Source: Halobacillus hunanensis
GTDB lineage: Bacteria > Bacillota > Bacilli > Bacillales > Halobacillaceae
Direction: 5' to 3'
NCBI RefSeq assembly: GCF_900166655.1
Contig: NZ_FVZB01000006.1
Location: 124,001-188,000 of the forward strand
Length of the DNA: 64,000 nucleotides
Below are positions 1 through 64,000 of the stretch, piece after piece. Under the pieces are notes generated by a model, which was not told where the DNA came from, did not search any database, and saw nothing but the letters and a program-made list of their open reading frames with translations. Positions within the stretch are counted from its first letter, which is position 1. Every line of letters begins with the position of its first letter. Made by a program: the position numbers and the translations under genes.

Positions 1-140
1 TTCAAGTTTACACGACTTGCCCGTATTGACTTAATTTCGGTCCCTTGTAAGACAATCCCCGCTTCAAAGGTTTCTTCTATAAAAAAATCATGACGCGCTT
101 TTTTATTTTGCGCGATGGTCTTTCCATTTCCTCTTGGCAT
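1..140 (-). CDS. smpB: SsrA-binding protein SmpB (C-terminus outside window)
   Basis: This is the first 46 or so codons of SmpB, the small protein that binds tmRNA and delivers it to stalled ribosomes for trans-translation. The translation begins [20 protein letters not shown] and continues with the family-typical [20 protein letters not shown] segment of the oligonucleotide-binding barrel. The ATG is preceded on the minus strand by a strong GAGGAGGAA ribosome binding site. In B. subtilis smpB directly follows rnr; here a gene on the opposite strand separates them. The rest of the gene, and probably ssrA, lies outside the window. Confidence 0.95.
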
Positions 141-289
141 AGCGATTTCCTCCTCTAATACGTGAATTTAATTGTACCAAATATCTGATGTATATCCAAT
201 TTGAATCTTATGAGAGAACCTTCTTATGGACACTCTTAACGAGGGTGTGAGATGATACTTTACAAATGTTAACAAAAGGAGCGATTACA

Positions 290-1189
290 TTGAACTCCCA
301 AGTCATGCCTATCAAAAAATTATCACTCCATGATCTACCTGCTGTAAAACAGATGAACACAGGGATCGATGATGATTATATAATTCGTATTTTTGACCGG
401 CTAATTAGTTCCGACACACAGGAGCTATTCGGCTTGTTTCGCGAAGGGAAGTTGGTTTCCATTGGGGGATACAGCTTATTTGGGGAGAACCAATATGCCA
501 TGATTGGACGGTTAAGAAGCGACCTTACCCTTCGTTCAAAAGGGTATTCTACTGCATTGCTTTCTCAAGTAGTCAAAGAACTAAGAGATATGCCTGAAAT
601 CAAATGGATTGGGGCAAACACTCATCTCTCAAACTACCCTACTCGTAAAGTACTTGAAAAGATAGGATTACAGCCAGGCCAAGTAAGTCATTACTTGACC
701 TTAACATCACCTGAGAAGTTAAACGGTCATACTCCAGGAAAAGTTTGGAAAGGAATTTATGATATAAAAGAGAAATTCTCCTATTTACTCAGTTTGTCAG
801 ATAACGCCCTTGGTTTGTTTCCTTATGAATGTTATTACCCTTTACCATACGATCAAGTGCTTTTCACAGAGAAATACTTAGAAGATGCTAGTATGTATGT
901 GAATCCTGATCAAACAAGATTTGTTTTAATCAAAAATGATCAAAAGAAGTATCAGTATTCTCATGTTAAATATTTTTGGAACGATCATTATCAACAGCCC
1001 GGGTTTTTTGAGACCATCTATGACCACTGGAAAAAGAATAAGGACAATTACGGCTGCTGGATCGACTTTTCAGAAGAAGGATTTAAACAAATACCTTATT
1101 TAAGCCCTTACGAAGTCCAGGACCCATGGATTCTTTACGGGATAGTAACCCGACATAACCAAGCGCGCAGTAACTTACCGCGCGCTTAG
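290..1189 (+). CDS. GNAT-family N-acetyltransferase
   Basis: Predicted GCN5-related acetyltransferase of 299 residues. The N-terminal half carries the fold: a loop resembling the acetyl-CoA site at LRSKGYSTALLSQVVKEL (about residues 84-101) and the following strand-helix KWIGANTHLSNYPTRKVLEKIGL. The C-terminal 150 residues have no motif I recognise, so the substrate is unknown. I chose the TTG at 290 because AAAGGAG sits 8 bases upstream; an ATG at 266 in the same frame has no ribosome binding site. It is transcribed against its neighbours and separates smpB from rnr, which are normally adjacent. The last codons form a GC-rich inverted repeat (1161-1187) without a T-tract. Confidence 0.7.
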   Translation: MNSQVMPIKKLSLHDLPAVKQMNTGIDDDYIIRIFDRLISSDTQELFGLFREGKLVSIGGYSLFGENQYAMIGRLRSDLTLRSKGYSTALLSQVVKELRDMPEIKWIGANTHLSNYPTRKVLEKIGLQPGQVSHYLTLTSPEKLNGHTPGKVWKGIYDIKEKFSYLLSLSDNALGLFPYECYYPLPYDQVLFTEKYLEDASMYVNPDQTRFVLIKNDQKKYQYSHVKYFWNDHYQQPGFFETIYDHWKKNKDNYGCWIDFSEEGFKQIPYLSPYEVQDPWILYGIVTRHNQARSNLPRA

Positions 1190-1207
1190 TCTATATAAAA
1201 GGTAAAT

Positions 1208-3496
1208 TTACTTCTTTTTCTTTCTTCCCTTTTTAGGAAGTCCTTTATTACGATAAAAAGGTTTATTTCCTTTTTGCTTTTTCTTTTTCTTGTTTTTTTT
1301 CTGCTCAGGAGCTTTTGATTGAATTTGGGTTGGGCGGGATTTACGTTCCCGTTGTTTTCTAGGTTTCATCCCAACTACTTCAAAATCCACCACTCTTTCG
1401 TCTAAGTTTACATTGACAACTTTAATCGTGATTTCGTCACCGATTCTAAACATATTGCCTGTCCGCTCACCGATCATGGCAAACTGCTTTTCCTGAAAAT
1501 TGTAGTAATCATCTGTCAGTGTACTCACATGAACAAGCCCCTCTACCGTGTTAGGCAGCTCTACAAACAGGCCGAAACTCGTCACTGAACTAATTACACC
1601 CTCATACTCTTCGCCGATTTTATCTTCCATGTATTCCGCTTTTTTCAGATCATCTGTTTCCCGCTCAGCATCAACAGCAGCTCGCTCCATCTCTGAAGAG
1701 TGTTTGGCGATTTCAGGGAGCTGGTCTTTCCAATGCTTCCGAGTATTATAATCTAATTTGTCTTCCACCAAATACGTTCGAATTAGCCGATGGACGATTA
1801 AATCAGGGTATCTCCGAATCGGTGAGGTGAAATGGGTGTAGAACTCAGTTGATAAGCCGAAGTGGCCAAGACTCTGTGGATCATATTTTGCCTGCTGCAT
1901 AGAGCGAAGCATCAGCTTCGAAATAATCATTTCTTCCTGAGTTTCTTTCACTTCTTCAAGTACTTTCTGCAAGGCTTGAGGGTGTATGTTATCGGCAGAT
2001 CCTTTAACTGCAAATCCTAAATTAGCTACAAATTCAAAGAAATTTTGTAGTTTTGACTCATCCGGATCCTCGTGTACACGGTGAATAAACGGCACGTCCA
2101 TCCAGTGGAAATGCTCAGCCACCGTCTCGTTAGCTGCCAGCATGAACTCTTCAATCAGACGTTCAGCTACAGAACGTTCACGAATTTTAACGTCAACAGC
2201 CTTGCCTTCTTCATCAACAATCACACCGGCTTCTTTAAAATCAAAATCAATCGCACCACGACCAAACCTCTTCTTTCGCAGCGTAGCAGCCAGTCCTTCC
2301 ATTTCACGGAACATCGGCACAAGATCTTTATACTTTTCTATGAGTTCTTCATCGTTGTCCTCTAATATCGAATTGACGTCACGATACGTCATCCGTTCGT
2401 TCGTTTTAATGACACTTTGGAAAATTTCGTGCCCGACTACATCACCTTGGCTATTAATTTCCATTTCACACGATAACGTTAATCGATCCACTTGAGGGTT
2501 AAGCGAACATATCCCATTCGATAACCGATGGGGGATCATCGGGATCACTCGGTCAACTAAGTAAACACTTGTCGCCCGTTCCTTAGCTTCTTTATCAATA
2601 GGAGAATTCTCTTCAACATAATACGTAACATCCGCAATATGGACTCCTAATTTATAATGGCCATTATCCAGTTTTTTGACTGTGACCGCATCATCTAAAT
2701 CTTTAGCGTCTGCTCCATCAATGGTCACAATCATCTCATCACGGAGATCACGGCGATTGCCAATCTCATCTTCTGAGATTTGATCAGGTGTCTGGCCAGC
2801 CTGGTCGAGAACCTCCTCTGGAAATTCAGTCTTAATGCCATGCTTATGAATAATCGAGATGATGTCGATCCCTGGATCGTTTTTATGACCCAGTATCTCC
2901 ACAACTTCCCCTTCCGCACTCATCCGCTCTTCAGGAAACTTGGTAATCGATACAATGACTTTATGCCCCTCTATTGCACCATTTGTTTGACCTTTAGGGA
3001 TAAAGATATCATTGGGAATCCGTTTATCATCGGCAACCACAAATCCAAAGTTACGGCTTGATTCAAATGTTCCGACCACTCGTGTGGTAGCACGCTCCAC
3101 AATTCGGATAACCGTCCCCTCTGGGCGCTGACCATTCTCGTCCCGCTTTTCGACACGAACGAGTACTGTGTCATTGTTCATGGCTGAATGTAAATCAGAA
3201 TGATGGATATAAACATCATCCTTACTATCGTCTTCCGGGAGCAGAAACGCAAAACCCTTTGCATGCATCTGGATCCTGCCGCGGATTAAATTCATTTTCT
3301 CCGGCAGTCCAAAGCGGTTTTTCCTCGTTCGAACAAGTTCACCCTGTTCTTCCAATTGATTCAGGGCTTTCATCAGGTCTTTGAACTCGTCTGATCCTTG
3401 AAGCTCAAGCGCCTCTTCAAGTTCACTCACCGACAAAGGTTTAGAAGCTTTTTCATTAAAGTGTTCACGTACTTTTTGTAATAACTCATTGTTCAT
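1208..3496 (-). CDS. rnr: Ribonuclease R
   Basis: A 762-residue 3'-5' exoribonuclease of the RNB (RNase II/R) family that degrades structured RNA and works with tmRNA-SmpB quality control. In order it shows an N-terminal winged-helix region, two cold-shock-type OB folds ([35 protein letters not shown]), the RNB catalytic domain with the metal-binding segment [16 protein letters not shown] and HIADVTYYV, an S1 domain near the C-terminus ([25 protein letters not shown]) and a lysine-rich tail. The start is set by AAAGGAGG 10 bases before the ATG at 3496; an in-frame upstream start would place that site inside the gene. It follows est and secG as in B. subtilis. Confidence 0.97.
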
Positions 3497-3538
3497 CTTC
3501 GTCTTACCTCCTTTAAGCAAAGGACAAGACTCCGGTCC

Positions 3539-4282
3539 TTAAGACCAATCAAGAGATTCAAGAAATGCGAGGATGTCCTCATAAAGCTGTTCTTTTTCTT
3601 TATCCATTGTGATCACATGGCCAGAGTTTTTGTACCATTTGATATCCTTTTGATCGGACTCTATTTGCTCATAAATATAATTAGCACTTTCTGTATTAAT
3701 CATCTCATCTTGTTCAGCTTGAACGATAAAAGCCGGCGTATAGATTTGGTCGACTTCATCGTGAACACTGGTGATGAATCGTCCCAGCTGTTTAAACATA
3801 CCTTCTGATTCATCTAATAATTGCTGGATTTCTCCCTCAATTGTATCTTTGTCTTTCCCTTCTAACTGTTTGTATTGCTTCGCTTTAAACTGAAAGCCCT
3901 GGGTCAGCTGTGTTTCATTATCGAAGAACATCGGTGCACACATTGTCACGATACCCTTAATAGGCTCTGAGTATGCAAGTTTCAATCCAAGAACTCCACC
4001 CAATGACAGACCAGCCACTGCAATTTGTTCATATCCCAATTCGCGTAAGTGGTTCAATGCGTCCTTTACATCTGTCCACCATTGCTCTGGTGTCACATCA
4101 ATCAACGCCTCTAATTCCTGTCCATGGCCACGGTAAATGGGGGCATGACTTGTATACCCATGCTTCTGGAGAAACCGGCCAAGCATCCGTACATCAGCAG
4201 AATGGCCTGTAAATCCGTGAAGTAATAACACTGCACGATCTCCCGCTTCAAATGTAAATGGTTCTGGTTGTTTTATTTTCAT
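3539..4282 (-). CDS. est: Alpha/beta hydrolase (carboxylesterase Est30 type)
   Basis: A 247-residue alpha/beta hydrolase that probably cleaves short-chain carboxyl esters in the cytoplasm. It shows the oxyanion-hole region LLLHGFTGHSADV, the nucleophile elbow GLSLGG (serine near residue 95), an acidic residue in VQAEQDEMIN, and the terminal histidine in YKNSGHVITMDKE. This matches the carboxylesterase encoded between secG and rnr in many Bacillaceae (YvaK in B. subtilis, Est30 in Geobacillus). AAGGAGA precedes the ATG. Its physiological substrate is not known; the conserved position suggests only co-transcription with rnr. Confidence 0.9.
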   Translation of the reverse strand: MKIKQPEPFTFEAGDRAVLLLHGFTGHSADVRMLGRFLQKHGYTSHAPIYRGHGQELEALIDVTPEQWWTDVKDALNHLRELGYEQIAVAGLSLGGVLGLKLAYSEPIKGIVTMCAPMFFDNETQLTQGFQFKAKQYKQLEGKDKDTIEGEIQQLLDESEGMFKQLGRFITSVHDEVDQIYTPAFIVQAEQDEMINTESANYIYEQIESDQKDIKWYKNSGHVITMDKEKEQLYEDILAFLESLDWS

Positions 4283-4400
4283 ATCGTTTGGTCTCCTTAC
4301 TTCAACTATTTCCTTAAATGGAAAAAATCATTCCTGATTTGCAATGTTTCTATCTTACCAAATTCAGTCACAAATCACATCAGATTTATTTATTCCACTA

Positions 4401-4435
4401 AAAAAGCCGTGCTTATGTAAAAAAGCACGGCTTTT
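4401..4435 (-). terminator. Intrinsic terminator between secG and est
   Basis: Inverted repeat AAGCCGTGCTT / AAGCACGGCTT with T-runs at both ends; on the minus strand it lies 17 bases past the secG stop. It should terminate or attenuate secG transcripts before est, so est-rnr may be expressed partly from another promoter or by read-through. Confidence 0.85.
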
Positions 4436-4451
4436 CATCATTTATTTAAGA

Positions 4452-4685
4452 CTATCCTAAGACGTAAGCTGCCAGGAAAGAAAGGACAAAGAATAAGACT
4501 CCTGTTATAACAGTTGCCCGATGAAGAACGGCATCGATTCCGCGCGCTTTCTGTTTCCCGAACAATTGTTCAGCTCCTCCAGAGATAGCTCCAGATAACC
4601 CGGCACTTTTTCCAGATTGTAATAGCACAAGAACAATTAAGGCAACCGTATCAATCGCTAATAAAGTAATCGCAAGTGTTTCCAT
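4452..4685 (-). CDS. secG: Preprotein translocase subunit SecG
   Basis: A 77-residue membrane protein of the SecYEG translocon. It has two predicted transmembrane helices (about residues 2-22, [20 protein letters not shown], and 55-75, [21 protein letters not shown]), separated by a glycine-rich cytoplasmic loop containing [20 protein letters not shown], typical of SecG. The start is the ATG at 4685 with AGGAGGTG upstream; a longer in-frame ORF has no supporting site. It heads the secG-est-rnr cluster. Confidence 0.95.
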
Positions 4686-4728
4686 GATGTGCCAACACCT
4701 CCTAAAGACGCACAAGTAACTATTTTTA

Positions 4729-4757
4729 AATGTAGCATAAAAGCCCCCAATCAGCAA
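4729..4757 (-). promoter_or_regulatory. Predicted SigA promoter of secG
   Basis: On the minus strand TTGCTG (4752-4757) and TACATT (4729-4734) are separated by 17 bases, about 45 bases upstream of the secG start codon. This is a good match to a vegetative promoter. Confidence 0.65.
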
Positions 4758-4824
4758 GAAAATTTAGATGATTAAAAGGGAATCAAAAGAATATTTTTGG
4801 AAAATTATAGATCGCAGAATTACC

Positions 4825-4910
4825 TTATGACTGTTTTTGAAAATAATTTGACTGATAATGATCGAATTTGACTGTTTATGATTGATTTTTGTAAAGGCTT
4901 ACTTTAAAAT
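4825..4910 (+). promoter_or_regulatory. fru operon promoter with phased TGACTG repeats (candidate FruR operator)
   Basis: TGACTG occurs three times, at 4828, 4849 and 4869, that is 21 and 20 bases apart or about two helical turns. The second and third belong to 20-base direct repeats (4847-4866 and 4867-4886) matching at about 16 of 20 positions. They lie directly against a promoter with TTGATT (4882-4887), a 17-base spacer and TAAAAT (4905-4910), 33 bases before fruR. Placement and phasing suggest sites for the adjacent DeoR-family regulator; the assignment is inference. Confidence 0.6.
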
Positions 4911-4943
4911 ATAGTTAAAAGGAATGAGAAAGGAGGAGTCTGA

Positions 4944-5693
4944 TTGTTAACACCTGAACGACATAGGCTAATTCTTGAACTGATTGAAGAACATCATACC
5001 GTTACAATCAAACAACTTGTTGAACATACTACCTCCTCTGAATCGACGATTAGACGTGATTTGGATCAATTGGAACAGTTAGGGAAGCTTAAGCGGGTAC
5101 ACGGTGGTGCATCGTTAAGGCAAGCCACAAGCGAGGAACCAACACTACTTGAAAAAACAACTAAAAACCATCAGGAAAAAACTTCCATTGCAATAATGGC
5201 TGCATCTCTGGTTCGAGATGGAGATTGTATCTTTATTGATGCCGGTTCTACAACTTACGAAATGATCCCCCATTTATCGGATAAAGACATTACTGTCGTT
5301 ACAAATGGATTGAATCATCTTCATGCGCTTAGCAGCCATTCGATTCCCACGTATATTCTCGGAGGATTTGTTAAGCAGCGGACTAAAGCAATAATTGGAA
5401 CCATGGCTTTAAAAAACTTAGAGCAATATCGATACGATCAATGTTTTCTTGGTGTAAACGGTCTTACACTAGAAGACGGTTTTACCACTCCTGATCCTGA
5501 GGAGGCGGTCATTAAACGCTCAGCGTTATCTCTTTCTCAAAAACGATTTGTCCTGGCTGACCACTCTAAGTTTGAGGAAGTCGCCTTTTCAAAAATTGCT
5601 GATCTAGCAGAGGCAAGCATCATTACAAATTATCAAGGGGCTTTATCCGCTTCTTATAATGAAAAAACTATCTTAAAGGTTGTGACACCATGA
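4944..5693 (+). CDS. fruR: DeoR-family transcriptional repressor of the fructose operon
   Basis: A 249-residue DeoR/GlpR-type regulator. Residues about 1-57 form the winged helix-turn-helix (MLTPERHRLILELIEEH, then TSSESTIRRDLDQLEQLGKLKRVHGGA), and the remainder is the DeoR sensor domain with the phosphosugar-binding segments DAGSTTYEM and TNGLNHLHAL. By family knowledge it would sense fructose 1-phosphate and repress fruKA. The start is TTG at 4944 with AAAGGAGGA upstream. Its stop overlaps the fruK start as ATGA, so it is translationally coupled to the operon it presumably controls. Confidence 0.93.
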   Translation: MLTPERHRLILELIEEHHTVTIKQLVEHTTSSESTIRRDLDQLEQLGKLKRVHGGASLRQATSEEPTLLEKTTKNHQEKTSIAIMAASLVRDGDCIFIDAGSTTYEMIPHLSDKDITVVTNGLNHLHALSSHSIPTYILGGFVKQRTKAIIGTMALKNLEQYRYDQCFLGVNGLTLEDGFTTPDPEEAVIKRSALSLSQKRFVLADHSKFEEVAFSKIADLAEASIITNYQGALSASYNEKTILKVVTP

Positions 5694-6631
5694 TCTATAC
5701 TTGTACTTTAAATCCTTCGATAGACTATATTATGCAGATTGACCAAGTTCAGCTAGGTAAGTTGAACCGGGCAGATAAGACATTATTTTATCCAGGAGGA
5801 AAAGGAATTAACGTCTCCCGGGTTATGGCTAGACTCTCTATAAAAAACACGGCACTTGGCTACCTTGGAAAATTTACAGGCAAGTTTATCACCGACTCTC
5901 TAGACCAGGAAGCAGTTCATCATCAATTTGTCGATACAGGACAATATACAAGGATTAACGTCAAGCTAAAAGATGATCAAGAATCCGAAATTAACGGTCC
6001 GGGTCCAGCGATAAATTCCCGGCACCTGGAAGAGTTGCTGGCACAATTTAAAAAAATGAAAACAAACGATATTCTCATTCTGGCAGGAAATGTGCCGTCC
6101 TCTCTCCCGGAAGATTTTTATTCTCAAGTATCCGACATCTGTGAAACCAATGGAGTGTTGCTTGTAGCAGACACTTCTGGAGAGGCGTTAAAACAATTAA
6201 TTGGTAAATCTTTATTTTTATTGAAACCAAATGATGACGAGCTTGGTAATTTGTTTAACACAGCCATTGAAACAAAAGAACAAGCCGCCTACTATGCACA
6301 AAAGTTGGTTCAGCAAGGTACTAAACATGTGATCGTCTCCATGGGGGGAGAAGGAGCTGTTTATGTAAATGAACAGGTACAGATGCATGCGGATGTGCCT
6401 CAAGGAAATGTTAAAAACTCAGTAGGAGCTGGAGATTCAGTTGTTGCTGGATTTATCTCTGCTCTTTCTTTAAACAAGGACATGAAAGAAGCTTTTAGAT
6501 ATGGTGTAGCCGCCGGAAGTGCTACAGCTTTCCAGGATGACTTATGCCAGCAATCAGATGTAGAAAATTTGTTAAATCAAATAACAATCACCCCACTTCT
6601 TAAGGAGGGAAACACAAATGAAGATTACTGA
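5690..6631 (+). CDS. fruK: 1-phosphofructokinase
   Basis: A 313-residue PfkB-family kinase that converts fructose 1-phosphate, the product of FruA, into fructose 1,6-bisphosphate. It has the N-terminal hexose-binding signature FYPGGKGINVSR (around residue 40) and the C-terminal ATP/anion-hole motif VGAGDSVVAGF with the catalytic aspartate (near residue 250). It overlaps fruR by 4 bases and fruA by 14 bases. The C-terminal residues after ITPLL are encoded across the fruA ribosome binding site, which explains their unusual character. Confidence 0.95.
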   Translation: MIYTCTLNPSIDYIMQIDQVQLGKLNRADKTLFYPGGKGINVSRVMARLSIKNTALGYLGKFTGKFITDSLDQEAVHHQFVDTGQYTRINVKLKDDQESEINGPGPAINSRHLEELLAQFKKMKTNDILILAGNVPSSLPEDFYSQVSDICETNGVLLVADTSGEALKQLIGKSLFLLKPNDDELGNLFNTAIETKEQAAYYAQKLVQQGTKHVIVSMGGEGAVYVNEQVQMHADVPQGNVKNSVGAGDSVVAGFISALSLNKDMKEAFRYGVAAGSATAFQDDLCQQSDVENLLNQITITPLLKEGNTNEDY

Positions 6632-8507
6632 CCTATTAACAACGAAAACAATCGTTCTTAATATGAGTGCTTCATCGAAGGCGGAAGCAATTGATGAGTT
6701 AATCGGTAAGTTGGACGAAGCAGGCAAACTGTCTGATCGAGAAGAATATATAAAGGCGATCGAGGCTCGCGAACAACAAAGTACTACAGGTATTGGAGAA
6801 GGGATTGCTATCCCCCATGCTAAAACTTCCGCGGTTGCTGAACCGGCCATTGCCTTTGGACGCTCGCAAGAAGGTCTTGATTATGAATCCTTAGACGGTC
6901 AGCCCACCAACCTCTTTTTTATGATCGCTGCCTCTGAAGGAGCGAATCAAACCCATTTAGAAACGCTGTCTCGTTTATCATCGTTCTTAATGGATAAGAA
7001 TTTCCGTACAAAGCTTGAAACGGCTAAAACGGAAAGTGATGTCATTGAAGCGATCAATGCGAAAGAGGCAGAGGAAGATGAGGAGGAAGAAACAACTTCT
7101 ACCGACGGAAAAATCCTTGCCATAACTGCCTGTCCTACCGGGATCGCACATACGTATATGGCTGCTGATAAACTTAAAGATACGGCCAAAGAAATGGGAA
7201 TCAATATTAAAGTCCAGACTAACGGCTCAAGTGGTGTAAAAAACCGCCTGACTGAAGAGGACATCGCCGAGGCTGATGCGATCATTGTTGCAGCTGATAC
7301 AAAAGTGGATATGAGCGGTTTTAATGGAAAACCAGTTATTGAAGTTCCGGTGGCAAAGGCCATTCATGAACCAGAAGACTTACTCAATAAAGCGATCCAT
7401 AAAGATGCTCCTATCTATCATGGAAACCAAAACAGTTCTGACTCTTCCACCGGTGATCAAAATCAACGGACAGGATTTTACAAGCACCTTATGAATGGGG
7501 TCTCAAACATGCTTCCATTCGTAGTCGGTGGTGGTATTCTCATTGCGATCTCTTTCTTCTTTGGGATTAACGCGGCAAATCCGGACAGTGATCAATACAA
7601 CCGCTTCGCTGAAATGTTAAGTATTATTGGCGGCGGCAATGCTATGTTCCTGCTCGTACCTGTCTTAGCAGGTTTTATAGCCTCCAGCATTGCTGATCGA
7701 CCTGGCTTTGCTCCTGGTATGGTCGGGGGATTAATTGCTATCACATCAGGCACAGACGGTACAGGCTCCGGATTTTTAGGTGGCTTAATTGCTGGTTTCC
7801 TTGCTGGTTACCTGACTGTTGGAATTAAAAAACTACTGGCGGGACTGCCAAATGTACTTGATGGACTCAAAACGGTTCTGTTTTATCCCGTGTTATCGAT
7901 TTTCGGAACAGGAATGATCATGTTACTGATCAATCCTCCTTTAACGAGCATCTACACAGGCCTGCTGAGCTGGCTTGAAGGGCTAAGCGGCGCCAACATT
8001 GCTCTTGTCGGATTAATTTTAGGAGGAATGATGGCCGTAGACATGGGGGGACCTATTAACAAAGCCGCCTATACCTTTGGGTTAGCTACGCTTCAGGCAG
8101 GAAATTATGAATTTATTGCCATTGTCATGGCCGGAGGAATGGTTCCACCATTAGCTATGGCTATTTCAACAACACTCTTCAAAAACAAATATACTGATCA
8201 GGAACGCGAAACTGGAAAAACAGCCTATGCTCTCGGTGCTTTTTTCATTACTGAAGGGGCCATTCCATTTGCTGCAGCAGACCCTGGGAGAGTCATTCCA
8301 TCCATGGTTGCTGGATCTGCAATAACAGGGATGCTAACAGCGCTTTTCACCATTCATCTAACAGCACCGCATGGAGGAATCGTTGTCATTGGATTAGTAC
8401 AGGGCGGCTTAACACAAGCTATGCTGTACATCCTGGCTATCCTTATAGGATCAATTGTGGCTGCAATTATAGTAGGATTCTTGAAAAAAGACCTGCGAAA
8501 GGCTTAA
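6618..8507 (+). CDS. fruA: PTS fructose transporter, fused EIIABC
   Basis: A 629-residue membrane permease that takes up fructose and phosphorylates it at C1. EIIA (about 1-148) has the phosphoaccepting histidine His67 in GIAIPHAKT. EIIB (about 165-262) has the active cysteine Cys172 in ITACPTGIAHT. EIIC (about 285-629) is hydrophobic with roughly nine to ten helices and the GGGILIAISF and DMGGPINKAAYTFG segments. Acidic and Ser/Asp-rich linkers (AEEDEEEETTSTDG; NSSDSSTGDQNQ) join the domains. AAGGAGGG precedes the ATG. It is followed by ptsH with no terminator. Confidence 0.96.
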   Translation: MKITDLLTTKTIVLNMSASSKAEAIDELIGKLDEAGKLSDREEYIKAIEAREQQSTTGIGEGIAIPHAKTSAVAEPAIAFGRSQEGLDYESLDGQPTNLFFMIAASEGANQTHLETLSRLSSFLMDKNFRTKLETAKTESDVIEAINAKEAEEDEEEETTSTDGKILAITACPTGIAHTYMAADKLKDTAKEMGINIKVQTNGSSGVKNRLTEEDIAEADAIIVAADTKVDMSGFNGKPVIEVPVAKAIHEPEDLLNKAIHKDAPIYHGNQNSSDSSTGDQNQRTGFYKHLMNGVSNMLPFVVGGGILIAISFFFGINAANPDSDQYNRFAEMLSIIGGGNAMFLLVPVLAGFIASSIADRPGFAPGMVGGLIAITSGTDGTGSGFLGGLIAGFLAGYLTVGIKKLLAGLPNVLDGLKTVLFYPVLSIFGTGMIMLLINPPLTSIYTGLLSWLEGLSGANIALVGLILGGMMAVDMGGPINKAAYTFGLATLQAGNYEFIAIVMAGGMVPPLAMAISTTLFKNKYTDQERETGKTAYALGAFFITEGAIPFAAADPGRVIPSMVAGSAITGMLTALFTIHLTAPHGGIVVIGLVQGGLTQAMLYILAILIGSIVAAIIVGFLKKDLRKA

Positions 8508-8564
8508 AATAGTATAGTTAGGGTATCTTTGCATTAAATACCGATTTATCAAGGAGGAATAATC

Positions 8565-8831
8565 ATGGTAGAAAAAACATTTAACATTACATCTGCAGAC
8601 GGCGTTCACGCTCGCCCGGCTACCGTACTTGTACAGAATGCAGGCAAGTATGAGTCAGATATTAACCTGCATTATAAAGAGAAGGCAGTTAACTTAAAAT
8701 CCATTATGGGCATTATGAGCTTAGGAATCCCAGCAGGAGCTGAAGTTAAAATTACTGCTGAAGGAAATGACGAGCAAGAAGCGATCGATCATCTGGCAAC
8801 GACAATGAAGAATGAAGGTCTGGGGGAATAA
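8565..8831 (+). CDS. ptsH: Phosphocarrier protein HPr
   Basis: An 88-residue HPr, the soluble phosphate carrier between enzyme I and all sugar EIIs. His15 in [10 protein letters not shown] is the PEP-dependent phosphorylation site, and Ser46 in [11 protein letters not shown] is the site used by HPr kinase (hprK lies at 43.5-44.4 kb). Both regulatory residues are intact, so this is the catalytic HPr and not the Crh paralogue found at 21.9 kb. A strong AAGGAGGAATAATC leader precedes the ATG. It lies 57 bases after fruA without a terminator; in B. subtilis ptsHI follow ptsG. Confidence 0.97.
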
Positions 8832-8835
8832 TTGC

Positions 8836-10554
8836 ATGGGACAGTTACAAGGAATTGGGGCTTCCAGTGGTATTGCTATTGCTAAGGTCTATCGCTTAGA
8901 AGCTCCAGACCTTACTTACGATAAGACAAAAATTGACCAACCTGCTGATGAAATCAAGCGTCTCCATGATGCTATCGATGTTTCAAAGAGCGAGCTTGAA
9001 AAAATTAAAGAACACACGAAGAAAACGTTGGGCGATGAACATGCGGAGATCTTTTCTGCACACTTGCTCGTTTTAAGTGATCCGGAACTTATTAATCCGA
9101 TTGAAGATAAAATAAAATCTGAAGATGTAAATGCTGAAGCAGCTTTGGATGAGACAGCCGATATGTTCATCAACATGTTCAAAAATATGGACAATGAATA
9201 TATGAAAGAACGTGCAGCTGATATTCAGGACGTAACGAAACGTGTAATGGCACACCTACTTAACGTCACTTTCCCTGATCCTGCCTTAATTAATGAAGAA
9301 GTGGTCATAGTCGCTGACGATCTCACTCCTTCTGATACGGCGCAGCTTAACAAACAATATGTAAAAGGGTTCACCACAGATATCGGCGGACGTACATCTC
9401 ACTCTGCTATTATGGCCCGCTCCCTTGAAATTCCAGCAGTAGTTGGTACTAAAGACGTGACACGTCAGGCTGAGAACGATTCCATGATTATTGTGGATGG
9501 GATTGACGGTAATGTCATCCTTGACCCGACTTCTGATGAAATCGAAACTTACCAACAAAAGCTTGCCGATTTTGAAAAGAAAAAACAAGAATGGGCTAAG
9601 CTCAAAGATGAACCAACGAAGACCTCTGAAGGGGAACATGTAGAACTTGTTGCCAACATCGGGACCCCTGAGGATGTTGAGGGCGTTTTAAATAATGGCG
9701 GAGAAGGTGTTGGTCTTTACCGAACTGAGTTTCTTTATATGGGCAAGAACCAACTGCCTACGGAAGAAGAGCAGTACGATGCTTATTCTTCTGTCTTAAA
9801 GCAAATGGGAGACAAACCTGTAGTTGTTCGTACGCTTGATATCGGCGGCGATAAAGAACTAGACTATTTAGACCTTCCAAAGGAAATGAATCCATTCCTT
9901 GGCTTCCGAGCAATTCGCCTTTGCCTGGAACGTGATGACATTTTCCGCATTCAATTGCGTGCGCTGCTGCGGGCAAGTGTCCATGGAAACTTAAAAATTA
10001 TGTTCCCGATGATTGCAACGTTAGATGAATTCCGTCAGGCAAAGACTATATTAAATGAAGAGAAAGACAAGCTTGTTCAAGAAGGCCAGGATGTATCCGA
10101 CCAAATTGAAGTAGGAATGATGGTTGAAATTCCAGCAACAGCTGTAATTGCTCGCCAGTTCGCTAAAGAAGTTGATTTCTTCAGTATTGGAACAAATGAC
10201 TTAATCCAATACACAATGGCTGCTGACCGAATGAATGAACGCGTTTCTTACTTGTATCAGCCTTACAACCCAGCTATCTTAAATCTTGTAAACAATGTAA
10301 TTGAAGCGGCTCACTCAGAAGGCAAGTGGGCTGGAATGTGTGGAGAAATGGCAGGAGATGAAATTGCTATCCCACTGCTTCTTTCACTTGGATTGGATGA
10401 ATTCAGCATGAGCGCCACTTCCGTACTGCCAGCGCGAACCCAAATCAAATCTTTATCTAAACAGGAGCTGGCTTCCTACAAGGATGAAATTCTAGCTATG
10501 GGTACTGCGGAAGAAGTTGTTGATTTCATTAAAGATAAAGCAAATCTCGTATAG
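8836..10554 (+). CDS. ptsI: PTS enzyme I (PEP-protein phosphotransferase)
   Basis: A 572-residue enzyme I that takes phosphate from phosphoenolpyruvate and passes it to HPr. The N-terminal HPr-binding and swivelling domain contains the phosphorylated His189 in [13 protein letters not shown]. The C-terminal TIM-barrel PEP domain contains [44 protein letters not shown] and the cysteine of GMCGEMAGD. The ATG at 8836 lies 4 bases after ptsH stops, with GGGGGAA from the end of ptsH as its ribosome binding site; a longer in-frame start at 8812 lies inside ptsH and is not supported. Confidence 0.97.
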
Positions 10555-10634
10555 AAATCACTCTTAGTTTATGGCAAAATGATCATAGATAAAAGATCTT
10601 CTTTTTCAAATTGTAATAGGAAAGAAGTGTTTGC

Positions 10635-10799
10635 ATGACATTTACGATCATTATGATTATTTGTGTGGCGATCGTACTTGGGGTGGCCGCTGCCTTCGCC
10701 GTAGCTATTTCAAAAGGATACGACTACAAACACACAGTTGATCCATTGCCGGATGAGAGTCACGATAAGGAAGAGCATAAAAAATCTGATGTCCATTGA
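10635..10799 (+). CDS. Small single-pass membrane protein, possibly YtzI-like
   Basis: A 54-residue protein in an 80-base gap after ptsI. Residues 4-25 (TIIMIICVAIVLGVAAAFAVAI) form one transmembrane helix. A short charged tail follows, containing SKGYDYKHTVDPLPDE and ending HKKSDVH. The layout and the SKGYxYKHTVDP segment recall small Bacillus YtzI proteins, a recollection I could not check. AGGAAAG lies upstream of the ATG. Its final codons form the 5' arm of the operon terminator, so the gene and the terminator overlap. It could be the last gene of the fru-pts operon; its function is unknown. Confidence 0.6.
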   Translation: MTFTIIMIICVAIVLGVAAAFAVAISKGYDYKHTVDPLPDESHDKEEHKKSDVH

Positions 10800-10819
10800 A
10801 CTGGACATCAGATTTTTTT
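10782..10819 (+). terminator. Intrinsic terminator ending the fru-pts operon
   Basis: Arms AAATCTGATGTCCA (10782-10795) and TGGACATCAGATTT (10802-10815) pair perfectly over 14 bases around a six-base loop, followed by TTTT. The 5' arm and loop include the last codons and stop of the small membrane protein gene. Confidence 0.9.
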
Positions 10820-10904
10820 GTTGAATAAATGAATTTTATAACCCTCAGCTTTAGTACAGCTTGGGGGTGGTAAAAGGAAGCACCTCTCAAGTCTATAATT
10901 GGTG

Positions 10905-11045
10905 CATATAAACCGCTACGAAAATATACTTCGCTTTCCGCGGGCGGCTGTTGAGCCTTCTTGTGCTGGCGCACTGCGAGGTCTCACCTAGGCCTTTCCT
11001 CCCGCAGGAGTCTCCGTATATTTTCTCCGCTAAAACAGCACATTG
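10905..11045. repeat. Dispersed palindromic repeat, copy A module 1
   Basis: This stretch is nearly identical to 58735-58870, and its ends match 28180-28225. Outer arms GAAAATATAC (10920-10929) and GTATATTTTC (11016-11025) are perfect inverted copies; further in, GCGGG pairs with CCCGC, and a central hairpin GTGC-TGGC-GCAC sits inside CCT...AGG arms. The whole can fold as one imperfect stem-loop of about 100 bases. It is followed by non-coding sequence with TTAGTCGAACTT- and TTAACCGAAC-like pieces that reappear near 28.3-28.4 kb. I see no gene from 10820 to 11524. Confidence 0.8.
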
Positions 11046-11342
11046 TTCGTCTTTTTACTTATGAGTTTTAGCTATGCCCCATCCGGTATTGACTCAGGGC
11101 GTGCCAAACTTAGTCGAACTTCCCTCCCCCGTACTTAACCGAACATCTTCTAATTTGTGAGCTTCCCATAGGAGTCTCGTTATTTCCCCCTCCCGCCTTT
11201 CTATAAAGCAAGAAGAAACGGCTCTCTATCACTGCAGATACACTCCATGGCCCTTGATGATGAGTATATCTGTTGAAGAAATTATTTACTAGCCTTTTAC
11301 AACTCGATTTTTATTAAGATGGTTCCGTTACTCTCAATAACG

Positions 11343-11470
11343 AAATGGGGATGGGAAACTGCGAGACTCCTACGGGAAAGGAAAGACTGGCGAGACCCCG
11401 GAGGTCGCAGACCGAGGAGTCTTGCCGTCTTCCCCGTGGAAAGCGAGTGGTTTCCCAACCCCCATTTTCC
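11343..11470. repeat. Dispersed palindromic repeat, copy A module 2
   Basis: A large imperfect palindrome. Outer arms AAATGGGGATGGGAAAC (11343-11359) and GGTTTCCCAACCCCCATTT (11449-11467) are inverted copies. The inside carries GCGAGACTCCTACGGG and CGAGGAGTC pieces; closely similar sequence occurs at 28583-28665, and AAAGCGAG-type ends recur at 28743 and 58983. This wording (GCGAGACTCCTGCGGG and its complement) resembles repeats I recall from many Bacillaceae genomes, but I could not confirm a named family. Confidence 0.75.
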
Positions 11471-11524
11471 AATTAAAAATACGGAACCTTACTCAGATGC
11501 CTGTCAGTCTTTAGTGTAAAAGAG

Positions 11525-12118
11525 CTATTGTGAATTTGACTCAAACAATTCATTTTGAAAGGTAAGTTGAACTTTGCGCCGTGCTTTCGGCTCGGGAATA
11601 CGGGCTGGGTATCCCAACTGTATGACACCTGCCACCTTATGAGATGTCGGGTCAAGGCCAATCCCTTTCATAAATTCAGTGTCATGAATATAAGGACTCG
11701 TGGTCCACAATGCGCCGACACCCCTCTCCCATGCAGCCAGTTGTGCATTCTGAATAAAGGCGCAAACCGCAGAATAATCCTCTTCAAACTTATGAATGTC
11801 AGGATCACGATCTAGATAAATTAAAGCATGGTGAGGGATGCGAATGAGGAATTGCTTTATTCCGTTCATCATCTTCTCCGCTTTCTCAGCAGAATATCCT
11901 TCGGCAAAGCCTTGCCTCAAATAACTTTCAATAACCAAATCGGCATAATGCTGTGCGCCCTCATTCTGATACACCACTACGTTCCAGGGTTCTTTTAAAC
12001 GATGATTTGGTGCCCAGCTGGCTATCTGAAAAACCTCCTGCAACACTGCTTCATCTACTAATTTATTTTTAAAGTCGTGAATCGACCGTCGAGATTGTAT
12101 AGCATCTATCACATTCAT
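11525..12118 (-). CDS. Nitroreductase-family protein
   Basis: A 197-residue flavin-dependent oxidoreductase of the nitroreductase fold. The N-terminal FMN-binding signature is AIQSRRSIHDFK, followed by FQIASWAPNHRLKEPWNVVVYQ. The central INAQ-type helix appears as CAFIQNAQLAAWERGVGALWTTSP, and the C-terminal VIQLGYPA segment is typical. The ATG at 12118 has GGCGGGG six bases upstream; a TTG one codon earlier is too close to that site. Substrate (nitro compound, quinone or flavin) cannot be deduced. It lies 14 bases after the ydcF-like gene, so the two may be co-transcribed. Confidence 0.85.
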   Translation of the reverse strand: MNVIDAIQSRRSIHDFKNKLVDEAVLQEVFQIASWAPNHRLKEPWNVVVYQNEGAQHYADLVIESYLRQGFAEGYSAEKAEKMMNGIKQFLIRIPHHALIYLDRDPDIHKFEEDYSAVCAFIQNAQLAAWERGVGALWTTSPYIHDTEFMKGIGLDPTSHKVAGVIQLGYPARIPEPKARRKVQLTFQNELFESNSQ

Positions 12119-12132
12119 CAATTTCCCCGCCT

Positions 12133-12717
12133 TTATGAGCGAAAAGGATCCAACAGCTTATAACCGATAAAATAAACCCATTCCCTTAAAAAGAAGGGCA
12201 TTTTAGTTTCTAATGTTTTATAGGCGGAATAATCAGTTGGCACCCCAGTCGCTTCCATTCCATTTTCCCTTGCCACCGCTACAGCTCTTTTCAAGTGATA
12301 TTTATCACTAACAATCAGGAAGGAATCAACTTTTTTCTTTTCAGCCACTTCCTTCGCATTGATCAAATTTTCTTTTGTAACCTGCGATGTACTCTCAATG
12401 AGAATATCTGACTTAGGAACTCCATGGTTTACTGCGTAATTACGACCTACCTCCGCTTCAGAGGTCACTGCATGTTCACTTTCTCCACCGGTAAAAATTA
12501 GATATTCAACTTGTCCATCCTTATAAAGTTCAATTCCTTGTTTTAAACGGCCTTCAAACACAGGGCTTGGCTTGCCATTCCATTGAGCAGCTCCTAATAC
12601 AATGGCTGCTTCAGCCTGGAGGTTATCCTGTTCTTCTCCATATGTCCAGATCGAATACCCAGTGAATGCAACATAACTTATAATCAGCCAAATGACTATG
12701 GCTATCCAATTTTTCAT
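12133..12717 (-). CDS. YdcF-like (DUF218) membrane-anchored protein
   Basis: A 194-residue protein with one N-terminal transmembrane anchor (WIAIVIWLIISYVAFTGYSIW) and an extracytoplasmic DUF218/YdcF domain: AAIVLGAAQWNGKPSPVFEGRL, YLIFTGGESE, ESTSQVTKENLINAKEV, IVSDKYHLKRAVAVARENG. The family includes SanA and ElyC, linked to the cell envelope, but biochemical roles are poorly defined. The ATG at 12717 follows AGGAG; the longer reading frame starts upstream of this site. It is upstream of the nitroreductase on the same strand. Confidence 0.85.
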   Translation of the reverse strand: MKNWIAIVIWLIISYVAFTGYSIWTYGEEQDNLQAEAAIVLGAAQWNGKPSPVFEGRLKQGIELYKDGQVEYLIFTGGESEHAVTSEAEVGRNYAVNHGVPKSDILIESTSQVTKENLINAKEVAEKKKVDSFLIVSDKYHLKRAVAVARENGMEATGVPTDYSAYKTLETKMPFFLREWVYFIGYKLLDPFRS

Positions 12718-12802
12718 ACTCTTTGCTCTCCTACTAACCACTCTGACAACTATCCTCCATCATAACACAGAATATTTCTAATTGAATGCCCTATTTTTTC
12801 AT

Positions 12803-12832
12803 AAAAAAACCACTTGGCACGGCGCCAAGTGG
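12803..12832 (-). terminator. Terminator of the glycolytic operon
   Basis: CCACTTGGC (12810-12818) and GCCAAGTGG (12824-12832) pair over 9 bases with a 5-base loop, followed on the minus strand by TTTTTTT. It lies 26 bases after the eno stop. Confidence 0.9.
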
Positions 12833-12857
12833 TCAGTCGAAGTTATACTCCTGTGTA

Positions 12858-14159
<1,302 letters not shown>

Positions 14160-15695
14160 TTATTTAATCAATGATTTCCCTGTCATCTCTTCAGGCTGTT
14201 CGACTTTTAACAACTGTAGCAGCGTAGGTGATAAGTCCCCAAGAATTCCATCCTGACGAAGCTTTATCCCATCCTTTGTAACAATGACAGGAACAGGGTT
14301 GGTCGTATGAGCAGTCATTGGATTTCCGTCAAGTGTCGTCACCTCATCGGAATTCCCATGATCTGCCGTAATTATAGCATGACCGCCTTTTTCATGTATC
14401 TTATCTACAATCTTTCCTAAACATTCATCTACGGTTTCAATCGCCTTAACCGTTGGTTCAAGCATACCTGAATGCCCCACCATATCAGGGTTGGCAAAAT
14501 TCAAAATGATCGCATTGTGCTTGTCTGCATCCAGTTCACCAAGCAGGGCGTCCGTTACCTGATATGCACTCATTTCCGGCTGCAGATCGTAAGTAGCTAC
14601 TTTCGGTGAATCGATCAGGATCCGCTCTTCGCCTTCAAATTCCTTCTCACGCCCCCCACTCATAAAGAATGTGACATGAGGATACTTCTCAGTTTCAGCG
14701 ATACGAAGCTGGTTCATTTTATGACTTTCCAAAACTTCACCGACAGTATTTTTTAACTCATTTGGTGCAAAAGCAATGTTACTATCCACTGCATCACTAT
14801 ATTGAGTCATACTGACAAAGTGAAGGTTCTTAGGCGCATTTTCTCCTCGATCAAAATCATTGAACTCATTGTTAGCAAAAGAACGTGAAATTTGAATGGC
14901 TCTGTCAGGGCGGAAATTGAAAAAGACGACAGCATCTTCATCCTCGATCGAAGCGATATGATGGCCTGAATCATCCGTAATCACAACCGGTTCTACAAAT
15001 TCATCATAGATTTCCTTTTCATAGGATTCCTTAACAGCTTCAAGTGGATCAGAATAAGCCGGACCTTCACCATAGGCAATTGCGTCGTAAGACTTTTTCA
15101 CGCGATCCCAGCGGTTATCCCGATCCATCGCGTAGTAACGACCGGAAAGCGTAGCAAACTGCCCTACACCTATTTCAGCCATTTTCTCTTGTGCTTGTTT
15201 AATATAGGTCAGAGCTGATTGTTGATCAACATCCCGGCCGTCAAGAAATCCGTGCACATATACTCTATCTAAGCCGTAATCTGCTGCAAGTTGAAGGAGA
15301 GCATACATATGGTTAATATGACTGTGAATTCCCCCGTCTGAAAGAAGACCAAAGATGTGCAGACCCCTCTTATTCTCTTTAGCGTGTGTTATAGCTTGTA
15401 CTAGTGCCTCATTTTTCATAAACTCTTGTTTGCGGATGGCTAAATTAATCCGTGTTAAGCTTTGATAAACGATGCGGCCGGCCCCAATGTTTAAATGACC
15501 GACTTCAGAATTTCCCATCTGCCCGTCTGGAAGACCGACATACTCGCCACTCGCTTGCAGTTGAGCATGAGGGAAGTCATTCCAATATCGATCAAAGTTA
15601 GGAGTGTTTGCTTGCTTCACCGCATTACCCATTTCTTCATCTCGAATGGCAAAGCCATCCAGAATAATGAGGGCAGCTAAATTTTGCTTACTCAT
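14160..15695 (-). CDS. gpmI: Phosphoglycerate mutase, cofactor-independent
   Basis: A 511-residue manganese-dependent 2,3-bisphosphoglycerate-independent mutase of the alkaline phosphatase superfamily; it interconverts 3- and 2-phosphoglycerate. It shows the metal-binding ILDGFAIRD at the N-terminus, the phosphorylated serine Ser63 in [18 protein letters not shown], the HGFLDGRDV and [15 protein letters not shown] loops of the transferase domain, and the C-terminal [14 protein letters not shown] and TADHGNSDE metal sites. Its first codons overlap the end of tpiA by 8 bases, indicating translational coupling. Confidence 0.98.
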
Positions 15696-16449
15696 GCTTA
15701 CCTGCCTCCACTAGTTTTAGGAAAGAATCAGCTTCGAGACTTGCTCCACCAACTAATGCACCATCAATATCAGATTGAGAGAGAAGCTCGTCTACGTTAG
15801 CTGGTTTTACACTGCCGCCGTATTGAATACGTACTGCTTCTGCTGCCTCTGTACTAGCAAATTCGCCGACCACTTTACGAATATGTGTGCAAACTTCATT
15901 AGCCTGCTCAGACGTTGCTGTACGACCTGTTCCGATCGCCCATATTGGTTCATAAGCGATGATCGTATTAGAAATCTGCTCAGCAGTCAGGCCTTCCAAC
16001 GCCTTTTTCACCTGTGATTCTACATGGTTCATCGTTTGGTCAGCTTCACGCTGCTCAAGCGTTTCTCCTACACAAACAATCGGTGTTAATTCATTGTTAA
16101 AGGCTGCATGAACTTTCTTATTCACCACTTCATCCGTCTCTTCAAAAATCTCGCGACGTTCAGAGTGACCAAGTACAACATAAGTAACACCAAGCTCTTT
16201 AAGCATAACCGGGCTTACTTCACCTGTGAAGGCACCACTTTCCTCAAAGTGCATGTTTTGAGCACCAATCTCAAGTGAAGTCCCCTTCGTTTCTTCTACC
16301 ATTTTTTGAAGAAATGGAAATGGAGCACAAACGATAGATTCCACTGCACTTGCTGAAGGAACTTCATTTTTAGTTGCTTGAACAAATTCATTTGCCTCTG
16401 AGTGCGTTTTGTTCATTTTCCAGTTACCTGCAATTACTTGCTTACGCAT
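15688..16449 (-). CDS. tpiA: Triosephosphate isomerase
   Basis: A 253-residue TIM-barrel enzyme interconverting dihydroxyacetone phosphate and glyceraldehyde 3-phosphate. Catalytic residues are visible: Lys11 in AGNWKMNK, the histidine in [10 protein letters not shown], the glutamate in [11 protein letters not shown], and the phosphate-binding IQYGGSVKP and GALVGGASL. The ATG at 16449 has GGAGAGGTG upstream; an in-frame extension of seven codons covers that site. It lies 22 bases after pgk and overlaps gpmI. Confidence 0.98.
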
Positions 16450-16471
16450 GTCACAAACACCTCTCCACAAA

Positions 16472-17653
16472 TTATTTATTGTTAAGTAAAGCTACGCCTG
16501 GAAGTTCTTTCCCTTCCATAAACTCAAGGGATGCTCCGCCTCCCGTAGATACGTGGTCCATTTCATCAGCAAAACCAAACTTCTCTACGGCTGCAGCTGA
16601 ATCCCCGCCGCCAATCACGGAATAACCTTCCGTCTCTGCAAGTGCATTGGCTACACTCTTCGTGCCATTTGCAAATGACTCAAGTTCAAATACCCCCATA
16701 GGTCCATTCCAGATTACTAACTTGGAGTTTTTGATCACGTCTGCATACTTTTCTCTCGTTTTCGGACCGATATCCAAGGCTTCCCAATCAGCCGGTATGT
16801 TATCGATTGCTACTTCTTTCGTGTTGGCAGAGTCAGAGAAATCATCAGCAACAATTACATCTTCGGGCATGAGGAAATCGACACCTTTTTCATCTGCTTT
16901 TTTCATGTATTCTTTCGCAAGATCAATCTTATCTTCTTCAAGCAGCGACTTGCCTATTTCATGACCTTGAGCTTTTACGAACGTATAGGCCAGTCCACCG
17001 CCGATGATGAGATGATCTACTTTATCAATGAGGTTGTCTATAACGCCAATTTTATCTTTTACCTTTGCGCCTCCGATGATGGCTGTGAACGGACGATCAG
17101 GATTCGATAAAGCGTTACTCAGCACCTTAATCTCTTTCTCCATTAAAAAGCCTGCAACTGCAGGGATATGTTCTGCAATCCCAGCTGTAGAAGCATGAGC
17201 CCGGTGTGCAGCACCAAAAGCATCATTCACATATAAATCAGCCATATTGGCAAAAGCCTTTGCTAATTCAGGGTCATTTTTTTCTTCACCAGGATGAAAG
17301 CGAACGTTTTCAATCAGAAGAATATCTCCTCCCTGTGTTTCTGAAAGAGCTGTATTCACTTCTTCGCCCACTACTCCATCGGTTTTCGTGATGGTTTGAC
17401 CGATGAGTTCACTTAAACGCTTGGCCACCGAATCAAGCCGTAATTCTTCCACGACTTCGCCTTTAGGTCGTCCAAGGTGACTCGCAAGAACCACTTTAGC
17501 TCCATTGCCAGATAAGTGTTTAATCGTCGGCAATGCTGCCTTAATTCTTGTGTCATCCGTCACCTCACCCCCGCTCATGGGAACGTTAAAGTCAACACGG
17601 CAAAAAACGGTTTTTCCTCTTACGTCTACATCACGAATTGTTTTTTTATTCAT
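16472..17653 (-). CDS. pgk: Phosphoglycerate kinase
   Basis: A 393-residue kinase that makes ATP from 1,3-bisphosphoglycerate. N-terminal substrate domain motifs are [36 protein letters not shown] and [15 protein letters not shown]-terminal nucleotide domain motifs are [27 protein letters not shown] and [15 protein letters not shown], with the terminal [15 protein letters not shown]. The ATG at 17653 follows AAGGAGG; the 23-codon upstream extension in frame has no site and reads through non-coding leader. Confidence 0.98.
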
Positions 17654-17761
17654 GAAATGGACAACCTCCTTCAATTTGGTCAGGAAAAGTTCCTGCCCAT
17701 TATGTACGTTTCCACGAAACATTTATGTGAAAACGCCTAATCAGGAACTCTTAATCACATG

Positions 17762-17800
17762 GATAAAGGAGGAGGACATGCATGGACCCCCTCCTTTATC
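17762..17800 (-). promoter_or_regulatory. Hairpin between gap and pgk
   Basis: GATAAAGGAGG (17762-17772) and CCTCCTTTATC (17790-17800) pair perfectly over 11 bases about 40 bases after the gap stop. There is no T-tract on the minus strand, so it is unlikely to be a full terminator. It could be an mRNA stabiliser or processing point that sets the gap-to-pgk ratio; this role is inference. Confidence 0.6.
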
Positions 17801-17839
17801 TAATAGCATACATGAAATTGTTAGTCAGTGATACTCGTA

Positions 17840-18847
17840 TTATAGGCCTTTGCTCTTAAGATATACAGCAAGGTCTACACAACGGTTAGAGTAGCCTGTT
17901 TCGTTATCATACCATGAAACAATTTTGACCATATTGTCTTCAAGAATCAGGGTAGATAGACCATCAATAATAGAAGAATGAGTGTTGCCGTTATAGTCTG
18001 TTGAAACTAAAGGCTCGTCACTATAATCCAGAATGCCTTTAAGGTTGCCTTCTGCTTCTTCTTTAAGTGCTGCATTCACTTCTTCAGCTGTTACATCTTT
18101 ATCTAATTCTGCAACAAGGTCAACGATGGAAACATTAGCTGTTGGAACACGCATCGCCATACCGCTAAGTTTGCCGTCTAGTTCAGGAAGAACTTTAGCT
18201 ACAGCCTGAGCAGCACCTGTTGTAGTTGGGATGATGTTCTGACCAGCGGCACGCGCACGACGATAGTCTTTGTGCGGCAAGTCAAGAATTTGCTGATCAT
18301 TCGTATAAGAGTGAACAGTTGTCATCATTCCGCGTTTAAGACCAAATTTATCATTTAATACCTTTGCGTATGGTGCAAGACAGTTTGTCGTACAAGAAGC
18401 GTTAGAAATTACATGGTGCTCATCTTTGTTATATTGATCTTCGTTTACACCCATAACTACTGTAAGGTCTTCTTGTTTTGCTGGTGCAGAAATGACAACT
18501 TTCTTCGCTCCTGCATCAAGGTGTTTCTTCGCATCGTCACGCTGAGTAAAGCGACCGGTAGATTCGATAACGATTTCTACTCCAAGATCTCCCCAGCCAA
18601 GGTTAGCAGGATCTTTTTCAGAAAGAACCTTGATCTCTTGCCCGCCAACTACTAGATTATCGCCATTAACAGTAACCTCTTCCTCAAGCTTACCGTGAAC
18701 TGTATCATACTGTAGCAAGTGTGCCAGCATATTGGCATCCGTTAAATCATTTACAGCTACAACCTCTACTTCATTATTTTTAAGCGCAGCACGGAAAACA
18801 TTACGTCCAATGCGGCCGAAACCGTTAATACCTACTCTTACAGTCAT
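17840..18847 (-). CDS. gap: Glyceraldehyde-3-phosphate dehydrogenase, NAD-dependent
   Basis: A 335-residue glycolytic GAPDH. The Rossmann start GINGFGRIGRNVFR, the NAD-specifying aspartate in VAVNDLTD (about residue 34), the catalytic Cys152 in SNASCTTNCLAP, and the phosphate-binding TTTGAAQAV and MAMRVPTANVSIVD are present. The LTD loop after the second strand favours NAD over NADP, matching GapA of B. subtilis rather than gluconeogenic GapB. It follows cggR by 36 bases with AAGGAGGAAT before the ATG, the standard cggR-gapA arrangement. Confidence 0.98.
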   Translation of the reverse strand: MTVRVGINGFGRIGRNVFRAALKNNEVEVVAVNDLTDANMLAHLLQYDTVHGKLEEEVTVNGDNLVVGGQEIKVLSEKDPANLGWGDLGVEIVIESTGRFTQRDDAKKHLDAGAKKVVISAPAKQEDLTVVMGVNEDQYNKDEHHVISNASCTTNCLAPYAKVLNDKFGLKRGMMTTVHSYTNDQQILDLPHKDYRRARAAGQNIIPTTTGAAQAVAKVLPELDGKLSGMAMRVPTANVSIVDLVAELDKDVTAEEVNAALKEEAEGNLKGILDYSDEPLVSTDYNGNTHSSIIDGLSTLILEDNMVKIVSWYDNETGYSNRCVDLAVYLKSKGL

Positions 18848-18883
18848 GCTTAATTCCTCCTTAAAATAGTAAACAATTTTTAT

Positions 18884-19912
18884 TTAAAAGGGGTAACCCC
18901 TTACTAACTCTGACGCAGCACCTTCATCGGTAATCAGTATATTACTTTGACCCGGCTGAAAATAGGAAGCAATCGCCTGTGCTTTCGACCTTCCTCCCGC
19001 CACCGCGATAACATCATCGGCTGAGGACAGATCCTCTAGCTGCAATCCAACCGTCCGAACTTTATGAACGATCTCGCCTGATTCGTTAAAGTAATAACCA
19101 AACGCTTCTCCTACTGCTTGTCTTTCATGAATTAACTCCAGTTGAGAAGTTGGCGTTTTACGTCGTTCGGCCATTGTCATAGCCTCTCCTATTCCGTGAA
19201 CAACCATACCCGCGTCACGGATCATATCCAGCACTTCTTTAATAGATGGTTCTTCAATGATCGTCTGATAAGATTCCTCACTTAAGGGGTCCGGAACGTA
19301 GAGAAGACGATAGTCTCCTCGGGCTTTTTTCGCCATTTCAGCACAAATCGTATTGGCTTGGTTCTCGACACGCTCTCCAAGACCTCCACGAGCAGGCACG
19401 AACATACATTGACTCGCTTTTTCGAGAGGTGTCATCATTTCTGCAACAGCAGCCATTGTCGAGCCACCGGTAATAGCCACTGTTTCTCTTGAATGCAAAT
19501 GTGCCTTCAAGTATTCAACACAAGCTTTACCCATTTCCTGTTTAACCCAGTCTAACTGATCACTGTCACCTGGAATAACGACAACATCGTCTAATTTTAA
19601 TTTATCCATTAACTGCTGTTCTAAAACTTTTATTCCCGTTACATCCTTTATAAACTCTGCTAACTGTTCAAGAATCGCTTGCCCTTCATAAGTCAAGTGC
19701 ATCCCTCTTGATGTGATATCAACAGCTCCTTGCTTGCTCAAGAAGTCTACTTCACTTCTGACAGTTCTTTCAGCAAGTTGACTGTTCTCAGATAGCGCCC
19801 TCCTGCCTACCGGTTGCATCAACCGAATATGGTGGAGCAGTTGATAACGTCTTTGCATAACTTCAAGGACATCTGGAAACAATTTCTTTTGTAAGTCAAT
19901 TAAAGCTCTCAT
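18884..19912 (-). CDS. cggR: Central glycolytic genes regulator CggR
   Basis: A 342-residue SorC/DeoR-type repressor. The N-terminus has a winged helix (PVGRRALSENSQLAERTVRSEVDFLSKQGAVDI), and the rest is the sugar-phosphate sensor domain with AITGGSTMAAVAEMM and the anion-binding VVHGIGEAMTMAERRKT. In B. subtilis fructose 1,6-bisphosphate releases CggR from a tandem operator upstream of its own gene; the same operator is visible here at 19949-19984. AAAGGAG precedes the ATG. It heads the glycolytic operon and is thus autoregulated. Confidence 0.97.
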   Translation of the reverse strand: MRALIDLQKKLFPDVLEVMQRRYQLLHHIRLMQPVGRRALSENSQLAERTVRSEVDFLSKQGAVDITSRGMHLTYEGQAILEQLAEFIKDVTGIKVLEQQLMDKLKLDDVVVIPGDSDQLDWVKQEMGKACVEYLKAHLHSRETVAITGGSTMAAVAEMMTPLEKASQCMFVPARGGLGERVENQANTICAEMAKKARGDYRLLYVPDPLSEESYQTIIEEPSIKEVLDMIRDAGMVVHGIGEAMTMAERRKTPTSQLELIHERQAVGEAFGYYFNESGEIVHKVRTVGLQLEDLSSADDVIAVAGGRSKAQAIASYFQPGQSNILITDEGAASELVRGYPF

Positions 19913-19948
19913 GAAAAAGCTCCTTTATTATGAAAAGTATATTCGTCG

Positions 19949-19984
19949 GGATAGAAATGTCCCAGGCAGTCATAATCTGTCCCG
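19949..19984 (-). promoter_or_regulatory. CggR operator (tandem direct repeats)
   Basis: Read on the minus strand: CGGGAC, 6 bases, TGAC, 4 bases, TGGGAC, 6 bases, ATCC. The spacing is identical to the B. subtilis operator CGGGAC-N6-TGTC-N4-CGGGAC-N6-TGTC. It lies between the predicted promoter and cggR, where bound CggR would block elongation. Confidence 0.85.
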
Positions 19985-20016
19985 CTCGGAGCAAAAAAAT
20001 ATCCTTTTCAATTTAT

Positions 20017-20045
20017 ATATTATCAGTGCAGGTGAAGCTGTGCAA
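20017..20045 (-). promoter_or_regulatory. Predicted SigA promoter of the cggR-gap operon
   Basis: TTGCAC (20040-20045) and TAATAT (20017-20022) with a 17-base spacer on the minus strand, about 33 bases upstream of the CggR operator. The -35 lies only 9 bases beyond the glutaredoxin stop codon. Confidence 0.7.
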
Positions 20046-20054
20046 CTGAAAAAC

Positions 20055-20288
20055 TCAGTGTAACCGCTCTCTTAGCGAAAAAACATCGATTTCCCGGTAA
20101 TCAATTTTTTCTCCGTTAATAAAAAGGACGGGAATTTCGAGAAAGTAACTACGCAGTAATTGCTCATCTTCCTCTATATTAACCTCAGTCATGTCAATTT
20201 GATAGTCCATGGCGAGAACTACAACCAGTTCTTTCACTTCATCACACAGTTTACAATTACTTTTTCCGTAGAGTGTTATTTTATTCAC
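20055..20288 (-). CDS. Glutaredoxin-family protein
   Basis: A 77-residue thioredoxin-fold protein beginning MNKITLYGKSNCKLCDEVKE. The CKLC pair sits at the redox position near residues 12-15, and the cis-proline appears in FLEIPVLFINGE. It is probably a small dithiol oxidoreductase, perhaps working with bacillithiol (bshB2 is in this window), but no partner can be deduced. The start is GTG at 20288 with GGGAGGGAAGG upstream. It lies directly upstream of the cggR promoter on the same strand. Confidence 0.85.
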   Translation of the reverse strand: MNKITLYGKSNCKLCDEVKELVVVLAMDYQIDMTEVNIEEDEQLLRSYFLEIPVLFINGEKIDYREIDVFSLRERLH

Positions 20289-20345
20289 GTTATCCTTCCC
20301 TCCCTTATATAGAGCATTTTTTTAATATGTAACAAGGATAAAACT

Positions 20346-20372
20346 AAAAAGCCACGTTAAGAAACGTGGCTT
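20346..20372 (-). terminator. Terminator overlapping the end of the 75-residue gene
   Basis: Arms AAGCCACGTT and AACGTGGCTT pair over 10 bases with a four-base loop, followed by TTTTTAG on the minus strand. The stop codon of the upstream gene (20357-20359) lies inside the hairpin. Confidence 0.85.
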
Positions 20373-20584
20373 ACAAAATCATAATAACCATGGTCAATTT
20401 TAAATTTCTTCGACTCTAAGAACTCGATCAATTCATTCTCACCAGCCGCTCTTTCAAGAGAACGATACAGTGACTTTAAATTAAAGGACAGCTTTCTTCT
20501 ATGCTGGATATCAAGAATATGGATTCTACGGTCTTCTGGAATCTTTTCAGTTGATATGATTTTGAAACGAATAATATTTGTCAT
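20357..20584 (-). CDS. Small protein of unknown function
   Basis: A 75-residue soluble, basic protein starting MTNIIRFKIISTEKIPEDRR; I recognise no family. A two-strand beginning (RFKIISTEK ... RRIHILDIQHRRKLSFNLKSL) is followed by a helix-rich half (LYRSLERAAGENELIEFLESKKF) ending YYDFVSHVS. No cysteine pair or signal peptide is present. AAAAGGAGA upstream of the ATG at 20584 supports real translation, and a good terminator closes the gene. The longer in-frame extension upstream crosses the ribosome binding site and is not supported. It lies between tRNA-Arg and the glutaredoxin gene on the same strand. Confidence 0.65.
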   Translation of the reverse strand: MTNIIRFKIISTEKIPEDRRIHILDIQHRRKLSFNLKSLYRSLERAAGENELIEFLESKKFKIDHGYYDFVSHVS

Positions 20585-20762
20585 AAAATCTCCTTTTCGC
20601 TTAACGAAGAACCAACAAATTCGTATATCCTCAAGAATAACACACACAATTTTCGAGTGAAACTTTTAACACTCAGCCTGACTAGATAATGTGCTATAAA
20701 AAAACCACCTGCTAAAATAGGCAGCGTGGGGAAATTAAACATATCATTAATGAAAGTATAAG

Positions 20763-20843
<81 letters not shown>

Positions 20844-20960
20844 CAGAAAGACAAGGTATATTATACGATTAATCACCAAGAAAATCAAGATCTATTTTGA
20901 CTTAAGAGTCTTGGAATTCTATTAATAATCACAGGTTTATCCTACTCAAATTAGGGAAAT

Positions 20961-20990
20961 GATGGTACAGGGATGCTCAATTGTACCATC
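20961..20990. promoter_or_regulatory. Inverted repeat between tRNA-Arg and clpP
   Basis: GATGGTACA (20961-20969) and TGTACCATC (20982-20990) are perfect 9-base inverted copies with a 12-base gap. There is no T-tract. It lies 100 bases upstream of the clpP promoter and could be an operator or an RNA hairpin. I see nothing else in 20839-21090. Confidence 0.5.
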
Positions 20991-21090
20991 TTCAGCTATT
21001 TTTCTATAACCGCGAATCTAAAAAGTCCTGTACCTCTCTCCAGACCCGCCAAGGACTAAAGAAATTAGTCAAAAAGGTACAATCTTTTTG

Positions 21091-21120
21091 TTTGACCTTT
21101 TCTGACCTTAAAGGTATGAT
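21091..21120 (+). promoter_or_regulatory. clpP promoter with CtsR operator
   Basis: The -35 TTGACC (21092-21097) and -10 TATGAT (21115-21120) are 17 bases apart. The -35 is embedded in 21091-21107, whose reverse complement GGTCAGAAAAGGTCAAA matches the CtsR heptad repeat (RGTCAAA-NAN-RGTCAAA) with one mismatch. CtsR is the class III heat-shock repressor of clp genes in Bacillus. Confidence 0.85.
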
Positions 21121-21168
21121 AAAAACATATTCCATCATATATGCAATGATGAAAAGGAGGAAATTACA

Positions 21169-21756
21169 ATGAATTTAATCCCAACAGTAATTGAACAAAC
21201 TAACCGCGGAGAACGTGCCTATGACATTTATTCCCGTTTATTAAAAGATCGGATTATTATGCTAGGCAGTGCTATTGATGATAATGTTTCCAACTCTATC
21301 GTTGCTCAGCTATTATTCTTAGCTGCTGAAGACCCTGAGAAGGACATTTCACTTTATATTAACTCTCCGGGTGGATCCATTACCTCTGGAATGGCTATCT
21401 ACGATACGATGCAGTTCATCAAGCCAAACGTTTCTACAATCTGCACAGGTATGGCCGCTTCTATGGGTGCTTTCCTTCTCAATGCCGGTGCAAAAGGAAA
21501 ACGTTATGCACTGCCAAACAGTGAAGTGATGATCCACCAGCCACTCGGCGGAACACAAGGGCAAGCATCCGACATTGAAATTCACGCTAAGCGTATCATC
21601 AAAATGCGCGAGAAATTAAACCAAATTCTATCAGAACGAACTGGTCAGCCGCTTGAAGTGATCGAGCGTGACACAGACCGAGATAATTTCATGTCAGCCC
21701 ATGAAGCTGTTGAATATGGTCTAATCGATAAAGTGATGGAAAAGACAGGCGAATAA
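21169..21756 (+). CDS. clpP: ATP-dependent Clp protease proteolytic subunit
   Basis: A 195-residue serine peptidase that forms the two-ring tetradecamer working with ClpC, ClpX and ClpE. The catalytic triad is Ser98 ([10 protein letters not shown]), His123 (VMIHQPLGG) and Asp172 ([10 protein letters not shown]). The oxyanion segment is [10 protein letters not shown], and the N-terminal [14 protein letters not shown] is the axial loop that docks the ATPase. AAAAGGAGG lies before the ATG. Expression is probably stress-inducible through the CtsR site just upstream. Confidence 0.98.
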
Positions 21757-21762
21757 GAAACA

Positions 21763-21790
21763 AATGCCCGCTGTTCATGCAGCGGGCATT
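21763..21790 (+). terminator. Terminator between clpP and crh
   Basis: AATGCCCGCTG (21763-21773) and CAGCGGGCATT (21780-21790) pair over 11 bases with a six-base loop, 7 bases after the clpP stop. The T-tract is short on the plus strand and slightly longer on the minus strand, so it may serve both convergent units. Confidence 0.75.
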
Positions 21791-21863
21791 GTTATGTATG
21801 GCCATGGAGCCACCAACCATTTATGATTATAAAATTTTGTTCATTTCTTCACATAAATACGTA

Positions 21864-22115
21864 CTACTCTTTCACAAAGGCCGTTAATTCAGCTATCGCT
21901 TTTTCTTCATCCGTTCCCTCAGCTATTAACAAAATCTCCTCATCATAGGCCACTGCCAAACTCATGAGCCCCATAATGCTCTTTGCATTCACCCGCTTCT
22001 GCTCTTTCTCAATAAAAATATCTGCTGAAAAGCGATTTGCTTGCTGCACAAACTGAGCAGCAGGCCTTGCTTGTAATCCTGTCTCCAATTCAACCTTTAC
22101 GGACTGTTCAATCAT
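21864..22115 (-). CDS. crh: Catabolite repression HPr-like protein Crh
   Basis: An 83-residue HPr paralogue. The position of the phosphorylatable histidine is glutamine (Gln15 in ETGLQARPAA), so it cannot carry phosphate in sugar transport, while Ser46 in NAKSIMGLMSL is kept for HPr kinase. By B. subtilis precedent, P-Ser-Crh is a CcpA co-repressor, and unphosphorylated Crh binds methylglyoxal synthase. It lies next to whiA-yvcK-rapZ as in B. subtilis; here a terminator-like hairpin separates it from whiA. Confidence 0.96.
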   Translation of the reverse strand: MIEQSVKVELETGLQARPAAQFVQQANRFSADIFIEKEQKRVNAKSIMGLMSLAVAYDEEILLIAEGTDEEKAIAELTAFVKE

Positions 22116-22179
22116 TTATTCATTCCCCTCTCTATCATGTTTTCATTATTTTTAGAAAGCGCATACAATCCATTTTAAA

Positions 22180-22206
22180 TAAAGAACGCTTTCTATAGGA
22201 AAGCGT
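22180..22206 (-). terminator. Terminator-like hairpin between whiA and crh
   Basis: ACGCTTTC (22186-22193) and GAAAGCGT (22199-22206) pair with a five-base loop, followed on the minus strand by TTCTTTATTT. It lies 44 bases after the whiA stop and should reduce read-through into crh. Confidence 0.7.
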
Positions 22207-22249
22207 CCTCAATTGTAAATCATTATAGCATGAAATTTTTCAGATTACA

Positions 22250-23209
22250 TTATTTTTGACTACTTTCCTTTACTTCACCTCGCCTAACTTTGTCCGCAAA
22301 ATCATCGATCTTGCGCAGGCGATGGTTAATACCGGATTTACTTATCGGAGAACCTGATACTAACTCCCCCAGCTCTTTCAACGATACTTCCTGATGCTGA
22401 AGTCGAAGTGAGGCGATTTCATGAAGCTTATCAGGCAAGGCTTCTAATCCTACTGTTTGTTTAATGAATCTAATATTTTCTACCTGCCTGAACGCAGCTC
22501 CAATCGTCTTATTTAAGTTGGCCGTTTCGCAATTGACAAGCCGATTCACAGAGTTTCTCATATCTCTGACGATACGTACATCTTCGAATTTAAAAAGAGC
22601 CTGGTGGGCCCCGATATTGCTAATCAGCTCAGTAATCTTCTCCGCCTCTTTTAAGTAAGTAATAAACCCTTTTTTTCTCTCCAAAGTACGTGCATGTAAC
22701 TCAAAGCTGTTCATTAGCTCACATAAAGCCTCATTATGTGATTCGTCAGAAGAGTGGATCTCTAAATGGTAGGATGATGTTTCCGGATTATTTACAGATC
22801 CTCCCGCTAAAAAAGCTCCTCGCAAGTATGCCCGCTTGCACCCGGTAGTGGCCAAATACTTTTTTGGAATCTCCGGATTGACCGAAAACGGCCCGACTAA
22901 AATTTCTAAGTCTTTTAACAGTCTTTCAGCGTTTTCTTTCATTCTGACAATATAAACATTATTCTTTTTTAAACGCATTTTCTTTCTTACCAGAAGTTCT
23001 ACAGGATATGGATACAGCTTTTTAATCAGCATATAAATGCGTCTCGCTATTGCAGCATTCTCTGTTTGAATATCCAATAAATAGGACTTATTAGATAAAG
23101 AAAATGTTCCATTCATTCGAACGAGGGCTGCCAATTCCGCTTCCACACTATTCTTCTCATCGGCTTCTACATTCGTTAGTTCCTTTTTAATCTCTGACGC
23201 AAACGACAC
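22250..23209 (-). CDS. whiA: DNA-binding protein WhiA
   Basis: A 319-residue WhiA-family protein with an N-terminal region related to LAGLIDADG homing endonucleases ([28 protein letters not shown]) and a C-terminal helix-turn-helix ([31 protein letters not shown]). In Streptomyces it is a sporulation regulator; in B. subtilis it affects cell division and chromosome segregation. I chose the GTG at 23209, six bases after GGGGGTG, giving [12 protein letters not shown] as the N-terminus as in B. subtilis; the longer frame starts before this site. It follows yvcK in the operon. Confidence 0.93.
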
Positions 23210-23259
23210 TATGTTCACCCCCATTTTAGACAATCTTCAAGCGGCATGACTGCTTTCTC

Positions 23260-24213
23260 CTATAACATCGAATGCAGCAAATGAGCCAATTTAGTCGTAT
23301 CATGGCGAATGGCTGCCTGGCTTTTATCAATAATATCTTCTTCAATAATATTTAGTCCCAGTGCCTTAATTCGATCCATGTCATAATGCACAGGTTCTGC
23401 ATTTTCTTCTGCATAAACTTTCCTGATATTCGGCCCAATCGGTTTATTATGAACGACAACGGAATGAATGCATCCTTCTCCAACATGATCATATATAGCC
23501 TGCACATGATCAGCTGCTGTATAACCTGATGTTTCCCCTTCCTGTGTCATCACATTACACACATACGTTACCTTCGCCTTCGTTTCTCTTAATGCCTGAC
23601 CGATCTCTGGTATTATAATGTTCGGCAGAATGCTAGTGTAGAGACTACCCGGTGCAATCACCACCAGGTCTGCATCCTTTATGGCCTCCATCGCCTCTGG
23701 CAATGGTTGAATAGGAAGCGGGCTGACATATACGCGTTTAATTCGCTTATTGGCTTTTGGGATATTCGACTCTCCCGTTACAAGCGTCCCATCTTCCATC
23801 TCAGCATGTAGATTCATGGAGTGGTTAGCAATAGGATAGATATTTCCTTTCACATTCAGTACACGAGAAATTTCCTTAATTCCATGGTAAAAATCTCCTG
23901 TCATTGATGTCATCGCAGCGAGCAGCAAGTTCCCCATTGAATGTCCAGAAAGTCCGTTCCCATTTACAAAACGGTGTTGAAATAAATCAAGAAGCATTGG
24001 TTCTGCATCTGACATGGCTGCGAGAACGTTCCTGATATCACCGGGTGCCGGGATAGAAAGCTCACTTCTTAATCTTCCTGAACTCCCTCCGTCATCTGCA
24101 ACGGTCACGATCGCGGAAAGGTCTATTGGAAAATATTTAAGCCCCCTCAATAATACAGGCATCCCTGTTCCTCCGCCAATGACTACTACCTTGGGTTTAT
24201 TCAAACGATCCAT
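23260..24213 (-). CDS. yvcK: Gluconeogenesis factor YvcK (MgfK)
   Basis: A 317-residue UDP-sugar-binding protein of the CofD-like family, needed for normal cell shape on gluconeogenic carbon sources in B. subtilis. It shows VVIGGGTGMPVLLRGLK, VTVADDGGSSGRLR, PGDIRNVLAAMSD, HSMGNLLLAAM and VIAPGSLYTSILPNI. It lies 3 bases after rapZ and upstream of whiA, and is transcribed with them. It does not phosphorylate F420 precursors in Bacilli despite the CofD-like fold; that point comes from the literature, not the sequence. Confidence 0.95.
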   Translation of the reverse strand: MDRLNKPKVVVIGGGTGMPVLLRGLKYFPIDLSAIVTVADDGGSSGRLRSELSIPAPGDIRNVLAAMSDAEPMLLDLFQHRFVNGNGLSGHSMGNLLLAAMTSMTGDFYHGIKEISRVLNVKGNIYPIANHSMNLHAEMEDGTLVTGESNIPKANKRIKRVYVSPLPIQPLPEAMEAIKDADLVVIAPGSLYTSILPNIIIPEIGQALRETKAKVTYVCNVMTQEGETSGYTAADHVQAIYDHVGEGCIHSVVVHNKPIGPNIRKVYAEENAEPVHYDMDRIKALGLNIIEEDIIDKSQAAIRHDTTKLAHLLHSML

Positions 24214-24216
24214 GGA

Positions 24217-25101
24217 TTACAAACCCTTTCTTTTATCAATATCCCGGTGCGTCACATGGGTCACAAAGTCACTGGAGAAGTAATTGGAAAGATACTCAGC
24301 TATGGCAACAGAACGGTGTTGGCCGCCTGTGCAGCCGATTGCTACTACCAACTGACTCTTTCCTTCTCTCTTATACTGTGGCAGCATAAACTGCAGCAAA
24401 TCTTTAAGCTTTTCAAGAAATTTTTGAGTATCAGACCACTTAAATACATAGGAGGATACTTCTGAATTTAATCCTGTCAGCGGGCGCATATTTTCTACAT
24501 AATGCGGGTTGGGTAAAAACCTGACATCGAACATAAGGTCCGCATCGATCGGCACCCCATACTTAAACCCGAAAGAAACCATCTGTACAGAAAACACTTG
24601 CTGTTTCTGTGCCTTGTAACGGTCGAGAATCCTATCTCTCAGTTCCTTCGGTTTAAGGCTGGATGTATTTATAATAGTTTGAGCACGTCCCTGCAGTTCG
24701 TCCAGCATCTTACGTTCCTGACGAATGCCTTCGAGTGGAAGGCCGTCTTTAGCCAGCGGATGAGACCGTCTTGTTTCCTTATATCTCGAAACAAGGGATT
24801 GATCTTCTGCATCCAGGAACAGGATATGACTATCCAGCCAATCTTCATTCCCTAAACGATCAAGGGCATCAAATAAAGAATCGAAAAATTCACGCCCTCT
24901 TAAATCCATCACAAGGGCAACATTCTTAATATCATTCGTTGAATCCTTCATTAAATCCAAGAATTTAGGTAAAAGAGTCGGCGGCAGATTATCAACACAA
25001 AAAAAGCCTAAGTCTTCAAAACTTTGGATAGCAACGGTCTTTCCTGCTCCAGACATTCCAGTTATGATTACAAGTTGAGTATTGTTTTCTTTTTCTGCCA
25101 T
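24217..25101 (-). CDS. rapZ: RNase adapter protein RapZ (YvcJ)
   Basis: A 294-residue P-loop nucleotide-binding protein. Walker A is GMSGAGKT (residues 15-22), Walker B-like residues lie in [13 protein letters not shown], and the C-terminal domain contains [24 protein letters not shown] and the conserved [16 protein letters not shown]. In enteric bacteria RapZ targets a small RNA to RNase E; in B. subtilis YvcJ binds GTP and affects competence. It sits between the Nudix gene and yvcK, 3 bases before the latter. Confidence 0.95.
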
Positions 25102-25117
25102 AAGCCATCGCTCCTCA

Positions 25118-25585
25118 TTACGTAGGTCGACACGGGTCCAGTTCCTGGTCGATCAATTGAAAGTCAGTTGTATAGATGAATGTACCGTATACTTGTTCTT
25201 CACTCGATAAAATATGATTGAATATATAGCGATCACCTTCAGCCATCGGTTTATCCAGAACTTCTTCTACAGCTACCCATTCGAGCTGGCCCTCTTCACT
25301 GACTTCTAATAGCTCGCCTTGATAGTCTGTTGTATAAAAGGTAAACATCATCCACTCCTGAACAGTTTGATCGTCCTCTTTCATGATAAATGTAAAAGAA
25401 CCTTTTAGTTCAGGATCTTTGATACGTAAACCCGTTTCTTCGTGGAATTCACGGACTACAGAATCTTTAATATTTTCCCCAGCCTCCATTTTTCCGCCAG
25501 GGACAACATACCAGCCACGCCTTGGTTTTTTTAACATTAATATATGATTATCTTTTCGTAAAATACAGTTTGCTACACGTTGCAC
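25118..25585 (-). CDS. yvcI: Nudix hydrolase (YvcI type)
   Basis: A 155-residue pyrophosphohydrolase with the Nudix box [24 protein letters not shown] (about residues 31-54), including the REFHEETG metal-binding helix. It resembles 8-oxo-dGTP diphosphatases, but substrate specificity cannot be read from the box. The start is GTG at 25585 with GAGGTG seven bases upstream. It is the first gene of the yvcI-rapZ-yvcK-whiA operon, with a promoter at 25627-25656. Confidence 0.9.
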
Positions 25586-25626
25586 GTCTTGTCACCTCAT
25601 TTATTCTCTAGAGGGCATTCTTATCT

Positions 25627-25656
25627 ATTATACAATGAATACGTAATTGGCTACAA
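25627..25656 (-). promoter_or_regulatory. Predicted SigA promoter of the yvcI-rapZ-yvcK-whiA operon
   Basis: TTGTAG (25651-25656) and a perfect TATAAT (25627-25632) with an 18-base spacer on the minus strand, 41 bases before the Nudix start codon. Confidence 0.7.
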
Positions 25657-25790
25657 TGTTATGCTTGCTTCATTAAGGGAAATCACTTACGTTTTATCCC
25701 CGGAGTAATAAGGTCTGGATGCAAGTCACAGTTTTTTTTCGTTCTCTTACAGTCTATATAATACCAATTTTAATTTTCGCAAAAAGACAC

Positions 25791-25821
25791 AAAAAAATGC
25801 ACAGGTGATAAACACCTGTGC
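25791..25821 (-). terminator. Terminator of trxB
   Basis: GCACAGGTG (25799-25807) and CACCTGTGC (25813-25821) pair over 9 bases, followed on the minus strand by ATTTTTTTG. It lies about 100 bases after the trxB stop. The remainder of 25586-25919 holds the promoter above and no gene. Confidence 0.9.
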
Positions 25822-25919
25822 CTAATAGAGATCTATTAAAAGGGGGTCAATTAATCACTTTTATTGTACCCCATTAATGTTTCATACGTGTTACAGGAGA
25901 ATTAAGCTGGAGTTACTTT

Positions 25920-26873
<954 letters not shown>

Positions 26874-26950
26874 TCATCAACTCCTTGTCAACACAATCTT
26901 AATCCTGTAAACATCATAATAAATCTTACTAAGAGCGTCCATTAATGTGC

Positions 26951-27967
26951 TTATCCTCGAATCCATGGCCCGCCTTCTTCACTCAACTTGGGAAACTGTT
27001 TACAGCCTTTTTCCCAAAGCTGCAAAGCACGCGATGGATTACCAGTGTGATAGCAAGAAATACTAAACCATTTATAATAGCTTCTTCTTCTCACTACTTG
27101 TTTATTCCTCAATGCACGAAAACGGTCCACTGCTTCATTATAGTATCCAGCTCGTGCTAACGTTTCTGAGATAGCCAATTTTTGTTGTTCGTGCATAGGA
27201 TATACGTTTCTTAATGGTTCGATTAAGGAAATCGCGCGTTCCTCTTGTTGTTCGGCTAAGTAAAAACACGCCAGGTTGACGAGGCTGTGTATATTCTTAT
27301 GATCTTTTTTAAGCCATGCATTCTCTAATTCAATCGCTTCGGCATGTTCGCCGATCTGAAACAAGGCATACGCATACTTATGCTTGGCAAGACTAAATTC
27401 AGGGAACAGTTCCATCATTTCTTGTAAAACAGGCAAAGCTTGGTCCCATTCTTCATGCTCTAAATGATAAAAAGCCGTTTCCTGATAGATAAGCAGTTCA
27501 TCTTCATCGTCAAAAGCAAAGTCCTCTTCAATTTCTTCCTCTTCTAAGGAATTAAGCATACCCAGCAGTTGTTTGGCTGCTTCCTCAAAATCCCCATCAT
27601 CCGTATGATCTAAATATTTTTCGGCGTACTTTTGTGCATCATTTAGAAGGCCAAGATGGGCATAATTGTTAGCCATCAAGTAGTAACAGTCCGGATATTG
27701 TTCCCCATATTGGACAATTACTTCACTTAATAGCTGGTTCGCAGCATGATAAGAGCCAACCTCGGTGTATACGACAGAGAGCTGGCAAGAATAAAGCGGT
27801 TCATCCGGACTGATCTCGATGGCTTTTTTCAGCCATTTAACAGCCGCATTGAACCGCCGTTTTTTAAAGGCATGGATTCCATGAGAGAAATAAAAATTCC
27901 CTGTTGGTAAAAAAGGGATGATATTTGTCTTTTCATTCGTTGCCGCAGGATTCGGTGATGTCGTCAT
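26951..27967 (-). CDS. Tetratricopeptide-repeat protein (YvcD-like)
   Basis: A 338-residue soluble protein of repeated helix pairs. TPR units are seen from about residue 20 (NFYFSHGIHAFKKRRFNAAVKWLKKAIEISPDEP) through LYSCQLSVVYTEVGSYHAANQLL, DQALPVLQEMMELFP and FSLAKHKYAYALFQIGEHAEAIELENAWLK, with an acidic linker EEEEIEEDFAFDDEDE. It probably serves as a protein-interaction scaffold; partners are unknown. The ATG at 27967 follows GGGGG by six bases; 11 upstream codons in frame are unsupported. Position next to trxB matches yvcD of B. subtilis. Confidence 0.8.
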   Translation of the reverse strand: MTTSPNPAATNEKTNIIPFLPTGNFYFSHGIHAFKKRRFNAAVKWLKKAIEISPDEPLYSCQLSVVYTEVGSYHAANQLLSEVIVQYGEQYPDCYYLMANNYAHLGLLNDAQKYAEKYLDHTDDGDFEEAAKQLLGMLNSLEEEEIEEDFAFDDEDELLIYQETAFYHLEHEEWDQALPVLQEMMELFPEFSLAKHKYAYALFQIGEHAEAIELENAWLKKDHKNIHSLVNLACFYLAEQQEERAISLIEPLRNVYPMHEQQKLAISETLARAGYYNEAVDRFRALRNKQVVRRRSYYKWFSISCYHTGNPSRALQLWEKGCKQFPKLSEEGGPWIRG

Positions 27968-28063
27968 GACGGTCCCCCTATTTTCCGTGTCCATTCTCAC
28001 TAATTATGCAGTATAACATAGAAGCGGGAAATGAAATAGAAGAAATTTGTATTTTTTTGTAGA

Positions 28064-28895
28064 TGAGTCAATTTCATAATGGTCTTACAAAAATAAAGAC
28101 TTTGGATGGGGAGAAGGTGGTCGTGGAAATAACTCGCTTTTCATGAGGTTAGAGCAAAAGTAAGATAATAACAATTGGTGCATATAAACCGCTGCGAAAA
28201 TATACTTCGCTAAAACAGCACATCGTTCGTCTGTTTACTTAAGAAGTCTAGTTTGTCCCATTATCGTTCGACGTTGGCACATGCCCTCGTGCGTAGTCGA
28301 GTAGTTCGGCCTTGAAACAGGACGTTTCGACTTTAGCCGAACTTCCTCTATCCCTTAAATTCCTTGAAGTCCAAAATTAACCGAACAACCTTTAACTCGC
28401 CAACCTTTCCGTAGAAATTCCGCAGTTACTATCCTCCATTTCGTTAATGCGAGCATCGGAGCCATCTAATAAAAAATGGAGTTGTAAAAAGGATAGGGGA
28501 TAGTTGCTTCAACGTATAAACTCACCCATTAATAGTCATAGAGTGTTTCTACAGTGACAAGGCCGTTCCTTCCCCCTTTTATAGAAAGGTGGAACAGGAA
28601 ATAGCGAGACTCCTGTGGGATTATAGTACAGGGTGAGGCCCCGCAGGCGAAGCCGAGGAGACTCACCGGTTAAAGGATGTTCGGTTAAGTTCGGCACGTC
28701 CTGTGCCAACATCGAACGACTCCACGTCGTGTGAGGCCGCGGAAAGCTAGTTATTTCCACGACCACCTTCTCCTCAACTAGATGATGGAACGTCTAAATT
28801 TAATAACAGTTATTTCGAATTTTCTCCCTGACTAGACTTGGTAAGTGATATCTTTCACTTTCCAATCCCCTTGCTGTGCAAAGGCTGAGAATGGA
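28064..28895. repeat. Dispersed palindromic element, copy B
   Basis: An 830-base non-coding block between yvcD and hisIE. It starts TGAGTCAATTTCATAATGG, the same 19 bases that open copy C at 58584. Arms at 28110-28140 and 28743-28773 are inverted copies over 31 bases with one mismatch; a second pair, CGTTCGACGTTGGCAC (28265-28280) and 28703-28718, is inverted with one mismatch. Inside lie a deleted form of module 1 (28180-28225) and a module 2 palindrome (28577-28680). Its last 120 bases align with 59013-59130. ORFs here only follow the palindromes. I see no gene from 27968 to 28970. Confidence 0.75.
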
Positions 28896-28934
28896 GTTAA
28901 AATAAACATTTTTTGAAGGGCATTATAAACAAAA

Positions 28935-28960
28935 AATGGCCGCTGTCGAACTTGACAGCG
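28935..28960 (-). terminator. Terminator of the histidine operon
   Basis: CGCTGTC (28941-28947) and GACAGCG (28954-28960) pair with a six-base loop, followed on the minus strand by GCCATTTTTTG. It lies 10 bases after the hisIE stop. Confidence 0.85.
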
Positions 28961-28970
28961 AGCACTCCTT

Positions 28971-29597
28971 TTATTCTTTATGGCGTTTTTCCAGTACAGC
29001 CAGTACCTGATCGAGGCTGACCCCTCGGTCTGTTAGTAACAGTAACAAATGAAATAATAAATCTGCTGATTCGAGTGAAAGCTCTTCGGGATCATCGTTT
29101 TTTGCAGCAATGATCACTTCGCCCGCTTCCTCCCCAATTTTCTTAGCAATACGGTCTACACCTTGCTGAAAAAGTTGGGAGGTATAGGAATTCTCAGGTA
29201 AAATCGTCTTCCTCTCAGCCAGGACTTTCCTTAATTCGTCTATGATTGCATAGGGCTGATCGCCCGCACGTACATCATGCCTCAGTAAAGATTCTGTGAA
29301 GCAGCTATATTCACCCTTATGACAGGCTGGCCCCGACGGAATGACCTGGATTAACAAAGCATCTTGATCGCAATCAAAGCGTATTTCCACGACTTTCTGC
29401 GTATGACCCGATGTCGCACCCTTATGCCAAAGCTCTTCTCGAGAACGGCTGTAGAAAACCGTTTCTTCTTTTTCTAAGGTAAGTTCAATCGATTCTTTAT
29501 TCATGTAAGCAAGTGTCAACACCTCTTTTGATCGAGCATCTTGCACGATCGCAGGCACTAACCCTTTTTCATTGAATTGAATGTCTTGCAAATTCAT
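28971..29597 (-). CDS. hisIE: Bifunctional phosphoribosyl-AMP cyclohydrolase / phosphoribosyl-ATP pyrophosphatase
   Basis: A 208-residue fusion catalysing steps 2 and 3 of histidine synthesis. The HisI domain (about 1-110) has [31 protein letters not shown], the metal-binding aspartates and cysteine in RFDCDQDA, and the CHKGEYSCF cysteines. The HisE domain (about 115-208) has the MazG-like helix [22 protein letters not shown] and [13 protein letters not shown]. It overlaps hisF by 4 bases (ATGA) and is the last gene of the operon. Confidence 0.97.
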
Positions 29598-30352
29598 CGA
29601 ACCACGACTCCTCTCTCTGCCAAGTATCTCTTCACGTTTCCTATTGAGGTTTCTTTGTAATGAAAAATAGAAGCAGCCAGTGCCGCATCGGCATTAACAT
29701 TTTCAAACACTTCGTAGAAATGCTGTGCTGAACCAGCACCTCCTGAGGCAATGACCGGAACTTGTATGACTTCCTGAACTGCTTGTAGTAAAGGTAAATC
29801 AAAGCCTGATTTCTCCCCATCTTGATTCATAGAGGTTAATAAAATCTCTCCCGCTCCCAGGCGAACAGCTTCTTCGGCCCACTCTGTGACCAGCCACTCA
29901 GTCGGGGTTCTGCCGCCATGAGTGTACACACGCCACGTGTCCACCGAGCTGTCAAAACGAGCGTCAATGGCTACAACGATACATTGGCTGCCAAAGTAGT
30001 CGGCCCCCTCTCGTATCAAATCCGGACGTTTCACTGCAGCTGAGTTTAAGGAAACTTTGTCAGCACCGCTGCGTAACGTTTCCTTAATGTCTTGTAACGT
30101 ACGAATCCCTCCGCCAACTGTGAAAGGGATGGCTAATTCCGAAGCCACTTCCCTAACGACGTCTATCATCGTTTTTTCTCCTTCATGACTAGCTGAAATG
30201 TCGAGAAAAACAAGCTCATCTGCACCTTGTTCATCATATACTTTTGCTAATTCAACAGGGTCGCCCGCATCACGAATATCCACGAATTGAACACCTTTAA
30301 CAACTCTTCCTTCTTTCACGTCTAAGCAGGGAATAATCCGTTTAGATAACAT
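29594..30352 (-). CDS. hisF: Imidazole glycerol phosphate synthase, cyclase subunit
   Basis: A 252-residue TIM barrel that uses ammonia from HisH to close the imidazole ring. Key residues are the N-terminal aspartate in [17 protein letters not shown] (catalytic Asp11 region), [23 protein letters not shown], the second catalytic aspartate in [15 protein letters not shown], and [13 protein letters not shown]. The start overlaps the hisA stop by one base (TAATG). Confidence 0.97.
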
Positions 30353-31083
30353 TAGCGCACCTCCACTCGAAGTGCTTCAGACAGCTGGAAACGATTCGTA
30401 TACAACGCTTTTCCTACTATAGAGCCAATGACGTGCTGATCTTGATATTCCTTGAGTTCACTCAAGTCTTCAAGTCCTTGAATTCCACCCGAAGCGATCA
30501 CGTTCACCCCTGTTTCAGACGCTAAGCGAACAATCTCTTTCGTGTTTGGTCCCTGAAGCATTCCATCTTTGGCAATATCGGTATAAATAAAGGTTTCTGC
30601 CCCAGCCTCTGCCAGTTCTTTCCCTAAATCAACCGCCTTCACTTCAGAACGCTCAAGCCAGCCTTCAGTTGCTATAAATCCTTCTCTTGCATCTAACCCG
30701 ATTACGATTTTTTCTTTATACTTCTTTAACAGCTGTTTCGTTAATGGAAGATCACGAATAGCTAGCGAGCCAATTATGACACGGTTAACTCCTTGATCAA
30801 GGTAGAAGGCCGCATCCTGTTCAGATCGAATGCCTCCTCCAACTTGTACGTTACAATCAAGGTCCTGAGCCACCCTTAAGACATGTTTGGCATTTTGCTT
30901 TGATCCTGCTTTTGCCCCGTCCAAATCGACCATATGAATCCAGGATGCTCCAACGTCAGCAAACTCCTTTGCCACTTCAAAGGGATTATCTCCATAAACA
31001 GTTTGTTTGTTAAAATCGCCTTGTTCTAAGCGGACACACTTTCCATCACGCATATCTATTGCAGGAAAAATTGTAAAACTCAT
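30352..31083 (-). CDS. hisA: ProFAR isomerase HisA
   Basis: A 243-residue TIM barrel performing the Amadori-type isomerisation of ProFAR to PRFAR. It shows the catalytic [48 protein letters not shown], the second catalytic aspartate in [14 protein letters not shown], and [14 protein letters not shown] start at the ATG at 31083, eight bases after AAGGAG; a GTG one codon earlier is too close. It overlaps the hisH stop by one base. Confidence 0.96.
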
Positions 31084-31718
31084 CACGCATGCTCCTTACT
31101 CATTTGCTTGCAGAAGTTTTCTAATAATTGCATCCCGGCTCGACCACTTTTTTCAGGATGAAACTGACTGGCTACGAGAGGACCTCTCCCTACGATAGCC
31201 GGCACATCCATGTGATAATCAGCCGTGGCATATAAAAGAGACGAATCTTCTGTTTGAACAACATAGGAATGAACGAAATACACAAACTCTTCTTCAACTT
31301 CGAATAAAATGGGTTGCTCTGGCTGATGGATTTTTAACCGATTCCACCCCATGTGTGGCACCTTATAAGGGACTCCTTGTTGATCTCGCCCTGTGAATCG
31401 TCTAATTTTCCCGGGAAATAAACCTAGTCCGGCCGTAGTCCCGCCTTCTTCACTTTCTTCAAATAAAAGCTGCATCCCCAGGCAAATACCATATAGAGGT
31501 ACACCTTCATCCACTTTTCTTCGAATAAAGTCGATAAACTGATGTTCATGCAAGGCCTTCATGGCATCGGGAAAGGCCCCAACCCCAGGCAATATATAAC
31601 CATGACAGTTCTCAAGCTTGCTGGGGCGATCACCTATTACATAAGGAATATCAAGCCTTTCTAATGCTTTAGAAACGCTGAATAAGTTTCCCATTCCGTA
31701 GTCAATGATTCCAATCAT
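31083..31718 (-). CDS. hisH: Imidazole glycerol phosphate synthase, glutaminase subunit
   Basis: A 211-residue class I glutamine amidotransferase that feeds ammonia to HisF. The nucleophile cysteine is in [20 protein letters not shown], and the catalytic histidine and glutamate are in [12 protein letters not shown]. The N-terminus [14 protein letters not shown] and oxyanion loop [11 protein letters not shown] are standard. It is immediately adjacent to hisB with no gap. Confidence 0.97.
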
Positions 31719-32306
31719 TTATAAACTTCCTTTCGTACTCGGCACTCCTTGAATACGGGAATCGATCTGGGTGGCTTCATCCAGTGCCCTGGCTAATGCC
31801 TTGAACATGGCCTCGATAATGTGATGAGTATTATGGCCGTGGTGAAGCACAATATGCAGATTCATCCGTGCTTCAACAGCAAGTTTCCAAAAGAATTCAT
31901 GCACATTTTCTGTATCAAATGACCCCACACGGTCTTTAGGCAATGCTGCTTTCCATTCAAAATGCGGACGGTCGCTCAGATCGATCGCCACCGTAACGAG
32001 GGTTTCATCCATAGGAAGCGTCATAGAACCGTATCGTTTAATTCCTTTTTTATCGCCCAGGGCTTGCCGTAAAGCTTGCCCAAGGCAAATGCCAAGATCC
32101 TCTGTTAAATGGTGGTCGTCCACTTCCACATCACCTTTACCCGTGGCATTTAAATCAAATAACCCGTGCTTCGTGAACAACTCCAGCATATGTGCCATAA
32201 AAGGCACCTGTACCTGGAGGTCAGTTTGGCCTTCACCATCAATATTTAAATCAATCCGGATATCTGTTTCTCGAGTCGTTCTCGTAATTGATGCTGTTCG
32301 AGTCAT
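31719..32306 (-). CDS. hisB: Imidazoleglycerol-phosphate dehydratase
   Basis: A 195-residue manganese enzyme that dehydrates imidazole glycerol phosphate. The metal-binding histidine clusters are DDHHLTEDLGICLGQAL and LHHGHNTHHIIEAMFKALARAL; FMAHMLELFTKHGLFDL is also present. It is the monofunctional form without a phosphatase domain. The ATG at 32306 lies 8 bases after AAGGAG; an ATG two codons earlier is too close to the site. It slightly overlaps the end of hisD. Confidence 0.96.
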   Translation of the reverse strand: MTRTASITRTTRETDIRIDLNIDGEGQTDLQVQVPFMAHMLELFTKHGLFDLNATGKGDVEVDDHHLTEDLGICLGQALRQALGDKKGIKRYGSMTLPMDETLVTVAIDLSDRPHFEWKAALPKDRVGSFDTENVHEFFWKLAVEARMNLHIVLHHGHNTHHIIEAMFKALARALDEATQIDSRIQGVPSTKGSL

Positions 32307-33577
32307 TTCCATCGCTCCTTGCGTGTTTCAATCGCTCTAGCATGAGCTTCTAATCCTTCTAACCTGGCAAATTGCGCAATCTTTTCGGCATGTTGCTGTA
32401 ATGCTTGTTCACTATATGAAATCACACTCGACTTTTTAACAAAATCATCTACAGTGAGCGGGCTTGAGAACCGTGCTGTGCCGTTCGTCGGAAGCACGTG
32501 GTTCGGTCCTGCGTAGTAATCACCGACGGGCTCACTGCTATAAGGTCCTAGAAAAATAGCTCCCGCATGCTTAACTTTTGCCATGTCTTGAAAAGGATCT
32601 GCTGTCACAATTTCTAAGTGTTCCGCAGCAATTTCATTTATGGTATCCAATGCCTCCGCTTTTGTGTCACACACAATTATAGCACCATAATCCTCAATAC
32701 TAGCTTTAGCAATTTGATACCTGGGCAAGGACCGGAGCTGTGCGTGAACGGCGGTGCGAACGTCTTCTGCCAAAGTTTCATCTGTTGTAACAAGAATGCT
32801 GGAAGATCTTGCATCGTGTTCAGCTTGCGACAGCAAATCAGCCGCTAATTCATCAGCTTTCGCAGTATGGTCCGCCAAGATCGCAATCTCACTTGGTCCT
32901 GCGATCATATCGATATCAACATTTCCGAATACTTCCCGTTTAGCTAAGGCTACATACACATTCCCAGGGCCGGTAATTTTGTCTACAGGGTCCAATGTTT
33001 CTGTCCCGTAAGCTAAAGCTGCAATGGCCTGAGCCCCTCCTGCTTTATAAACCTGGTCAATTCCTAGCAGCTGGGCTGCTGCGAGCACCCCAGTTGGGAT
33101 ATTCCCCTCCTTGTCTGGCGGTGTTACCATCACGACCCGTTCAACTCCGGCTGCCTGGGCAGGGATTACGTTCATCAGTACTGAAGAAGGGTAAGCAGCC
33201 GTTCCACCAGGCACGTAAATTCCAGCTGCATCGATGGGCGTCACTTTTTGTCCAAGAATCGTCCCATCATCCTTCGCATCAAACCAAGAAACAGTTTGTT
33301 GCTTTTCATGAAAATTTCTAATGTTCGCTGCCGCTTCTTCTAAGATCGTTCTATAATCCTGATCCATTGATGTATAAGCTTCAGTCAATTCTGCCTTCGT
33401 GACACGCCAGTTCTCAATGTCCGCCCCATCAAATTGTTTCGTATAGGTTTGAACAGCTTGATCTCCGTTTTGCTTTACTTGCTGGATAATGTCTTGAACC
33501 GCTTGTCTCTGCTCTTTTGTGCCCTGATCGACACTTCGTCTCAGGGAGGATACGTCAGATCTTCTCATCATTCTCAT
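32303..33577 (-). CDS. hisD: Histidinol dehydrogenase
   Basis: A 424-residue zinc enzyme carrying out the last two oxidations, histidinol to histidine. Recognisable segments are the family signature region beginning [14 protein letters not shown] and extending through [55 protein letters not shown] and [18 protein letters not shown] with the zinc-binding histidine. The ATG overlaps the hisG stop as ATGA, with GGAGGTGG seven bases upstream. Confidence 0.97.
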
Positions 33578-34212
33578 GAACGTTCCACCTCCACGACGGC
33601 ACTTAACTCACGCACCATTACATCAATTTCACTGCTTTTCATCCTGTAACTCACTGGGTTCACAATTAGCCTGGAAGTAATATCAGCAATCTTTTCATAT
33701 TGGATTAATCCATTCTCCTTCAACGTACGCCCTGAAGAAACGATATCCACGATTCGGTCAGCCAGACCAATAAGCGGGGCAAGCTCAATGGACCCATTCA
33801 GTGGAATAATTTCAATCTGCTCACCTTGTTCCCTGAAGTAGTCAGACGCCACTCTTGGATACTTTGTTGCAATTTTAGGGGCAATCCGTCCAAGCGGTTG
33901 ATCAGGAAGGCCGGCGACGGCGACATAACAGGGACTGATTTGTAAATCCAGTACTTCATATACATCACGATCCTGCTCTAACAGGACATCTTTGCCAGCT
34001 ATGCCGATATCCGCAGCTCCATATTCGACGTAAGTCACCACATCCATTGGTTTAGCCATCATAATTTTAATGTTTTGTTCTGGAAACTCTAGAATCAGCT
34101 TTCTGGAATCTTCGGCATCTGAGGCCACATGATAGCCTGCCTGCTTCATTAGCTCTGCTGCTTCCTCATAAATTCTTCCTTTTGGCATGGCGATCGTTAA
34201 GGCATTATTCAT
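33574..34212 (-). CDS. hisG: ATP phosphoribosyltransferase, short form
   Basis: A 212-residue catalytic subunit of the first enzyme of histidine synthesis. It is the short HisG type lacking the C-terminal allosteric domain, so it needs HisZ, encoded directly upstream. It shows [38 protein letters not shown], the PRPP-binding [36 protein letters not shown] start at the ATG at 34212, eight bases after AAGGAGG; a TTG precedes it by one codon. It overlaps the end of hisZ. Confidence 0.96.
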
Positions 34213-35392
34213 CAAGACCGCCTCCTTTTTCAGTAAAATCTACAGTTTCTTGGAGCTGTTCTTTAAACTTTTCTAGATCTGGAATCTGATCAACATGCTG
34301 CAAGAGCACATAAAATCCTTCCTGTCGTAGTGCTCGAGCTTTTTGTAAACCTTCCGCATGTGTATCATCATCGACGATTACTCCCACTCTAATGTCATCC
34401 TCTTGTTCCTGGACCTCAAGCGCTTCTAGCAGTCGTTCTAAGTGTATGGCAAAGCCTGTTGCCGAAGTGTTGAGCTGAAAGGACGGCAGCAAAGCATCAT
34501 AGCGCCCTCCATTACAAAGTAATGCTCCTAGCTTAGGGGCATAACCTTCGAACAATATCCCCGTATAATAGTTCATATGACTGATTAAATTGAGATCCAC
34601 ATGGACGTACTGGTCAACACCATACTGCTTCAAAATTTTATACAGCTGCTTTAATTCATTTACGGCCTGCATGCACGATTGATTTCGAGCCAGTGCCTTA
34701 CTAGCTGTAAACACTTCCTCGCCGCCGCGCAGTTTCAAAATGGAAAGCAAAGCATGTTTTGTTTCCTCAGGAAGCTGACTCAACTTTACGTCCTCGCGAA
34801 AACCTACATAATTTTTTCGATAAAGATGTTGCAGAAGAAGGTCTGTTATTTCGGACTCTTCCCCAAGCAAATCCTGGAAGAAAGATTTTACAAATCCAAT
34901 ATGGCCAATGGTAATAACAAATTCATCTAAGCCCGACTGCTTCAATGAATCTACTAATAGAGCAATGACTTCTGCATCCCCATAAGAGGAATGATCCCCA
35001 ATCAGCTCCGTACCCACTTGTTCAAACTGAGCTGGTTTGCCTCCTTCTGTCTGTTGAGCTCGAAAAACTGGACCTTCGTAAGCAAGCCTTAACGGAAACT
35101 CAGCATCTTTAAGCTGTGAGGCCGCCACTCGAGCAATTGGTGCCGTCATATCCGGACGCAGAACGAGCGTATGACCCTGCTGATCCAATAATTTAAACAA
35201 TTGCTGCTCAGGTGTTGCACTCATTTTCCCCACCGTTTCATGATACTCAAGCAGCGGGGTATCCATCAGCGAATAGCCATAGGAGAGAATCGCGGAAGTA
35301 AGCCTTTCCCTGGCCTTCGTTTTTTGATTATAAAAAAAAGGAAGCGTGTCGCGCATTCCCAGTGGTTTTTCAAACATAAGCCTTTTAGCCAT
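34205..35392 (-). CDS. hisZ: ATP phosphoribosyltransferase regulatory subunit
   Basis: A 395-residue paralogue of histidyl-tRNA synthetase that assembles with short HisG and gives feedback control by histidine. It has class II synthetase features ([62 protein letters not shown]) but lacks the anticodon-binding domain of a true HisRS. It is the first gene of hisZGDBHAF(IE). AAAGG lies 11 bases before the ATG. Confidence 0.95.
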
Positions 35393-35438
35393 TGAAGTAC
35401 CAACCTTTCTAAAACGAAAAATCCTTTAGTATGCTAAT

Positions 35439-35467
35439 ATGTTAACAAAATAAAGACAAACCGTCAA
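35439..35467 (-). promoter_or_regulatory. Predicted promoter of the histidine operon
   Basis: TTGACG (35462-35467) and TAACAT (35439-35444) with a 17-base spacer on the minus strand, 46 bases before hisZ. No T-box, attenuator or operator palindrome is visible in the leader. Confidence 0.55.
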
Positions 35468-35550
35468 AGCATTTATTATTTCTTTCCCTTCCCTCACAAT
35501 CGGCAAACCAGAGCTTGTGTCTCCACCCGTGGTCCCAAACAAATTCATAA

Positions 35551-35582
35551 AAGAAAAAAGCACCGAAAATCAATTCCAGTGC
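35551..35582 (-). terminator. Terminator of the 272-residue membrane protein gene
   Basis: On the minus strand AAGCACTGGAA pairs with TTTCGGTGCTT (with G-T pairs), followed by TTTTTTC. It starts 2 bases after the stop codon. Confidence 0.75.
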
Positions 35583-35584
35583 TT

Positions 35585-36403
35585 CTAACCATTCATACTA
35601 GTTTGTAACAAAAACAAGAAAGCTACTAATGAATGAGGGATCCTATCGCGAATTTCCCACTCAATCAAATAACCAGCCATTTTGTCAAAGCGATCTGCCG
35701 CTTCTATCGGGACGGCTCCCCTCTTTGCGACAGCCCACACCTTTCCATCTTCGTCCGAGATCGTATAGTGACCGATGTGCGTATCACCTTCAGCCTTCCA
35801 GTGGACATTCGCCTTTTCAATGTAATAAAACGTGCTTTTACTTGATTTCTTATTGCGCTTTAATTCAGTATAAGCCACATAGTTTCCATTAGGGTGCTGA
35901 ACATACCCTCTCCAATGTGTACCGCCTTTTTTATCAATTTTATAAGAAGATTCACCCTGTTCCCCAATCATCTGATAGGAGGCGGGGGTCAGCCACCCGC
36001 CCGCATAGATAGATGCTAAAGTGCCCATGAGCCGATTACCAAACGGATCTTGTTTGATCTCACTGTAAACAGCTCCGTCCATATCGTATAACGTAGCATG
36101 AAAAATAGAGGAAGCCTTATGACCAATGTACATCCGCTTAGGAAACCTGTTAAATGTCTGAAGGGATAAATCCTCAACAAATTGAAGTGACTGCTTTGCT
36201 TTTAATGAATCTTTCCAGCCGCTTTTAAGGAGTGCTCCGCCTATTGCTGAAAAGAAAATAGCATAGAATACACCCAAGGCAGCACTGCTGCCGTTTGTAT
36301 AAAAAATCGAGGTAATAAAAACGACCATTCCGGTGAGGAAAATGCAGCCTGTTAACAGCTGTCTTCTAGCATCCCTTCGAATCAAGCTTTGCACATCCGT
36401 CAT
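35585..36403 (-). CDS. Membrane-anchored protein of unknown function
   Basis: A 272-residue protein with two adjacent N-terminal transmembrane helices (LLTGCIFLTGMVVFITSIFY, about 18-37, and LGVFYAIFFSAIGGALL, about 44-60). A soluble domain of about 200 residues follows, rich in alternating aromatic and charged strands (THWRGYVQHPNGNYVAYTELKR; FYYIEKANVHWKAEGDTHIGHYTI). The strand pattern recalls tubby/LURP-one beta-barrels, which is only an impression. GGAGGGG lies six bases before the ATG at 36403; nine upstream codons in frame are unsupported. It stands alone between glpD and hisZ with its own terminator. Confidence 0.7.
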   Translation of the reverse strand: MTDVQSLIRRDARRQLLTGCIFLTGMVVFITSIFYTNGSSAALGVFYAIFFSAIGGALLKSGWKDSLKAKQSLQFVEDLSLQTFNRFPKRMYIGHKASSIFHATLYDMDGAVYSEIKQDPFGNRLMGTLASIYAGGWLTPASYQMIGEQGESSYKIDKKGGTHWRGYVQHPNGNYVAYTELKRNKKSSKSTFYYIEKANVHWKAEGDTHIGHYTISDEDGKVWAVAKRGAVPIEAADRFDKMAGYLIEWEIRDRIPHSLVAFLFLLQTSMNG

Positions 36404-36499
36404 AAAAAGCCCCTCCATAAAAACCAACATTAATTAGTAAAATTATACATTAGAAAAGACGATCACTCAATACTAAGAGAGACCGCCTTCCCATTACGA

Positions 36500-38167
36500 C
36501 TATCCTATTTCCACCGGCTGAACAGCTTCTTCTAACAATTGGTTTAATTCATCCGTGTACGCTTGCTTTTGTTTAGCTGTCCACTCTAACTCGTTTGCCA
36601 TGAAGTCTATAACTGCATGTTGATGCTGTTTCACCCACTTTATATCAAAGAAGAGTGCCCCTGTCCTTCTGATAAAGAAATCAACAGGTTTGTAGATCAT
36701 TTCATACTCTAACGCGACTACAAGCTGAGCGAAAGCAACCGGGTCGATTTGTGCACGTTCAGCATCCGTTTTTCTTTCCTTAAATAAATTAAATACAGTA
36801 TCGACATTAGCTCCGTATAAGCTCACGAGCTTATTAGCAGCTTCCTTCGACAATCCCATAGATTCACCAATCTTAATTCGCTCTTCCTTAAATTGCTTAA
36901 ACCCTTTCGAACCGTTAACTTCCCCGCCTGACAGTGGCTTATGAATGGTTTCAGAATCGGAGTAGCGGATTCCGTATTCTTCCATTAATTTGTCACGAAC
37001 TAAATCAACGGCGGATTGAGCCATCTTCCGATAACCTGTCAATTTGCCGCCTGCCATTGAAATCAAACCGGAATCGGAAACAAAGATCTCATCTTTACGG
37101 GAAATTTCTGATGGGTCTTTGCCTTCCTCATGAATCAGCGGTCTTACCCCAACCCAGCTGGATTCTACATCATCTTCTGTGACTTCAACGGTTGGGAACA
37201 TATAGTGAATGGCTTCCAAGATATAATCTCGATCTGCCGTCGTCAGTTTAGGATGGGAAATCTCCCCATCATACTCTGTATCCGTTGTCCCTACATATGT
37301 TTTACCATCCCGCGGTATTGCGAAGATCATTCGACCATCAGGTGTGTCAAAATAAACCGCCTGTTTCAATGGAAATGCGCTCTGGTCAAAAACAAGGTGA
37401 GCCCCTTTCGTGAGCTGCAGCGTTTTTCCCTTTTTAGATCCATCCAGCCCTCGTAATTCATCCACCCACGGACCGCCAGCGTTGACGACTTTTTTAGCCT
37501 GAACTTGATAAGTCTCTCCGCTGATTGTATCTTCCACAATTACTCCTTCAACTGAACCCGCATCGCTGTATAAGAAATCGATTACTTTGGCGTAATTGGT
37601 CGACAGCGCTCCATACTCTACCGCTTTCTTCATGACCTCAAGCGTTAACCGGGCATCATCTGTTTTGTATTCCACATAGAAGCCAGCTCCTTTTAACCCA
37701 TCGCGTTTCACAAGCGGTTCCCGTTCGATCGTTTCCTCGGGGCTCAGCATCGTTCTCCGTTCACTTTTCTTAACACCTGCTAAATAATCATATACTCTCA
37801 ATCCGATATTCGTAGTAAACGGGCCAAAGTTGCCTCCTTCGTGAAATGGCAGCATCATCCACTCTGGTGTGGTCACGTGGGGGCCATTTTCATAAACAAT
37901 CTCACGTTCTTTCCCTACTTCAGCTACCATCTTCACCTCAAATTGTTTTAAGTAACGAAGCCCTCCGTGTACTAGTTTAGTCGAGCGGCTGGACGTACCA
38001 GCTGCGAAGTCCTGCATCTCCACAACTGCCGTTTTCATTCCGCGGCTGGCTGCATCCAATGCAATTCCTGCTCCGGTTATCCCCCCGCCGATTACAAGCA
38101 GATCCCATTGCTCACGATTGAGTTGTTCAAATTGATTCTTACGATGATAATTGGTGAATTTCTCCAT
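36500..38167 (-). CDS. glpD: Aerobic glycerol-3-phosphate dehydrogenase
   Basis: A 555-residue membrane-associated FAD enzyme oxidising glycerol 3-phosphate to dihydroxyacetone phosphate and passing electrons to quinone. The FAD-binding start is DLLVIGGGITGAGIALDAASRG, followed by FAAGTSSRSTKLVHGGLRYL, VVNAGGPWVDELRG, YVGTTDTEYDGEI and SMAGGKLTGYRKMA. Length equals B. subtilis GlpD. AAGGAGAG lies before the ATG at 38167; a 10-codon extension is unsupported. A promoter and terminator hairpin in its leader point to GlpP control. Confidence 0.97.
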   Translation of the reverse strand: MEKFTNYHRKNQFEQLNREQWDLLVIGGGITGAGIALDAASRGMKTAVVEMQDFAAGTSSRSTKLVHGGLRYLKQFEVKMVAEVGKEREIVYENGPHVTTPEWMMLPFHEGGNFGPFTTNIGLRVYDYLAGVKKSERRTMLSPEETIEREPLVKRDGLKGAGFYVEYKTDDARLTLEVMKKAVEYGALSTNYAKVIDFLYSDAGSVEGVIVEDTISGETYQVQAKKVVNAGGPWVDELRGLDGSKKGKTLQLTKGAHLVFDQSAFPLKQAVYFDTPDGRMIFAIPRDGKTYVGTTDTEYDGEISHPKLTTADRDYILEAIHYMFPTVEVTEDDVESSWVGVRPLIHEEGKDPSEISRKDEIFVSDSGLISMAGGKLTGYRKMAQSAVDLVRDKLMEEYGIRYSDSETIHKPLSGGEVNGSKGFKQFKEERIKIGESMGLSKEAANKLVSLYGANVDTVFNLFKERKTDAERAQIDPVAFAQLVVALEYEMIYKPVDFFIRRTGALFFDIKWVKQHQHAVIDFMANELEWTAKQKQAYTDELNQLLEEAVQPVEIG

Positions 38168-38289
38168 ACAATCGATCTCTCCTTCTACCCATTTCATTTC
38201 TAATGAGGCCGTCTGTTACGTTTATTCCCTGATAAAGGTTAAAATATGTGTGGAAATAGCGTACGTGATGAATAACTTTACTGTATTTC

Positions 38290-38347
38290 ACAAAAAAAGA
38301 GACCACGAACATCTTTATAACTATTGTTATAAATTGCCGTGGTCTCT
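38290..38347 (-). terminator. Leader terminator upstream of glpD (GlpP antitermination site)
   Basis: On the minus strand AGAGACCACG (38338-38347) pairs perfectly with CGTGGTCTCT (38298-38307) over 10 bases, followed by TTTTTTTG. It lies 130 bases before glpD, downstream of the glpD promoter. In B. subtilis GlpP bound to glycerol 3-phosphate overrides such a terminator. It also lies after glpK and may end the glpP-glpK transcript. Confidence 0.8.
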
Positions 38348-38382
38348 CCGTATCTCCGACCTCATCTATTAACTTACTTACT

Positions 38383-38410
38383 ATCATAACAGATTTTCTG
38401 CGTTTGTAAA
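38383..38410 (-). promoter_or_regulatory. Predicted glpD promoter
   Basis: TTTACA (38405-38410) and TATGAT (38383-38388) with a 16-base spacer on the minus strand, between glpK and the leader terminator. Transcription would start roughly 30 bases before the hairpin. Confidence 0.65.
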
Positions 38411-38422
38411 AGCAGAACGATA

Positions 38423-39931
<1,509 letters not shown>

Positions 39932-39945
39932 TTACAACCCAACCC

Positions 39946-40488
39946 TCAAAGCTCCCACAGATCTTTGCGGGAAGTGGTGACTGCTGATACACCCGAACGG
40001 ATGGCCTCTTCCACTTCATCTCCAGTACGAATTAATCCACCGGCGATGATCGGCACGCCCAGCCGATCTTTTATTTCTTGTATCATTCCAGGCAGTATTC
40101 CAGGCAAAACTTCTACAAAATCCGGCTGAGCTTTCTTAATGATTTTAACATTATGATCAATGGCTTGACTGTCGATCAGAAACAGCCTTTGAACGGTTAT
40201 TAGTCCATATTTTTTCGCTCGTTGAATAACAGAAGTACGTGTGGAAATCACGCCATCCGGGCGTACTTCCCTGCCAAGAAACTCCATCCCATATTCATCC
40301 GCTTTTAATCCTTGAATGAGATCAACATGAATCAAGATCCTTTTGCCCGCCTTCTGCCCTGCTTTGACCAGTTTCTTTAGCAGCCCGAGACGTGTGTCGA
40401 GCAGGATAATGTACTCTGTGTCAGACTTCAGCAGGTATTCAAAATCTTTCATGTGCTTAATTGCAGGTAAAACACGCTGGTTAATCAT
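39946..40488 (-). CDS. glpP: Glycerol uptake operon antiterminator GlpP
   Basis: A 180-residue TIM-barrel-like mRNA-binding regulator. Typical segments are RVLPAIKHMKDFEYLLKSD, LIHVDLIQGLKADEYGMEFL, PDGVISTRTSVIQRAKKYGL, QRLFLIDSQAI, FVEVLPGILPGMIQEI and PIIAGGLIRTGDEVEEAI. By B. subtilis precedent it binds glpD leader mRNA with glycerol 3-phosphate and prevents termination. The ATG at 40488 overlaps the yvoF stop by one base; a TTG lies one codon before it. Confidence 0.93.
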   Translation of the reverse strand: MINQRVLPAIKHMKDFEYLLKSDTEYIILLDTRLGLLKKLVKAGQKAGKRILIHVDLIQGLKADEYGMEFLGREVRPDGVISTRTSVIQRAKKYGLITVQRLFLIDSQAIDHNVKIIKKAQPDFVEVLPGILPGMIQEIKDRLGVPIIAGGLIRTGDEVEEAIRSGVSAVTTSRKDLWEL

Positions 40489-41021
40489 CAATGTTTTTCC
40501 ACCTCAGTCTCCATGGGGTGGTTACGCTCATCCATTTCTTGCTTTGTATAAATAACCTTCATTGGATTTCCTCCTACAAATGAACCAGCAGGCACATCTT
40601 TATGAACAAGAGTGCCTGCTGATACAATCGCTCCATTACCAATCTGAACACCAGGAAGAATGGTGGAATTCGCTCCAATCATTACTTCGTCTCCAATAGA
40701 TATATTACCTAAGCGATACTCCTTTATTAAATACTCATGGGCCAATATTGTCGTATTATAGCCAATTACGGTATTCCGGCCAACTGATATTTTTTCCGGG
40801 AACATGATGTCCAGCATGACCATGAGGGCGAACGCCGTTTCATCTCCAACTTTCATACGCAAAAAGGTACGGTACATCCAATTCTTCACTTGTAAGAACG
40901 GCATATATCTGGCCAGTTGAATGACGATAAAATTTTTAACCACCTTAAAGAAAGGCACCGTCTTATAAATGTGCCACAAAGAATTGCCCTCATTTACCGG
41001 GTAACGCTGTGTTTTACGCAT
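40488..41021 (-). CDS. yvoF: Acyltransferase with left-handed beta-helix (YvoF type)
   Basis: A 177-residue hexapeptide-repeat acyltransferase. Repeats are visible in ISVGRNTVIGYNTTILAHEY, NISIGDEVMIGANSTILPGVQIG and GAIVSAGTLVHKDVPAGSFVGGNPMKVI, giving a trimeric left-handed helix. The acyl donor and acceptor are unknown. Its place after ppaX is conserved with B. subtilis (hprK-lgt-yvoD-ppaX-yvoF). Here the glycerol genes follow directly, so the operon may extend into glpP. Confidence 0.9.
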   Translation of the reverse strand: MRKTQRYPVNEGNSLWHIYKTVPFFKVVKNFIVIQLARYMPFLQVKNWMYRTFLRMKVGDETAFALMVMLDIMFPEKISVGRNTVIGYNTTILAHEYLIKEYRLGNISIGDEVMIGANSTILPGVQIGNGAIVSAGTLVHKDVPAGSFVGGNPMKVIYTKQEMDERNHPMETEVEKH

Positions 41022-41024
41022 GAC

Positions 41025-41663
41025 TTATCCTCCCGTTATCTTCAGTAAGTCCCTCATATTGGTGAGCATATAATCAGGTTCTAACGCATCAAGTATCTCT
41101 CTGCCTTTTACCGTCCAGGCTACACCGGCTGTTGCTGTCCCTGCATGCTGACCTGCTTCAATATCATGAGTGTTATCCCCCACCATAAGTGCCTCTGATG
41201 CTTGCGATCCGAGTGCTTTTAAAGCCTTTTCAATTGGCTCTGGATGCGGCTTGGCATGTGTCACATCATCAAGCGTTATGACCACATCAAACATGTGATC
41301 AAGACCTGTTAGTGCGAGGCCCATCTCAACGGTCTGGCGCATCTTAGTCGTTACGATTCCAAGACGAAATCCTTGTTCTTTTAAATTCTGAATTGTCTCC
41401 ACCACGCCATCATACGCCGTTACATAATCGTCATGATGGCTCAAATTATGGGCACGATATGCATCGATCAATTCATCAACGCGTTCAGCATCAATCTGCT
41501 GCATACTATCTTTTAAAGGCGGCCCGATAAATTCGATGATTTCCTCCCGGCTGAATGGACGTTTGCCATATCGTTCAATAGTATGAATAAACGACGCAAT
41601 AATCAGTTCATTTGTATCAATTAGTGTTCCATCTAAATCAAAAAGTATTGTACGTATGCTCAT
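41025..41663 (-). CDS. ppaX: Pyrophosphatase PpaX (HAD family)
   Basis: A 212-residue HAD hydrolase. Motif I is ILFDLDGTLIDTNELI with the nucleophile aspartate, motif II is LGIVTTKMR, and motifs III and IV are HAKPHPEPI and MVGDNTHDIEAG. In B. subtilis PpaX hydrolyses pyrophosphate released when HprK dephosphorylates P-Ser-HPr, which explains its linkage to hprK. The ATG at 41663 follows AAAGGAAA and overlaps the end of yvoD; a longer in-frame version is unsupported. Confidence 0.93.
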   Translation of the reverse strand: MSIRTILFDLDGTLIDTNELIIASFIHTIERYGKRPFSREEIIEFIGPPLKDSMQQIDAERVDELIDAYRAHNLSHHDDYVTAYDGVVETIQNLKEQGFRLGIVTTKMRQTVEMGLALTGLDHMFDVVITLDDVTHAKPHPEPIEKALKALGSQASEALMVGDNTHDIEAGQHAGTATAGVAWTVKGREILDALEPDYMLTNMRDLLKITGG

Positions 41664-42594
41664 TAGTCGTTTCCTTTCTTTCTCGTTGTAACTTATTCCA
41701 GACAAATCCGACAGCAGCAGTAAGCACAATCGCTGTCAACAACCGAATAAGTAATAATGGCCAGACCGGGATCCCAAGCGGAATAAAGACGAGTGTATCC
41801 TCGACAACGGCATGGCAGGACACTAAAAATAATACTGCCAAATACATGTCTTTTTTAGAAACGCCATCTTCTTCTACAGCTTGAATCATCAGCCCCGCCC
41901 CATATGCGAGACCAATCGTAAGACCAGCCACGAGTGTCATCGATGTATTACGCTCCATTCCAAGAAAACGGATCGCCGGAGCCACCCAGCCAGAAAATCT
42001 AGTCAGCCAGCCGCTCTCCCGTAAATATTGCATTACGATCATTAACGGTATAACAATAAAAGCCAACTGGACAATTCCGATCAATGCTGTTTGCACACCA
42101 TGCATTATAATCTCTGTCCACCCTTCAGGAACAGCCTGCTGCTCAGGAGCGAACCCATAAACCGCCTGCTCCTGTCCACCTTTCCAAAACAAATTAATCA
42201 GAAAAGCAGATACAAAGGCAAGACTTAGCCTGACACCTACTACAAACCACCAACTGACTCCCACCTTTTTCGCAACTGTAGATTCTATCAAAAGGTTATG
42301 TGAAAAAGACAGCATGACGGCTAGTATAAATACTTCTTTCACAGTAAAATCAAAGGAAATAATCGCAGCAATTCCAGCATATAAGTTCAGGAAATTTCCG
42401 AGCACAAGTGGAACTGCCGCCTCCCCGGAGAGACCAATCCACCCCATAATTGGTTCAAGCTTATTCATTGCCCACGGAAGGACTGGAGTGAACTGAAGAA
42501 TCGTCACAATCAGAGTGACGGGGAAAATAACTTTTCCTAATGTCCATGTCAGTTGAAGACCTTTAGTTAGTCCACGCTTTAAGATGCCGTACAT
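41638..42594 (-). CDS. yvoD: Nucleoside-recognition/Gate domain membrane protein (YvoD)
   Basis: A 318-residue integral membrane protein with eight or so hydrophobic helices, including VIFPVTLIVTILQFTPVLPW, VKEVFILAVMLSFSHNLLIES and YLAVLFLVSCHAVVEDTLVF. Two Gate-type halves (SHNLLIEST and CHAVVEDTL) form an internal repeat, as in spore maturation SpmA/SpmB-like proteins. Transport substrate is not known. AGGAGAG precedes the ATG. It is placed between lgt and ppaX as in B. subtilis. Confidence 0.85.
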   Translation of the reverse strand: MYGILKRGLTKGLQLTWTLGKVIFPVTLIVTILQFTPVLPWAMNKLEPIMGWIGLSGEAAVPLVLGNFLNLYAGIAAIISFDFTVKEVFILAVMLSFSHNLLIESTVAKKVGVSWWFVVGVRLSLAFVSAFLINLFWKGGQEQAVYGFAPEQQAVPEGWTEIIMHGVQTALIGIVQLAFIVIPLMIVMQYLRESGWLTRFSGWVAPAIRFLGMERNTSMTLVAGLTIGLAYGAGLMIQAVEEDGVSKKDMYLAVLFLVSCHAVVEDTLVFIPLGIPVWPLLLIRLLTAIVLTAAVGFVWNKLQRERKETTNEHTYNTF

Positions 42595-42609
42595 GCCTAT
42601 GTCTCTCCT

Positions 42610-43443
42610 CTATTTTACTTTCTTTCCATTATAATATTTATCCGCTAAACCGGTCTTTCGACGATAAACCATAATCACAATGGCTAAAGCGATAAGGACA
42701 ACAGAAATAAGCTGGGCTGTGCGAATTTCCCCAAACAAGTACAAGCTATCCATACGCATGCCTTCGATAAAGAAGCGTCCGAAAGAATACCAGATTACAT
42801 AACTTAAGAACACTTCACCACGACGAGGATTAAATTTGTATCTTAAGATTAACAAGACTATAAATCCTCCAATGTTCCACAATGACTCATATAAAAAAGT
42901 AGGATGATACATTGTTCCACCGATACACATCTGCTGATTAATAAACTCAGGTAAGTATTGCATATAGTTGTTATAAAAGCTTTCCGTAACAGGACCACCA
43001 TGAGCCTCCTGGTTCATAAAGTTGCCCCAACGGCCTATAGCCTGTCCTAATATAATGCTGGGGGCGGCAATGTCCGTCATCATCCAGAAAGACACACCCT
43101 TAAGCTTAGTATATAAATAAGCGGTCAAAACAGCGCCTATTAACGCTCCGTGAATCGCAATTCCGCCTTCCCATATCGCAAACACGTCCCACCACGGGCC
43201 GCCTACGTAACGGTCCCATTCAAACACAACATAATAAATACGTGCACATACGATCGCAGCAGGTATCGCATAGACCACGATATCTACCATATAATCTTTG
43301 TTTACCCCTAATCGTTCTGATTCTTTAGTTGCCAGCCATAAGCCAAGAAATGCGCCAGCTGCAATAATGACACCATACCAATAGACTGACAGGGGGCCTA
43401 GCTGTAAAAATACACGATCCAATGCTTCGGGTGTACAAGCCAC
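42610..43443 (-). CDS. lgt: Prolipoprotein diacylglyceryl transferase
   Basis: A 277-residue, roughly seven-helix membrane enzyme that transfers diacylglycerol from phosphatidylglycerol to the lobe cysteine of prolipoproteins. The Lgt signature is [16 protein letters not shown], and [23 protein letters not shown] and [11 protein letters not shown]-like [11 protein letters not shown] are present, with the C-terminal [13 protein letters not shown]. The start is GTG at 43443 with GGGAG nine bases upstream, 14 bases after hprK. Confidence 0.96.
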
Positions 43444-43457
43444 AAGGTCACTCTCCC

Positions 43458-44393
43458 TTACTCATTATTCGATTGATCATCATCAATTACTTTTGTTAAA
43501 CGCTCTGAAAATTCTTCCGCAGCGTTCACACCCATTCGTTTCAAACGGAAGTTCATCGCGGCCACTTCAATAATGACAGCTAAGTTACGTCCTGGACGAA
43601 CCGGAATGGTCGCTTTAGGAATCTCAACATCCATAATTTTCATCGTCTCTTCTTCAAGGCCGAGGCGATCATACTGTTTGTTTTTATCCCATATTTCAAG
43701 ATTGATCACAAGGGTAATACGCTTGAAACTCCTAACCGCACCCGCTCCGAACAAGGTCATAACATTAATAATACCCAGCCCTCGGATCTCAAGCAAGTGT
43801 TCAATCAGCGGGGGACTGTTTCCAATTAAACGGTCATAATCCTCTTGTCTAATCTCTACACTATCATCAGCGACGAGGCGATGCCCGCGCTTCACGAGTT
43901 CCAAGGCCGTTTCACTTTTACCGACTCCGCTTTGTCCAGTAATCAGTACTCCGATCCCATAGATATCGACCAACACCCCGTGAATCGCTGTGAAAGGGGC
44001 AAATTTTGTTTCCAAAAAATTAGTCAGCCGACTGATTACTCTTGTCGTTTTATAAGGGGAACGCATCAGTGGAACAGCCCCTTCCTTAGCAGCCACTGAC
44101 AACTCTTCAGGAATATCCATGCCTCTCGTAATAACAATTCCCGGCGTAACATCCGTACACAATTGCTCAGCTCTGTCGCGACGTTGCTCATGTGTGAGGT
44201 CATTGAAATAAGAAAGCTCCGTTTTTCCTAACAGTTGTAACCTTCTTTTCGGGTAATATTTAAAGTATCCCGTCATTTCGATCCCCGGACGGGAAATATC
44301 ACTCATATGTATTTCACGGTGAATACCGTCTTCTCCTGCCACAATCTCCAAGTTAAACTGCTCAAGTAAATGCTCCGTTCTAACCTTGTTCAT
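43458..44393 (-). CDS. hprK: HPr kinase/phosphorylase
   Basis: A 311-residue bifunctional enzyme that phosphorylates Ser46 of HPr and Crh and removes the phosphate again. Walker A is GQSGVGKS (residues 153-160); the signature [19 protein letters not shown] and [10 protein letters not shown]-like [20 protein letters not shown] follow, and the active histidine is in VLVDIYGIG upstream region IHGV. Both substrates are in this window (ptsH, crh). It heads hprK-lgt-yvoD-ppaX-yvoF. Confidence 0.97.
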
Positions 44394-44463
44394 AACCTTT
44401 ACCTCCTGTGGAATAAATCATGCAGTCACTTCTCCTATTGTAGCACGTTTTTCAAGCTTAGAG

Positions 44464-44502
44464 AAAAAAGAGACCGGTCCGCCATAGAAAGCAGACCGGT
44501 CT
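44464..44502 (-). terminator. Terminator of yvlB-yvlD
   Basis: AGACCGGTC (44471-44479) and GACCGGTCT (44494-44502) pair over 9 bases, extended by GC pairs, followed on the minus strand by CTTTTTTC. It lies 13 bases after the yvlD stop and separates it from hprK. Confidence 0.9.
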
Positions 44503-44514
44503 ATGTTTTTGCTA

Positions 44515-44859
44515 TTATTCTTTAATAAAGCTGTTCAACACAAGGTTAATCAGTGAAATCAAAATGGCGGCCACAATCGTCATTCCGAAACTAGTGATTT
44601 CGAATGTACTTCCTAAGAAAGCATCTGTCATGGCTAACGTGATCGCATTAACAATAAATAAAAATAACCCAAGGGTTACGACTGTAATCGGTAAGGTTAA
44701 CACCACCAGAATAGGGCGAACAATAGCGTTCAATGTCGATAGTATAAAGGCAGCCAGCAAGGCCCCTCCAAATCCATCGATCGATACCGAAGCAAACAAG
44801 GCGCCGACGATAATGATGGCGGCCGCATTCACCAAAATGTGTAATATCCAGCTTTTCAT
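44515..44859 (-). CDS. yvlD: YvlD/phage-holin-like membrane protein
   Basis: A 114-residue protein that is almost entirely membrane helices: ILHILVNAAAIIIVGALFAS, AFILSTLNAIVRPILVVLTLP, TLGLFLFIVNAITLAMTDAFLG and IVAAILISLINLVLNSFI. The NAIVRPIL and LGLFLFIVNA segments are typical of the YvlD (DUF360/holin_4-like) family. No enzymatic role is known. It lies 29 bases after yvlB, matching the B. subtilis envelope-stress yvlABCD cluster in part. Confidence 0.85.
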   Translation of the reverse strand: MKSWILHILVNAAAIIIVGALFASVSIDGFGGALLAAFILSTLNAIVRPILVVLTLPITVVTLGLFLFIVNAITLAMTDAFLGSTFEITSFGMTIVAAILISLINLVLNSFIKE

Positions 44860-44888
44860 CCTCTATCCCTCACTTCTAGCAGCAGGAT

Positions 44889-45911
44889 TTACAAACGAGG
44901 ATTCTTAATCGTCACAGATCCCGTTTTTGTTTCTGCTTCTAAATGATACGCATCTTCATACTCTTCATGTGCTTCGAATTGAAGCTCTTTATTCATGACT
45001 TCCTTTTTATTATTCAAAATTTTGTAATTGTCGAGCTCACAATTCAAACTTCCAACAGAAGATTTCATTTTGCCGTCTATACGTTTATGAGGCGGCAGTG
45101 TCAATGTGATGCTTCCTCTTACAGTTTTGAAAAAACCGGTATGCGCATGCCCGCCGCTGTTCGTTACATGAATCGCCCCTGAAATCGTAGCAGCGTCATT
45201 TTTTCCGAACTGGCCATAAAGCGTCATACTGCCATGGATGGTTTCCGTTTCACACGTTTCAAACTTACTGTCCGTCACGGTAATAGAACCATTACCTGTT
45301 GAAAGTTTACTCGCTTCCCCTTGAGCTCCTTTTAACTGGATAGATCCATTTGCAGTTTTTAAATGAAAATGAGTCGCATTAATCGATGTAGACGTCACAG
45401 ATCCATTTGATATTTTAACTTTAATAAACTCATATTCACTTTCCGGTACATAAAGTTTTATGGAAGCTTTCACTTTTTTAGATGGGCACGATATCCGCAG
45501 AATCTCCTGGCCAACTTCAAACTGATTGTCTGTCTGAAATCTGGACCTGGCTTCCTCTTCACTTTCAACTTGATACACTTTCACTTGATATTCAGCACGA
45601 ACACGGTCTTCTTGCCACGGTAGAATGTCAAGCGATCCGTTGGCAATCGATGCATCAATATCGTGAAAAGATGTCGCATCCGTTTCAAATTCATGTTTGA
45701 ATTCAACAGACTCTCCAAACGATAAATCAAAGTCTGTATTTTTTATTTTATCAACAGCTTCACCGATAAAATCCTTGAAGCCATATTTCTTTTTTGAGGA
45801 TTTCGTATTTGAATCCTTTTCTTCAATAGCAGTCAGCAGCTTAGCTCCTTCTTCTGCAGAAATGGTACCTTTTTCAATCATCGTAAGAATTCTCATGCGT
45901 TCTTCATTCAT
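44889..45911 (-). CDS. yvlB: YvlB-like protein (DUF4097 beta-helix)
   Basis: A 340-residue protein. The N-terminal 30 residues (RMRILTMIEKGTISAEEGAKLLTAI) form the short helical YvlB/SHOCT-like domain. From about residue 75 a repetitive beta-helix DUF4097 adhesin-like domain is built of strands such as DIDASIANGSLDILP, FIKVKISNGSVTSTSI, HLKTANGSIQLKG, LSTGNGSITVTDS and FKTVRGSITLTLP, with NGS/GSI at each turn. Function is unknown; family members are linked to envelope stress and to LiaG-like proteins. No signal peptide is present. Confidence 0.85.
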   Translation of the reverse strand: MNEERMRILTMIEKGTISAEEGAKLLTAIEEKDSNTKSSKKKYGFKDFIGEAVDKIKNTDFDLSFGESVEFKHEFETDATSFHDIDASIANGSLDILPWQEDRVRAEYQVKVYQVESEEEARSRFQTDNQFEVGQEILRISCPSKKVKASIKLYVPESEYEFIKVKISNGSVTSTSINATHFHLKTANGSIQLKGAQGEASKLSTGNGSITVTDSKFETCETETIHGSMTLYGQFGKNDAATISGAIHVTNSGGHAHTGFFKTVRGSITLTLPPHKRIDGKMKSSVGSLNCELDNYKILNNKKEVMNKELQFEAHEEYEDAYHLEAETKTGSVTIKNPRL

Positions 45912-45965
45912 GATCTAATCGCTCCTTTTCTTTAAGCCTTCCCCATTTAGAAGAGTTGAAAACTA

Positions 45966-46005
45966 AAAAAGCACCTTAAAGACAATACTGTCATCTAAGG
46001 TGCTT
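45966..46005 (-). terminator. Terminator of uvr/bshB2 side transcript
   Basis: AAGCACCTTA and TAAGGTGCTT pair over 10 bases within 45970-46005, followed on the minus strand by TTTTTTAG. It begins 8 bases after the bshB2 stop. Confidence 0.9.
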
Positions 46006-46012
46006 AAGAACA

Positions 46013-46669
46013 TTAAGTGAACTTCCATTTATAAAAACGTTCTAACTTCAATCGTGCTGTCTGTTCTGACTTCTTATCATGGTTATCAATTAAGCTCATC
46101 ATGCCATCAGCCTGGGATAAATGCGCCTGAATCGCCGCCAGCTTCTGCTCCCAATAAGGTTCAATATCCAAAATATAATCTGGTTCTCCGAGATCTTCCT
46201 CATGATGGTTGGAAATGGCATGCATCCATACTTCAGGCCGTAACGACTCATCCATTTGACCGACAGCAGAAACTGCTGCCGCTGCCAGGGCATCATGATC
46301 AGGGTGAACAGCATAACCTGGATAGTGTGTAATGACGAGGCTGGGCTGCAAGGCTTTCAACCTTTTCAACAAGTAGTCAGCTACCTCTTCCCGCGGTTCA
46401 AATTCTAATGTCTTGTCCCGATATCCCAGCAGTTCAACATCAATATCCAACCGCCTTGCAGCTTCAGTTAATTCCTGCTTTCGATAAGAAGATAATGTTT
46501 CCCGGTTCGCGAATACCGGACTTCCCATATTTCTGCCCATTTCACCAAGCGTTCCACATAGATAGGTGACGGGAATCCCTTCAGCCCTAAATTTAGAAAT
46601 GGTACCAGAGGCACCGAATGATTCATCATCTGGATGAGGAAAAATAACGACAACATGCTGATTACTCAT
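46013..46669 (-). CDS. bshB2: Bacillithiol biosynthesis deacetylase BshB2
   Basis: A 218-residue zinc-dependent deacetylase of the LmbE family that removes acetyl from GlcNAc-malate (or bacillithiol conjugates). The metal and catalytic motif PHPDDESFGASGTI (from residue 10 or so) and the second histidine cluster HYPGYAVHPDHDA are present. The ATG at 46669 is used with a weak AGGCGG site; the extended frame is unsupported. It overlaps yojF by 8 bases, the conserved yojF-yojG pair of B. subtilis. Confidence 0.93.
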   Translation of the reverse strand: MSNQHVVVIFPHPDDESFGASGTISKFRAEGIPVTYLCGTLGEMGRNMGSPVFANRETLSSYRKQELTEAARRLDIDVELLGYRDKTLEFEPREEVADYLLKRLKALQPSLVITHYPGYAVHPDHDALAAAAVSAVGQMDESLRPEVWMHAISNHHEEDLGEPDYILDIEPYWEQKLAAIQAHLSQADGMMSLIDNHDKKSEQTARLKLERFYKWKFT

Positions 46670-47033
46670 GAACATCCGCCTCATGAGAAAAAGGAGTTTC
46701 ACTAATTTCCAGAGCAACCATTAGGCGCCCTTCCCGGTCATGGCCCGCCATCAACAGTCGCCCTTTATCATCGATTTCAAAGTCGGTCACTCCCTCAGCA
46801 TAAACCCAGCCAAGGTCCAGTTTTAGCCCAACCCGATAAGAACCTCCTGTGCTGACAATCTTACCGTGCTGGTACGAAACGTGCGCATTTCTAATAAACG
46901 CCCCCACATTGTATGCTTTCTCATCAAAATGGCTGGCATAGGCCCCATTCGTTGTTTCTAAATGTACATATACATCTTGATTCGCTAATTCATTGATCTT
47001 TTCCTGAACAACCGTTTGTTCGATCGCTTTCAT
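46662..47033 (-). CDS. yojF: YojF-family protein (DUF1806)
   Basis: A 123-residue soluble protein encoded directly upstream of and overlapping bshB2. It consists mainly of beta strands (DVYVHLETTNGAYA, AFIRNAHVSYQHGKIVSTG, YRVGLKLDLGWVYAEGVTDFEID). DUF1806 proteins consistently accompany BshB2, suggesting a helper role in bacillithiol metabolism; this is inference from context. No catalytic motif is seen. Confidence 0.85.
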   Translation of the reverse strand: MKAIEQTVVQEKINELANQDVYVHLETTNGAYASHFDEKAYNVGAFIRNAHVSYQHGKIVSTGGSYRVGLKLDLGWVYAEGVTDFEIDDKGRLLMAGHDREGRLMVALEISETPFSHEADVHE

Positions 47034-47106
47034 CCCAAAATTCCTCCCGTTAAAACGTCTCTTGTTTAACGATACTTAATTACGATCGAACCGTCAAAAC
47101 ATCTAC

Positions 47107-49980
47107 TTATTTTAATACTTTTTCTTTTGACTTCAGTTTGTCTTCCATTCGATTTCTGTCCCGTTGAAGAATAGGCTTTAAGTACTTACCAGTGTAAGAA
47201 TCCGCATGTTCGGCGACTTTTTCCGGCGTTCCCGTCGCAATAATCTGCCCACCTTTTTCTCCACCTTCAGGACCGAGATCGATAATGTGATCAGCTTCCT
47301 TAATTACATCCAAATTGTGCTCGATAATTAATACAGAGTCTCCGTTATCGACCAGTCGTTGAAGCACCTTTAGCAATCGTGAAATGTCATCTACATGCAA
47401 ACCTGTGGTTGGTTCATCCAGAATATAAAAGGACTTTCCATTGGAACGGCGATGTAGCTCACTGGCAAGTTTCACACGTTGTGCCTCTCCTCCAGATAGA
47501 GTGGTTGCTGGTTGTCCGAGTTTAACGTAGTCTAACCCAACATCAGCTACAGTCTGCAGTTTCCGGCTGATCTTAGGAATGTTTGCAAAGAAATCAAGAG
47601 ATTCTTCGATCGTCATTCCCAACACATCAGCAATACTTTTCCCTTTATATTTTACTTCCAGCGTTTCACGATTATAGCGTTTCCCGTCACACACTTCACA
47701 TGGTACGTAAACATCAGGTAAAAAGTGCATTTCAATTTTTATAATTCCGTCCCCGCGACAAGCTTCACAACGACCGCCTTTTACGTTAAAGCTAAAACGT
47801 CCCTTTTTATAGCCGCGGATTTTTGCTTCATTCGTCTGAGCAAATACATCACGGATATTATCGAACACACCTGTGTACGTAGCCGGGTTAGAGCGGGGGG
47901 TACGCCCAATCGGTGACTGGTCGATATCAATCACTTTCTCCAGCATATCGATTCCTTCAATTTCTTTATGCTTCCCAGGCTTTTGTTTGCTGCTATGGAG
48001 CCTTTTCGACAGTGACTTGTACAGAATTTCATTGATTAATGTGCTTTTACCAGAACCCGAGACGCCCGTAACAGCGGTCAATAAGCCGAGCGGTATTTTT
48101 GCATTTACCTTTTTCAAGTTGTTCTCTTCAGCCTGCTTGATTTTAAGATAACGCCCGTCGGATTTGCGCCGTTTTGTTGGTAACGGGATGAATTTCTCCC
48201 CTGATAAATACTGTCCTGTCAGCGACTCTCCATTACGCATTACTTGCTGCGGTGTTCCCTCGGCTACAATTTCTCCTCCGTGGGTGCCTGCTCCTGGTCC
48301 GATATCAATTAAATAATCAGCAGCAAGCATCGTGTCTTCGTCATGCTCCACAACGATCAGCGTATTATCTAAATCTCTCATTCGCTTTAAGGTAGTAATC
48401 AGTCGATCATTGTCACGTTGATGTAAACCGATCGAAGGTTCGTCCAGTACATATAGGACTCCGGTTAACGCTGAACCGATTTGTGTGGCCAGCCGGATTC
48501 GCTGCGCTTCCCCGCCAGACAAAGTGCCGGCAGATCTGGAAAGCGTTAAATAATCAAGTCCCACGTTGGCAAGAAAACTTAAACGCTCACAAATTTCCTT
48601 AAGAATCATTCGAGCAATAGTTTTTTCTTTCTCCGTTAATTCCAGTGATTCAAAGAATTGCTTTGCTTCCACTACAGAAAAATCTGTTGTACGCCCAATG
48701 TGCTCACCATTAATCAGGACAGCCAGTGCTTCTTCATTCAGACGATTCCCCTTACATTTTGGGCATGGCTTCTGGGTCATGTACTTTTCCATTTGCTCGC
48801 GAATAAAATCCGAACCCGTTTCACGGTACCTTCTGGAAATATTCGGAACAACTCCTTCAAAGTAAATCTCATTTTCCCGTACTTTTCCAAAGTCATTTTC
48901 ATAGCGGAAAAAGATTTTTTCTTTGCCACTGCCATACAACACGCGATCCATTTGTTCCTTAGGCAAATCCTTAACAGGTTTATCTAAGTCAATTTGGTAA
49001 TGTTGCGCGACACTTTTCAACAGCTGAGGATAGTATTGAGAACTTGTCGGCTCCCACGCTGCTATTGCGTGTTCCTTCAATGTCCTGTTCCAGTCAGGAA
49101 TTACTAAGTCAATGTCCACTTCTAGCTTCGTTCCAAGTCCATCACAGCGATTACATGCACCAAATGGACTGTTGAATGAAAACATACGTGGTTCCAGTTC
49201 ACTTACCGAGAAGCCGCATATCGGGCAGGCGTGATGCTCGCTGAATGTCATTTCCTCCCCGTCGATCACATCGATCAACACGTGGCCGCCGCCAAGGTTA
49301 AGAGCCGTTTCGAGTGAATCAGAAAGCCGCCCCTCAACGCCTTCTTTAACGACTACCCGATCCACAACGACTTCTATAGAGTGCTTTTTATTTTTCTCAA
49401 GATTAAACTCTTCGGTGATTTCCCGCATTTCTCCATCAACCCGCAAGCGGACATAGCCCTCTTTCTGCAGCTGATCAAAGACTTTAACATGTTGTCCCTT
49501 ACGACCTGATATTACAGGAGCCAGAACTTGCAGTTTCGTTCGTTCAGGATGTTCCATAATCTGATCAACCATTTGCTGCACAGTTTGTGAGTCAATTTCT
49601 ATCCCGTGATTTGGACAAGTGGGCCGTCCTATCCTCGCAAACAGCAAACGGAGATAATCAAAGATTTCTGTTACCGTTCCAACTGTAGAACGGGGGTTTC
49701 GGCTTGTAGTTTTTTGATCAATCGAAATGGCTGGAGACAATCCTTCAATAGAATCTACATCAGGCTTGTCCATCTGCCCAAGAAACTGACGGGCATAAGC
49801 ACTCAATGACTCTACATACCGACGCTGCCCTTCCGCATAGATTGTGTCAAAGGCAAGGGATGACTTCCCCGAGCCGGAAAGACCCGTCATGACCACAAGC
49901 TTATTCTTTGGAACATCAATGTCAATGTTTTTTAAATTGTGAGCTCTTGCTCCCTTGATACTGATATTTTTACTGGCCAT
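47107..49980 (-). CDS. uvrA: Excinuclease ABC subunit A
   Basis: A 957-residue damage-sensing ATPase of nucleotide excision repair. It has two ABC modules (Walker [14 protein letters not shown] near residue 33 and [13 protein letters not shown] in the second half; signatures [17 protein letters not shown] and [16 protein letters not shown]) and zinc-binding cysteine sets [10 protein letters not shown]...[17 protein letters not shown] and CEACRGDG...CEVCDGKR. The length is standard. It follows uvrB by 6 bases; an upstream LexA-type box before uvrB suggests SOS control. Confidence 0.98.
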
Positions 49981-49986
49981 AAGCCA

Positions 49987-51972
49987 TCATCCTTCCGCTT
50001 TTAGTTCCAAAATGATATCACGAAGCTCAGCCGCTCTCTCAAAGTCAAGGTCCTTAGCTGCCTGTTTCATTTCTGTCTCTAAATTATCAACCAACTCGGC
50101 ACGTTCTTTCTTTGTCATTTCTGAAGGTTTTTTCTCTGTCCCATAGGTCGTGGTGTCTTCAGCAACTTTACTGACTTGAATCACATCACGGATTTGTTTA
50201 TTGATCGTTTTTGGAGTAATACCATGTTGTTTATTGTAAGCAATTTGCTTTTCACGCCGACGATACGTTTCATCAATCGCATATTGCATGGATTTAGTAA
50301 TTTTATCGGCATACATGACAACCCGGCCATTTTCGTTACGGGCTGCACGGCCAATCGTTTGGATTAGAGAACGATCTGAGCGTAAGAATCCTTCTTTATC
50401 CGCATCCAATATCGTAACCAGTGATACCTCAGGAATATCAAGACCTTCCCGCAGCAAGTTAATGCCTACAAGAACATCATATTTACCAAGCCTCAGGTCT
50501 CTTATAATTTCAATTCGCTCAAATGTTTTAATTTCCGAATGGAGATAGGCAACCTTTATCCCTAAATCCTTCAAGTAGTCAGTAAGATCTTCAGACATTT
50601 TTTTCGTTAACGTTGTAACAAGCACCCGTTCATTACGTTCACTGCGCATGTTAATTTCGCCAACTAAATCATCAATCTGACCATGAATCGGACGCACTTC
50701 AATTTCAGGATCAAGCAGCCCTGTCGGTCGAATGATCTGCTCGGTTAACTTTTCAGTATGATTCAGCTCATAATCTCCTGGCGTAGCGGATACATACGTA
50801 ATCAAATTAATATGCTTCTCAAATTCACCAAACGTCAACGGACGATTATCCAGAGCTGAAGGTAGTCGAAAGCCATGATCCACAAGCACCTGCTTACGTG
50901 CCCGGTCCCCATTGTACATACCGCGAATTTGCGGAAGCATTACATGAGACTCGTCCGCCATGATGAGAAAGTCATCTGGAAAATAATCAAGCAGTGTATA
51001 AGGCATGGCTCCTTCTTCCCTGAACGTTAGATGGCGGGAGTAGTTCTCGATTCCAGAACAGAATCCCATTTCATTCATCATCTCTAAATCGTAATTGGTC
51101 CGTTGTTCAAGCCGCTGCGCTTCCAACAGTTTATTTTGGTCTTTGAGCTCTTTCACTCTTGCATGCATTTCTTTTTCTATATTTTCGATCGCCTTTTTTA
51201 ACTTTTGCTCACGGGTTACGAAGTGAGAGGCTGGGAAAATGGCAACATGTTCACGTTCCCCGACAATTTCCCCTGTCAGCACATCAATTTCACGAATACG
51301 ATCGATTTCATCACCAAAGAATTCAACCCGGATGGCATGCTCTTCTTTTGAGGCTGGAATAATCTCAACAGAGTCTCCTCTGACCCGAAACGTTCCACGC
51401 TGGAAGTCAATATCATTGCGGGCATATTGAATATCGACAAGAAATCTGAGCAGTTCATCCCGATCCCGTTCCATACCTTGACGAATAGACAGAACCTGAC
51501 TGCTGTATTCTTCCGGAGAACCTAAACCGTATATACACGAAACACTTGCTACAATAATGACATCGTTTCTCTCAAACAAAGAAGTCGTTGCCGAATGACG
51601 CAGCTTGTCAATTTCATCATTGATATTAGAATCTTTCTCAATAAATGTATCGGTCTGGGGTACATAAGCTTCCGGCTGGTAGTAATCATAGAAACTTACA
51701 AAGTACTCTACCGCATTGTTAGGGAAAAATTCCTTAAACTCACTGTATAATTGACCTGCCAATGTCTTATTATGAGCAATGATTAACGTTGGTTTATTCA
51801 CCTGCTGAATTACATTGGACATTGTAAATGTTTTACCCGTACCTGTTGCACCGAGCAAGGTTTGGTGCTTTTCTCCACGCTCGATTCCATCCACGAGTTC
51901 CTGGATGGCTTTTGGCTGATCGCCTTGTGGCTTATAATCAGATACTAATTCGAATCGATTCTCCCTTTCCAT
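49987..51972 (-). CDS. uvrB: Excinuclease ABC subunit B
   Basis: A 661-residue helicase-like subunit that verifies damage with UvrA and recruits UvrC. Walker A is [16 protein letters not shown], the DNA-separating beta-hairpin is [24 protein letters not shown] is in [10 protein letters not shown], helicase motifs V and VI are [17 protein letters not shown] and [12 protein letters not shown], and the C-terminal UvrC-binding UVR helix is [27 protein letters not shown] lies before the ATG. Confidence 0.98.
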
Positions 51973-52041
51973 GTGGACAACCTCCGTTCATACGCTATTC
52001 ATCAATAGTCTACCACAATAGTTTACCATTCTAACATAAAA

Positions 52042-52055
52042 CGAACAAACATTCG
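52042..52055 (-). promoter_or_regulatory. LexA (DinR) operator upstream of uvrBA
   Basis: CGAACAAACATTCG matches the Bacillus SOS box CGAAC-RNRY-GTTYG (here with one mismatch) and is 70 bases upstream of the uvrB start. LexA repression of uvrBA is known in B. subtilis. Confidence 0.8.
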
Positions 52056-52181
52056 GTTTATTTTTTTGCAATAAGAGGTCATTGGCATTAACAGCTAGTG
52101 AATTGCACAAACACATCACCGAATTGCATTTTTGAACAAATTGCGTATTTACCGTTTTTATTTCACATTTACTCAAAGAGC

Positions 52182-52217
52182 TCAAAAAATCTCACTACAC
52201 AATACGGTAGTGAGATT
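52182..52217 (-). terminator. Terminator of prfC
   Basis: AATCTCACTAC (52188-52198) and GTAGTGAGATT (52207-52217) pair over 11 bases, followed on the minus strand by TTTTTTG. It lies 17 bases after the prfC stop. Confidence 0.9.
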
Positions 52218-52233
52218 AAATGTTCATGTTCTA

Positions 52234-53817
52234 TTATTGATGGGACTGATCGTATTGATTCACTTCAAACAAGTCAATCAATTCAATATCCTCATGTTTA
52301 TCTTTAAACCAACGCAGTGAGAAATCATTTTTAAACAGCACAAGTGGATTTCCTTCTCGGTCAACGGCAAGCATATTACGTTCATCGAACATGGCTTCAT
52401 CTACTTGGTCTTCCGGGATCCAGCGAGGAATCCTCTCACCCATAGATGTTAACTCCACTTCGACATTGTACTCATTTTTCATCCGATATTCAAATACTTC
52501 ATACTGAAGCTCTCCAACGGCTCCAATAATATAGTCTTCGAATCGATAACGCTTGAATAACTGAATAGCTCCTTCTTGCACAAGCTGCTCCAATCCTTTT
52601 TTAAACTGCTTCGACTTCATGACGTTCTTGGCCGTCACTTTTTTGAAAAGCTCAGGCGGGAACTGCGGAAGTTCATCGTATTCGAAGTTTTGTTTTCCGG
52701 TCACGATCGTATCGCCAATCCGGTAAATGTTTGGATCATAAATTCCGATTATATCCCCGGCGTACCCTTCTTCTACCGTACCTCGTGAGGAAGCGACAAA
52801 CTGTTGCGACTGGGCAAGCTTGAAAGTCTTCCCTGTTCTTGACAGCGTCACATTCATTCCTCGTTCAAATTTTCCTGAACATATTCGAACAAATGCTATT
52901 CGATCCCGGTGCTGCGGATTCATATTGGCTTGGATTTTGAAAACGAACCCAGAGAACTCTTCATGATCTGGTGACACGATCCCTTCTGTGGATCGACGGG
53001 GTGCTGGTTCAGGAGCGAAGTCGATAAAGGTATTGAAAAACGTTTCCACACCAAATGGCGCAAGCGCACTCCCGAAGAAGACAGGTGTCTGATCACCCTT
53101 CATTACTTTTTCCAAATCAAAACCATCTCCAGCTTCATCTACGAGCATCATCTCATCTTCTGCTTCTTGATAAGTCGGATTTTCGGTTAACTCTTTATGA
53201 CGATCAAGTTGATCGTACGGGATATACGTCTCTTCCTCGTTCCCTGTGAATTGTACAAACTGCTCGTTGTGACGATCAAACACACCTAAGAAACGCTTGC
53301 CCATGCCTGCAGGCCATGTCATCGGATACGTTTCGATATTCAAGGTTGTTTCAATCTCCTCCATTAATTCGAGAGGTTCACGGCCTTCGCGGTCCATTTT
53401 GTTGATAAATGTAAAAATCGGAATGCCACGCATCTTACATACTTTGAAAAGTTTAAGAGTTTGAGCCTCTATTCCCTTCGTACCGTCAATAACCATGACA
53501 ACACTATCGACCGCCGTTAACGTTCTGTACGTATCTTCACTGAAATCTTCGTGACCAGGTGTATCCAGAATATTAACCTGATAGTCTTTATAAGGAAAGT
53601 TCATAACACTTGAAGTAACAGAGATTCCACGTTGCTTTTCAATTTCCATCCAATCAGATGTGGCAAACTTGCCCGATTTCTTCCCTTTAACTGTCCCTGC
53701 TGAACGAATCAAGTTACCAAATAACAGCATCTTTTCAGTTATCGTTGTTTTCCCTGCATCAGGGTGAGATATAATCGCAAATGTGCGACGTTTCTTCATT
53801 TCATTCTTTATCGTCAT
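52234..53817 (-). CDS. prfC: Peptide chain release factor 3
   Basis: A 527-residue GTPase that recycles RF1/RF2 from the ribosome after termination. G1 is [13 protein letters not shown]2 lies in [14 protein letters not shown]3 is [15 protein letters not shown]4 is FINKMDREG, and G5-type [11 protein letters not shown] follows; domain II has [26 protein letters not shown] typical of RF3 rather than EF-G. The ATG at 53817 follows GGAGG by eight bases. Many Firmicutes lack RF3, so its presence is a useful lineage marker. A terminator-like hairpin lies in its leader. Confidence 0.96.
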
Positions 53818-53902
53818 CGTGATATCCTCCAAATCGTAGTATCTTTCATTCTATATGCTTCAGGCAGGATATACGTATCACATTGGCCTCTTCACTCCAT
53901 AC

Positions 53903-53930
53903 AAAAACCGCTCACCCGAAGCAAGCGGTC
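53903..53930 (-). promoter_or_regulatory. Terminator-like hairpin in the prfC leader
   Basis: On the minus strand ACCGCTTGC and GTGAGCGGT pair (two wobble pairs) around TTCGG, followed by TTTTTG, about 85 bases before prfC. A promoter-like pair, TTGATT (53983-53988) and TACTTT (53960-53965) with a 17-base spacer, lies just upstream. No other minus-strand gene could use this terminator, so it may be an attenuator for prfC. Confidence 0.55.
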
Positions 53931-54001
53931 TTCTGAATTTGTCTTACTCCATACACTTGAAAGTAGCACAACCCACCCATAAAATCAATCCTGGAATTCA
54001 C

Positions 54002-54044
54002 TTCCACCTCAGGTCATCCAAAAATTGGATGACCTGAGGTGGAA
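54002..54044. repeat. Perfect 20-bp inverted repeat between prfC and the SNF2 gene
   Basis: Positions 54002-54021 are the exact reverse complement of 54025-54044, with AAA between. Neither side has a T-tract, so it is not a typical terminator. It sits in the shared upstream region of two divergent genes, 95 bases before the SNF2 start; it may be an operator or a cruciform-prone repeat. The rest of 53818-54138 holds the prfC leader and a TATACT -10-like box at 54104. Confidence 0.85.
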
Positions 54045-54138
54045 TAAAATGGATCATAACAAGAAATAGTGAGTCGGGGAAGAAATGTTACCCCTTATCC
54101 TGTTATACTATAAAAAAAGATAGTTAGGATGCCATTTT

Positions 54139-57100
54139 ATGCAGTCATACCTTTTACAACCTAATGATATTAAGAAAATAACTGGTGCCACGTTTTATGA
54201 ACGGGGCAAAGACTACTACAATAAAGGGAAAGTGTACGGCCTTTCACACAATAGCGCTATCAGATCGTGGCGTGCAGTAGTAACGGGTACTCATGACTAT
54301 GAAGTACGCGTTTTCTTTTTTGAGGACGATGACCTGGAAGCAACTTGCGAATGTCCTGCTTATGATTCCTATTATAGCTGTAAGCACATCGCAGCCGTAC
54401 TGTTAGCGATTCGTGAGCAAGCCATTGTGCAAGCAGCACCTAAAGCAAAGAACACTTCAGCATCAAGGGAACCAATTTCCTCCATGAGTCACGATCGATT
54501 ATTCGCGAAACGACTCTCAGAGGTATTTCGTAACCGACAGGAAAACAGGCATGCACGATCCGTTAAACGACCATTGCAAATCCAATATTTCCTGCATGTT
54601 CAATCCCTATTAGGAAGTAAAAGCCTTGGAATTGAACTTAAGCTTGGGGAAAGCTATTCATACGTTATTAAAGATATTCGTCAGCTTCTCCATCATGTGC
54701 AGCGAGAAGAACCTTATAAAATTTCTAAAAAGTTCAGCTATGACCCAGCTGAGCATTATTTTACGGACAACGATGAGCAAATTTTTAACTCACTCTCTAA
54801 AGCCTATGAACAAGAACTTTTTTATGACCGTCACTGGAATAGCGGGGAACAGAAAATATTAGCCCTTCCCCCTTCCCTCGCGCCAAACTTACTTCAAATG
54901 CTTGTAGCAGCAGATTGTGAAGTCATCGAACGGGGAGAAAAAGTTGGTTCTTTACAAGTTGAAAAAGAATTCCCCGAGCTTTCCTTTTATATTTCTGAAG
55001 AGCGAGGAAGCTATCACATGCACATGAACCAGCTTAAAACCTTTGAATATGTGAAAGAGTATCACATGCTCTATAAACAGGCTTGCTTTTATCTTCTTGA
55101 TCAAACAAAAGAAGAGGTTGTCCAAACTTTACACGCTCTTCTTCCTTACAATTCAAACGGAAACCATACAGTTGGCCAGGCGGATATGGAAGGAATCGTA
55201 TCGTATGTCCTGCCAGAGCTCGAATCAATTGCTCACGTCCAATTAAACAAGACTGCCCAGGAAAAAATAATCCAGGAAGAACTCAAGCCTAAAGCTTACC
55301 TCGACTTTGCAGACTGGGCCCTTACCGTTGATGTCCAATTTCATTACGGTGAACATATGATCCAGCCTTTTAAGCAATCGCATGATACAAACCAAGTAAT
55401 CGTTCAACGTGATAGCGATACAGAACAGGCCATCATCCAAATCATTGAGCAAGCCGAATTTAAATTTGACGGCGAAACCGTTTATATTGAGGAGGAAGAG
55501 GAGCTTGAAGAGTTTATGAGTGTCTATCTTCCAAGATTGAGAGATCTGGCAGAAGTGTACACCTCTTCTTCAGTACGCTCCTTACTCGACGACCAGCATC
55601 GTGAGTTGATTCCCTCCGTACAAATCGAAGAGGATGGCAGCTGGCTTGATATTCGTTTTGGAATAGAAGGGATATCAGATGATGATGTCACCGCTGCACT
55701 AAAAGCCGCCATCGAACGAAAGAAATATTACCGCTTGTCTGACGGTGCCTTTTTGTCTCTTTCATCCGATTCTTTTGAGCGCTTTCAAAGACTGGCAGAT
55801 GAACTTGACTTAACGACCACCGATATTGAAGATCACTCATTACAAGTAGCTAAAGTGCGCAGCCTTCAAGTTGACGAAGCTCTTCAGCTTGAAGCCAAGG
55901 AACGGAATGAGCGTTTCGATCAACTCGTTCAGCGACTGCGCTCGCCTCAGTCACTTATGATTAATCCGCCTGACCAATTAGAAGCGGACCTTCGCACTTA
56001 CCAGCTGACCGGATTTCGCTGGCTGAAGACACTGGCTTCCTATGGATTAGGCGGTGTATTAGCTGACGATATGGGGTTAGGAAAAACAATCCAGAGTATC
56101 GCCTTTCTTCTTTATGAAAAGGAAGCACAGCTCATGGACGATCCCGCTTTAATTGTTGCACCCGCTTCTCTTGTCTATAATTGGAAAAAGGAATTTGAGA
56201 AGTTTTCTCCATCGTTATCTGTTCAAGTCATTACGGGAGATCCTCTCACGAGAAAGGAACAAATTGAACAAAGTATGGCTGATGTGCTCATCACCTCGTA
56301 TCCTTTACTAAGACAGGATGCACCAGCTTATAAACAAAGAACTTTCCACGCCATGATCTTAGACGAAGCTCAGGCGATAAAGAATGAGGCTACGAAAACA
56401 GCCCAGGCTGTGCGAGGTCTCCAGGCAAAGCACCGTTTCGCCTTAAGCGGAACACCAATCGAGAATTCCTTGCATGAACTATGGTCCTTATTTCGTACGA
56501 TTATGCCAGGCTTTTATTCAAGCAAAAAGAAGTTTCTTCAAATGAAACCAGAGAAAATAGCCCGCATGACGCGGCCATTCATTTTAAGAAGGATGAAAAA
56601 TGAGGTGTTGGAAGAACTTCCAGATAAGATTGAGACCGTGCAGTATTCCGAACTGACACGGCCGCAAAAAGAAGTCTATTTAGCTTATTTGGAAAAAATC
56701 CAATCCGATATGCAAAAGACCATTGCCCAAAAAGGATTCCAGCGTGGTAAATTGGAAATCCTGGCCGGGCTGACACGCCTGCGCCAAATTTGCTGCCATC
56801 CCTCTTTATTCCTGGAAAACTATGAAGGAGAATCAGGCAAGCTCGAGCAGCTTAAAGAACTTGTTGCCGAACTAAAAAGCGGGGACCATCGTATCCTTAT
56901 TTTCTCCCAATTCTCAAGCATGCTTAAAATTCTTCATCAAGAACTGACCGAAACAGGACTGGACGCTTTTTACCTGGACGGTCAAACGAAAAGTGAGCAG
57001 CGCGTAGAAATGGTTGAGCGATTCAACGCGGGAGAAAAAGATGCTTTCCTCATTTCCCTAAAAGCTGGAGGTACAGGCTTAAACCTTACAGGCGCAGATA

Positions 57101-57342
57101 CAGTCATCCTCTATGATTTATGGTGGAACCCGGCGATTGAGGAACAAGCGGCTGGCCGGGCCCATCGAATAGGACAAGAAAAAGTCGTCCAGGTGATCCG
57201 GATGATTTCTGAAGGGACAATTGAAGAACGTATCCACCAACTTCAGCAAAAGAAACGTGATTTAGTTGACCAAATTATCCAGCCGGGTGAATCCATGCTC
57301 ACATCACTAAGTGAAAAAGAAATCCGCGAACTGTTTCAATAA
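54139..57342 (+). CDS. SWIM zinc-finger and SNF2-family helicase
   Basis: A 1067-residue DNA-dependent ATPase. An N-terminal SWIM zinc finger (CECPAYDSYYSCKHIAAVL, about residues 72-90) is followed by a long bacterial SNF2-associated region. The SNF2 motor starts at about residue 615: motif I DDMGLGKTIQS, motif II ILDEAQAIKN, motif III ALSGTPIENS, and the C-terminal helicase domain with ILIFSQFSSML, FLISLKAGGTGLNLTGADTVI and AGRAHRIGQEK. It probably remodels protein-DNA complexes; the specific role is unknown. It is single-gene, with its own terminator. Confidence 0.92.
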   Translation: MQSYLLQPNDIKKITGATFYERGKDYYNKGKVYGLSHNSAIRSWRAVVTGTHDYEVRVFFFEDDDLEATCECPAYDSYYSCKHIAAVLLAIREQAIVQAAPKAKNTSASREPISSMSHDRLFAKRLSEVFRNRQENRHARSVKRPLQIQYFLHVQSLLGSKSLGIELKLGESYSYVIKDIRQLLHHVQREEPYKISKKFSYDPAEHYFTDNDEQIFNSLSKAYEQELFYDRHWNSGEQKILALPPSLAPNLLQMLVAADCEVIERGEKVGSLQVEKEFPELSFYISEERGSYHMHMNQLKTFEYVKEYHMLYKQACFYLLDQTKEEVVQTLHALLPYNSNGNHTVGQADMEGIVSYVLPELESIAHVQLNKTAQEKIIQEELKPKAYLDFADWALTVDVQFHYGEHMIQPFKQSHDTNQVIVQRDSDTEQAIIQIIEQAEFKFDGETVYIEEEEELEEFMSVYLPRLRDLAEVYTSSSVRSLLDDQHRELIPSVQIEEDGSWLDIRFGIEGISDDDVTAALKAAIERKKYYRLSDGAFLSLSSDSFERFQRLADELDLTTTDIEDHSLQVAKVRSLQVDEALQLEAKERNERFDQLVQRLRSPQSLMINPPDQLEADLRTYQLTGFRWLKTLASYGLGGVLADDMGLGKTIQSIAFLLYEKEAQLMDDPALIVAPASLVYNWKKEFEKFSPSLSVQVITGDPLTRKEQIEQSMADVLITSYPLLRQDAPAYKQRTFHAMILDEAQAIKNEATKTAQAVRGLQAKHRFALSGTPIENSLHELWSLFRTIMPGFYSSKKKFLQMKPEKIARMTRPFILRRMKNEVLEELPDKIETVQYSELTRPQKEVYLAYLEKIQSDMQKTIAQKGFQRGKLEILAGLTRLRQICCHPSLFLENYEGESGKLEQLKELVAELKSGDHRILIFSQFSSMLKILHQELTETGLDAFYLDGQTKSEQRVEMVERFNAGEKDAFLISLKAGGTGLNLTGADTVILYDLWWNPAIEEQAAGRAHRIGQEKVVQVIRMISEGTIEERIHQLQQKKRDLVDQIIQPGESMLTSLSEKEIRELFQ

Positions 57343-57372
57343 TGAACATGCCGATTTTATAAGTTGACATAA

Positions 57373-57416
57373 AAGCTGGCTCCGTAAGTCCCAAACTTAT
57401 TCGGAGCCAGCTTTTT
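57373..57416 (+). terminator. Terminator of the SNF2 gene
   Basis: AAGCTGGCTCCG and CGGAGCCAGCTT pair over 12 bases around a 16-base loop and are followed by TTTTCTC, about 30 bases after the stop. Confidence 0.9.
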
Positions 57417-57423
57417 CTCATCA

Positions 57424-57456
57424 TAAAAACGCTGTGAAAGATTACCTCTCACAGCG
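57424..57456 (-). terminator. Terminator of the CtaA-like gene
   Basis: CGCTGTGA (57430-57437) and TCACAGCG (57449-57456) pair with an 11-base loop, followed on the minus strand by TTTTTATG. It lies 5 bases after the stop of the CtaA-like gene. Confidence 0.85.
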
Positions 57457-57461
57457 CCGGC

Positions 57462-58346
57462 TTATGCTATTCCTTTTTTATCTAACTTGAACCAATATCC
57501 ACCGAGAATACTGCCGCCGATTACTGTAGTAACGGTAGAAATGATCATATGAAGCGAGGAAGCAATGACTACATTTCCTGTCACTACAATAATAAACCCT
57601 ACGACAGCATTGGACAAAATCGAAATCAAATACAACCATGATAAGGTTACATGGTATTTAAATTTAGATGCATAGATAACAAACCAGATGGCCGCAACAA
57701 ATATGACCACTGTAGCTACCCAGTGAAGGGAATAAATCATATTAGCAATGGATTCACTTCTGATTAGGTACTCCATAGCCGGAATGTCCAATAGTACATT
57801 ACTCGCCGCACTATGTTTAAAGAATGCTCCTAATATGATTTGTATCATATATATGGAAAACCCAATTAAAAAAGCGCGGTAACTCATGCTCACCGTCGAC
57901 CAGCTCACCTTATCCAGTTCAACTTTATCGTTATGAAGACTGTAGCTGAGCAGAACTAAGATCAGTAAGAGCACCTGACTGAATGTCACATCAAGAGTCG
58001 TGAACCCAGGAGGTGTACCCAGTAAAACATTGAAGCCGCCGATCAATGATTGAAAGACCAGCATACCAAGACTCATGACTGCCAAAATCAAAACAGAACG
58101 TCTTTCCCGATGCTTTGCAATGGCTCCCACGGCATTAACAAACGTCAGCATAGCTAATAACGGCACCATTAAGCGATGGGAATATTCGATGATCACGTGA
58201 TAATTTGTAATATCCGGAATGACTGAACCATTACATAACGGCCATGTCGTTCCGCAAGCATCACCAGAATCCGTCGCTACAACCAGATTTCCAAGGATGA
58301 GCGCAAGAAAAGTGATGAATGTAGTTAAAATGGAGAATTTCTTCAT
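57462..58346 (-). CDS. Divergent CtaA/Cox15-like heme A synthase homologue
   Basis: A 294-residue membrane protein with about eight helices. The first half keeps the CtaA extracytoplasmic loop ACGTTWPLCNG with its cysteine pair (Cys31, Cys38) and EYSHRL with Glu54 and His57. The second half keeps His208 (IYSLHWV) and His266 (SSLHMII), matching two heme ligands of CtaA. The histidine expected near residue 120 is absent (GFTTLDVTFSQ), and the second cysteine loop of B. subtilis CtaA is missing. It is not next to ctaB or oxidase genes. It is either a CtaA variant or a paralogue with a changed role. Confidence 0.75.
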   Translation of the reverse strand: MKKFSILTTFITFLALILGNLVVATDSGDACGTTWPLCNGSVIPDITNYHVIIEYSHRLMVPLLAMLTFVNAVGAIAKHRERRSVLILAVMSLGMLVFQSLIGGFNVLLGTPPGFTTLDVTFSQVLLLILVLLSYSLHNDKVELDKVSWSTVSMSYRAFLIGFSIYMIQIILGAFFKHSAASNVLLDIPAMEYLIRSESIANMIYSLHWVATVVIFVAAIWFVIYASKFKYHVTLSWLYLISILSNAVVGFIIVVTGNVVIASSLHMIISTVTTVIGGSILGGYWFKLDKKGIA

Positions 58347-58583
58347 CGTCTTACCCTTTCTCTATTGAAAATATATTGAGTAATAAATGTCCTATCTATC
58401 AAATCATATCATGAAACAGCCTGAAACAAGAGCACAATGTGTACACATCCCCATGAAATTTTTGTGAACGCGCTCCTTCTCTTAGCCTGTTGCTGAGAGA
58501 AAGCTGAAAAAAACTCTTACTTACACATACCTATTTACCCATTTATAAATGGTATCTTGTTTAGTCTCAAATGGAACAGGGAA

Positions 58584-59146
58584 TGAGTCAATTTCATAAT
58601 GGCCTTTTTATAAAAGATTAATACTGAAGATCACTTTCCATTCGTCTTGCTCAGCAAACAGCCTCGTTAATAGGTGGGAGAAGAGTGTTTTATCAAAAGA
58701 AAATCCGAACTAAGTAAAAACTAACGTGGGTGCAAAATAACCGCTACGAAAATATACTTCGCTTTCCGCGGGCGGCTGTTGAGCCTTCTTGTGCTAGCGC
58801 ACTTCGAGGTATCACCTAGGCCTTTCCTCCCGCAGGAGTCTGCGTATATTTTCTCCGCTCAAACAGCACATAGGTACGTTTTTCACTTAAGACGTTTAGT
58901 TATGTCTCTTCCTCATTTGGTGTAGGCACCTGTCCAATAGCGCCAAAACCGAACGACCCCCACATCCTGTGGGGCCACGGAAAGCGAGCTATTTCCTCGA
59001 CCACCTTCTTCTCATCAAGATGATGGAACGGCTGAATTTAAAAACAGTAATTTCAAAATGTCTATTTGTCTAGACTTGGGGAATGCCTCCTTTTTACCTA
59101 CCAAACCCCTTGTCGTACAAAGGCTGGGAATTATGAAATTGATTCA
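58584..59146. mobile_element. MITE-like element with terminal inverted repeats, copy C
   Basis: A 563-base non-coding block. The left end TGAGTCAATTTCATAAT (from 58584) is repeated inverted, with one mismatch and a few extra bases further in, at the right end (TTATGAAATTGATTCA to 59146, with AAAGGC/GCCTTT inside both ends). Inside are a full palindromic module 1 (58735-58870, nearly identical to 10905-11040) and a part of module 2 (58975-59015). No target duplication is evident, and no coding capacity is seen. I see nothing else in 58347-59176. Confidence 0.65.
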
Positions 59147-59176
59147 GATGCAAAGCTTGAAAGGAGCGAATTGTAA

Positions 59177-59836
59177 ATGAATTACCAGGCTTATGTTTTT
59201 GATGCCTATGGAACTTTGTTTGATGTGCATTCCGTGAAAGATGCAATACACCGCTGTTATCCTGAGAAAGGACCCGATATAAGTAAAGCCTGGCGAGACC
59301 GCCAAATTCATTATTGTATGATTCGCCAGCTTATTCAAGGTTATCGTCCCTTTGATCTGGTTACAAAATGGGCCCTAACAGATGCCCTGGCCGCGAATGA
59401 TGCAAACTATAATGAGGAAACGATTGAGTATCTTATGAACCAATATCAACATCTGAAGCCTTACAATGAGGTCTCCCAGCTGGCTGAGAATAACCTGCAT
59501 AGAGAATTGACGATATTCTCTAATGGAACACGTTCTATGCTGCAGCCTTTACTAGAGAATAATCAACTTACGAATAGCTTCTCTCTTATTAGTGCAGATG
59601 ATCCAAAGATTTATAAACCGCACCCTGATGCTTATCGTTTTGCTCAAGAGAAACTGGACCAGGAAAAGGAAGACATTCTTTTCTTCTCCAGTAACCCTTG
59701 GGACATTGCCGGCGCTGCACAGTACGGTTTTCATACGGCCTGGATAAATCGTAATCAGGCTAAGTGGCCTGAACTTGGGCTGCAGCCGAACCATACGCTA
59801 AAGGATCTTTCACATATACCAGACAAGAGTTCATAA
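59177..59836 (+). CDS. Haloacid dehalogenase, type II
   Basis: A 219-residue HAD-superfamily L-2-haloacid dehalogenase-like enzyme. The nucleophile Asp9 lies in VFDAYGTLFDVHS, the conserved arginine region is WRDRQIHYCMIRQL, motif II is IFSNGTRSML, the lysine is in DPKIYKPHPDAY, and motif IV is FFSSNPWDIAGAAQYG with the SSN...D arrangement typical of type II dehalogenases. It would hydrolyse L-2-haloalkanoates to D-2-hydroxy acids; natural substrate may differ. GAAAGGAGCG precedes the ATG, and the repeat element C ends only 30 bases upstream. Confidence 0.9.
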   Translation: MNYQAYVFDAYGTLFDVHSVKDAIHRCYPEKGPDISKAWRDRQIHYCMIRQLIQGYRPFDLVTKWALTDALAANDANYNEETIEYLMNQYQHLKPYNEVSQLAENNLHRELTIFSNGTRSMLQPLLENNQLTNSFSLISADDPKIYKPHPDAYRFAQEKLDQEKEDILFFSSNPWDIAGAAQYGFHTAWINRNQAKWPELGLQPNHTLKDLSHIPDKSS

Positions 59837-59883
59837 AAGGATGGCTTCGGACCAAGCACGACACAGGTCCGAAGCCATCCTTT
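59836..59883. terminator. Bidirectional terminator between dehalogenase and GGDEF genes
   Basis: Positions 59836-59853 (AAAGGATGGCTTCGGACC) and 59866-59883 pair perfectly over 18 bases, with A/T-rich tails on both sides. It starts at the dehalogenase stop and would overlap the last codons of the GGDEF gene if its internal stop is read through. Confidence 0.9.
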
Positions 59884-59950
59884 AATTTTCCTTGATATCC
59901 TGATAAAAACAAATCGTATCCTTCCCACGTTGTTTACCATAGTACAACGC

Positions 59951-61948
59951 CTAATCAGCGCGGCGAAACAATTCACTTTTCGTACCAGCATCAACCGGGT
60001 AACAAGAAACACCAATCGAGAAAGATGAATATACACGCTGCTCTCCAACTTGATAAGGTTTTCTTAACTCGTTCAAAAGCCACCCGGTCTTCTTCCTAGC
60101 TTCCTCTACATTAGCTACTCCCGTAAATAAGATAGCAAATTCATCCCCGCCAATTCTGGCAATCATATCATCCTCTGACCGTAAATAATCTAGACGTTTG
60201 CCTATCATCTTCAGAAAATCGTCCCCTATATCATGACCATAACTGTCATTAATGTGTTTAAAACCATCCCCGTCCAAATAAAGCAGGGCAAAGGGTTCAT
60301 TTCTCAACAACACGCTGTCTAAAAGATCCTCGAACATACGGCGATTCGGCAAATCTGTTAAGAAGTCATAAAAAGCATAGCTCTTCAACCTTTCTTCATA
60401 GCTGATCTGCCCTGAAATATCACGGCACACAACTACAACATGAGTTACCCTGTTTTGCTCGTCAAGGACGGGGGTTCCCCGCACTTCAAACCACACCCAT
60501 TCCTGATCTTTTCTTAGAAAACGAAGTTTAAGAGTAAATGACTGGGCAAACTGATTACATGTTCTAAATCGATATTCCAATAGTTCCATTTCATGAGGAT
60601 GAACAAATTTTGATACTTTCTCCCTGTTTGTACGAATAGGGTCAAAACCGAAAAAGCCAAGATTTGAAGGGGACCCATAAAGAATAGTTCCATATGGATT
60701 GAAAACAAATATGAGATCCTGCGAATGGTCGGCAATTAATTTAAATTTAGCTTCGCTTTGTTTCAAGGCACTAACAGCCTGTTCCTTGTCGGTAATATCT
60801 TCTAGAATAGCATACATTCCAGCCTTCCCTTGACCAGTCAAGATGGGGGCAAGGAATACGTTTACAATTTTCTCTTGATGATTAAATACCAAGCGCGTTT
60901 GAAACCTCGTTTTCTCCTTAGAAAAACTGTCTTTAATATTTTCATTAACGGCAGATGCCTCTTCCTCATGTACCCATTTGGTCAGTGGGGAATGAAGCAG
61001 CTCACCTTCAGTTGTATTAAGCAAATGTAACACCGCAGGATTTATCTTAGTAATAATGCCTTTTAACGTTAATGTAACGACCGGGTATGGGTTGAATTTA
61101 AATAACGACTCGTACTTAGTACGGCTCGCTTTCAAATTCTGGTTCATAACCTTTTGCTCACTAATATTTCTAATAATTGAACTAACCCCAATCACATGCC
61201 CTCTTGCCCCATAAATAGGGGAAACCGTCACTGACACATCTACCCAGTTGCCATTTTTATGACGCCGCTTTGTTTCATATCCCGAAATATGTTCCCGCCG
61301 GACTGCTTTTTCGATTAACTCGTCAGCTTCCTTTTTTAATGATGGAGGAACAAAGGGAAACCTGGTTTGCTGCAACTCCTCCTTTGAAAAACCGTACATT
61401 TTTTCAAAGGCAGGATTAGCTTCAAGGATTACTCCGTTAACATCAACAATTAAGATAGCATCCGCCGTATTTTCTAATAAAGAATGGTAAACGGCAGATA
61501 CCGTATCCAGCTCATGTTCCTTTTTAGCAAGTTCAGTGATATCACGAGTAATGGCTAGAACCTGCACAACATCGCCTTTTGCATTTTTAAAGGGAGTCAG
61601 GAGGGTTTCTCCGTAAAACTCCTTCCCATGAATATCTATCGTATCTCTGTATGATAGGGGTTCAGCCGTTTCTACGACCTTTTGATAGTACCTTTTTATG
61701 TATGCAGCACTTTCTTGATCCAACATCTCTTCAATCTGCTTTCCTTTCCAAATGGATCGATTTAATTGATAACATTGCTCAGAAGTATGATTAATATATA
61801 AATAGCGAAAACTATCATAATTTTCAACTTCCATGAGGAATACAAAATCTGACATGCCCTCCATAAGTACACGTAAAACTTCCCTCTCTGTACTTTGAAA
61901 AGCCACTTGTAAGCTGATCTCCTCAGGTGAACCTTTTGTGTTTTCCAT
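59951..61948 (-). CDS. PAS-PAS-PAS-PAS-GGDEF diguanylate cyclase-like protein, truncated by an in-frame stop
   Basis: A 665-residue sensor with no transmembrane helix. Four PAS domains start near residues 20, 160, 285 and 400 (for example LENTADAILIVDVNGVILEANPAFEKMYGF), followed by GGDEF (motif at residues 600-604 in ARIGGDEFAILF, preceded by DFLTDLPNRRMFE). It should make cyclic di-GMP. The protein ends at ...SELFRRAD with TAG, but the frame continues ALYYGKQRGKDTICFYQDIK to TAA at 59882, exactly the normal GGDEF C-terminus. The TAG therefore replaces one codon of RADxALY. GGGGAG precedes the ATG at 61948. Confidence 0.88.
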   Translation of the reverse strand: MENTKGSPEEISLQVAFQSTEREVLRVLMEGMSDFVFLMEVENYDSFRYLYINHTSEQCYQLNRSIWKGKQIEEMLDQESAAYIKRYYQKVVETAEPLSYRDTIDIHGKEFYGETLLTPFKNAKGDVVQVLAITRDITELAKKEHELDTVSAVYHSLLENTADAILIVDVNGVILEANPAFEKMYGFSKEELQQTRFPFVPPSLKKEADELIEKAVRREHISGYETKRRHKNGNWVDVSVTVSPIYGARGHVIGVSSIIRNISEQKVMNQNLKASRTKYESLFKFNPYPVVTLTLKGIITKINPAVLHLLNTTEGELLHSPLTKWVHEEEASAVNENIKDSFSKEKTRFQTRLVFNHQEKIVNVFLAPILTGQGKAGMYAILEDITDKEQAVSALKQSEAKFKLIADHSQDLIFVFNPYGTILYGSPSNLGFFGFDPIRTNREKVSKFVHPHEMELLEYRFRTCNQFAQSFTLKLRFLRKDQEWVWFEVRGTPVLDEQNRVTHVVVVCRDISGQISYEERLKSYAFYDFLTDLPNRRMFEDLLDSVLLRNEPFALLYLDGDGFKHINDSYGHDIGDDFLKMIGKRLDYLRSEDDMIARIGGDEFAILFTGVANVEEARKKTGWLLNELRKPYQVGEQRVYSSFSIGVSCYPVDAGTKSELFRRAD

Positions 61949-62070
61949 TGTTATCTCCCCATCTCTCCAATTCATCCACACCTCTATAAGGATCCCCCTT
62001 GACTCTTATTCAAAATATTACACGAAATCGAGCATAAAAAAAAGACACAAATAGGAATTTATGAACTATC

Positions 62071-62118
62071 CCCCGAATAATGGACACTTCTAAAAAAGTG
62101 CCCTTATTCGGGGTTTTT
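62071..62118 (+). terminator. Terminator at the left end of the IS
   Basis: CCCCGAATAA (62071-62080), part of the terminal repeat, pairs with TTATTCGGGG (62104-62113); inside, CACTT pairs with AAGTG. TTTTTG follows. It would block transcription entering the transposase genes from outside. Confidence 0.8.
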
Positions 62119-62180
62119 GTGTTTCACGACCTCGAATCTACATTTATAATTAAACTAATAAACAAAGCGAGGTTATAGAG

Positions 62181-62606
62181 ATGTCCCCTATTATCTTTAC
62201 TGAATTCCAAAGGCAACAACTAGAATCCAATCCGAATGTCATGAAAGTATCCGACCGTTCCATTACGTATTCTCCAGATTTCAAATTAGCTGCCGTGAAG
62301 GAAAACTTAGCTGGAAAAGGCCCCCACCAGATCTTTACTGAAAAAGGTTTTGATATGGATATTATCGGCTCCAAGAAGCCTAAAGAGTGTTTAAAGCGTT
62401 GGCGGGAGACCTATGACAAGTATGGCAAAGATGGCTTCTACAAGGAACGTCGGGGAAAGGGATCCACAGGCCGTCCATCCACGAATCATTTATCTGCGGA
62501 GGATAAGCTGAAGAAGGCGGAAGCTCGCATTGCGTATTTAGAAGCTGAATTAGACTTCATAAAAAAGCTAGAGGAACTCGAAAGGCAGGCGAAGAAGAAA
62601 CGTTAA
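62181..62606 (+). CDS. IS3-family transposase OrfA
   Basis: A 141-residue DNA-binding part of the transposase. A helix-turn-helix (YSPDFKLAAVKENLAGKGPHQIFTEKGF ... CLKRWRETYDKYG) is followed by a leucine-zipper-like coiled coil (AEDKLKKAEARIAYLEAELDFIKKLEELERQ). Near its end the sequence A-AAA-AAG (62561-62567, in register) allows -1 frameshifting into orfB to give the OrfAB transposase; OrfA alone normally regulates. Confidence 0.92.
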   Translation: MSPIIFTEFQRQQLESNPNVMKVSDRSITYSPDFKLAAVKENLAGKGPHQIFTEKGFDMDIIGSKKPKECLKRWRETYDKYGKDGFYKERRGKGSTGRPSTNHLSAEDKLKKAEARIAYLEAELDFIKKLEELERQAKKKR

Positions 62607-63508
62607 CTCCATCTGAAAAATTCACATTGATTGAACAGGTTTTGCGGGAAAAAGGACTGAAGTATCTCATTCAATATTTCTGTGAAATCGCTGGTGTCAG
62701 CCGATCCGGTTACTATAACTGGTTAAAGGCAGAGGATACACGCCATCGTAAAGAACAGAAGGATGAGGCAGATTACAAGGTGATCAAGAAGGTATATGAT
62801 AACCATCAAGGAAAAGTAGGAGCCCTACAGATTAAGATGTTTTTAGAGCACGATGAAAGCATCACCATGAACCATAAGCGCATCCGTCGTGTCATGAAAA
62901 AATATAATCTCAAGTGTAAGATACGCGTGGCCAATCCATACAAACAAATCGCCAAAGCAACGCAAGAGCACAAAACCTGTGAAAATAAGCTGGAACGCCA
63001 CTTCAATCAGGGAGAGCCTCACAAAGTTCTCCTCACGGATATTACATACGTTTATTACGCGGAGGGACGCAAAGCTTATTTATCGGTCATCAAAGATGGA
63101 GCGACACGAGAAGCCCTGGCTTATCACCTTTCCACTTCTTTAAAGATGGATTTAGTGTACCAAACGATTGATAAATTGATGGAACGCGAGGACTTTATTC
63201 CTCATCCCGAATGTTTGATCCATTCTGATCAAGGCGTGCATTATACACACCCTGAATTCCGAAAGAAGATCAAAGCTTTAGGGATGAACCAATCGATGTC
63301 TCGTCGTGGAAACTGTTGGGACAACGCTCCGATGGAATCCTTTTTTGGACATATGAAGGATGGCATCGACTTTAAATCGTGCTCTTCCATATTTGAAGTC
63401 AAGGAAGCAATTCAAGGTTACATGGAGTATTACAACAATGAGAGATACCAATGGTCATTAAAAAAGATGACCCCGGCACAATACCGTGGTCACCTTTTAA
63501 CAGCCTAG
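62567..63508 (+). CDS. IS3-family transposase OrfB (catalytic, via -1 frameshift)
   Basis: The catalytic part of the transposase in the -1 frame relative to orfA. I give the frame from the slippery site; the first ATG is at 62627. An HTH_21-like segment (VSRSGYYNWLKAE; DNHQGKVGALQIKMFL) precedes the retroviral integrase-type core with the DDE residues in VLLTDITYVYYAEG, IHSDQGVHYTHPEF and RGNCWDNAPMESFFGHMK, ending YYNNERYQWSLKKMTPAQYR. All three acidic residues are present. Confidence 0.93.
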   Translation, partial: ARGTRKAGEEETLTPSEKFTLIEQVLREKGLKYLIQYFCEIAGVSRSGYYNWLKAEDTRHRKEQKDEADYKVIKKVYDNHQGKVGALQIKMFLEHDESITMNHKRIRRVMKKYNLKCKIRVANPYKQIAKATQEHKTCENKLERHFNQGEPHKVLLTDITYVYYAEGRKAYLSVIKDGATREALAYHLSTSLKMDLVYQTIDKLMEREDFIPHPECLIHSDQGVHYTHPEFRKKIKALGMNQSMSRRGNCWDNAPMESFFGHMKDGIDFKSCSSIFEVKEAIQGYMEYYNNERYQWSLKKMTPAQYRGHLLTA

Positions 63509-63575
63509 GGGCTTTTTATTAAACTGTCCATTTTATGGGGTACAGTTCATTATGCCCATTTGTGTCTTTTTTATT

Positions 63576-64000
63576 CTAAACCGTTTGTCTCTGTTGTAAT
63601 GGTGCCTGTGGGTACTTTTGTGCCTCTGCCTGGGCTTGTTTAATTAAGCAACGCCCTTTCCCATGGGGAATACACATTGGCGTACCAAAAATTGGATCCT
63701 CACGCACGTCACAAGTCATTTCGAATACGTGCTGCATTAACTCACAGTTGATGACTTCCTCGGGTTTTCCTTGTGCGTACACCGTCTTATCCTTGACCGC
63801 CACGATATGATCGGCATAACGACAAGCGAGGTTAATATCATGCAATACCATAACTACTGTACGGCCATTATCCTGATTGAGATCAAATAATAAGTCAAGA
63901 ATATCAATCTGGTGTGTCATATCTAAGTACGTGGTAGGTTCATCCAATAATAATAAATCGGTATCCTGGGCTAACGTCATTGCAATCCAGGCACGCTGCC
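63576..64000 (-). CDS. Iron-siderophore-type ABC transporter ATP-binding protein (N-terminus outside window)
   Basis: The last 140 or so residues of a FecE/FhuC-type ATPase. The frame enters at QRAWIAMTLAQD, the end of the ABC signature, followed by Walker B LLLLDEPTTYLDMTHQ, the switch histidine in VMVLHDINLACRYADH, and the C-terminal segment DPIFGTPMCIPHGKGRC usual in siderophore importers such as YusV. Which siderophore is transported cannot be told. Its terminator is interrupted by the IS3 element just downstream. Confidence 0.9.
   Translation of the reverse strand, partial: QRAWIAMTLAQDTDLLLLDEPTTYLDMTHQIDILDLLFDLNQDNGRTVVMVLHDINLACRYADHIVAVKDKTVYAQGKPEEVINCELMQHVFEMTCDVREDPIFGTPMCIPHGKGRCLIKQAQAEAQKYPQAPLQQRQTV

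Follow-up and report, generated by a model that had tools for sequence, protein, structure and literature searches.

Introduction

In the available excerpts of the papers cited here, the closest described relatives of the repeat reported below fall into three groups. Short elements with the ends of IS1182-family transposons are already on record, a table in PMC3852290 assigning IS1182-family MITEs of Methanosarcina acetivorans to ISMac2. In the same family, IS1272/TnSha1 targets DNA hairpins, terminators included, and IS1272 was reported to delete part of the stem and to leave no duplication (PMC4923244). Short interspersed repeats of related bacteria include bcr1–bcr18 of the Bacillus cereus group, for which a TTTAT motif and a recombination-like mechanism are described (PMC6542083), and the catalogued intergenic stem-loop families Bhal-1, Efa-1, and Sta-1 (PMC2267715). 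Bacillaceae-1 is tabulated as a candidate RNA of the Bacillaceae in PMC2864571, and no mention of its mobility was found in the accessible part of that source.

Here we describe a 563-bp repeat of Halobacillus hunanensis, located at positions 58584–59146 of the window (the whole stretch of 64,000 nucleotides that was analysed), which a preliminary description had read as a non-autonomous mobile element. A parent transposon with matching ends, further copies, and a sister species in which the site is empty bear out this reading: the repeat is very probably a MITE, a non-autonomous transposable element, belonging to an IS1182-family transposon, and this verdict places it firmly among elements of a known kind.

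Ends and parent transposon

The whole element, here called MITE-1, occupies 58584..59146 and is assigned to the minus strand, which is that of its parent IS, with the IS-left type of end at 59146. Its 17-nt terminal inverted repeats (TIRs) lie at 58584..58600 (+, parent right-end type) and 59130..59146 (−, parent left-end type), and are complementary at 16/17 positions (94%), just as the preliminary description had them. The interior was correctly called gene-free, no ORF of at least 80 aa being found within 58584–59146. Both ends correspond, in the TIR and in the subterminal sequence alike, to those of a ~1.56-kb transposon of the IS1182 family, of a type that occurs in Oceanobacillus, Virgibacillus, Brevibacillus, and others. 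The likeness extends inward, the right end of MITE-1 resembling the left end of the IS (AGCCCTTGT....CAAGGG, then AAAAAGGAAGCACCTCCCCAAATC) and its left end resembling the right end of the IS, inner sequence included. The AAAGGC/GCCTTT motifs noted earlier inside both ends are present; they lie in subterminal sequence, where each side resembles a different end of the parent, and do not make up one longer TIR. The left-end module (element positions 1–77; 58584..58660, +) is common to other MITE-1 copies and the right end of the parent IS. The right-end module (59071..59146, −), homologous to the left end of the parent IS, matches end model R2 with 61.3 bits, the window copy being itself one of the 19 sequences in that model.

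In the same genome, paired TIRs at C1:211752-212840 enclose a broken transposase, the only transposase found there between MITE-1-type ends. Against the IS1182 profile NF033551, both pieces of this transposase give matches (2.5e-33 and 6.5e-15) that stay under the cut-off. Searching with the larger piece yielded 24 related loci in the named genome collection. Both ends were placed in 19 of them, giving elements of 1553–1756 bp with ends such as TGAATGAATTTCATAATT ... AATTATGAAATTGACTCA; the remaining loci (L160, L168, L169, L172, and L176), in which both ends could not be placed, were left aside when ends and duplications were counted. NF033551 was run on two of the 24 relatives, the intact transposases of L153 and L159 scoring 299.7 and 281.5 bits against a cut-off of 270, and a DDE domain was found in that of L159. 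No close match to the transposase piece was present in the other 43 genomes of the family at E ≤ 1e-30. A full-length transposase sharing the ends of MITE-1, for which the preliminary description had recommended a search, is found intact in other genera, but the genome itself has a broken one only. Because this is the only copy found there, the window copy of MITE-1 is probably immobile now. Four other IS1182 end types of this genome were considered as parents (L110, L118, L140/L141, and L142) and rejected, none having TGARTCAATTTCATAAT ends; L112 of genome G010 has the L140 type of end.

Copies, empty site, and target duplication

The TIR pattern, allowing up to three mismatches, gave 101 matches (47+54) over the whole genome, versus 31 (17+14) for the pattern read backwards. 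The MITE-1 sequence gave at least 61 matches, itself included, with 40 of 98 first-look candidates scored. Copies with the same ends, which the preliminary description had advised looking for, were recovered by the IS-left/MITE-right end model in this genome (10 copies) and in G006 (12), G007 (9), G008 (22), and G018 (1); nothing was found in the other 39 of the 44 family genomes at E ≤ 1e-4, so that the MITE-1 end is patchy in its distribution (5/44). Short copies with paired ends, 403–838 bp long, occur in four genomes, and their interior is not of transposase origin. The phage collection searched contained no match.

MITE-1 lies in a divergent gene pair, flanked by a COX15-CtaA gene (PF02628) and a gene for a type II haloacid dehalogenase (TIGR01428; 169 bits, cut-off 125.4), the latter beginning 30 bp downstream of the element. 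The CtaA-like and dehalogenase genes adjoin in 11/11 genomes of the genus. The sister species G007 (locus L238) has the same gene pair without MITE-1, the CtaA-like and dehalogenase proteins of the two genomes matching at 97% and 87%. When 563 bp plus 2 bp are removed from our sequence, it aligns with that of G007 without a gap across the junction, over ~50 nt; an empty site of the kind that the preliminary description had advised looking for therefore exists, with its boundary at the proposed ends. A search up to 1500 bp from the dehalogenase gene revealed neither a TIR (up to three mismatches) nor an end match in any of the 10 other genomes of the genus; weak core hairpin matches (see below) were seen within this distance in G001 (L242). 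The AAAGGAGCGAA stretch of the dehalogenase gene is identical to that at the empty site, and its spacing from the start codon is changed by a single base. Elsewhere in the window, an IS3-family transposase pair is encoded at 62181–63508, its first and second ORFs scoring 25.2 and 286 bits with NF033516 (cut-off 160).

The AA at 58582..58583 and the GA at 59147..59148 are the presumed left and right copies of a 2-bp target duplication that differ by one base, a reading based on the empty-site comparison and on family statistics. Among 31 parent and MITE copies (19 with transposase and 12 own or short), the 2 bp beside both ends agree in 19, compared with a mean of 3.05 and a maximum of 9 in 2000 trials with shuffled partners; the own or short set contributes 7 of its 12. 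Duplications of 1, 3, and 4 bp showed nothing comparable in these copies, and 12 of the 31 have no 2-bp duplication. The earlier remark that no target duplication could be seen stands for the window copy, which is imperfect (AA/GA), but not for the family, where the 2-bp duplication is apparent, nor for the empty-site comparison, which fits a duplication of 2 bp.

Nested interior

When copies of the inner palindrome were set out with their flanks, a separate MITE with ends GAGGCTGGGACAAAAGT ... TTAGTTATGTCCCAGCCTC emerged (MITE-2, TIR type GAGGCTGGGACA). In the window element MITE-2 occupies 58672..58914 (+, left boundary approximate) and has worn TIRs of this type. The genome contains about 30 copies of its left part, nine left ends adjoining another such repeat by eye and the others not. 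It also contains three copies of an IS1182-family element with MITE-2-type ends GGGGCTGGGACATAACTA and GAGGGTGGGACAAAACCC, scoring 440.6 bits each; the two that were compared base by base are identical over 1849 bp. In the window element, MITE-2 is followed by a remnant of a Bacillaceae-1 (RF01690)-like module (58924..58974, +; boundaries by eye), which is below the Rfam threshold and assigned because element positions 359–404 overlap the places of intact RF01690 matches, and by the right arm of MITE-1's own palindrome (58975..59016, +; boundaries by eye, compared with L037 and other copies), the left arm of which is missing. In several other copies, MITE-2 or Bacillaceae-1 starts directly after CGCTTTCCRYGRGG in the arm of another palindrome; these, like the composites of MITE-1 with MITE-2, may go back to a small number of events and were not counted as independent. 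A multi-copy MITE-2 subfamily, seen at nine loci, has no core hairpin, as if it had been deleted between short CGCT repeats (by eye). The suggestion that the element had picked up, or was made of, a structured repeat was sound, its interior being a nested second MITE with a hairpin widespread in the class.

That hairpin, the core, lies inside MITE-2 at 58743..58855 (+) and matches model R1 with 112 bits, being itself one of the 43 sequences in the model. The alignment comprises 43 copies from 11 genomes, which were kept by a stricter pattern from 74 script-cut candidates, some of them false; the pattern also lost real cores (L214–L216, L219, L224, and one of L218). Of 33 pairs, 24 have changed on both sides. 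Pairing holds in 92.1% of cells compared with 75.6% after shuffling, and the covariation score of 0.441 (shuffled, 0.148) was reached in 0/500 shuffles, the structure having been derived from the same 43 sequences and therefore being favoured by these scores. Slid structures were at most 56.8% paired, with a covariation of 0.121. The core model matches 83/299 genomes of the class, which its named relatives indicate to be Bacilli, and 26/119 genera (E ≤ 1e-5, up to 12 places scored per genome). Among 11 MITE-1 copies searched, eight have the whole core, six of these being in the model, two have none, and one has part of it.

By eye, at least six types of outer end were distinguished among the repeats that contain the core, namely GAGGCTGGGACA, CAGACTGT(A/T)GACAAAC, GAGGCCACTGAAAAA, GGCTGTTTTCG, GGCTCTGTTAAA, and TGARTCAATTTCATAAT. 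An IS1182-family transposase was found between ends of the TGARTCAATTTCATAAT, GAGGCTGGGACA, and GAGGCCACTGAAAAA types, and for the CAGACTGTAGACAAAC type only one end was seen beside an IS1182-family transposase gene. No transposase was found for the remaining types; the GGCTNTGTTAAA ends of G040 gave five loose matches with a badly spaced pattern, which were not used. BLAST placed the core in three plasmid records, all from Priestia megaterium. In the window, no Rfam family matches the core above threshold. Weak Rfam matches, to tsr24 and a snoRNA, were noted in L003 and L187, the former RNA (RF02577, from S. aureus) matching the core-bearing MITE at L187:532-754 with 25 bits against a threshold of 50. 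In G033 (L187 and L190–L195), two copies of a whole terminator-like hairpin flank MITEs with CAGACTGTTGACAAAC-type ends (by eye). Our literature search, largely confined to journals open without subscription, found no account of a shared core hairpin; no paper was found on GAGACTCCTGCGGG, and among the matches listed for GGCTGGGACA none concerned bacterial repeats by title.

A further module of these palindromes is the Bacillaceae-1 RNA of Rfam. RF01690 has no match above the gathering threshold in 58584–59146; it has two matches in the window, at 28.3 and 28.7 kb, and 43 in the genome, 40 of them above threshold. Inspection of 30 contexts by eye placed five in the 16S rRNA leader, seven inside palindromes like those of MITE-1 and MITE-2, and nine apparently nested in one another, at a similar hairpin position. 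The five leader copies, ~30 nt upstream of a 16S rRNA gene, are unlike the palindrome copies and are perhaps an older form.

Two further stretches of the window belong to the same family. The left end of MITE-1 recurs at 28064, as claimed, with 22/23 bases the same, and 28064–28907 (right edge approximate) is a MITE-1 copy with an intact left end and a worn right end, containing a short MITE-2 and the two RF01690 matches in opposite orientation. The palindrome twin reported at 10.9 kb was likewise confirmed (89% match over 185 nt). The surrounding 10827–11543 is a further worn MITE-1 copy, with an end-model match at 10827–10892 (25.6 bits), a TIR-like ATTGTGAATTTGACTCA at 11527–11543, and two core hairpins at 10915–11027 (+) and 11350–11462 (−).

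Hairpin targeting

Elements with GAGGCCACTGAAAAA ends were found in 31/150 genomes of the order. We compiled 30 distinct GAGGCCACTGAAAAA sites with both ends, following the order in which the search listed them and including loci retrieved for other purposes; G033 is over-represented among them. Sites less than 70 nt from a locus edge (e.g., L343), the outer members of nested pairs, and sites repeating the left flank of one already in the set (e.g., L384 and L387) were dropped. Direct repeats of at least 7 bp are present at 23/30 sites; shuffled partners gave 0.87 on average and never more than 4. By the site table, 23/30 insertions fall within the apical loop of a fold with an energy of −9 kcal/mol or lower, versus 386/3000 random positions of these loci in a separate control; a laxer loop criterion weakens the contrast (25/30 sites versus 929/1500 random positions). 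The core hairpin, assigned by a regular expression, is the site of 14 of the 30 elements, and 11 of the other 16 sites are terminator-like by eye; L348, the core of which was recognized by eye, is not among the 14. An internal core is present at 18 of the 24 GAGGCCACTGAAAAA loci searched (17 with at least 69 bits and one with 38.6), and the six without it include the elements of up to 140 bp. Since 14/30 insertions are in the core and 18/24 elements carry the core, the same hairpin is both cargo and target.

Discussion

We conclude that MITE-1 very probably owes its presence to a transposon of the IS1182 family, and its movement may be pictured as the work of a DDE transposase supplied in trans and using the 17-bp TIRs. 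Certain transposases of the IS1182 family insert into hairpins, which these MITEs contain, and the interior of MITE-1 may for this reason have been built up layer by layer, with the hairpin as both cargo and landing pad.

A very unlikely alternative is that the locus is a structured RNA gene or leader like Bacillaceae-1, in which the repeated ends are incidental. RF01690 is a small RNA in Rfam with two matches in the window and five copies just upstream of 16S rRNA genes, and the core hairpin shows strong covariation. Against this, selection on a DNA hairpin would produce covariation as well, RF01690 stays below threshold in MITE-1, promoter-like sites around MITE-1 are no commoner than in shuffled sequence (2 versus a mean of 2.0), and the ends are those of a transposon absent from the site in relatives. 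That the element is instead a worn IS remnant, which never moved as a short unit, seems highly implausible: the genome does hold a decayed IS copy with the same ends, but the short copies have paired ends in four genomes and interiors not derived from a transposase, and the duplications in the own or short set contradict this view. BIMEs are multi-copy intergenic palindromes made of modules, and the present repeats are like them in this. That they are REP/BIME-type palindromes moved by a Y1 (RAYT) transposase, with incidental TIRs, is nevertheless barely credible, given that a parent sharing both ends encodes a DDE transposase and that the family shows a 2-bp duplication.

The core hairpin itself could also be the mobile unit, in which case it would move to hairpin tips irrespective of their sequence and be carried by the MITEs. 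We consider this unlikely. In G201, an 82-nt core with 90–94% identity sits on self-pairing stems of differing sequence, all nine outer-stem pairs are changed on both sides, and the core occurs with at least six outer-end types; compensatory drift and capture by insertions on both sides would, however, fit these observations as well, and the coreless MITE-2 subfamily looks, by eye, like a product of deletion between the CGCT repeats.

With MITE-1 taken as an IS1182-family MITE, the core hairpin may be viewed as a landing pad that builds nests, and targeting of hairpins would explain why the repeats are layered and why different end types have the core in common. In a fuller version, which is tentative and somewhat less likely than not, the core would be a self-made landing pad into which hairpin-seeking IS1182-type transposases insert repeatedly, giving nesting instead of hits in genes; the core would then be recaptured by new pairs of ends, and Bacillaceae-1 RNA would serve as a second nesting module. 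These observations connect IS1182-type transposition with the palindromes found between genes in Bacillus-group genomes and with a family listed in Rfam as a "small RNA". They offer a simple rule for mosaic repeats, by which elements carrying hairpins attract elements seeking hairpins, and they caution against taking covariation in repeats of this kind as proof of a functional RNA.

Compared with the systems introduced above, as described in the excerpts at hand, MITE-1 resembles bcr1–bcr18 as a short interspersed repeat with mobile features in a related group, a comparison by description only (PMC6542083); Bhal-1, Efa-1, and Sta-1, compared in the same way, may overlap with the core hairpin (PMC2267715). 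Like Bacillaceae-1 RNA (RF01690; PMC2864571), the module recognized here forms part of many palindromes of the genome and left a worn remnant in MITE-1; unlike the accessible entry in that source, it occurs both in 16S leaders and inside nested palindromes. The GAGGCCACTGAAAAA subgroup belongs to the same IS1182 family as IS1272 (PMC4923244) and, like it, inserts in hairpins, but has direct repeats of 7–13 bp, and the MITE-1 family shows 2-bp duplications. The duplications of the MITE-1 subgroup also look unlike those of the hairpin-loop GAGGCCACTGAAAAA subgroup. Like the ISMac2 MITEs (PMC3852290), MITE-1 is short and has the ends of an IS1182-family transposon; unlike them, it contains a nested second MITE and a hairpin common to other end types, and the duplication of its family is 2 bp.
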